From Massiliimicrobium timonense (lineage in GTDB: Bacteria; Bacillota_I; Bacilli_A; Erysipelotrichales; Coprobacillaceae): a DNA stretch of 33,138 nt. Position numbers and translations under genes: made by a program. Of this stretch, positions 1 through 33,138 are shown piece after piece (position 1 is the first letter of the stretch; each line of letters opens with the position of its first letter). Under the pieces are notes generated by a model, which saw nothing but the letters and a program-made list of their open reading frames with translations, ran no database searches and was not told where the DNA came from. The DNA lies in assembly GCF_002160865.1 (NCBI RefSeq), contig NZ_NFLJ01000036.1:1-33138 (forward strand), written 5' to 3'.

Positions 1-84
1 CTTTATCCCATCTTTAACAACATCTTCCATAAGATATGTACTATCATCACTATAATCAGTATGTACATGGTAATCACAAAGCAT
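1..84 (-). CDS. PHP-domain phosphatase, histidinol-phosphatase-like (5' end only)
   Basis: Only the first 28 codons lie in the window; the gene runs off the left edge. The translation begins MLCDYHVHTDYSDDS. The HxH motif (H6, H8) followed by a D/S-rich stretch is the metal-binding start of PHP-domain proteins such as HisJ-type histidinol phosphatases. The start at 84 is supported by a very strong purine ribosome binding site (AAAGGGGGGG, 91-100 on the minus strand) six bases upstream. The product is probably a cytoplasmic metal-dependent phosphoesterase. HisJ-type histidine biosynthesis is one option, but other PHP phosphatases start the same way, so the substrate cannot be fixed from this fragment. 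Confidence 0.75.
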   Translation of the reverse strand, partial: MLCDYHVHTDYSDDSTYLMEDVVKDGIK

Positions 85-150
85 AATATTCCCCCCCTTT
101 ACATATAGTTTAACAAAAAAATATAAAGTTAAAAATGATTTTCTTTATAT

Positions 151-173
151 ATTTGTAAATTTCATTTACAAAT
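151..173. promoter_or_regulatory. Perfect inverted repeat, possible operator
   Basis: ATTTGTAAAT (151-160) is followed by a three-base spacer and its exact reverse complement ATTTACAAAT (164-173). The dyad lies in the 194-bp divergent gap between the PHP phosphatase (minus) and the MFS/SDR pair (plus), where an operator would sit. There is no U-tract or GC content to suggest a terminator. The binding protein is unknown. The rest of the gap (85-278) is AT-rich, and I see no convincing paired -35/-10 boxes. Confidence 0.4.
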
Positions 174-278
174 GGTGAAACAAACAAAGACATTTTTTTA
201 AATGAACTTTGAAACTCTTCAACAGATATTTTTTCTTTTTATGATTTTTGTTAGAGTATGGTTGCAGGAGGGAAATCT

Positions 279-719
279 ATGGAAAGTATCAAAAGTATAA
301 GACATGTCCGTTTATGGCAAATCTATCAAAATAGTTATTTAAGTTATTTTTTGATGTATAACTTTTATTATTTATCTTGGGCATTATTTAGTGCCTTAAT
401 TTCTGTTTATTTAATGAATATGGGATTTAGAGCGAGTGATGTTTCACTTGTTGTATCTGCTTCATTTTTAACTTCATTAATAACACAGCCTATAATTGGA
501 AAATGGAATGATCAATATGATATGAAGGTTGTCAATACCATATTATTTGTGATTGCTATTATTGGAGCTATTCTTTTTCAAGTTATCGCTGGATATTTGA
601 TAGATTTTTATTCTTGTGATATATTTTATTTGATTTTAGTTTTATTATCTATCGCTGGAATGGTGATTTGTCTTTTCTATCGTATTCCAAGTGGTCGAGA
701 TCAGCGTTTATTTGATTAG
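279..719 (+). pseudogene. MFS transporter with internal deletion
   Basis: The 146-residue frame resembles the N-terminal end of a major facilitator protein: a membrane segment at about 20-45, another at about 50-66, and a GxxxD-type loop (GKWNDQYDMK) of the kind found between helices 2 and 3. After a third hydrophobic segment it passes directly into a C-terminal-looking part (a GYLIDFYS stretch, a last helix near 105-125, then a basic tail). MFS proteins are normally near 400 residues with 12 helices, so about two thirds is missing while the frame stays open. The start at 279 is chosen for AGGAGGG six bases upstream; an ATG at 258 lacks a site. The stop overlaps the ribosome binding site of the following SDR gene. 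It is most likely a deletion derivative without transport activity. Confidence 0.6.
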
Positions 720-729
720 GAGGATGTTT

Positions 730-1443
730 ATGAAATTTCAAGATAAAGTTGTTGTTGTGACAGGTGGTGCAAAAGGCATTGGAAAATGTATTGGTGAAAT
801 GTTTCAAAAAGAAGGCGCTCATGTCTGTGTAATTGATGTTGAGGAAAATGATTACTTTCAAGGTGATCTAGCAAACCAGCATACTTTAGAACAGTTTCAT
901 CAAAAAGTTATTCAGGATTATGGACATATTGATTATATGATTCATAATGCGAAACCTCTTTTTAAAGGGGTTGATGAGTGTAGTTATGATGAATTTCAAT
1001 ATGCTATGTCAGTAGGTGTGACAGCTCCATTTTATTTAACACAGTTATTTAAAGATGATTTTAAAGAAGGAGGATGTATAGTAAATATTTCTTCTTCACG
1101 TGATCGTATGAGTCAGCCTCAAAGTGAAAGCTATAGTGCAGCTAAAGGAGGTATACGTGCTTTAACACATAGTTTGGCTATTTCTTTAGCAGGAAAAGTG
1201 AGAGTCAATTCTATTTCACCAGGTTGGATTCAAACTGAATCAGATCCAACGATTTATCAAGGAAGTGATATGACACAACATCCTGTCAAGCGTATTGGTA
1301 AAGTAGAAGATATAGGACATATGGTTTTGTTTTTATGTAGTGATGAAGCAAGTTTTATAACAGGTGAAAATATTTGTATTGATGGTGGTATGACAAAACT
1401 AATGATTTATCATGGTGAACATGGTTGGCAATATCATAAATAA
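730..1443 (+). CDS. Short-chain dehydrogenase/reductase (SDR family)
   Basis: The 237-residue protein is a classical SDR with a Rossmann fold. TGGAKGIG (residues 11-18) is the glycine-rich cofactor motif, NISSSR (119-124) carries the catalytic serine, and Y135-SAA-K139 is the YxxxK pair. The C-terminal SFITGENICIDGG is typical. It should be a cytoplasmic NAD(P)-dependent oxidoreductase of unknown substrate. Two positions are unusual: the NNAG motif reads HNAK, and the asparagine expected in VNLTAPF is glycine (VGVTAPF, G96). The start at 730 has AGGAGG six bases upstream, overlapping the stop of the shortened MFS gene, so the two are translationally coupled. The neighbouring transporter relic suggests a former uptake-plus-oxidation pair. 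Confidence 0.85.
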   Translation: MKFQDKVVVVTGGAKGIGKCIGEMFQKEGAHVCVIDVEENDYFQGDLANQHTLEQFHQKVIQDYGHIDYMIHNAKPLFKGVDECSYDEFQYAMSVGVTAPFYLTQLFKDDFKEGGCIVNISSSRDRMSQPQSESYSAAKGGIRALTHSLAISLAGKVRVNSISPGWIQTESDPTIYQGSDMTQHPVKRIGKVEDIGHMVLFLCSDEASFITGENICIDGGMTKLMIYHGEHGWQYHK

Positions 1444-1471
1444 AAAACAGGCTAGAAATCAGCCTGTTTTT
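1443..1471. terminator. Rho-independent terminator after the SDR gene
   Basis: An 11-bp perfect stem (1443-1453 with 1461-1471) with a 7-base loop and a T-run on the plus side overlaps the SDR stop codon. The A-run on the other side means it could also act on the minus strand, where a coding fragment ends at 1470. Confidence 0.85.
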
Positions 1472-1607
1472 AAAATTCATCTTCTTTGATAATATCAATT
1501 GTAGAAAAACGTCCTTTTTCAATCATCTGTGAAACACGTTTTTTTCTTTGAATATTTTGATCATAATGAAGTGTAAAAATATAATAGGAAGAGCATTGTT
1601 CCAAATA
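1470..1607 (-). pseudogene. Unidentified C-terminal coding fragment
   Basis: A minus-strand frame of 45 codons reads from just after an upstream stop at 1608-1610 to a TAA at 1470-1472. It has no start codon or ribosome binding site in a sensible place. The second half is charged (a QRKKRV stretch, then STIDIIKEDEF at the end), which looks like the cytoplasmic tail of a real protein, and it ends exactly at the bidirectional terminator as a gene would. I do not recognise the family. It is probably the tail of a decayed gene. Confidence 0.3.
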
Positions 1608-1831
1608 TTAATGATGACAAGAATAAAGCGGTTATGTAGATTAATATTTATGGCAGTATAAACTCACTTATCTTAAAAAGAAAAATAGTGATTTTTTAAA
1701 TATACGACATATTATGTGCAAATTCCTGTATAACCAAAGCGTTGTTACTAATCATAAATCATAAATAGAAGATGTTTTGAGGATTGTTTGAATAAATTAT
1801 CAGCTTTACAAGGAATAACATATTCTCTATA
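1608..1831. other. Non-coding, decayed stretch
   Basis: AT-rich sequence with stops in all frames. I see no gene, RNA or convincing promoter. It lies between a coding fragment and an aldo/keto reductase relic and is best read as the remains of deleted genes. Confidence 0.4.
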
Positions 1832-2048
1832 GTGTCAAGGGTATTAAGATATATTGATTCGTTGTATAATGATGTGACAACCTTATCAAGCATGTCATAT
1901 TATCCAATACATATTCAAATTACAGATTTATTTATAGCTTGTTACAGTGCAAAAGATGTATGGAAAAAAGTAAATTCATGTATTGGATGTGGACAATATG
2001 AAAGTGTTTGTCCACAACTATAGAATTTATTCTCTTATTAAAAAATAA
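1832..2048 (+). pseudogene. Aldo/keto reductase C-terminal relic with ferredoxin-like motif
   Basis: The readable frame has RYIDSLYNDVTTLSSMS, which resembles the end of the barrel of COG1453-type aldo/keto reductases (consensus near RF..SL..V.TVLSGMS). About 30 residues later comes CIGCGQYESVCPQ, which matches their C-terminal 4Fe-4S motif CxxCxxCxxxCP, with the third cysteine changed to tyrosine. A stop follows at once, but one frame over the sequence continues HNYRIYSLIKK to a TAA at 2046-2048, like the usual tail after CPQ. The cysteine loss, terminal frameshift and missing barrel make it a dead remnant. The family assignment rests on motif resemblance only. Confidence 0.45.
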
Positions 2049-2067
2049 TTTTGATTGACTATCAGGC

Positions 2068-2932
2068 TCAGGGTGAAAAATACGATTCAGATAATTCCAA
2101 AATTCTGGATAATTTTTCTGAATCTATAGGAAATGATTTTGTAATGTATTTTGGAATCTTTTCCATTATATGTGTACCTGTATATCTATGATTGAAGCGC
2201 CACTCCTGTTCATGCAGAAAAAGTGGCAACGAACTTTTTGTAACACTCTGATATATCCCAGCAATATTATTCTTGATATTTCCCGCAATGATATTTAGCC
2301 ATTTGAGTCTGTGTTCTGTTTCGCTGTATGCTATTTTCTCGGATCTTAATGTCAATTCCTTTGATGAATCAGAAATATTGTTTTTTTCATCTATATTCAA
2401 TACCCTTTTAGATTATACTTTTGCTCTCATATGAAAGAACTTATGAATAAAGTTTTTATTGTCTACCGGAATGACTGAAAGCTTGATATATTTGGGATAT
2501 TCATTTTCCTTGTCTGTTGATACTATCATGGATACTGACTGCTGTTCAGTAGCCATCCCTAGACTTTTCATTTGTTTTGGCACCAATATAAATGGTATTT
2601 GCTTCATAGTACATGCTATCCAGTATCTTTTCACTGTTTGATAATGTCATGAGAATACGACATTTTCTGCATAGCTTGAGTGCTGTCTTGTAGATGATAT
2701 CCAATTGTGAAGTCATTTTTATTGCTGAATAGCCTTTGTTTGCAGAAAAGAATAAATATAAACCCAAGATGAGATTGAAAAGTGGCAGCTTGTTATCTTG
2801 AAAGATAGTCCCGGCAAAAAGATAATGCTGATGAACACACTTGACACATTCAAAAACATTTCTGTTTTCTAATATTGAAGTAATTGCTAACATAGCTTTA
2901 GGATTATGACTATATTTATTGATGATTTACAT
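2068..2932 (-). pseudogene. IS1595-family (ISXO2-like) transposase, inactivated
   Basis: Read on the minus strand from about 2932, the translation has the zinc-ribbon half FECVKC and the conserved AGTIFQDNKLPL and KTALKLCRKCRI blocks. The DDE part (STDKENEYPKYIKLSVIPVD) and the family's C-terminal HEQEWRFNHRYTG follow. The gene is broken in at least three ways: a frameshift near 2560, an in-frame TAA at 2413-2415, and no start (a stop at about 2933-2935 cuts the N-terminus). The first catalytic region, usually V-E-D-E-T-Y-x-G-G-K, reads EANTIYIGAK, so the aspartate is lost. I could not identify terminal inverted repeats, so the ends of the element are unknown. Confidence 0.8.
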
Positions 2933-2935
2933 CAT

Positions 2936-3130
2936 AGAATTTTTTGTTTACGTTTATTTACAGACATTATGATTACCTCATAAGCTATTATATTAAAGAC
3001 GAGAAAACAAAGATGCAATGCAACCAAGATTTAACTACGTTTTTTTGTGCTAAAATCATTTTTAAAATTTTTAAATGATTTTATTAACTCTGCAACAAGT
3101 AGTCAAAAAGTAATAAAAAATAAGAATAAA
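2936..3130. other. Intergenic sequence beside the IS remnant
   Basis: AT-rich sequence with no open frame of note. It may include the degraded 5' end of the IS1595 element and the upstream region of the DUF362 gene. I see no clear inverted repeat or target duplication. Confidence 0.3.
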
Positions 3131-3186
3131 ACTTGATTTAAAGTTGACTTGAAGGTTTATAATATTCTTAGAAAGGGGGCTTACTT

Positions 3187-4188
3187 ATGGCAAGTCAAAA
3201 ACCAGTTCCAGGAACAAATGGAAATCATTATGTGGCTTATGGTGAACGTACAGGAAAGGAATCTATTGTTTATTTTACAAGAGATCTTTCAGCAGAAGGA
3301 TTATCTAAAATTTATCAACGTATTCAAGGACATTTTAAAGAAAAGGTAGCTATTAAATTGCATACTGGAGAACAACATGGTCCTAATATTATTCCTCGAC
3401 CATGGGTAGAAAAACTTGTGAAAGAACAATTACCAGAGGCAACGATTGTCGAAACAAATACTTATTATGAGGGAGATCGTTATACAACGGATCAGCATCT
3501 TAAAACTTTGGAAGTCAATGGTTGGACGTTTTGTCCAGTAGATATTATGGATGCCAATGGCACAATTGATTTACCAGTCAAAGATGGCAAATGGTTTGAT
3601 CATATGACAATGGGAAAAACACTTGTTGATTATGATTCAATGCTTGTTTTGACACATTTCAAAGGTCATTCTAAGGGAGGATTCGGTGGTTCCAATAAAA
3701 ATATAGGTATTGGTTGTGCTGATGGCCGTATTGGGAAAAAGATGATTCATACAACACCGGGTTCTGATGATATGTGGGATATTTCTAATGAGGAATTTAT
3801 GGAACGTATGACAGAGTCTGCTAAAGCAGTTGTTGATTATTTTGGGGAACATATTGTTTATATCAATGTGATGCGTAATATGTCTGTTTCTTGTGATTGT
3901 GAAGGAACAGCAGCTGCACCAGTTGTGACACCCAATATCGGTATTTTAGCTTCACTTGATATTTTAGCGATTGATCAGGCATCTGTTGATTTGGTTTATG
4001 CTTTAAAAGAAGATCAACATCATGATTTGGTAGAAAGAATAGAATCACGTCATGGTTTACGTCAGTTATCTTATATGAAAGAATTGCATATGGGAAATGA
4101 TTTGTATCAGCTTATAGATATTGATCATGATGATCAATGCATTTCATTAAAAGAAGCTGTGAAAGATGTTGTTCCATTTACAAAATAA
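3187..4188 (+). CDS. DUF362 domain-containing protein
   Basis: The 333-residue protein matches the DUF362 family across its length. It has an N-terminal part with VAIKLHTGEQHGPN, a central THFKGHSKGGFGGSNKNIGI block, and the conserved C-terminal CDCEGTAAAPVVTPNIG followed by LASLDILAIDQASVDLV. Unlike many family members it has no C-terminal CxxCxxC ferredoxin domain. The biochemical role of DUF362 is not established, so none is assigned. No signal peptide or membrane segment is seen, so it should be cytoplasmic. The start at 3187 follows AAAGGGGG (3172-3179) by seven bases. The gene stands alone, transcribed toward the HAD gene, with which it shares a terminator. Confidence 0.85.
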   Translation: MASQKPVPGTNGNHYVAYGERTGKESIVYFTRDLSAEGLSKIYQRIQGHFKEKVAIKLHTGEQHGPNIIPRPWVEKLVKEQLPEATIVETNTYYEGDRYTTDQHLKTLEVNGWTFCPVDIMDANGTIDLPVKDGKWFDHMTMGKTLVDYDSMLVLTHFKGHSKGGFGGSNKNIGIGCADGRIGKKMIHTTPGSDDMWDISNEEFMERMTESAKAVVDYFGEHIVYINVMRNMSVSCDCEGTAAAPVVTPNIGILASLDILAIDQASVDLVYALKEDQHHDLVERIESRHGLRQLSYMKELHMGNDLYQLIDIDHDDQCISLKEAVKDVVPFTK

Positions 4189-4217
4189 AGGTTCAAGGAC
4201 ATTCCTTGAGCCTTTTT
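4187..4217. terminator. Bidirectional terminator between DUF362 and HAD genes
   Basis: A 13-bp stem (4187-4199 with 4203-4215, one G-T pair) closes a 3-base loop. It has T-runs on the plus side and, read from the other strand, on the minus side. It overlaps the DUF362 stop and abuts the HAD stop at 4216, serving both convergent genes. Confidence 0.85.
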
Positions 4218-4989
4218 ACAAAAGTTGAAAATGTTTAAGACCATCTAAAATCCCATCTTCATTTACACTTTGACAAATATATCTGCCATGTTTTTTGACT
4301 TCTTCACTTCCATTGCCCATCACAATTGGATAACCAACAATATCTAGCATTTCTATATCGTTATGACCATCACCAAAAGCCATCATTTCTTCCTTTTGGA
4401 AACCTAAATAATGTTGTAAGGCTTGAATTGCTGCTGCTTTGCCTCCTTTTTGAGGAACAATGTCATAAGCATAATCATGCCATCTTGTGACTTTGATATA
4501 TTTTGTATTTTGTATGATCTCTTGGATTTCTTTTTCATCGACATATGGGTCAATTTGATAAATATTGTTGATATTGATATCTTGGCAAATAGGGGGAATC
4601 ATTGTAGAAATGGATGCTTGAGCATCTTTGACTCTTTGATTGACATGATTGATATACATGCGATTATTTTCAATAAATAAACAAGGATAATGTTTTTCTT
4701 TAACAACTTTCACGATTTCCTGCACATCCTGTGCGTCTATTTTTTGGTCGTAGATAACTTGATCATGAACAAGGCAATATCCACCATTTAATAATAAATA
4801 ACCATCAAATTCAAATTGTTGATTGATTTTTAATTCTTCCAGTTCGAGCATATGTCTACCAGAGGCAATAAAGAGCTGAATCCCTTGATTCCTTAATTGT
4901 TGTAATCCCTGAATCACGTTTTCTTGAACCAAAGGTTTTTGTTTGGAAATCAAAGTTCCATCTATATCAAAAAAGATTGCTTTTATCAT
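4216..4989 (-). CDS. Cof-type HAD-IIB family phosphatase
   Basis: The 257-residue protein has all four HAD motifs. DIDGT (8-12) holds the aspartate nucleophile D8 and acid/base D10. SGR near 43-45 is motif II, K184 in QKGGKAAA is motif III, and GDGHNDIEM (206-214, with D207 and D211) is the metal site. Length and spacing fit the Cof/YidA-like IIB subfamily, which hydrolyses sugar phosphates and similar small phosphoesters in the cytoplasm; the substrate here is unknown. A ribosome binding site (AAAGGAG) precedes the ATG at 4989. The gene follows the terminator of the Nim-like gene. Confidence 0.9.
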   Translation of the reverse strand: MIKAIFFDIDGTLISKQKPLVQENVIQGLQQLRNQGIQLFIASGRHMLELEELKINQQFEFDGYLLLNGGYCLVHDQVIYDQKIDAQDVQEIVKVVKEKHYPCLFIENNRMYINHVNQRVKDAQASISTMIPPICQDININNIYQIDPYVDEKEIQEIIQNTKYIKVTRWHDYAYDIVPQKGGKAAAIQALQHYLGFQKEEMMAFGDGHNDIEMLDIVGYPIVMGNGSEEVKKHGRYICQSVNEDGILDGLKHFQLL

Positions 4990-5008
4990 TATATCTTCAC
5001 TCCTTTTA

Positions 5009-5045
5009 TAAAAAGCCTATAGATTAACGATAAGCATCTATAGGC
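5009..5045 (-). terminator. Rho-independent terminator of the Nim-like gene
   Basis: A 10-bp perfect stem GCCTATAGAT/ATCTATAGGC (5015-5024 with 5036-5045) with an 11-base loop is followed on the minus strand by five T. It lies just after the stop codon of the Nim-like gene. Confidence 0.85.
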
Positions 5046-5052
5046 AATATAT

Positions 5053-5562
5053 TTACTCTAATGTGACATGTTTTTTTGTCTTTTCTTCTGGATGAATATT
5101 ATTTCTTCTTTTCCCAATCATATCTAAGACTTTTAATCTAAAGACTGTTGTTGCTTTCATCATATTTGTATTGAATTGAAAATCTTCGTGATGATAATGT
5201 TTCATTAAAATCTTTAAAGCTTCATATTTATCATCTTCATCTACAAACTCAATTTCTCCATGTCCAATGACACTGGCATAACCCATTGTACAAGACATTC
5301 TTTCATCATAAAGAATGATATTGTGTTAACAATCCATTTCAAAAGTTGCCTTATTATTTTGTCTGATTAAATCTAGCTTTGTCCCTTGATTGGCACTATG
5401 AAAATAAAGATATAACTGTCCATCTTCAATATTCACACCAAAATTCAATGGAACAATATAAGGATATTCCTGATCAAAGAAAGCCAAACGACATGTATCA
5501 CATTTATTCATAATATCCATAATATCATGAAAATCTGTAATTTCTCTATCTTTTCTTCTCAT
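5053..5562 (-). pseudogene. Nim/pyridoxamine 5'-phosphate oxidase-like flavoprotein with an in-frame stop
   Basis: One continuous reading frame of 170 codons shows the pattern of the NimA-like pyridoxamine-phosphate-oxidase family. MRRKDREI starts it, then CDTCRLAF, YPYIVPLNFGV, LYLYFHSANQGTKLDLI and ATFEMDC, and after the break GYASVIGHGEIEFVDEDDKYEAL. These are small FMN-binding cytoplasmic proteins. A TAA at 5326-5328 interrupts the frame between ATFEMDC and HNIILYDER. Nothing is shifted, so a single base change accounts for it. The ATG at 5298 has no ribosome binding site, so the second part is unlikely to be translated separately. The promoter, start site and terminator are all intact, which suggests a recent nonsense mutation or a sequencing error. 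Confidence 0.75.
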
Positions 5563-5591
5563 TGCATTAACCTCACTTTTCTTTTATCTCT

Positions 5592-5620
5592 AGTATACAG
5601 GATATAATTATATGATTCAA
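5592..5620 (-). promoter_or_regulatory. Sigma-A promoter of the Nim-like gene
   Basis: On the minus strand TTGAAT (5615-5620) and TATACT (5592-5597) are separated by 17 bp, about 30 bases before the start codon. Confidence 0.7.
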
Positions 5621-5628
5621 TCGGGATA

Positions 5629-7074
<1,446 letters not shown>

Positions 7075-7090
7075 TTATACTTATAAATTT

Positions 7091-7119
7091 ATTATATAAA
7101 ATTCACTTTAAATGAACAA
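7091..7119 (-). promoter_or_regulatory. Sigma-A promoter of the 6-phospho-beta-glucosidase gene
   Basis: On the minus strand TTGTTC (7114-7119) and TATAAT (7091-7096) are 17 bp apart, about 30 bases upstream of the start codon. This suggests transcription independent of the ABC permease gene upstream. Confidence 0.65.
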
Positions 7120-7168
7120 TAATATATTTCTATTATATTTAAAATTGAAACAATTACAGAATGAGAAC

Positions 7169-9508
7169 TTACAAAACGTGAAAATATTGTTGAAAAACTT
7201 TTTTTAAAGATAAAATCATCACAATTATCGAAATCATTATTTGAACAATTAATAATATAGGGTTTTCTATACAATATTGAATACAATTTAACATTGGATA
7301 AAAAGATATATCTTTGAAACAATCTATCTGATTATAAATAAGAAATAAAGGAATAACAAACAGACATAAACTTATAAATAATGTTGTCATAGTATGTCTG
7401 GCTTTCACACTAATCATCAATAAAAAACTCGTTAAGCTCATGCAAATAATAAATTTAATCAACCCATCTATAAGAAACAAATGACCTAAAGTCAATACAG
7501 AAGGTAAAGATCGAAAAGTTGGTATAGAAATGACAGATGCTCCTAAAGATGAAAAACCATAGACACTATGTAAAAAGATAAGAGGTGTTCCATAAAAAAT
7601 GCTCATCCCTATTCCTATTATAATAACACATCCTATAATTTTTAATTCTAGGATTCTATGATTTCCATTAATTGTTATTTGACTAACTTCATTAACATGA
7701 TTTTCATATTCAATATTAATAACTTGATATAAACTTAGTGACAAGAAAATCATCAGCATTAAACTAGGTGCTAAACTCCATGAAGAAGATAAAAAATATT
7801 CCTCATACGGGCGTTCATAAACAAATTCAGCTTGGGGATGTTTTTGAATCCACTCATATTGTTCCTTGACATCATTAAAAACATTCTCTCCTATCAACTT
7901 CATAGAAATATTTTCTTTAAGAGATTGCTTTTTTTGTGATGTGAGATTGATATTATTTTCAATTTTTTCTATTTGTTGATGCAATGAATCAAAATAATCC
8001 TGCTGTTGTTCAATCCATTTTATTTTGTCATCAGTAAGAGGTCCTTGTAAATATTGCATATAACTTTGATAAATAGAAGATTCACTATCCATATAAACAG
8101 AAACATGATGATATTGATAATATTGTAAAAATAAACTTAAAATAATGAGAAAACCAACTTTTTGTATTTTTATCATCTTATAAAATTCAAAACTGCATAA
8201 AGAAGACAAATGAAGACAATGTTTAAATACAAAATGAGCATTTCTCAAAGAAAAATCTCTTTTACAAACATAGATACATATACAACTTATACTCCCAAAA
8301 ATCAGTCCAGCTATTATAATAAAAATATGTAAATGATAAAGAGTTGTTGGCAATCCAAAAACAGATATATATCGATATGTTTTTAAATAAATATCTGTTT
8401 GTAGAAATGAAATCATATTGATATACTTCAATAAATAAAGTGAACTTAAGGGATGAATCATCAAATAACTGAAAACTTCTACTACAAAAAATACCAATAT
8501 AGATATCCAAGATAAAATTCTATTTTTCAATACCAAACATAAATTCATCATTATTATACCTAATAATGATAATACCAATATTTTAAATCCTATCATCAGA
8601 CCAATCCACTGTTTGACATTCATTTGTAAAGGACATTGTCTATAATGAGCCATTGACTGAATACTACGCGACAAATCTCCCAATCCACAGTTCCATGCCA
8701 TATAACCTAATTTTCCTGCATATACCAAAAAACAAATTATACTCGTTATCAAAAACATGACAATGAACTTTGCTATAATTACTTTCATATATCCATTTTG
8801 ACTTAATTTCAACAAATTCATCAATCCATTTTCTCTTTCTTCCATAATCAGATAATAGGATAAACTCAAGACAATAATCACTAAAAACAAACTCGTAAAA
8901 TCAAATGAAAACACCATTTCTAGAGGATATTGGATATCATATGTCACTTCAACATGGGTTAACTTTTGAAAATCTTTAGCACTTCTTTCTATTTCATTTT
9001 GATTTTGATGACTTTGAAAAATAGAAATTCCTGAAAGTTGTTGAGCCTGTTGTTGAATATCTTTAATATATTGAAAATAAGTCTTTAATTGTGTCATTTC
9101 GTCAAACATCATTTCTAAAAATTGAGCATCTTGTTCTAAAGACGATGTATATTGAGGCTGATGATTACTGATATACTCTTGTTGATAATTTTCAACATTA
9201 GGATTCTCTTGTAAAAGTTCTTCGATAATTGAAGCATTTTTTTGCTCATTTTGACGTAATTGCGTTAACTGTTCCAAAATCATAAATGACTGATATTTTT
9301 CATACTCTTTTTTTGTAAATTCATAACGTTTTTCATTAGGCAAGGAAAGTAAAGTCTGATGAAATTTTTGATAAGCAGATAAGGGAATCTTTTGATTTAA
9401 ACTTACTGAAAAAAGAAAAAATTGACTTAACAAAAGCAAAATAAGAATAACAATAAAGCTTTTACGTCCTCTCATTTTTATAAATTCATACTTGATTAAA
9501 GGCATCAT
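7169..9508 (-). CDS. ABC transporter permease, two ABC-2-like halves in one chain
   Basis: The 779-residue membrane protein reads as two similar halves. Each starts with a short basic/aromatic stretch and a first helix (YEFIKMRGRKSFIVILILL at the N-terminus; FEFYKMIKIQKVGFLIIL near 450). A long hydrophilic, Gln/Glu-rich extracytoplasmic loop follows in each (about 40-195 and 470-585), then a cluster of four to five helices. This is the layout of ABC-2-type exporter permeases, fused so that one chain could supply both halves of the channel. The start overlaps the ATPase stop by four bases (ATGA), so the pair is translationally coupled. The substrate is unknown; lantibiotic-immunity and ABC-2 peptide/lipid exporters are the nearest comparisons. 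No clear terminator is seen after it. Confidence 0.8.
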   Translation of the reverse strand: MMPLIKYEFIKMRGRKSFIVILILLLLSQFFLFSVSLNQKIPLSAYQKFHQTLLSLPNEKRYEFTKKEYEKYQSFMILEQLTQLRQNEQKNASIIEELLQENPNVENYQQEYISNHQPQYTSSLEQDAQFLEMMFDEMTQLKTYFQYIKDIQQQAQQLSGISIFQSHQNQNEIERSAKDFQKLTHVEVTYDIQYPLEMVFSFDFTSLFLVIIVLSLSYYLIMEERENGLMNLLKLSQNGYMKVIIAKFIVMFLITSIICFLVYAGKLGYMAWNCGLGDLSRSIQSMAHYRQCPLQMNVKQWIGLMIGFKILVLSLLGIIMMNLCLVLKNRILSWISILVFFVVEVFSYLMIHPLSSLYLLKYINMISFLQTDIYLKTYRYISVFGLPTTLYHLHIFIIIAGLIFGSISCICIYVCKRDFSLRNAHFVFKHCLHLSSLCSFEFYKMIKIQKVGFLIILSLFLQYYQYHHVSVYMDSESSIYQSYMQYLQGPLTDDKIKWIEQQQDYFDSLHQQIEKIENNINLTSQKKQSLKENISMKLIGENVFNDVKEQYEWIQKHPQAEFVYERPYEEYFLSSSWSLAPSLMLMIFLSLSLYQVINIEYENHVNEVSQITINGNHRILELKIIGCVIIIGIGMSIFYGTPLIFLHSVYGFSSLGASVISIPTFRSLPSVLTLGHLFLIDGLIKFIICMSLTSFLLMISVKARHTMTTLFISLCLFVIPLFLIYNQIDCFKDISFYPMLNCIQYCIENPILLIVQIMISIIVMILSLKKVFQQYFHVL

Positions 9509-10221
9509 ATATCATCACCAAAAATCTTTAAATAAACATCTTCTAAGCAATGAACTTGAAATTGTTTTAGCAAATCTTCTTTTTTTCCTTTTCCAACAAT
9601 GATACCATCTTTTAAAAAAACAATTTCTTTCGCAAGATTTTCTACATCAGAAACAACATGAGTTGCAATAAAAACAATATGATCATTTGATAGATGAGAT
9701 AAAACATTTCGTAGTGATACACGTTCTTTGGGATCAAGTCCTGTTGTTGGTTCGTCAAGCAATAAAAGTGATGGATTATTCAAAAGTGCTTGAGCTACTA
9801 ATATTCTTTGCTTCATACCACCTGAATATGTCTTACATTTTTGTTTGAGAAATTTGTCCATATTCACCAATTGAGCAACTCTATTCACTTCATTTTTTAA
9901 TTTCTTTTTCTCTATCCCTTTCAACAAAGCCATATAAGTTAAAAATTGTAATCCTGTCATATCTTCATAAAGTCCTTGTTGCTGTGGAGCATAGCCAATA
10001 TCTAGAAAATAATGTTGCCCCCAATCATCTATTTTCTTATGTTTCCATAAAATTTGTCCTTTTGTTGGTTTAAGCTGACGGCATATAAGTTTCATTAATG
10101 TTGATTTCCCTGAGCCATTAGGTCCCAATAATGCATAAATACCTTCATCCAAACAAAGATCAACGTGTTTTAAAACTTGATATGTTCCATAATTTTTATA
10201 TACATTTTTCATTTCTAACAT
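9505..10221 (-). CDS. ABC transporter ATP-binding protein
   Basis: The 238-residue nucleotide-binding subunit has Walker A GPNGSGKS (33-40), Q-loop Q80 in GYAPQQ, signature SGGM (133-136), Walker B LLLLDEP (152-158) and switch H188 in ATHVVSD. It is the CcmA/NatA-like type that pairs with ABC-2 permeases. It works at the inner face of the membrane with the permease that overlaps its stop. I place the start at ATG 10221, where AGGTGA stands five bases upstream; a GTG at 10230 is less likely. Only one base separates it from the stop of the lipoprotein gene, so the three genes form one operon. Confidence 0.93.
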   Translation of the reverse strand: MLEMKNVYKNYGTYQVLKHVDLCLDEGIYALLGPNGSGKSTLMKLICRQLKPTKGQILWKHKKIDDWGQHYFLDIGYAPQQQGLYEDMTGLQFLTYMALLKGIEKKKLKNEVNRVAQLVNMDKFLKQKCKTYSGGMKQRILVAQALLNNPSLLLLDEPTTGLDPKERVSLRNVLSHLSNDHIVFIATHVVSDVENLAKEIVFLKDGIIVGKGKKEDLLKQFQVHCLEDVYLKIFGDDI

Positions 10222-10222
10222 A

Positions 10223-11497
10223 CTAATCACCTATCTGCTTTATCGTTTGATATTCATTTTGATCGTTGAGAAAATCTTTTTTAGAAATACAACCAATAAA
10301 TGTCTTATCAACCTCGAATTGCATTGTTCCTGCCCATGTCTTTTCATCATGTCCAATACGATCATATTGGACTAATAGATTATCATGCATTTGAGCTAAA
10401 ATCGTTACTGCTTCTGTTGGTTTTCTAGTATAATGATGTAATTCAATCATTTTGGGTGAATGAACATCAATGGCATACATATGTGAATAAACTTCATTTT
10501 CATCATCATATTCCATCAATACGATATAATCATCCACTATATCAGAGAAATAATATTGATGATTTTGTGGTAAACTCATCAATGTTTTTATTTCCTGTGT
10601 TTTTATATCATACATATTTAATTTTTCACCATCACGATAATATATTTTTTTACCATCACATAAATCATAATCATCAAATTTTTGTGATACTCTATACATA
10701 TCTTTTGTATCAACATCAACACTTGTAAAAATAGTCTTTGCATTCATACATATTTCATCATATTTTTGAGTATTCCCTTGTTCTAGATATTCGGTTATAT
10801 TTTCAGGATAATCAAAGCCTTCTAAAATAAGTTTTCTACCATCAACACCTGCAATCATCATATCTGGTGCATCACATACTTTTTCACACTTTCCACTTTC
10901 TAAATGGATACGATACAACCCTCTTGCTTCATCTGTAACAATAGTATTATCTCCATTCATCTTATATTCTTTTTCCTTTCCCATAATGACATAAACATAT
11001 TGAGAATCAAAAGCACAATTTGTATCCACAAAATGATAACCATCTTGACAATGATATAAGACTTGGCGATTTTGACCATCTAAATCCATTTTGGTCATTT
11101 GTGGTCCTGTTCGTTGACTTTCTCCTAAAGCATTTATTTCCATAGATCCGGTACTATTCATCATATATAAATGATTCCCATACACAAATAAAGAGCTCAT
11201 AGAATCAAATGGTGAAAGATAAGATGTACAGTTTTCATCTTTGTGTTCACAGCCTGATTGCTTACATAAATAAACTTCCTGATGTGTTTGATAATCACAA
11301 TAAGCTAATCGACTATTTTCACCATCATTATGAATACGATAAAAACCTTTGTCATTTCCATCACCATATGTTGTATATCGCCTATCTTTCATCGTTAAAT
11401 TTTCTTTTTGGATATTCGTTTTATGGTCAGTTCCTATTTCATTTTGCTGACATCCGCATAACAATATAAAACATAAAATCATTAATATCTTTTTCAT
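10223..11497 (-). CDS. Lipoprotein with beta-propeller-like repeats, ABC-operon partner
   Basis: The 424-residue protein has a lipoprotein signal peptide: a KK start, a hydrophobic core and the lipobox LCGC with lipidated C16. The mature part contains repeated short motifs such as GFYRIHNDG, LYMMNSTG, GLYRIHLESG and KIYYRDGEKLNMYD, the rhythm of DUF5050/TolB-like propeller blades. A cysteine cluster LCKQSGCEHKDENC near residue 77-90 is typical of such Firmicute lipoproteins. It should be tethered outside the membrane. It is the first gene of the lipoprotein-ATPase-permease operon and directly follows the regulator/kinase operon. It may capture a ligand or sense envelope state for the exporter; that role is inference. 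Confidence 0.7.
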   Translation of the reverse strand: MKKILMILCFILLCGCQQNEIGTDHKTNIQKENLTMKDRRYTTYGDGNDKGFYRIHNDGENSRLAYCDYQTHQEVYLCKQSGCEHKDENCTSYLSPFDSMSSLFVYGNHLYMMNSTGSMEINALGESQRTGPQMTKMDLDGQNRQVLYHCQDGYHFVDTNCAFDSQYVYVIMGKEKEYKMNGDNTIVTDEARGLYRIHLESGKCEKVCDAPDMMIAGVDGRKLILEGFDYPENITEYLEQGNTQKYDEICMNAKTIFTSVDVDTKDMYRVSQKFDDYDLCDGKKIYYRDGEKLNMYDIKTQEIKTLMSLPQNHQYYFSDIVDDYIVLMEYDDENEVYSHMYAIDVHSPKMIELHHYTRKPTEAVTILAQMHDNLLVQYDRIGHDEKTWAGTMQFEVDKTFIGCISKKDFLNDQNEYQTIKQIGD

Positions 11498-11545
11498 ACT
11501 TTTTCACCCCACATTCATCATAACAATAAGATGTATCTAAATTGT

Positions 11546-11586
11546 AAAAAAAAGAGTTCTTTTCAATGTTGTTTTAAAAGAACTCC
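11546..11586 (-). terminator. Terminator ending the two-component operon
   Basis: On the minus strand a 10-bp stem GAGTTCTTTT/AAAAGAACTC (11554-11563 with 11576-11585) with a 12-base loop is followed by eight T. It separates the regulator-kinase operon from the lipoprotein-ABC operon. Confidence 0.85.
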
Positions 11587-11599
11587 ATAATTCATATCT

Positions 11600-12331
11600 T
11601 TACTTAATATTTATAATAGTTTCAGGTGTTCCCAATAATTGAACACCTATTGATAACTGCATTGATTCTGGTTCTTGATCATTTTGACAATAAACTCTTA
11701 TTTTTAAAATCTGTGACTCATAACCATATTGGTTGTATGACCAATCTTCAATATCATCCAACTCTAAATACTCAATCATATGCCAAGCCATATTTTGACA
11801 TTGCTTTTCAGTATAATTTTTCCCATTTGCATCTACTACCATAATACTATCAATTTTTTCCGTATCTTTTTCACATGAAAAAGATATATTTTTATAATCT
11901 TTATCCATCCTTAAAAGCTGATCCAAATAAGGGTCTTTTTGATCATAAATTGTTCCAAAAGTAATAGGATATCGATCTTGACTTGTTTCTAGTATATCCT
12001 GATCAATCACTTTGTATTGCATTAATTTTTCAATTTCTCTTGAAAAAATATTTTGTAACTCTGTGATTCTCTTTTGAGCAGACTGACTATAAAGTTCTTT
12101 ATTTTTCACAACGTATTGTGGTGAATTCTCATTATGATCATTGGAATAATAATCATTATAGATAGCTTGCACTATAGGGTGATTTTCAATAATTTTTTTC
12201 AAATTTGTTGTTTCTATTGTTTTAATATGTGAAAAATCATAATAATCTATGCTATAGACAACAATATAAGGCATAGCCAGTGATAATGATATAATAAGAA
12301 AACATATGATTTTGATTTTATATTTTTTCAT
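11600..12331 (-). CDS. Membrane-anchored extracytoplasmic protein of unknown function
   Basis: The 243-residue protein has a basic start (MKKYKIKI) and one N-terminal hydrophobic segment (about 8-27) with no lipobox. A hydrophilic domain follows, predicted outside the membrane. I recognise no family. The start at 12331 lies inside the last codons of the histidine kinase (14-base overlap), so translation is coupled. That arrangement suggests an accessory protein for the sensor, such as an input-modulating partner. A terminator follows directly, so it is the last gene of this operon. Confidence 0.7.
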   Translation of the reverse strand: MKKYKIKIICFLIISLSLAMPYIVVYSIDYYDFSHIKTIETTNLKKIIENHPIVQAIYNDYYSNDHNENSPQYVVKNKELYSQSAQKRITELQNIFSREIEKLMQYKVIDQDILETSQDRYPITFGTIYDQKDPYLDQLLRMDKDYKNISFSCEKDTEKIDSIMVVDANGKNYTEKQCQNMAWHMIEYLELDDIEDWSYNQYGYESQILKIRVYCQNDQEPESMQLSIGVQLLGTPETIINIK

Positions 12332-13736
12332 GATTGACCTCCAAAGCAAAAGACATCGTTGTTCCATTATTAAGCTGCGATTGAATTTGCAAGGAACTAT
12401 GATGTAATTCTAGAATACGTTTGACAATGGTTAATCCTAATCCTGCACCACCCATAGAGCGAGAACGAGATTTATCTGCCATATAGAATGGTTCTGTTGC
12501 CTTTTCTATCGCTTCTTGACTCATACCAATCCCCTGATCACGAATAGAAAAAATAACATGCTGTTGACACTTGTGAATACTCACCTTAACATATTGATTA
12601 TCTTGACTTGCTTTCAATGCATTATCAATCAAGTTTCTCAACAATACAAATAATAACTCTTCTTGTGATAATACACAAACATCATCATAGTCTATGATTA
12701 AACGCTCTTGTTTATTTTGACCGAGATAATAGTTTTTAATTTGTTTTATCACATCTTTTATTTTTACACATTGCCATTGAATCGTTCGATTATTTAAAGC
12801 TAATAAATCCATTAAAGTATATGCTAAGCTTTCTAGACGTCTTCCCTCATGATAAATATATTGAGCTGCTTTTTGTCTTGTTTCCTCATCACAATCACAA
12901 GTCCTTAATAAATCTGCAAATCCTAAAATAGCTGTCATTGGTGTTTTAATTTCATGAGAAAAACTTGCCATAAATTCTTCTTTTTGAACAACATTATCTT
13001 GTAATTGTTGAATGCGTTGTTCATTCATTTGTGCCATATAGTCAAAACTCTGTGATAACTCACCAATCTCATCTTGACTTTGAATACATGTTCTTTCACT
13101 ATATTGCCCACTTGCTATTCTTTTTGATACTTCATTCAATTTTAAAATAGAACGTGTTAAATAATGAGAAAGAACTTTTAAAATGAAGGAAGCCCCAATA
13201 AGCAAGAAACATCCAATGATTAAAAAACTTTGTAATTGTCTATCTCTTTCCTTATATACAAAAGACATATCATAGCACGTTTCAAGATAATAAATATCTG
13301 TCCCTACAGTAAAAGAAGAAGTCACAAACATATATTGATTCTTTTGTATTGATTGCATAAAATAGGTGTGATTATGTTCTGATGAAATATAAGGCTTCAA
13401 ATTTTCATTCATATCTGTATATAATATTTGATTATTATCATGTATCAAAGCATAATATCCATTTTTTTCAACATCTTGAAACTGTTGAACATAATAAATC
13501 ATCTTATTTTGAATTTGCTGGTTATCTTTTGAATAATATCCTTGAAGACTTATGCTATCCTGAAATAGTCTTGATTCTAATGTATAAAGCTCAATTTGAT
13601 GGTGTGATAAATATTGATCGCGTGTTGTTTTTAAAAGCGTTACATGATTTTGATAAATCATCAATAACATTCCTATTGAAAACATGATTGCTAAAATTAC
13701 CAGACAGCTATATATAATTTTTTCAGAAAACTTCAT
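12318..13736 (-). CDS. Sensor histidine kinase
   Basis: The 472-residue protein has helix 1 (about 7-28), an extracytoplasmic sensor domain of about 135 residues, and helix 2 (about 168-189). A HAMP linker (about 190-243) follows, then the HisKA domain with SFSHEIKTPM (phospho-acceptor H261) and an ATPase domain with N box NLIDNALKAS, G1 DQGIGMS and G2 GGAGLGL. It should autophosphorylate on H261 and pass phosphate to the adjacent OmpR-type regulator. The start overlaps the regulator stop by four bases (ATGA) and has GGAGG upstream. The sensor domain does not reveal its signal. Confidence 0.95.
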   Translation of the reverse strand: MKFSEKIIYSCLVILAIMFSIGMLLMIYQNHVTLLKTTRDQYLSHHQIELYTLESRLFQDSISLQGYYSKDNQQIQNKMIYYVQQFQDVEKNGYYALIHDNNQILYTDMNENLKPYISSEHNHTYFMQSIQKNQYMFVTSSFTVGTDIYYLETCYDMSFVYKERDRQLQSFLIIGCFLLIGASFILKVLSHYLTRSILKLNEVSKRIASGQYSERTCIQSQDEIGELSQSFDYMAQMNEQRIQQLQDNVVQKEEFMASFSHEIKTPMTAILGFADLLRTCDCDEETRQKAAQYIYHEGRRLESLAYTLMDLLALNNRTIQWQCVKIKDVIKQIKNYYLGQNKQERLIIDYDDVCVLSQEELLFVLLRNLIDNALKASQDNQYVKVSIHKCQQHVIFSIRDQGIGMSQEAIEKATEPFYMADKSRSRSMGGAGLGLTIVKRILELHHSSLQIQSQLNNGTTMSFALEVNHEKI

Positions 13737-14392
13737 TGTTGTACCTCCAGCATATAGCCTATACGATAAACTGTTTTAATAGCATGTTGCCAATTTAATT
13801 TTTTACGTAATCTTTGAATATGTAAATCTAAAGTTCTTGTTTCTTCCTTATCATCATTCCAGACTTTTTGATATAAAACATCTCTATATAATGCAATATT
13901 TTTATTTTGAACTAAAAAAAGTAATAATTCATATTCCATATGTGTTAGATAGATTCTCTTTCCGTTTTGTATCACTAGTCTTTGATTAAGGTCAATTGTA
14001 ATATCTAAAACTTTTATCTCATTTAAGCTTTTATGGTAACGTCTTAAAACACTTTCCACTCTTGCTAGTAGCTCATCAATAGAAAATGGTTTTACCAAAT
14101 AATCATCTGCTCCCATTTTTAATCCTTTTACTCTTTCTTCCACTGTTGATTTAGCACTGATAAAAATGACGGGAACATTTTGTGGCTTAATATACTGCAT
14201 CAATTCGTATCCATCAATAAAAGGTAACATAATATCTAATAAAATTAAATCATAGTGGTGATAATCAATCAGTATAGACCCTTCTTTTCCATTTTGAGCA
14301 TAATCGCATTGATAACCCGCTCTTGTTAAATTCATTCCAATTAAATCTCTAATCGCCATTTCATCTTCTACAATTAATATTTTCAATATCAT
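13733..14392 (-). CDS. OmpR/PhoB-family response regulator
   Basis: The receiver domain (residues 1-120) has acidic residues in VEDE, the phosphorylation site in LLDIMLP (D53), S/T in FISAKS and the conserved lysine in YLVKPF. The C-terminal winged helix has LTHMEYELL and ETRTLDLHIQRLRKKL, typical of OmpR DNA-binding domains. The partner is the overlapping kinase. The start is uncertain: ATG 14392 is given, but TTG 14386 (protein starting MKILIVEDE) has better spacing from GAGGGG at 14395-14400. An 11-bp-period direct repeat lies upstream at 14422-14440. The target genes are probably local, with the ABC operon as a candidate. Confidence 0.93.
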   Translation of the reverse strand: MILKILIVEDEMAIRDLIGMNLTRAGYQCDYAQNGKEGSILIDYHHYDLILLDIMLPFIDGYELMQYIKPQNVPVIFISAKSTVEERVKGLKMGADDYLVKPFSIDELLARVESVLRRYHKSLNEIKVLDITIDLNQRLVIQNGKRIYLTHMEYELLLFLVQNKNIALYRDVLYQKVWNDDKEETRTLDLHIQRLRKKLNWQHAIKTVYRIGYMLEVQQ

Positions 14393-14421
14393 CACCCCTC
14401 ACATAAAATCATATCAAAAAG

Positions 14422-14440
14422 TTGTATCATTATTGTATCA
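14422..14440 (-). promoter_or_regulatory. Direct repeat upstream of the response regulator gene
   Basis: TGATACAA occurs twice on the minus strand (14433-14440 and 14422-14429), 11 bp apart, one helix turn, which is the usual geometry of OmpR-family binding sites. The same bases also fit an extended -10 element (TGnTACAAT), so this may be the promoter itself, or both. Confidence 0.45.
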
Positions 14441-14442
14441 TA

Positions 14443-14471
14443 AAAAAAGCTTACGACTGAGCGTAAACTTT
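14443..14471 (-). terminator. Terminator after the Ig-like lipoprotein gene
   Basis: On the minus strand a stem (14446-14455 with 14462-14471, one mismatch) with a 6-base loop is followed by a T-run. It overlaps the lipoprotein stop codon and separates glpK-lipoprotein from the regulator operon. Confidence 0.75.
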
Positions 14472-14937
14472 ATTGAATAACAAATTCACTATAATATGCT
14501 TTTTCATCATAATCACTGCCACCTCTAAAATCCTGTATTTCCTTACCAATACGATATTCACCATTTGACAAAGAACCATAGAGATCTTCCCATTGGATAT
14601 CCCAATGTGTAAAATCCTGTTTTTGAATAGTGTAACTCACATCTGACCAGACAGGTTTTTGAGGTGTAGGAAGTTCCTGCCACTTTCCATCTCTCTTTTC
14701 TTCAACCCAATACTTCTCTCCCGTTTGCAAATCTCCTGTGACTTCTCCACCATTTTGACTACAAATCAACGTTAAACCCGTATCTGTTACATTGTCAACA
14801 TTAAGAACAATGCCCCAAGAATCATCTGTTTCCACTAATTGTAGCGATGATTCTGACTTAGAGACAGATGACTTTTGTGTTTCTTGACATCCTACAATCA
14901 TTAAACATAATAAACATACAATTAAAATTTTTTTCAT
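14470..14937 (-). CDS. Small lipoprotein with immunoglobulin-like (Big_14-type) domain
   Basis: The 155-residue protein begins MKKILIVCLLCLMIVGCQ, a lipoprotein signal peptide with lipobox IVGC (C17). The mature domain has VLNVDNVTDTGLTLICSQNG, GEKYWVEEKRDGKWQ and LSNGEYRIGKEI. This pattern is shared with a family of bacterial Ig-like lipoproteins found in Firmicutes, often with beta-lactam or envelope sensor systems. It should be anchored on the outer face of the membrane. AGGAG lies five bases before the ATG. The gene begins eight bases after the glpK stop, so it is probably read through from glpK; a functional link to glycerol is not implied. Confidence 0.7.
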   Translation of the reverse strand: MKKILIVCLLCLMIVGCQETQKSSVSKSESSLQLVETDDSWGIVLNVDNVTDTGLTLICSQNGGEVTGDLQTGEKYWVEEKRDGKWQELPTPQKPVWSDVSYTIQKQDFTHWDIQWEDLYGSLSNGEYRIGKEIQDFRGGSDYDEKAYYSEFVIQ

Positions 14938-14945
14938 AAATACTC

Positions 14946-16430
14946 CTATTTAAATAAACATGTTGCCGCAATGGCTTTTTGCCATTGTTGATAATATTGT
15001 AAAGCTTTTTGAAAATCCATTTGTGAATGATATGTCTTTGAAATGAGATGTCTACTTTTAATAGCTTCTTGACTTTCATAAAAACCAATCGCTAATCCAG
15101 CCAGATAAGCTGCTCCTAAAGCTGTTGTTTCTTTGACTTGTGGTTTCATAATATCAATATTTAAAAGATCACTTTGATACTGCATTAAAAACTCATTGTC
15201 AGTTGTTCCACCATCAACAGATAAATGTGTTAATGTCAGATGTGCCTCTTTTTTCATGACTTCTATCACATCACGACTTTGATAAGCAATGGATTCCAAT
15301 GCTGCACGAACAATATGCTGACGTGTTGTCCCTCGTGTTAAACCAAAAATTGTGCCTCTTACATCATTATCCCAGTATGGTGTTCCTAGTCCAACAAACG
15401 CAGGTACTAGATAAACACCCTCATTATCATCTAGAGATTTGGCCATTGCTTCTGTTTCACTGACATGAGCAAATAACTGTAAACCATCTCTTAACCATTG
15501 CATCACACTACCACCAATAAAAACTGAACCTTCTAAAGCATAAGTCATTTGACCATTCATTCCCCAAGCAATCGTTGTGAGTAAACCATGATGTGAAACG
15601 ACCGGTTTTTCACCTGTATTCATTAAAATAAAACATCCTGTTCCATAAGTATTTTTGATATCACCTGATTGAAAACATGTATGTCCAAACAAAGAAGCCT
15701 GTTGATCTCCTGCTACCCCACAGATAGGTGCTCTAAAATGTAGACCACTTAATAACGTTTCATCACTATACCCATAAATACAAGATGATTCTTTGACTTC
15801 TGGTAACATTGTTTTAGGAATATCAAAGAGTTTCAATAAATCATCATCCCATTTTAAATCATAAATATTATAAAGCAAAGTTCTTGATGCATTGGTATAA
15901 TCTGTCGCATGGACTTTTCCTCCCGTTAATTTCCAAATCAGCCATGTATCAATTGTCCCAAACAAAAGATGATCTTTATTCATATTTTCAACATGATCTA
16001 AAATCCATCTTATTTTACTGGCACTAAAATAAGGATTAATGATCAAACCTGTTTTATCTTGAATCATTGGACTATAGCCATCTTTAATCAGCTGATCACA
16101 AATATCCTGTGATTGTCGTGATTGCCATACAATTGCATGATAGACAGGTTCACCTGTTGTTTTATCCCATACAACCGTTGTTTCTCTTTGATTTGTAATA
16201 CCAATGGCTTTAATTTGACTCGAGCGAATATTATAGATTGTAAATAAAGATTGCACAACTTCTACAACCGAATTCCATATTTCCTTAGCATCATGTTCTA
16301 CCCATCCTGAATGTGGAAAATATTGTTTAAATTCTCTTTGTTGCATATAACATAATTGTCCATTTTGATCAAACAATATAGCTCTGGTACTCGTTGTACC
16401 TTGATCAATTGCTAAAATATATTCTTCCAT
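14946..16430 (-). CDS. glpK: Glycerol kinase
   Basis: The 494-residue, full-length FGGY-family kinase has the N-terminal phosphate-binding loop DQGTTSTRAILFD (9-21), GITNQRETTVVWD near 74-86, AGDQQASLFGH and KNTYGTGCF in the middle, and VDGGTTDNEFLMQ in the C-terminal ATPase lobe. It converts glycerol and ATP to sn-glycerol-3-phosphate in the cytoplasm. No glpF or glpD gene is adjacent. The ATG at 16430 is preceded by AGGAGG. An extended -10 element upstream and a terminator before it indicate an independent transcription unit. Confidence 0.97.
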   Translation of the reverse strand: MEEYILAIDQGTTSTRAILFDQNGQLCYMQQREFKQYFPHSGWVEHDAKEIWNSVVEVVQSLFTIYNIRSSQIKAIGITNQRETTVVWDKTTGEPVYHAIVWQSRQSQDICDQLIKDGYSPMIQDKTGLIINPYFSASKIRWILDHVENMNKDHLLFGTIDTWLIWKLTGGKVHATDYTNASRTLLYNIYDLKWDDDLLKLFDIPKTMLPEVKESSCIYGYSDETLLSGLHFRAPICGVAGDQQASLFGHTCFQSGDIKNTYGTGCFILMNTGEKPVVSHHGLLTTIAWGMNGQMTYALEGSVFIGGSVMQWLRDGLQLFAHVSETEAMAKSLDDNEGVYLVPAFVGLGTPYWDNDVRGTIFGLTRGTTRQHIVRAALESIAYQSRDVIEVMKKEAHLTLTHLSVDGGTTDNEFLMQYQSDLLNIDIMKPQVKETTALGAAYLAGLAIGFYESQEAIKSRHLISKTYHSQMDFQKALQYYQQWQKAIAATCLFK

Positions 16431-16449
16431 AAGCTAACCTCCTACATCT

Positions 16450-16458
16450 ATTGTATCA
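16450..16458 (-). promoter_or_regulatory. Extended -10 element of the glpK promoter
   Basis: TGATACAAT on the minus strand fits TGnTAtAAT about 20 bases before the glpK start codon and after the upstream terminator. The -35 region is T-rich and weak. Confidence 0.45.
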
Positions 16459-16469
16459 AATCTGATAAT

Positions 16470-16496
16470 AAAAAACGACTGATTCTACATCAATCG
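16470..16496 (-). terminator. Terminator of the aroD/HD/Gx-transporter operon
   Basis: On the minus strand an 8-bp stem (16476-16483 with 16489-16496, one G-T pair) with a 5-base loop is followed by six T. It sits between the Gx transporter gene and glpK. Confidence 0.7.
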
Positions 16497-16519
16497 CTCA
16501 TTCCATGAAAATATTTTCA

Positions 16520-17029
16520 TCATTGAATTTGTTCTTTTTTGACACGTTTTAATATTTCAATGGCAACTAATCCTGTCAAAATCCCTGTAGGGATGGATGT
16601 TATCAACAAGGGTATAACATAAATCATAATCCCTGCAAAAGAAAATATAAAAGATACGACGGCCACTTGTCCGATATTATGAAAAATAGCTGAAACAATG
16701 GATGTAGATACCATTGGTAGTTGAATAAATTTATAAATAATTGCTAAAGCTAAACTACTTAAAAAGACACCACCACAACTAATAAAGAAAGGATTTTGCA
16801 TAAATATACCAGTTAATAAACTAGAAACAAAAACTCTAAAAATATTAACAATAAACATTTCTTTGACACCATAAAGATGAACAACAACCAATGAAATAAT
16901 ATTGGCCAGTCCTAGTTTTGCTCCTACTGGTAATGGAACAGGAATCATCGCTTCCACTGTATGTAAAACAATCGCAATAGCACTTAATAAAGCCAAATAG
17001 ATCATTTTTCTTGTTTTTTTATGATTCAT
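16520..17029 (-). CDS. Gx transporter / heptaprenyl diphosphate synthase component I-like membrane protein
   Basis: The 169-residue protein is almost all hydrophobic, with about five membrane segments. It has the family pattern ALLSAIAIVLHTVEAMIPVP near the start and GAKLGLANIISLVVVHLYG after it, as in the Gx transporter family (PF07456), related to ECF-type substrate-binding components. Despite the old synthase name, a transport role is considered likely; the substrate is unknown. The start overlaps the HD gene stop by four bases (ATGA). These genes are often next to a NusG-domain-II protein, which is absent here. Confidence 0.85.
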   Translation of the reverse strand: MNHKKTRKMIYLALLSAIAIVLHTVEAMIPVPLPVGAKLGLANIISLVVVHLYGVKEMFIVNIFRVFVSSLLTGIFMQNPFFISCGGVFLSSLALAIIYKFIQLPMVSTSIVSAIFHNIGQVAVVSFIFSFAGIMIYVIPLLITSIPTGILTGLVAIEILKRVKKEQIQ

Positions 17030-17808
17030 ACTACATTGTTACTCCTTTTTTGAATATAATCTAAAGCTATTTGTTTTAATGTCATATATTGTTGATAAAC
17101 ATGAGGATTGACTGGTGATAAACGATCAAAAGAACGCTCAACCCAATGATATTCTTGAATATATTGAACAGAACATGGATAATACAAATCAAAGATAAAG
17201 GCAATGTAAGATAACCACATATCTATATGTGTCTGTCGGTCAGGAGCATATATCAATTGTTCATGTAAAAATTGTTGATAAATCTTATCTGAAATAGATT
17301 CCTGATTGACCTGTTCTAAACTGACATATAAAAGATCCTCTATTCTTTCTTCTTCCTTGACCCTAAAATTATCTAATTTATCTCCATCTCTTATTAAATG
17401 AATAAATAATAATGTACGCTCATCAAAACCATCTTCTATACGATAACGATTATGCTGTTCTATTGCATTTTTGATAATGTCATCATATTGAGAGTCAGAA
17501 ATAAATTCACGAATCAATCCTTTACCAAATAATAACTGACTTGAAAATAAAGCATGATCAATGGTTTTATGATCAGCAAAACTTTGATATTGCATCCATT
17601 GTTCAAAACGTCCAATATCATGCAATAAAGCAATCAACATCGCTAAATCTGTATCTTCTTTAGACAAATGTAAATGTTGACATAAATATTCACAACATTC
17701 TACAACTTTATATGTATGCACGACTTTCAAACGAATAGAAGGAATGGTCATATCATAAGAGCTGATATAATTTTGAAAAGCTTTTTGAGCTTGAATAAAA
17801 TCAATCAT
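17026..17808 (-). CDS. HD-domain phosphohydrolase
   Basis: The 260-residue cytoplasmic protein has an HD-domain metal site: H31, the HD pair in LLHDIGRF (H63, D64), H85 in DHALFSS, H119 in EQHNRY and D141/D143 in IRDGDKLDNF. HD proteins hydrolyse phosphomonoesters, diesters or nucleotides; this sequence does not show which. It overlaps aroD by eight bases at its start and the Gx transporter gene by four at its end, so it belongs to the same transcript. No fused nucleotide-synthesis or receiver domain is present. Confidence 0.85.
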   Translation of the reverse strand: MIDFIQAQKAFQNYISSYDMTIPSIRLKVVHTYKVVECCEYLCQHLHLSKEDTDLAMLIALLHDIGRFEQWMQYQSFADHKTIDHALFSSQLLFGKGLIREFISDSQYDDIIKNAIEQHNRYRIEDGFDERTLLFIHLIRDGDKLDNFRVKEEERIEDLLYVSLEQVNQESISDKIYQQFLHEQLIYAPDRQTHIDMWLSYIAFIFDLYYPCSVQYIQEYHWVERSFDRLSPVNPHVYQQYMTLKQIALDYIQKRSNNVV

Positions 17809-18547
17809 GATGAATAACCTCCAATAAAGTCTGCATATCTTCTAAAGTGAGTTGTCCCGGTGCTGAAGATTGTCCTACACTGGCAAAAGTAATAGATGAA
17901 CCAACCATTTCTCCCACAATTCTTGTGATTTTTCCGATCTTTCCCATTGACATTGTCACAAGTGGTCTTGTGAGCCTTTGTGACATTTCCATTGTTGTAT
18001 TCAGTAATTGAATCACATCTTTAAAAGAAAAAGGCATAACAGCTATTTTACAAATATCTGCTCCCATAATTTCCATCTTTTCCAGACGCTCTTTCATTTC
18101 CATCACAGCTGGTGTTTTTTCAAAATCATGGTAAGACATCAACACCTTCACATGATTTTGATGAGCGATTTCAACCAACTGATAAACTAACATATTCCCA
18201 CTTTCCAGTTCAATATCTACAATATCAATACATCCACTTTGACATGCTGTTTGAACCAGTGATAAATATTCTTGATCACTCAGTTGAATGTGTCCACCCT
18301 CTTTTAAAGAACGATACGTCAATAAAAGTGGTAGATTCGTCTGTTGTCTTACCTGCAATAATAATTCATGAACTTGTTTCAAATCATGGATGTTTTCATA
18401 AAAATCAATTCTTAATTCAATAAGATCACAATTTTGTAGTTCTTGTATTTGCTGGATGATCTTTTCTGTTGTTGTTTCAACAACAGGAACACAAATTTTA
18501 GGTTTTCCTTCACCTATTGTTAATTGGCGTACCTGACATATTTTCAT
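17801..18547 (-). CDS. aroD: 3-dehydroquinate dehydratase, type I
   Basis: The 248-residue enzyme converts 3-dehydroquinate to 3-dehydroshikimate in the shikimate pathway. The class I Schiff-base active site is complete: LIELRIDF (42-49), SYHDF with catalytic H140, CKIAVMP with the imine-forming K167, and SVGQSSAPGQ (223-232) at the substrate loop. I chose the start at 18547 because AGGAGG stands six bases before it; an upstream ATG at 18571 has no such site. The gene overlaps the hydrolase upstream by 38 bases and the HD gene downstream by eight. No other shikimate gene is adjacent. Confidence 0.95.
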   Translation of the reverse strand: MKICQVRQLTIGEGKPKICVPVVETTTEKIIQQIQELQNCDLIELRIDFYENIHDLKQVHELLLQVRQQTNLPLLLTYRSLKEGGHIQLSDQEYLSLVQTACQSGCIDIVDIELESGNMLVYQLVEIAHQNHVKVLMSYHDFEKTPAVMEMKERLEKMEIMGADICKIAVMPFSFKDVIQLLNTTMEMSQRLTRPLVTMSMGKIGKITRIVGEMVGSSITFASVGQSSAPGQLTLEDMQTLLEVIHHD

Positions 18548-19238
18548 GACTTTCCTCCTGATGACAAGCATCTAAAAATAAACAAATTTCTTTCATCGTT
18601 TCTAAAAAAGAATCTCGTAATAAAAAATGATTGCCATGTTTTATTATTTTTTGAATACCATAAGGCAATGCTTTGGCTATTTGTTTTGTATCATATTCTT
18701 TAATCATATCAAATTCACCTGCCAAAATAAGAACAGGGATACGAATTTGATGTAATTGTTGATATTCAATCTGTGGTTGTGTTAACATCAATCGATACAA
18801 CTTCAATGTGAGTCTAGCTTTCTTTTGATATAATGCAAAAACAGCTAAACAAAGCATTTGTAAATAAAATGTTAATCGATAAAAAGATTTGATATAGCAA
18901 GGTTTGGTATTCGCCCCAATACTCACAACATGTTTTAAACGTAAATCACATTGAGCTAATAATAAAGCAATAATAGCTCCATCACTAAATCCAATGATAT
19001 CATAAGCTTCCAATTTTAATTCATCTACAACACCCATCACATCTTTAGCCATTTGTTGATAGGATAATTCCCCAGCGTGAATACTTTGACCATGATAACG
19101 TGAATCAATACAAATACATTGATACTGTTTTGATAACTGTAAAACAGCCTGATCAAATATATGATGGTCTTCCCCATTGCCATGTAAGAATACAATAGGA
19201 AAACCTTCTCCACTAATTTGATAATAAATATCTTTCAT
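18510..19238 (-). CDS. Alpha/beta hydrolase
   Basis: The 242-residue protein of the alpha/beta hydrolase fold has an oxyanion HGNGE (19-23), nucleophile elbow GFSDG with S85, catalytic aspartate in AGEFD (D177) and histidine in HGNHFLL (H204). It is cytoplasmic and probably an esterase or related hydrolase with no identifiable substrate. The nucleophile motif GFSDG recalls hydrolases of the MhpC/BioH type. It is the first gene of the operon with aroD, with a good promoter and AAAGGTG upstream. Its last 12 codons overlap aroD. Confidence 0.88.
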   Translation of the reverse strand: MKDIYYQISGEGFPIVFLHGNGEDHHIFDQAVLQLSKQYQCICIDSRYHGQSIHAGELSYQQMAKDVMGVVDELKLEAYDIIGFSDGAIIALLLAQCDLRLKHVVSIGANTKPCYIKSFYRLTFYLQMLCLAVFALYQKKARLTLKLYRLMLTQPQIEYQQLHQIRIPVLILAGEFDMIKEYDTKQIAKALPYGIQKIIKHGNHFLLRDSFLETMKEICLFLDACHQEESHENMSGTPINNR

Positions 19239-19256
19239 TTCTATTCACCTTTTATC

Positions 19257-19285
19257 ATTATAATCATTTTTTCTTGTTGAGTAAA
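19257..19285 (-). promoter_or_regulatory. Sigma-A promoter of the hydrolase-aroD operon
   Basis: On the minus strand TTTACT (19280-19285) and TATAAT (19257-19262) are separated by exactly 17 bp, close upstream of the hydrolase start. Confidence 0.65.
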
Positions 19286-19427
19286 ACACTTTCTTTAAAA
19301 CAAGTCAAATGAGATAGAAAAAATGAGAAAACACGGACGTTTTTCAACATATAAATTTCTTTTTTATGGGAAATATATTATATGTATTTTTATATGTTTA
19401 ACACGATTTAGACTGTCTAATAATATA

Positions 19428-19456
19428 TTAAACAAACTTTGTATTTGTGCTATAAT
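19428..19456 (+). promoter_or_regulatory. Extended -10 promoter of the AlbA_2-domain gene
   Basis: TGCTATAAT (19448-19456) is a perfect extended -10 element; TTAAAC (19428-19433) lies 17 bp upstream as a weak -35. The gene start is 41 bases downstream. Confidence 0.7.
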
Positions 19457-19497
19457 TAATCATAAATAAGAAAACATAAAGATGAGGAGTGATTCAG

Positions 19498-20946
19498 ATG
19501 GATATAAAAAAACTGATTGCTGATACAGAAAATAAAAATATTGAATTTAAAGAAACGTTACCTAATAATAGTCAAAAATATATTAAAACCGTTGTTGCTT
19601 TTGCAAATGGTATTGGTGGAAAAATTATTTTTGGTGTTAGCGATGATACTAGAAAAATTGTTGGAATTGAAAAAGAAAAGGCATTTAAAGTTGTTGATGC
19701 AATTACAAATGCAATATCTGATAGTTGTGAACCTGCAATTATTCCCGATATTTATTTAAAAACAATTGATGAAAAAACTTTAATTATCGTAGAAATTGAC
19801 GCAGAAAGACAAAGACCTTACTATTTAAAATCTTTAGGTAAAGAAAATGGAACTTATGTAAGAATAGCGGGTACTACAAGACTTGCAGATGAAGCTATGA
19901 TTAAAGAACTGACATTCGAAGGAAATAATCGTTGTTTTGATCAATCTATCTGTTTAGGATTAGAAATCACAAATGAAGATATCATCAAATTATGCAATTC
20001 TTTAAAAGAAGTAGCATTAAGAAATGCACCCGATTCGCTAAAACACACAATAAAGGATGTTACAGAAAAGCAACTTGTTTCTTGGGGAATATTAATTGAA
20101 AAGGAAGGAAAATTTTTTCCAACAAATGCATATGCCATATTAACAGGTAATGAAGCATTTCCAATGCATATTCAATGTGGATTATTCAAAGGAAATAATA
20201 GAGCGATTTTCGTGGATAAAAGAGAACTAAACGGACCAATTTATGAACAAATAGAAGAAGCTTATCAATTTGTTTTACGAAATATTCATCTTGGTGCAAA
20301 AATTAAAGGTGTTTATCGACAAGATGTATACGAAATACCTCCAGAAAGTATCAGAGAGTTAATTATTAATGCTGCAATCCATCGTAGTTATCTTGATAGA
20401 AATAACATTCAAATCGCAATTTATGATGATCGTTTAGAAGTAACTTCTCCTGGAAAACTCGCTATGGGTCAAACAATAGATAAAATGAAAGATGGTTATT
20501 CTAAGATTCGTAATGAAGCTTTAGCCAATGCTTTTTCTTATATGAATTTAATTGAGCATTGGGGCAGTGGAATCCCTCGTATTATTAACACAGTTTTAAA
20601 CGCCGGGTTAAAAGAACCAGAGTTTATTGGTGGAGATATTGACTTAAGAATTAATATTTATAGAAGTCAAATTCATGATACTGACCTTGATGACCTTAAT
20701 GTTGACCTTGATGACCTTAATGTTGACCTTGATGACCTTAATGTTGACCTTGATTATCAATCAATGAACCTATTAAAACTTATTCATAAATATCCAACAT
20801 TGACTTATAAAGAATATGGATTAAGGTTAAATATTTCTGAAGCAACCGTAAAAAGATTATTTAATAAATTGAAATCATCTAAGATAGTCAAACGTGAGGG
20901 TTCATCTCGAAACGGAAAGTGGATCATCAACAAGAAATCACTTTAA
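19498..20946 (+). CDS. AlbA_2 (Schlafen-like) domain regulator with ATPase-like and winged-helix parts
   Basis: The 482-residue protein begins with an AlbA_2 domain (E-x-K-E in NIEFKE near 15-20, then FANGIGGKIIFGVSDD). A COG2865-type HATPase_c_4-like part follows (ELIINAAIHRSYLDRNN, IYDDRLEVTSPGKL, EHWGSGIPRI). After it comes an acidic linker made of three perfect DLDDLNV repeats, then a C-terminal winged-helix-like segment (EYGLRLNISEATVKRLFNKL). Such proteins are taken to be DNA-binding regulators, and some lie in defence islands; the role here is unknown. The start is ATG 19498, with GAGGAG eight bases upstream. It is a lone gene with its own promoter and terminator between two opposite-facing operons. 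Confidence 0.85.
   Translation: MDIKKLIADTENKNIEFKETLPNNSQKYIKTVVAFANGIGGKIIFGVSDDTRKIVGIEKEKAFKVVDAITNAISDSCEPAIIPDIYLKTIDEKTLIIVEIDAERQRPYYLKSLGKENGTYVRIAGTTRLADEAMIKELTFEGNNRCFDQSICLGLEITNEDIIKLCNSLKEVALRNAPDSLKHTIKDVTEKQLVSWGILIEKEGKFFPTNAYAILTGNEAFPMHIQCGLFKGNNRAIFVDKRELNGPIYEQIEEAYQFVLRNIHLGAKIKGVYRQDVYEIPPESIRELIINAAIHRSYLDRNNIQIAIYDDRLEVTSPGKLAMGQTIDKMKDGYSKIRNEALANAFSYMNLIEHWGSGIPRIINTVLNAGLKEPEFIGGDIDLRINIYRSQIHDTDLDDLNVDLDDLNVDLDDLNVDLDYQSMNLLKLIHKYPTLTYKEYGLRLNISEATVKRLFNKLKSSKIVKREGSSRNGKWIINKKSL
20683..20754 (+). repeat. 21-bp perfect in-frame tandem repeat
   Basis: The 21-base unit starting GACCTTGATGACCTTAATG occurs three times (20683-20703, 20704-20724, 20725-20745), plus nine bases of a fourth. 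Each unit encodes DLDDLNV, so copy-number change would keep the reading frame and alter only linker length. Confidence 0.95.
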
Positions 20947-20952
20947 TTTTAT

Positions 20953-20996
20953 AAAGAACCACATTATTTAAATACTATGATAATGTAGGTTCTTTT
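20953..20996 (+). terminator. Terminator of the AlbA_2-domain gene
   Basis: A long stem (AAAGAACC pairing with GGTTCTTT, extended by ACATTAT with ATAATGT around one bulged A) is followed by five T, just after the stop codon. Confidence 0.85.
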
Positions 20997-21203
20997 TATA
21001 TAAGTTAATGAAAGTATAAAATAAATATTTATCAGCTTCGTTAATATGTTTATACAGACAAGCATTCTTACTCACTTGCTTACATAATTCCACTGTATGT
21101 TAGTTTCCAGACTGCATTTCTATTATACAAGATGTTTTCACATAATCCCTACAGTCAATCTTTTTTGATTATAGACCATCTATATAGATTTTATTGCACA
21201 CAA
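20997..21203. other. Intergenic sequence between convergent genes
   Basis: About 200 bases with no open frame, RNA or repeat that I can support. It may be a relic of removed sequence. Confidence 0.35.
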
Positions 21204-21227
21204 AAACAAGCTCAAAAGAGCTTGTTT
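21204..21227 (-). terminator. Terminator of the argS-rpoE unit
   Basis: A 10-bp perfect stem AAACAAGCTC/GAGCTTGTTT with a 4-base loop is followed on the minus strand by a T-run. It overlaps the rpoE stop codon. Confidence 0.85.
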
Positions 21228-21558
21228 AATTATAATCATCTTCAATTAAACCATCGTCACCATCATCATCTGATGTATCTTCTTCATCATCTGCATAAAT
21301 ATCATTCATATCAATATGCACTTCATCAAACTTATGACGACTTCTTAAATCCCAGCGATTTTCTCCTACTGTAATAAAACGTCCATCTAACGTTATATTT
21401 GTATAAAACAATGATTCATTTTCTTCCTGATTATTTTGATCAAAACCTTTAATTTCAGAAACTTCCTGCCATAATTTATAAAAATCTACCGGTTTTTTCT
21501 TTTTTGTCATCAAATCATAGGCAACATCTACCATTGAACTCTGTTTATAATCAACCAT
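21226..21558 (-). CDS. rpoE: DNA-directed RNA polymerase subunit delta
   Basis: The 110-residue protein has an N-terminal HARE-HTH domain (MVDVAYDLM, FYKLWQEVSEIKG, NITLDGRFITVGENRWDLRSRHKFDEV) and a strongly acidic, low-complexity C-terminal tail (about 88-108). This is the signature of Firmicute RNA polymerase delta. It binds core polymerase and helps recycle it and respond to initiating nucleotide levels. The tail is shorter than in Bacillus. Its ribosome binding site includes the stop of argS, so the two are translated as a unit. The pyrG gene that often follows in other Firmicutes is not here. Confidence 0.92.
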   Translation of the reverse strand: MVDYKQSSMVDVAYDLMTKKKKPVDFYKLWQEVSEIKGFDQNNQEENESLFYTNITLDGRFITVGENRWDLRSRHKFDEVHIDMNDIYADDEEDTSDDDGDDGLIEDDYN

Positions 21559-21567
21559 AATATCCTC

Positions 21568-23229
21568 CTACATTTTTTCTGGTGCTTCAACACCAATTAA
21601 ATTTAATGCATTCTTTAAAGTGATTTGTGTTGCTTTTACTAAAGCTAATCTTTGTGATGATAAATCTAAATGATTTTCATCAATAACATAACAATCATTA
21701 TAGAACGAATGGAATAATTGTGCAAGTTTTTGAATATAATTTGCGATTTTATGAGGTGCTCTTTGTTTTGCACTTTCAACAATTTCATTTCTAAATTCAT
21801 TGATATGTTTAACAAGTTCAATTTCTTTTTCATGGACAAGTAATTCATAATGATCAGCCATTTCAATTCCTGCCTGAGCTGCCTGTCTTTCAATAGAGCA
21901 CATTCTAGCATGGGCATATTGTGCATAATAGACAGGATTATCATTTGATTTTGACTTAGCAAGTGATAAATCAAAATCAAATGGTGAACTTGCTGCTTTA
22001 GATACAAAGAAATAACGTGTAGCATCCACACCAATATCTTCAATTAAATCCTTAATTGTCACTGCATTTCCCGTACGCTTACTCATTTTCACAACTTCTC
22101 CATTTTCAACCATACGAACCATCTGCATAATATCAATGTTTAACTGATCAGCATTATATCCTAAAGCTTGAATAGCTGCTTTCATACGTTGAATATAACC
22201 ATGATGATCAGCACCTAATAAATCCACCAAATATTCATAACCACGATCTAACTTATTTAAATGATATGCAATATCAGGTGTTAAATATGTATAACTTCCA
22301 TCACTTTTGATAAGGACACGATCTTTATCATCACCAAATTCAGTTGATTTAAACCATAAAGCACCATCACTTTCATAAGTATATCCTTGATCTTTTAATT
22401 TTTGAATGGTTGGTTCAATCTTATTATTTTCATATAATGAAGTTTCACTAAACCAGACATCATGAACAACTCTAAATTCTTTTAATATATCTTTAATTTT
22501 TTGTAATTCATGTTCTGTTCCAATTTTTCTAAAATAAGCAATGGCTTCTTCTTGAGAAACATTTAAAAAACGATCGCCATATTCTTCCTTTAAGTTTTCA
22601 GCAATCTGTATAATATCTGCACCATGATATCCATCTTCAGGTAACTTGGCTTCTTTACCAAAAGTCTGTAAATATCTGGCATATAAAGACAACGCTAAAT
22701 TCGTAATCTGATTTCCTGCATCATTAATATAATACTCACTTGTGACATCATAACCAGCTGCTTTCATGATACGACAGATACTATCACCAACAGCAGCCCC
22801 CTTCGCATGTCCTAAATGAAGATCTCCAGTAGGATTCGCTGATACAAATTCAATATTATATCGAATACCCTGTCCATAATCAGAACAACCAAAATGATCC
22901 TGTTCAGTTAAAACTTCCTGAATAACTGAAGTCATTGCATCTTTTCTTAAAAACAAGTTAATAAATCCCGGACCTGCCATTTCTACATGTTCAATATGTC
23001 CTGCTTCTAAATCTAATGCATCAATCACAGCTTGTGCAATCTCGCGAGGATTTCTTCTTAACACTTTTGTAAGTTGCATCGCAATATTTGTCGAATAATC
23101 ACCATGTGCTTTATCTTTAGGAATTTCTATTACAATTTGTTCAAGTGGATAATCTTCCACAAATTTTAAATCAACAACCGCTTTTTGTATGACCTTCTTT
23201 AATGAAAGTTCTATTTTATTAATTGCCAT
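21568..23229 (-). CDS. argS: Arginyl-tRNA synthetase
   Basis: The 553-residue, full-length class I synthetase charges tRNA-Arg with arginine. It has the N-terminal Add-1 domain, the FVSANPTGDLHLGHAKGA segment with HLGH (138-141) as the HIGH motif, the KMSKR loop (381-385), and a C-terminal anticodon-binding domain from about 430. It starts at 23229 after GAAGGAGG, downstream of a recognisable promoter. It lies between cls and rpoE in one direction. The order DUF1934-argS-rpoE recalls the conserved ywiB-argS-rpoE group of other Firmicutes, here with cls inserted. Confidence 0.97.
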   Translation of the reverse strand: MAINKIELSLKKVIQKAVVDLKFVEDYPLEQIVIEIPKDKAHGDYSTNIAMQLTKVLRRNPREIAQAVIDALDLEAGHIEHVEMAGPGFINLFLRKDAMTSVIQEVLTEQDHFGCSDYGQGIRYNIEFVSANPTGDLHLGHAKGAAVGDSICRIMKAAGYDVTSEYYINDAGNQITNLALSLYARYLQTFGKEAKLPEDGYHGADIIQIAENLKEEYGDRFLNVSQEEAIAYFRKIGTEHELQKIKDILKEFRVVHDVWFSETSLYENNKIEPTIQKLKDQGYTYESDGALWFKSTEFGDDKDRVLIKSDGSYTYLTPDIAYHLNKLDRGYEYLVDLLGADHHGYIQRMKAAIQALGYNADQLNIDIMQMVRMVENGEVVKMSKRTGNAVTIKDLIEDIGVDATRYFFVSKAASSPFDFDLSLAKSKSNDNPVYYAQYAHARMCSIERQAAQAGIEMADHYELLVHEKEIELVKHINEFRNEIVESAKQRAPHKIANYIQKLAQLFHSFYNDCYVIDENHLDLSSQRLALVKATQITLKNALNLIGVEAPEKM

Positions 23230-23257
23230 GGTACCCTCCTTCTTCCATACTTTTAAT

Positions 23258-23285
23258 ACAATATCATATTTAACGATATAGTCAA
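23258..23285 (-). promoter_or_regulatory. Sigma-A promoter of argS-rpoE
   Basis: On the minus strand TTGACT (23280-23285) and TATTGT (23258-23263) are 16 bp apart, in the gap between the cls stop and the argS start. There is no terminator in between, so read-through from cls is also possible. Confidence 0.65.
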
Positions 23286-23293
23286 CATTTTTT

Positions 23294-24799
23294 CTACATT
23301 AAAGGTGCAAATAATCTTAAAATAGCTTCATATATTCCTTTGAAACGACGACTCTCACTGAGTGTGACTTTTTGTGATAAGGCAAAGGTTTCCTGAAAAT
23401 CACGTGAAATCTCTTGAATGACAGACTTTTGTGTCAACATGATGTTACATTCAAAATGTAAATAAAGGCTACGATAATCGAAATTAATCGTTCCAACAGT
23501 GGCAATTCTCTGGTCACATAAAACCATTTTCGCATGTAAAAAACCTGGTTGATATTCATAGAATTCTACACCAGCTTTCATTAAAGAATAATAATAAGAA
23601 CGTGTCACGTGATATACATTTTTCTTATCAGGAATACCCGGTGTAATAATATGAACACGAACACCTTTTTTTCTTGCCAATAAAAAAGCCTTCATCATCG
23701 TATCATCAATAATAAAATAAGGTGTCATAATCCATATCTCATTTTGTGCCTGATTAATCATATTTAAATAAATATGTTCTCCCGTTTCTTCATGATCCAC
23801 AGGTGAATCACCATAAACAACCACATAACCATCATTTTGGATGGGTGGTAAAATCTCTGGAAGATAAAGCAAATAATTTTGATCTTGATGTCGATAAGCA
23901 TTCCATGTTGATAAAAACATCGTTGTCAGATTCCAGACACCTTTTCCCTCTAAACGCATTCCTGTATCCTTCCAATGACCAAAACGCATTTTCACATTGA
24001 TATACTCATCAGCCAGATTAAAACCACCACTATAACCAATATATCCATCAATAATACATATTTTACGATGATCACGATGATTCATCGCAACCGATAAAAA
24101 AGGAACAAAAGGATTAAAGACAACACATTGTATACCCATCTTTTCCAGTTCTTTTTCAAAATGATAAGGCAAAGTTGTCAAACTTCCTACATCATCATAT
24201 ATCAAACGAACTTCAACACCCTCTTGAACCTTTCTTTTCAGTAAATCTAAAATCTGTTGAAACATCAAACCTTGAGAAACAATAAAATATTCCATAAAAA
24301 TATATCTTTTCGCTTCTTTAATATCCTTCAACAAATCCCTATAACAATAATCTCCTAAAGAATAATAACGACATTGTGTCTGTAAATATGTTCCATATCC
24401 TAAATCAGATAAATAATGCAAACCATCTTTTTTATCTGGATCTAAACAATCACAGACATCATCTTCTAAAATCATATAAGGACGCATTTCATCCATAACA
24501 GGTTCTAACATTTTTCTAATCTTTCTCGATGGTTTCTTATTTCCAATGCATAAATATAATAATCCTCCAAACATAGGAAACAATAAAATGACAATAATCC
24601 ACACTGTTTTATATGAAGGATTTTCATCTTTACTCACTAAACCTAAAACCACAAGAAAACTGATAATATACATCAAAGGATAAATCCATGAATAATGTGT
24701 CCATAATTCCCTGCCTGCAAAAATTATCCAAATCATCTGTAGAAAGATACATATACTAAAAATAAAAATACGATTTAAAAAAATCTTGAGAAACTTCAT
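23294..24799 (-). CDS. cls: Cardiolipin synthase
   Basis: The 501-residue membrane enzyme has two or three N-terminal helices (about 5-28, 38-55 and 66-84) and two phospholipase-D HKD motifs. The first is H244-R-K246 with D251 (DHRKICIIDG) and the second H422-A-K424 with D429 (FLHAKMVLCD). It joins two phosphatidylglycerol molecules to make cardiolipin and glycerol at the cytoplasmic membrane. Length and layout are standard for bacterial Cls. The start overlaps the DUF1934 stop by four bases, so the genes are coupled, an unusual place for cls within the argS group. Confidence 0.95.
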   Translation of the reverse strand: MKFLKIFLNRIFIFSICIFLQMIWIIFAGRELWTHYSWIYPLMYIISFLVVLGLVSKDENPSYKTVWIIVILLFPMFGGLLYLCIGNKKPSRKIRKMLEPVMDEMRPYMILEDDVCDCLDPDKKDGLHYLSDLGYGTYLQTQCRYYSLGDYCYRDLLKDIKEAKRYIFMEYFIVSQGLMFQQILDLLKRKVQEGVEVRLIYDDVGSLTTLPYHFEKELEKMGIQCVVFNPFVPFLSVAMNHRDHRKICIIDGYIGYSGGFNLADEYINVKMRFGHWKDTGMRLEGKGVWNLTTMFLSTWNAYRHQDQNYLLYLPEILPPIQNDGYVVVYGDSPVDHEETGEHIYLNMINQAQNEIWIMTPYFIIDDTMMKAFLLARKKGVRVHIITPGIPDKKNVYHVTRSYYYSLMKAGVEFYEYQPGFLHAKMVLCDQRIATVGTINFDYRSLYLHFECNIMLTQKSVIQEISRDFQETFALSQKVTLSESRRFKGIYEAILRLFAPLM

Positions 24800-25191
24800 G
24801 CATCCACCTTTATGGGATAATCTTTAAGCGTAATCATAATATAAACCATAGAAATCATTCCTTGATGATCATATAAGGCATATTTCATTTGAATCATCTG
24901 TGAAGATGCTTTAAATTTCAGAAGTTCTGTTTTTAATTCCACTGTTCCATAAGGTAATTGATAATGATTCCATACCTTCTTTTCCTTATGAAATCTTAAC
25001 AGTGAATCTCCATTTTGTAGATGAACTTCAACCTCATCAAAAGAAATTTGAATCTTTCCCTGATCTGTTTGAAAATGTAGTCTTGTTTTTTGACCATAAT
25101 CAATCCATCCGTCCACTTTATATTCTATAGTCTGTTTTTCATCACCTTGTTTAAAAATAGCTTTATAATGAACTTGTTTTGTTTGATTCAT
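24796..25191 (-). CDS. DUF1934 (YwiB-like) protein
   Basis: The 131-residue protein, beginning MNQTKQVHYKAIF, is mostly alternating hydrophobic/polar stretches. It appears to be a small beta-barrel resembling YwiB of Bacillus (DUF1934, calycin-like). Its function is not known. The sequence shows YKVDGWIDYG, KIQISFDEVEVHL, LPYGTVELKTELL and a C-terminal MVYIMITLKDYPI. I chose the start at 25191, with GGTGA close upstream; an upstream ATG at 25209 lies in the ribosome-binding region itself. The position before argS (with cls between) matches the synteny of YwiB and supports the call. Confidence 0.8.
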   Translation of the reverse strand: MNQTKQVHYKAIFKQGDEKQTIEYKVDGWIDYGQKTRLHFQTDQGKIQISFDEVEVHLQNGDSLLRFHKEKKVWNHYQLPYGTVELKTELLKFKASSQMIQMKYALYDHQGMISMVYIMITLKDYPIKVDA

Positions 25192-25301
25192 TTTTATCAC
25201 CGCCTCCATTATATCAAAATTTGAAAAGAAAAGTCACGTTTTATTTCTCCAATGAATAGAATGATCTTTTTCGGCAAGAATGAAAGAATGAGGTGATGGA
25301 C

Positions 25302-27173
25302 ATGAAAAAAATAATCAAGTGGTTAAGAAGAATTGTCATTGCAGGTTTTGTTTTTATGATCTGTGTTTATTCAATCAGTTATTTCATTGAAGCCCCCGAT
25401 TTAAATGGTGGCCATATTATCAGAATGTATGATCAAAATCAAAAATTATTTTATCAATCTCAACAACAAAGCAATGATGTCGCCTTAAAAGATGTATCAC
25501 CTTATTTTTTAAAAAGCATTGTCGCCATTGAAGATCATCGTTTTTATGAACATCGTGGTTTTGATCCAGTTGGTATTTTACGTGCCATAAAAGCCAATAT
25601 CAGTGCTAAAAGTCATGTCGAAGGAGCCAGTACACTATCCCAGCAATATGCTCGATTAATGTTTTTAAACAATGAGAAAACATGGTCAAGAAAAATACAA
25701 GAAGCCTTCTTAACAGTTCGTTTAGAAACCCATTATAATAAAGATACCATCTTACAAGGCTATATCAATACTGTTTATTTTGGTCATGGTATTTATGGTA
25801 TTCAAAATGCCAGTCTTTATTACTTTAATAAAAAACCTATAGACCTAGATTTAAATGAAGCCAGTATGTTAGCAGGTGTGATTAATGGTCCAGAATATTA
25901 TTCACCTTTTAAAGATTTAAAAGCAGCCAAAGCAAGACAAAAAATCGTTTTAGATGCTTTAGTAGAAGAAAAACAAATTACACAACAAATTGCGAATCAA
26001 ACATATTCAACACCATTTCAATTGAATCCCCACCCATCTTCTACTATTCAATGTCCCTATCCCTATTATCGAGATTGTGTAATTAATGAATTAAAAACAC
26101 TGGGGTTTTATACTGATGAATATGTCAATCAGGGATTGAATATTCAAACAACATTAGATACTCAAATTCAACAACAACTCAATGATGTTGTAGAAAAACA
26201 AATGAAAGATCGTGATGAACTAGAAGTCGCCAGTATTATCCTTAACACCCAAACATCAGGTGTTTTGGCTTTGGTTGGTGGTAAAGATTATGCGACATCA
26301 CAATTCAATCGTGCAACTCAGGCTTCTCGTCAAGTTGGTTCAACCATGAAACCTTTACTTTACTATATTGCTTTAGAAAATGGCTTTACACCGACAACCA
26401 AATTCAAAAGTGAACCGACAACATTTCAATTAGAAAATGGAAAAACATATACTCCTACCAATTTCAACAAAAAATATGCCTATGGTGATGTTACAATGGC
26501 ACAGGCAATCGCTCTTAGTGATAATATTTATGCAGTTAAAACGCATATGTTTTTAGGAGAACAGGCACTCGTTAATACACTCACATCATTTGGATACCAG
26601 CATATCTCTCCTCATCCCTCACTGGCCTTAGGGACACTTAATACCAATATCTATGATTTTTCATCCATTTATACAACATTGGCTCATCAAGGCATTTATA
26701 ATGAAGTTCACACCATTACTAAAATCACCAATAACAATGGAGATGTCTTATATGAATATGAGCCTCAAAACAAACAATTACTTCAACAAGATACTTGTCT
26801 TATGATTAGTCAATTACTAACTGCTCCCTTTGAAAAATCATTTCAATCCTATGCCAGTCCCACAATGATGAATTATCCTGTTAAAACAAAGTTTGCTGTA
26901 AAAACCGGTTCTACACCTTACGATTCTTTATGTGCCGGTTACAATCCTCAATATACCCTTTTAAGCTGGGTGGGATATGATGATAACCGAGAAATGAATA
27001 TGACTTCAGATACCCGTATTCCTAAAGTCATTTTCCAGACAATGGCAAATGAGCTGCAAAAAGAAAATCTATGGTATGAACCAACGGACACACTTCAAGT
27101 CAAACCTATCAATCCTATCACTGGCGATTATCAGGAAAACGGTCTTGTTTTCTGGTTTAAGGAATCCTCTTAA
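25302..27173 (+). CDS. Class A penicillin-binding protein (PBP1A-like)
   Basis: The 623-residue protein has an N-terminal membrane anchor (about 11-28). A GT51 glycosyltransferase domain follows with AIEDHRFYEHRGFD (catalytic E77), EGASTLSQQYA and AGVINGPEYYSP. The transpeptidase domain has active-site S347-T-M-K350, S406-D-N408 and K534-T-G536. It polymerises glycan strands and cross-links peptides of peptidoglycan outside the membrane. It has no PASTA or long C-terminal extension, so it is at the shorter end of the class. I start it at ATG 25302 with AGGTG six bases upstream; two in-frame alternatives lie at 25293 and 25296. It is transcribed divergently from DUF1934. Confidence 0.95.
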   Translation: MKKIIKWLRRIVIAGFVFMICVYSISYFIEAPDLNGGHIIRMYDQNQKLFYQSQQQSNDVALKDVSPYFLKSIVAIEDHRFYEHRGFDPVGILRAIKANISAKSHVEGASTLSQQYARLMFLNNEKTWSRKIQEAFLTVRLETHYNKDTILQGYINTVYFGHGIYGIQNASLYYFNKKPIDLDLNEASMLAGVINGPEYYSPFKDLKAAKARQKIVLDALVEEKQITQQIANQTYSTPFQLNPHPSSTIQCPYPYYRDCVINELKTLGFYTDEYVNQGLNIQTTLDTQIQQQLNDVVEKQMKDRDELEVASIILNTQTSGVLALVGGKDYATSQFNRATQASRQVGSTMKPLLYYIALENGFTPTTKFKSEPTTFQLENGKTYTPTNFNKKYAYGDVTMAQAIALSDNIYAVKTHMFLGEQALVNTLTSFGYQHISPHPSLALGTLNTNIYDFSSIYTTLAHQGIYNEVHTITKITNNNGDVLYEYEPQNKQLLQQDTCLMISQLLTAPFEKSFQSYASPTMMNYPVKTKFAVKTGSTPYDSLCAGYNPQYTLLSWVGYDDNREMNMTSDTRIPKVIFQTMANELQKENLWYEPTDTLQVKPINPITGDYQENGLVFWFKESS

Positions 27174-27239
27174 ACACAAATAAAAAAGATGTTTTTTGAT
27201 TTTCTATTTACATATTTTGACGAGTATGTTAATATAATG

Positions 27240-27364
27240 GCAATGAGGGAGTAGTCTCACAATATGTGTGATGTAATCAACAATCGCGAATAATTTATTA
27301 TTCTGGTGCATCTTAAAGACAAGACTCGTTAAAGAATACAATCTTTAGCGAACTTGTCTTTTTT
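27240..27364 (+). ncRNA. yybP-ykoY manganese riboswitch with terminator platform
   Basis: The leader contains the GAGGGAGTAG start, an ATCAACAA strand, a hairpin and CTGGTGCATCTT, followed by TTTAGCGA near the 3' side. These fit the yybP-ykoY class, which binds Mn2+ and turns genes on. The 3' part forms a long terminator hairpin, so Mn2+ binding should prevent termination. The gene downstream is a P-type cation ATPase, a known member of this regulon. A -10-like TATAAT sits at 27233-27238, but its -35 is unclear. Exact boundaries and base pairs were not folded by program. Confidence 0.8.
27315..27364 (+). terminator. Regulated terminator of the riboswitch
   Basis: The outer stem AAAGACAAG/CTTGTCTTT (27315-27323 with 27353-27361) continues into an inner 10-bp stem (27326-27335 with 27342-27351). 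The 3' arm is followed by a T-run ending at 27364. The 5' arm overlaps the aptamer 3' side, as in an ON-switch. Confidence 0.8.
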
Positions 27365-27396
27365 GTTTGTTGAAGATGATGAATGGAGGAAAAAAT

Positions 27397-29970
27397 ATGT
27401 ATTATCAAAAAAGTATTGAAGAAACATTAAAAGAAACCCATACAACTGTGGAAGGCTTATCTTCACAAGAAGCAAGTCATCGACAAGCTAAGTATGGAAA
27501 AAATGAACTTGCTGAAAAGAAAAAAGAAAGTCCGTTTTTGATTTTCTTAAAACAGTTTCAAGATTTACTTGTTATTATTTTAATTATTGCAGCGATTATT
27601 TCTGGTTTAAGTGGACAGCTGGAAAGTACTTTTGTTATTGTGGCAGTGATTATTGTCAATGCGATTTTAGGAACTGTTCAGACATTAAAAGCTGAAAAAT
27701 CATTAGAAAGTTTAAAGAAACTTTCAATTCCTAAAGTCAAAGTTTTGCGTGATGGACAATTATGTGAATTGAATTCTAATGAATTGACAATTGGCGATAT
27801 TGTCCAGATTGAAGCGGGAGATGTTGTTAGTGGTGATGGACGTATTATTGAATCAGCATCTTTACAGATTAATGAAAGTGCATTGACAGGTGAAGTGGAT
27901 AGTGTTGACAAAACGATTGATACGATTCATGAAGAAGTCATTGTGGGTGATCAAAAAAACATGGCTTTTTCTGGAAGTTTAGTCACAAATGGAACAGGTC
28001 GTTATATTGTCACAAGTATCGGTATGGATACAGAGATTGGAAAAATTGCATCTATGCTTAATGAAGCCAAAGATCGTAAAACACCTTTACAAAAGAGTTT
28101 AGATGATTTTAGTGGAAAATTATCTATTGCAATTATGATTATTTGTGCCATCGTTTTAGCATTAAATCTATTTCTAGCTCATGAATCATTATTAGATGCT
28201 TTAATGATTGCGGTCGCTTTAGCCGTTGCGGCGATTCCAGAAGCTTTAAGTTCAATTGTAACGATTGTATTATCAATGAGTACTCAAAAGATGGTCAAAG
28301 AAAATGCAATTATTAAAAATTTAAATTCGGTTGAAAGTTTAGGTTGTGTATCTGTTATCTGTAGTGATAAAACAGGAACATTAACACAAAACAAAATGAC
28401 ACCACAAACACTTTATTTAAATCAAAAGTTATTAGAAATCAATGAATTAGATAGTCATCAACATGATCATGAAGTTCTTTTAAAAGCTTGTTTATTATGT
28501 AATAATGCAGTTATCAATGGTGATCAAAGAATTGGTGATCCAACAGAATTAGCTCTCATTGATTTAGTGCATATGCATACTCAAAACAATTCTGAATTTA
28601 CAAATTCAGCAATTCGTCAAAATGAATTACCTTTTGATTCTGATCGTAAACTGATGAGTGTTTCATCACTTCACCATCTTTATACAAAAGGAGCTCCAGA
28701 TGTTATCTTACAAAGATGTTCTACTATTTTAATCAATGGACATAAAGAAACATTAACTGAACGTTATAAAAATGAAATTCTACAACAAAATCAAAATTAT
28801 GCCAATGAAGGTTTACGTGTATTAGGTTTTGCATATAAAGATTTTCAAAAAGATGAAATCACTTTAGATGATGAAAATAACTTAACATTTGTCGGTCTGG
28901 TTTCTTTAATGGATCCACCAAGAGTTGAAAGTGCTGATGCTGTTGCAAAATGTAAAATGGCTGGTATTAAACCGATTATGATTACCGGTGACCATGTTGT
29001 GACTGCAAGAAGTATTGCTAAAAAGATTGGTATCTATGAAGATGGCGATTTATCTATTGATGGTCAACAATTAAATCAAATGAGTGACGAAGAACTGGAT
29101 GAAAAATTAACACATATCAGTGTCTATGCCCGTGTTGCTCCTGAGCATAAAATTCGTATTGTCAAAGCATGGCAAAAACGTGGTGACATTGTCGCAATGA
29201 CTGGTGATGGTGTCAATGATGCCCCTGCTTTAAAACAAAGTGATATTGGTGTTGCAATGGGAATTACAGGAACAGAAGTATCTAAAGATGCTGCCAATAT
29301 GATTTTAACAGATGATAATTTCTCAACAATTGTGAAAGCTGTTATTACAGGGCGTAATGTTTATAGAAATATCAAAAACGCTATTAACTATTTATTATCT
29401 GGTAATTTTGCAGGAATTATTTGTGTCTTTATTGCTTCTTTACTATTATTACCAACACCATTTTTCCCAGTACATTTATTATTTATGAACTTAATCACTG
29501 ATTCTCTACCAGCTATTGCGATAGGAATGGAAGCTGGTCGTAATGATGTCTTAAAAGAAAAACCTCGTCAAGCAAATGATTCTATTTTAAATAAAACAAC
29601 ATTCTTACAAATCAGTTATGAAGGAATTGTCATTGCTATATGTACAATGTGTGCTTACTTAACAGGATTAAAAGGTGATCCTTTAACAGCATCAACAATG
29701 GCTTTTGCAACAATTTGTTTAGCCCGTTTATTACATGGTTTTAATTGTCGTAGCCATCAACCTCTTACAAAAATTGGTTTCTTTACAAATCGTTCAAGTA
29801 TTATAGCCTTTATTATTGGATTTGGATTACTTCATTTCATCCTATTTGTACCTGCAATGCATGGACTATTCATGATTCATACTATTTCTCTTACACAATT
29901 ATTCATCATTTATGGTTTTGCATTATTACCAACAATTATTATTCAAGCAAGAAAAATGCTTACAAAATAA
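27397..29970 (+). CDS. P-type cation-transporting ATPase (P2A-like), probable Mn2+ exporter
   Basis: The 857-residue P2-type ATPase has a cation-ATPase N-terminal domain, actuator TGEVDSV (164-170), phosphorylation motif CSDKTGT (D324), hinge TGDGVNDAP and about ten helices. Helix 4 carries AAIPEALSS (E282) and helix 6 NLITDSLP, the residues of metal site II. In helix 5 the glutamate of SERCA site I is replaced (YLLSGNFAG), so only one ion site is likely, as in Ca/Mn secretory pumps. With the Mn riboswitch upstream, Mn2+ (or Ca2+) export from the cytoplasm is the best inference. The start is 27397, after GGAGGA. Confidence 0.9.
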   Translation: MYYQKSIEETLKETHTTVEGLSSQEASHRQAKYGKNELAEKKKESPFLIFLKQFQDLLVIILIIAAIISGLSGQLESTFVIVAVIIVNAILGTVQTLKAEKSLESLKKLSIPKVKVLRDGQLCELNSNELTIGDIVQIEAGDVVSGDGRIIESASLQINESALTGEVDSVDKTIDTIHEEVIVGDQKNMAFSGSLVTNGTGRYIVTSIGMDTEIGKIASMLNEAKDRKTPLQKSLDDFSGKLSIAIMIICAIVLALNLFLAHESLLDALMIAVALAVAAIPEALSSIVTIVLSMSTQKMVKENAIIKNLNSVESLGCVSVICSDKTGTLTQNKMTPQTLYLNQKLLEINELDSHQHDHEVLLKACLLCNNAVINGDQRIGDPTELALIDLVHMHTQNNSEFTNSAIRQNELPFDSDRKLMSVSSLHHLYTKGAPDVILQRCSTILINGHKETLTERYKNEILQQNQNYANEGLRVLGFAYKDFQKDEITLDDENNLTFVGLVSLMDPPRVESADAVAKCKMAGIKPIMITGDHVVTARSIAKKIGIYEDGDLSIDGQQLNQMSDEELDEKLTHISVYARVAPEHKIRIVKAWQKRGDIVAMTGDGVNDAPALKQSDIGVAMGITGTEVSKDAANMILTDDNFSTIVKAVITGRNVYRNIKNAINYLLSGNFAGIICVFIASLLLLPTPFFPVHLLFMNLITDSLPAIAIGMEAGRNDVLKEKPRQANDSILNKTTFLQISYEGIVIAICTMCAYLTGLKGDPLTASTMAFATICLARLLHGFNCRSHQPLTKIGFFTNRSSIIAFIIGFGLLHFILFVPAMHGLFMIHTISLTQLFIIYGFALLPTIIIQARKMLTK

Positions 29971-29996
29971 GCAAGTCAAATCGACTTGCTTATTTT
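29964..29996. terminator. Bidirectional terminator after the P-type ATPase
   Basis: A 14-bp perfect stem (29964-29977 with 29983-29996) has a 5-base loop and is A/T-rich at both ends. It overlaps the stop codons of the ATPase and of the convergent small protein gene. Confidence 0.85.
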
Positions 29997-30346
29997 ATTT
30001 CTCCACATTTCTTTAGAATCTTTTCAACAATAGCACAAGCTGGACAATCACAATATTGAGCCCCTTGTGCTTGAATTTCCTTACTATGTACTACAATATC
30101 TTTTGCAGTTTTTTCACCAAAATAATCTTGTCCAGCCTTAGAATCAGCAAAAGCAATTAAATTTTCGATAGGCATAATATCTTCCTTTAATTCAGCAACA
30201 TACTTTTCAGTCATTACTTTTTCATTTTCACTACCAATAGCATTTAACCATTCATTTGCAACATCCTTTAATTCTTGACAACATGTTGGTGTCTTCAATA
30301 ATTCATGAGTAAACTCTACAACTTCATTTAAAATTTCTTTATTCAT
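29990..30346 (-). CDS. Small conserved cysteine-containing protein of unknown function
   Basis: The 118-residue acidic, mostly helical protein has TCCQEL at 21-26 and a C-terminal cysteine cluster CDCPAC near 98-103, with another Cys near the end. Similar small proteins in gut Firmicutes carry the misleading label Hsp90, but nothing here resembles the Hsp90 ATPase. The cysteine pattern suggests a metal or thiol function, which is inference only. AAGGAGG lies upstream of the start at 30346. It is a single gene with a shared terminator, between the ATPase and the Rpn array. Confidence 0.7.
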   Translation of the reverse strand: MNKEILNEVVEFTHELLKTPTCCQELKDVANEWLNAIGSENEKVMTEKYVAELKEDIMPIENLIAFADSKAGQDYFGEKTAKDIVVHSKEIQAQGAQYCDCPACAIVEKILKKCGEIK

Positions 30347-30470
30347 ATTCCTAAATCCTCCTTAAACTCATTTTACACTATTTCTATCAATAAAACATCC
30401 AACAAACAAAAATATTTATAGAATCATCACCACTAAATTATTTTTTTTGTAATTTGTTTAATATTAAGGA
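30347..30470. other. Intergenic gap before the Rpn array
   Basis: AT-rich upstream region of the small cysteine-containing protein gene; only its ribosome binding site is clear. From about 30466 on, the sequence is the start of the 927-bp Rpn repeat unit. Confidence 0.4.
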
Positions 30471-30484
30471 ACGATTATTTATCA

Positions 30485-30513
30485 TATCAAAGGAACTCAA
30501 AGTTCCTTTGATA
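30485..30513 (-). repeat. Stem-loop behind Rpn copy 1
   Basis: TATCAAAGGAACT pairs over 13 bp with AGTTCCTTTGATA across a CAA loop, one base after the gene stop on the minus strand. No T-run follows, so it is not a classical terminator. Confidence 0.8.
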
Positions 30514-30514
30514 G

Positions 30515-30742
30515 TTATGAGTGAATTAACCTGTAGAAATCATTGTAGCTTATATTCAAAAAGATATAATCATCAATCCTTTCTAATTGTGTCTTACTAC
30601 ACTCCTTCACCCATTCAAAGTTTTTGTTTGGAAATTTCTTTAACAACAATTTCATTAATTTTTTAATTTCTCCTCGTTCTTCACCAATATCTTCTCCTTC
30701 TTTTTTTGCTTCATTAATTAATTCTTCTAATGCTTCACACAT
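30515..30742 (-). CDS. Possible intragenic small protein (RpnS-like) in copy 1
   Basis: This 75-residue frame lies inside Rpn copy 1 in the same frame, starting at M201 (MCEALEELIN). AAGGAGG (30753-30759 on the minus strand) stands ten bases before the ATG, with AGAGG in between. It covers the C-terminal helical part without the nuclease domain, as in the known intragenic RpnS antitoxins that block full-length Rpn. Expression is not shown. Confidence 0.45.
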   Translation of the reverse strand: MCEALEELINEAKKEGEDIGEERGEIKKLMKLLLKKFPNKNFEWVKECSKTQLERIDDYIFLNISYNDFYRLIHS

Positions 30743-31342
30743 TGTCCTCTTTCCTCCTTCTTGTTTTTTGAAATAACTGACTCTTTTTTTTAACACTTCA
30801 TAATACATATCATCAGGATTATTGCACAGCATATCATGCATTAGCTTTCCTAATGGTGTTTCATCCTGCATTGATGCATTTAAATAGATGATATGTAACT
30901 TATCTTTAAAAACATTGCCATCTTCTCGATATCTTTGTATATGGTCTAGCATTTTACCATTTTTTAATACATCTTCCTCACATATAAAAACAACATATAT
31001 CTCTGGAAACTCTTTCCATCCTTCTTTTGGATAAGACAAATCACAATCCAATATACTGGCATGATATCTTGCCCTTATAGGTGAGGCATTGTCTTTGTTT
31101 TTTTCTACCTCTATACCTATCACTGCTCCTTCATGCGTATAGACAACAATATCCAATTCCACCGATCGACTGCCTACTTGCTTATGGTCCTCCTGTGTTT
31201 CGAATCTCTTGAGTGAAAACTGTTCACCAAAGATAATCTTCATCAACAGTTCAACACATTGATAATCCTTGAATATCATTCTCATAAAAGTATCATCAAT
31301 AGGTCTTAATTTATTTAATACTTTTAGATATTTCTCATTCAT
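30515..31342 (-). CDS. Rpn-family PD-(D/E)XK nuclease / putative transposase, copy 1
   Basis: The 275-residue protein matches the Rpn family (PDDEXK_2, transposase_31-like), with RPIDDTFMRMIF at the N-terminus. The nuclease core has D64 in VELDIVVY and acidic E78/E80 in GIEVEK, and the SPIRARYHASILD segment follows. The C-terminal third is helical and charged (GEDIGEERGEIKKLMKLLLKKFP). Rpn proteins are DNA endonucleases that stimulate recombination; relatives in E. coli act as toxins with antiphage activity. The start at 31342 follows AAGGAGG by eight bases. An internal start at 30742 with its own ribosome binding site may give a C-terminal small protein. Confidence 0.93.
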   Translation of the reverse strand: MNEKYLKVLNKLRPIDDTFMRMIFKDYQCVELLMKIIFGEQFSLKRFETQEDHKQVGSRSVELDIVVYTHEGAVIGIEVEKNKDNASPIRARYHASILDCDLSYPKEGWKEFPEIYVVFICEEDVLKNGKMLDHIQRYREDGNVFKDKLHIIYLNASMQDETPLGKLMHDMLCNNPDDMYYEVLKKRVSYFKKQEGGKRTMCEALEELINEAKKEGEDIGEERGEIKKLMKLLLKKFPNKNFEWVKECSKTQLERIDDYIFLNISYNDFYRLIHS

Positions 31343-31411
31343 TGATCGTTCCTCCTTTTTGATTTTTATAGTTGATTAAACCTTCAATATTTAAGGAACG
31401 ATTATTTATCT

Positions 31412-31440
31412 TATCAAAGGGATTCAAAGTCCCTTTGATA
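31412..31440 (-). repeat. Stem-loop behind Rpn copy 2
   Basis: Equivalent to the copy 1 stem-loop, with paired changes: AAAGGGATT...AGTCCCTTT against AAAGGAACT...AGTTCCTTT. An A-T pair becomes G-C and one C-G becomes T-G, so the pairing is kept. Confidence 0.75.
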
Positions 31441-31441
31441 G

Positions 31442-31669
31442 TCATGAATGAACTAATTTATAGAAATCACTGTAGCTTATATTCAAAAAGATATAATCAT
31501 CAATCTTTTCTAATTGTGTCTTACTACACTCTTTCACCCATTCAAAGTTTTTGTTTGGAAATTTCTTTAACAACAATTTCATTAATTTTTTAATTTCTCC
31601 TCGTTCTTCACCAATATCTTCTCCTTCTTTTTTTGCTTCATTAATTAGTTCTTCTAATGCTTCACACAT
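31442..31669 (-). CDS. Possible intragenic small protein (RpnS-like) in copy 2
   Basis: 75 residues from M201 of copy 2. The ribosome binding site AAGGAGG ten bases upstream is conserved; only the intermediate AGAGG is changed to AGAAG. Same reasoning as for copy 1. Confidence 0.42.
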   Translation of the reverse strand: MCEALEELINEAKKEGEDIGEERGEIKKLMKLLLKKFPNKNFEWVKECSKTQLEKIDDYIFLNISYSDFYKLVHS

Positions 31670-32269
31670 TGTCTTCTTTCCTCCTTCTTGCTTTTTAAAA
31701 TAACTGACTCTTTTTCTTAACACTTCATAATACATCTCATCAGGATCATTGCACAGCATATCATGCATTAACTTCCCTAATGGTGTTTCATCTTGCATTG
31801 ATGCATTTAAATAGATGATATGTAACTTATCTTTAAAAACATTGCCATCTTCTCGATATCTCTGTATATGGTCTAGCATTTTACCATTTTTTAATACATC
31901 TTCCTCACATATAAAGATAACATACATTTCTGGAAAATGACTCCATTTCTCTTTTGGATAGGACAAATCACAATCCAGTACACTGGCATGATATCTTGCC
32001 CTTATAGGTGAGGCATTGTCTTTGCTTTTTTCAACCTCTATGCCTATGATGACTCCTTCATACGTATAGACAACAATATCCAATTCTACCGATCGACTAA
32101 CCACTTGCTTATGGTCCTCCTGTGTTTCAAATCTCTTGAGTGAAAACTGGTCACCAAAGATAATCTTCATCAACAGTTCAACACATTGATGATCCCTGAA
32201 TATCATTCTCATAAAAGTATCATCAATAGGTCTTAATTTATTTAATACGTTAAGATATTTCTCATTCAT
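31442..32269 (-). CDS. Rpn-family PD-(D/E)XK nuclease / putative transposase, copy 2
   Basis: 275 residues, the same length as copy 1 and nearly identical to it. Differences are scattered (for example KEKWSHFPEMYVIF for KEGWKEFPEIYVVF, and CNDPDEMYYEVLRKR for CNNPDDMYYEVLKKR). The core D64 and the EVEK acidic pair are kept, so the protein should be active. The start at 32269 has the same AAGGAGG site. The spacer to copy 1 is 99 bp and holds no clear promoter, so the array may be co-transcribed or each copy weakly expressed. Confidence 0.93.
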   Translation of the reverse strand: MNEKYLNVLNKLRPIDDTFMRMIFRDHQCVELLMKIIFGDQFSLKRFETQEDHKQVVSRSVELDIVVYTYEGVIIGIEVEKSKDNASPIRARYHASVLDCDLSYPKEKWSHFPEMYVIFICEEDVLKNGKMLDHIQRYREDGNVFKDKLHIIYLNASMQDETPLGKLMHDMLCNDPDEMYYEVLRKRVSYFKKQEGGKKTMCEALEELINEAKKEGEDIGEERGEIKKLMKLLLKKFPNKNFEWVKECSKTQLEKIDDYIFLNISYSDFYKLVHS

Positions 32270-32338
32270 TGATCGTTCCTCCTTTTTGATTTTTATAGTT
32301 GATTAAACCTTCAATATTTAAGGAACGATTATTTATCA

Positions 32339-32367
32339 TATCAAAGGGATTCAAAGTCCCTTTGATA
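32339..32367 (-). repeat. Stem-loop behind Rpn copy 3
   Basis: TATCAAAGGGATT/AGTCCCTTTGATA, identical in form to copy 2, directly after the copy 3 stop. Confidence 0.75.
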
Positions 32368-32368
32368 G

Positions 32369-32632
32369 TCATGAATGAATTAACTTATAGAAATCATTGT
32401 AGCTTATATTCAAAAAGATATAATCATCAATCTTTTCTAATTGCGTTTTACTACACTCCTTCACCCATTCAAAGTTTTTGTTTGGAAATTTCTTTAACAG
32501 CAATTTCATTAATTTTTTAATTTCTCCTCGTTCTTCACCTATTAATTTTCCACGTTCTTCTCCACGTTTTTCACCAATATTTTCACCCTCTTTTTTTGCT
32601 TCAGTAATTAATTCTTCTAATGCTTCACACAT
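32369..32632 (-). CDS. Possible intragenic small protein (RpnS-like) in copy 3
   Basis: 87 residues from the conserved internal ATG, with AAGGAGG ten bases upstream; it is longer than in copies 1 and 2 because it contains the 12-residue insertion. Same reasoning as for copy 1. Confidence 0.42.
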   Translation of the reverse strand: MCEALEELITEAKKEGENIGEKRGEERGKLIGEERGEIKKLMKLLLKKFPNKNFEWVKECSKTQLEKIDDYIFLNISYNDFYKLIHS

Positions 32633-33138
32633 AGTCCTCTTTCCTCCTTCTTGCTTTTTAAAATAACTGACTCTTTTTCTTAAAACCTCATAATACATGT
32701 CATCAGGATCATTACACATCATATCATGCATTAACTTCCCTAATGGTGTTTCATCTTGCATTGATGCATTTAAATAGATAATATGTAACTTATCTTTAAA
32801 TTGTTCCTGCTTGTCAATATAGCGTTCAATATGACTCACTAATCGTTTTGTTTTCAATACATCTTCCTCACATATAAAGACAACATACATCTCTGGAAAA
32901 TGACTCCATTTCTCTCCTGGATAGGACAAATCACAATCCAATATACTGGCATGATATCTTGCCCTTATAGGTGAAGCATTGTCTTTGCTTTTTTCAACCT
33001 CTATACCTATCACTGCTCTTTCATGCGTATAGACAACAATATCCAATTCCACCGATCGACTAACCACTTGCTTATGGTCCTCCTGTGTTTCAAATCTCTT
33101 GAGTGAAAACTGTTCACCAAAGATAATCTTCATCAACA
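32369..33138 (-). CDS. Rpn-family PD-(D/E)XK nuclease, copy 3 (5' end outside the window)
   Basis: The gene enters from the right edge; the first full codon corresponds to L33 of the other copies, so about 32 residues are missing. It agrees closely with copies 1 and 2 except in two places. The segment KTKRLVSHIERYIDKQEQ replaces KNGKMLDHIQRYREDGNV with no length change. Near the C-terminus a 12-residue insertion of GEERG-like charged repeats appears. The nuclease residues are intact. The sharp local divergence suggests recombination with another Rpn gene. Confidence 0.92.
   Translation of the reverse strand, partial: LMKIIFGEQFSLKRFETQEDHKQVVSRSVELDIVVYTHERAVIGIEVEKSKDNASPIRARYHASILDCDLSYPGEKWSHFPEMYVVFICEEDVLKTKRLVSHIERYIDKQEQFKDKLHIIYLNASMQDETPLGKLMHDMMCNDPDDMYYEVLRKRVSYFKKQEGGKRTMCEALEELITEAKKEGENIGEKRGEERGKLIGEERGEIKKLMKLLLKKFPNKNFEWVKECSKTQLEKIDDYIFLNISYNDFYKLIHS

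Follow-up and report, generated by a model that had tools for sequence, protein, structure and literature searches.

A candidate autoregulated envelope sense-and-export module with a shared promoter box in Massiliimicrobium timonense

The question raised by this locus is whether a two-component system and an ABC transporter encoded side by side in M. timonense work as one unit, and what such a unit would act on. We analyzed a stretch of 33,138 nucleotides (contig NZ_NFLJ01000036.1; the whole stretch is referred to as the window) in which six genes lie on the minus strand, RR-HK-ANCH followed by LIPO-ATPase-PERM. An earlier note on this DNA had read them as two adjacent same-strand operons forming a possible sense-and-export module. 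The gene layout confirms the first claim, and the second is supported by the co-occurrence of the operons and by a promoter box that they share.

Organization and conservation of the six genes

RR (13733..14395) is a response regulator of the OmpR/PhoB class with the Pfam domains Response_reg and Trans_reg_C. HK (12318..13736) is a sensor histidine kinase with HAMP, HisKA and HATPase_c domains; its hydropathy plot has two transmembrane (TM) segments (residues 3-32 and 167-194) with an extracytoplasmic segment of ~134 residues in between. ANCH (11600..12331) is a protein of 243 aa without a known family, predicted to be extracytoplasmic and membrane-anchored, as hydropathy gives a single N-terminal TM segment. 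The second operon encodes the lipoprotein LIPO (10223..11497), the ABC ATPase (9505..10221) and the double ABC-2 permease PERM (7169..9508). By homology to relatives, the start codons are probably TTG 14386 for RR, ATG 12331 for ANCH and ATG 10221 for the ATPase.

The split into two operons is supported by an intrinsic-terminator-like hairpin with a T-run between ANCH and LIPO (approximately 11553..11586, minus strand), after which a box-bearing promoter is found. Folding places a hairpin with T residues after it at this position in the five six-gene relatives too. The hairpin is absent from the consensus terminator scan of the window, which places a terminator-like site 5' of the RR promoter; the totals of that scan (58 promoters against 60 expected, 2 terminators against 1.5) do not exceed chance.

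The neighborhood search proposed in the earlier note was carried out, and the operons were found to co-occur. All six genes are found in unchanged order in five other genomes from four other genera, which makes six with the present one, and four further genomes carry one cluster in the order LIPO-ATP-PERM-RR-HK-ANCH. Three of these four belong to one genus in another family and one to the Lachnospiraceae. Within the genus of the window the module is patchy (one of five examined genomes). Synteny alone is weak evidence, because three relatives also keep a gene resembling GH1 glycosidases next to the module. The same ABC genes also occur in G419 and G710, where their neighbors are regulators of the LytTR/GHKL type (in one case together with AgrB) or of the BlaI/M56 type, and a signaling or secretion role is therefore possible. 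Genes for antibiotic biosynthesis were not noticed in the vicinity.

A direct-repeat box at both promoters

Box 1, KWTACA-N5-GATACA-N9-TANNNT, is an 11-bp direct repeat located 9 nt ahead of the -10 element. The sensor operon carries GATACA-N5-GATACA-N9-TATGAT (14408..14439, minus strand) and the exporter operon TTTACA-N5-GATACA-N9-TATGAT (11517..11548, minus strand). With the pattern defined after inspection of the first promoters, strict box 1 has exactly two matches in the 2.78-Mb genome, ahead of RR and of LIPO, and the reversed pattern has none. The box precedes both operons in 6/6 six-gene genomes and LIPO in 10/10 ANCH-bearing module loci whose sequence was read, including the four with the alternative gene order. 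This shared, almost genome-unique box links the two operons far more strongly than their adjacency does.

Specificity is limited to the strict form. The repeat without its -10 part, at two or fewer mismatches, occurs six times in the window (4.84 expected), which is not above chance. The full box with one mismatch is found five times in the M. timonense genome against six for the reversed control. Across seven genomes, 26 matches (9 of them strict) compare with 24 in the reversed control, so we treat one-mismatch sites as noise. Such sites adjoin RR genes at G434:C75:47854 and G434:C108; others are found in G000:C35, with a rubrerythrin gene downstream, and in G000:C48. G434:C108 also holds a second strict box 1 near the HK end, ahead of a secreted-looking gene of 268 aa without a family; the 268-aa gene of locus L124 had no detectable relation to ANCH. 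A strict match to box 2, the TTGAC repeat described below, falls inside a coding region in G326:C18 and was taken as chance.

The regulators vary with the boxes. The recognition helix RT[LV]DLH[IV]QR[LIV]RKK is found in all 11 aligned regulators of the ANCH class, and a near-identical helix, RT[VI]DLHVQRLKKK, in two further regulators adjoining box 1. Six other aligned regulators have a different helix, four of them with a TTGAC box; four module loci lack ANCH, and in these box 1 is replaced by a TTGAC repeat built to the same geometry. By these computational comparisons, a direct repeat of 11-bp period near the -10 element, differing between regulator classes with different helices, is found here as for OmpR/PhoB-class regulators.

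Outside the module, strict box 1 is found ahead of operons of RR, HK, a third gene and VanY (G010, G576), of LCP genes (G009, G025) and, in G434, of a Peptidase_C39_2 gene. We write "third gene" for loci L098 and L125 since its relation to ANCH is doubtful. The RR-HK-ANCH genes of G434 come after an Amidase_3 gene bearing a one-mismatch box. As box-bearing RR-HK cassettes adjoin VanY genes, envelope sensing is suggested. A strict box with an LCP gene is also present in G002; that genome has neither ANCH nor full-length LIPO, so another regulator may bind the box there.

Sensor and exporter proteins

The coupling of the kinase to a dedicated extracellular partner, suspected in the earlier note, is supported by the gene arrangement. 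ANCH lies immediately 3' of HK in 11/11 loci and the genes overlap in at least ten of these, by 14 nt in the window. No Pfam family was matched by ANCH or by LIPO, and profile searches of the PDB with LIPO, ANCH and PERM returned no meaningful match. Structure predictions were unusable for ANCH alone (pLDDT 41.6) and for LIPO modeled with one relative (pLDDT 38.8).

LIPO is a lipoprotein of 424 aa and probably a beta-propeller. Its profile contains internal repeats, and the propeller-like fold named in the earlier note is weakly supported, with DUF5050 matching 2 of 18 members (best E 7.4e-7) and not the window protein. The motif C78-x4-C83-x-H85-x2-E88-x-C90 (11228..11266, minus strand) is invariant, E88 included, in 8/8 members, and C-x4-C-x-H-x4-C is kept in 17 of the 18 aligned members, rows that were chosen for adjoining ABC genes. 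Matches dominated by the signal peptide (G002, G048, G022:C34, G060 and the second matches in G062 and G064) were left out of the alignment, as were G786 and G052. The weak matches in G024, G030, G062, G064 and G560 are lipoproteins that lack the Cys/His motif and have no ABC permease next to them; that in G063 adjoins an ATPase and a 379-aa permease, but the motif is missing, and it was also set aside. No LIPO relative was found in the viral contigs searched.

The ATPase matches the Pfam family ABC_tran and contains Walker A (GPNGSGKST), signature (YSGGM) and Walker B (LLLLDEP) motifs. PERM matches ABC2_membrane_2 weakly (21.5 bits against a cut-off of 27.2). By hydropathy, its 779 aa fall into two halves with several TM helices each, and in both halves TM1 is followed by a large extracytoplasmic segment (~155 and ~120 residues); in the second half, this first helix stays under the plot threshold. 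The two-in-one permease of the earlier note is thus recovered.

Known systems, alternatives and a proposed mechanism

The order LIPO-ATP-PERM-RR-HK of the four alternative genomes resembles spaIFEG-RK. PMC5786555 describes LanFEG with LanI/LanRK and CprABC with CprRK as combining, like the present locus, a two-component system, a lipoprotein, one ABC-2 ATPase and two permease halves, and here too a dedicated two-component system lies nearby. Those systems, however, have two separate six-TM permeases without a large extracellular domain, whereas PERM is fused; the module also adds ANCH, and its lipoprotein carries the Cys/His motif. The ATPase scores 156.7 bits (E 7e-46) against the lantibiotic-protection subfamily TIGR03740, under the cut-off of 309.75 and as one among many subfamilies that it resembles. 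We therefore do not assign the module to the LanFEG/Cpr group.

BceRS-BceAB likewise places a two-component system beside an ABC transporter. The BceAB permease has 10 TM helices with one extracellular domain between helices 7 and 8, and BceS-type kinases have a short extracellular loop (PMC5786555). PERM is weakly ABC-2-like and unlike either LanEG or BceB; with the long HK segment and the extra LIPO and ANCH, membership was rejected. In WalRK, the kinase is modulated by membrane-bound extracytoplasmic YycH/YycI, as stated in PMC7355866, and C. difficile WalA is described in PMC9210968 as a lipoprotein for which a beta-propeller domain is predicted. A kinase with a membrane-bound extracytoplasmic accessory and the wall-related neighbors of related cassettes are features in common. 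The dedicated ABC output differs, as does the box in the module's own promoter, the wal operons being reported as not autoregulated. RR reaches 149.7 of 340 bits for WalR (YycF) and HK 165.8 of 725 bits for WalK, and nine ANCH members had no YycH/YycI match at E<=10 within HMMER's filters, so membership was rejected as well. QseEF-QseG also joins a kinase to a dedicated extracytoplasmic third component (PMC6075780); it differs in belonging to enterobacteria, with sigma-54-dependent promoters and a lipoprotein partner in place of a TM-anchored one.

An even chance is what we give to the reading that RR-HK-ANCH and LIPO-ATPase-PERM form one autoregulated sense-and-export module for envelope stress, perhaps caused by peptide antibiotics. 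HK with ANCH would respond to damage, or to a compound, at the surface of the membrane or wall. Phosphorylated RR would then bind GATACA-N5-GATACA, whose sites are at two promoters only, and raise its own operon together with LIPO-ATPase-PERM. LIPO may capture the substrate outside the membrane, and two ATPase copies would power the double permease, which would expel the substrate or pull it off the membrane. The likeliest substrates, in what is the weakest step of the scheme, might be membrane- or lipid II-directed peptide-type antimicrobials.

Possible but less probable is an exporter of the cell's own product, which could be a lipid of the surface, a precursor of the wall, or a peptide that is secreted or serves as a signal; the sensor would turn this exporter on when the envelope requires it, and detoxification would not be its purpose. 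The AgrB-LytTR-GHKL genes adjoining the module in Lachnospira rogosae, the BlaI/M56 genes with a small secreted-looking protein in G710, and the LCP, VanY and amidase genes that carry box 1, strictly or with one mismatch, all point that way; yet the module's neighbors in the window and in its five six-gene relatives include no gene recognized as candidate cargo, and the strict box of the M. timonense genome is confined to the exporter and sensor operons. That the transporter itself belongs to the sensing apparatus, in the manner of Bce systems, with LIPO-ATP-PERM relaying flux information to HK via ANCH, seems improbable to us. The conserved neighborhood agrees with it and ANCH, predicted to be extracytoplasmic, could form the bridge, but the HK segment is large compared with BceS-type loops and G434 has RR-HK-ANCH without an adjoining ABC module or a LIPO match at E<=1e-20. 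The conserved GH1-like gene could suggest two unrelated neighbors, together by chance or through shared ancestry of the locus; against this very improbable reading stand the four genomes in which the genes are ordered differently and LIPO is still preceded by box 1, and the near uniqueness of the strict box.

Beyond the sense-and-export module itself, we tentatively propose, at somewhat under even odds, that RR-HK-ANCH is a portable envelope sensor of three components and has a DNA code of its own (GATACA-N5-GATACA). The sensor and its close relatives would be plugged into varied outputs, which are the Cys/His-motif propeller-lipoprotein exporter in the present locus and, in other places, VanY, muramoyl-amidase or C39-type proteins. 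A sister class with the TTGAC box and without ANCH would drive the same exporter, and regulator and box would therefore have diverged together with the exporter unchanged.

The analysis gives an unnamed sensor and exporter a concrete candidate regulon that consists of two promoters within a single genome. It also defines two families of extracytoplasmic proteins for which Pfam has no name: ANCH and the lipoprotein with CxxxxCxHxxxxC. It further offers a case in which the regulator-box pair would change while the exporter target is kept. If the exporter acts on antimicrobials, the locus would be a resistance module missed by LanFEG or Bce searches.

Gene order and distribution of the module

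The minus strand carries the six genes between 14395 and 7169, in the order response regulator (RR), sensor histidine kinase (HK), membrane-anchored extracytoplasmic protein (ANCH), lipoprotein (LIPO), ABC ATPase (ATP) and 779-aa double ABC-2 permease (PERM), which bears out the single-strand layout of the earlier note. Pfam and NCBIfam place RR as an ordinary OmpR/PhoB-class regulator, HK as an ordinary HAMP-HisKA-HATPase kinase and the ATPase as ABC_tran; in this search ANCH belonged to no family, the sole match of LIPO fell below cut-off and concerned its signal peptide, and that of PERM was a sub-threshold ABC2_membrane_2. Hydropathy indicates two TM segments in HK separated by ~134 residues, a single N-terminal TM in ANCH, and two halves in PERM with a long segment behind the first helix of each; in the second half that helix does not rise above the threshold of the plot. 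Scans of the window against Rfam (gathering threshold) and for tRNAs returned nothing.

LIPO, ATPase and PERM were read together at 18 loci. The order RR-HK-ANCH-LIPO-ATP-PERM is found in six, window included (own genome G000, G009, G022, G025, G010, G006); these genomes represent five genera, own included, because G009 and G025 share one. LIPO-ATP-PERM-RR-HK-ANCH occurs in four (G377, G318, G412, G576), so that the conservation search proposed in the earlier note recovered the six-gene set in six genomes and in another order in four more. RR-HK-LIPO-ATP-PERM without ANCH accounts for four loci (G013, G326, G475, G459) and LIPO-PERM-ATP-RR-HK for one (G012). The PERM frame found in G377 has 597 aa only. 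Two loci, both in Lachnospira rogosae (G419), carry LytTR/GHKL-type regulators beside the module; Pfam confirmed AgrB, LytTR and GHKL in one, and the regulators of the other were assigned by look only. At the one locus of G710 the neighbours are BlaI and M56/BlaR1-type genes, PERM and the ATPase are separated by an additional gene, and LIPO lacks the Cys/His motif.

At L057:3293-5835 (-) in L. rogosae, AgrB, the LytTR regulator and the GHKL kinase stand directly behind LIPO-PERM-ATP; no obvious AgrD-sized gene was found in the stretches inspected. At L058:6831-13064 (+), one PERM and one ATPase are flanked by two LIPO copies in the same cluster.

Searching with a single sequence gave LIPO in 8 of 60 genomes, own included. 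With a profile, 15 of 43 family genomes matched at E<=1e-4, seven of them full-length (G000, G006, G009, G010, G013, G022, G025); among five genomes searched from the window's genus, only the own genome has a full-length copy. A sample of 392 genomes of the phylum yielded 10 with a match, four being new and near full-length (G318, G326, G377, G412, one genus). L. rogosae belongs to the Lachnospiraceae, Bacillota, grouped apart from the window's genome in the collection searched; 6 of 299 genomes in its family match at E<=1e-20 and 2 of 398 in its phylum at E<=1e-8 with a wider profile, G786 being one of the two. The LIPO family is therefore patchy and uncommon in these samples.

Several other genes of the window were recorded. 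A GH1 glycosidase-like gene (5629-7062, -) adjoins the module or lies close to it in L011, L012 and L013 as well, so its position at the locus is probably old; the window search found no strict copy of the promoter element termed box 1 ahead of it. Upstream of RR, and separated from it by a terminator-like hairpin, a gene at 14470-14937 (-) encodes a 155-aa lipoprotein with a Big_14 Ig-like domain (Pfam), for which no match was seen in the relatives' clusters. Close to its C-terminus, the 485-aa protein at 19489-20946 (+) carries the tandem micro-repeat DDLNVDL in frame. At 30515-33136 (-), three closely similar genes of 255-275 aa stand in tandem, with the last of them at the end of the window; they resemble a single family expanded by local duplication.

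The anchored protein and the lipoprotein

The ANCH profile matched 6 of 43 family genomes, always within the six-gene set, and 2 of 299 in the family of L. rogosae. In one of the latter, G576, ANCH is inside the module; in the other, G434, the order is Amidase_3-RR-HK-ANCH with no ABC genes there, and the match covers the C-terminal third only. In G377 and G318, ANCH was located by position and then aligned; ANCH of G412 was found also by a profile built without these two members (E 2.3e-8 among that locus's frames). ANCH belongs to HK: it lies directly 3' of the kinase gene at all 11 ANCH loci, and in 10 its ATG start gives an overlap of 8 to 14 nt, in agreement with the dedicated extracellular kinase partner suggested earlier. 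For ANCH of G434 no ATG lies near the TM; starting at a TTG would give an overlap with HK.

In the RR tree, one branch (support 100/99) separates the 10 ANCH rows used, together with L098, whose third gene is only doubtfully related to ANCH, from six non-ANCH rows; the HK tree makes this split with support 83/89, and the tool's long-branch warning applies to both trees. Because L098 falls among them, the ANCH rows by themselves require two changes on the trees.

Eight of 8 LIPO members share C78, C83, H85, E88 and C90 without change, and among 18 members 17 retain the three Cys and the His, L062 being the one that lacks them; this motif could serve metal binding or disulfides. By eye, the N-terminus in L044, L046 and L060 is TM-anchor-like and has no lipobox Cys, and L134 starts alike. 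The earlier note had described a propeller-like lipoprotein: a lipoprotein with ABC genes is upheld, and the evidence for the propeller fold is weak to moderate.

Promoter elements and regulator classes

Comparison of the intergenic regions of the six six-gene genomes revealed an element, [GT][AT]TACA-N5-GATACA-N9-TANNNT (box 1), that each of them has in front of both RR and LIPO. We take it to be akin to PhoP- and WalR-type direct repeats. Two copies lie in the window versus none in any of 100 dinucleotide-shuffled versions, and all 113 contigs of the own genome (2.78 Mb) together have exactly two strict copies, those at the RR and LIPO promoters. The five six-gene relatives have it at both promoters and at three further places; ten control genomes, defined by profile searches as having neither ANCH nor full-length LIPO, have one in total, and the reversed pattern gave 0 in 16 of 16 genomes. 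Since the 12 promoters were viewed before the pattern was drawn up, they provide no independent test. Independent support is the near-absence elsewhere and the presence 60 to 115 nt upstream of LIPO in L044, L046, L060 and L134. The downstream RR of L044, L046 and L060 has no box within 300 nt, as expected if RR and LIPO share one transcript. Relaxed forms of the pattern lack this specificity. With <=2 mismatches allowed, the bare repeat reaches 6 copies in the window versus 4.84 expected, and the full box with one mismatch has 5 in the own genome versus 6 for the reversed control.

A second box with the geometry of box 1, TTGACN-N5-TTGACN-N9-KATAMT, precedes RR in L016, L045 and L059, and a variant does so in L061. 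These are the four RR-HK-LIPO-ATP-PERM loci without ANCH; L059 has the box ahead of LIPO as well. In the remaining four ANCH-less module loci (L049, L057, L058, L062), the patterns used found neither box. The strict second box is counted once in G013, twice in G475 and twice in G326 (one of these within a coding region), and G459 and the ten further genomes searched have none; except for these counts and the L059 LIPO site, the pattern is post hoc.

The recognition helices of RR differ by box class. All 11 aligned box-1-class regulators have RT[LV]DLH[IV]QR[LIV]RKK, and two further ones adjoining box 1 (L124, L125) have RT[VI]DLHVQRLKKK. The helix is EHIRKIR-like in four box-2 regulators (EHVRKIR in one).

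Known systems and the predicted function

According to PMC5786555, Cpr/LanFEG systems comprise an ATPase, two six-TM permeases and a TCS, with an adjacent lipoprotein in Cpr, whereas Bce systems have a ten-TM permease with an ECD and a kinase with a short loop. The module fits neither as described there. PMC9210968 describes WalA of the C. difficile wal operon as a lipoprotein predicted to contain a propeller domain; QseG is the subject of PMC6075780. In the literature searched, largely without subscription papers, no publication matched this gene combination.

Strict box 1 is also found ahead of other genes. It precedes operons of RR, HK, an anchored third gene and VanY in two distant genomes, G010 and G576 (L098:91-4971, -; L125:5218-9561, +), and LytR-CpsA-Psr family genes in G009, G025 and control G002 (L096:4808, L097:5066, L099:4943, all +). 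As G002 has the box yet neither ANCH nor full-length LIPO, another related RR may read box 1. In G434, a strict box 1 precedes a Peptidase_C39_2 gene, and a one-mismatch site lies upstream of Amidase_3-RR-HK-ANCH. With VanY, LytR-CpsA-Psr, Peptidase_C39_2 and Amidase_3 genes behind it, the box class points to the envelope. That the two operons form one regulon, in which a three-component sensor is joined to a lipoprotein-assisted double ABC-2 exporter, is well supported by computation. The likeliest function of the module is the predicted detoxification of peptide-type envelope antimicrobials.
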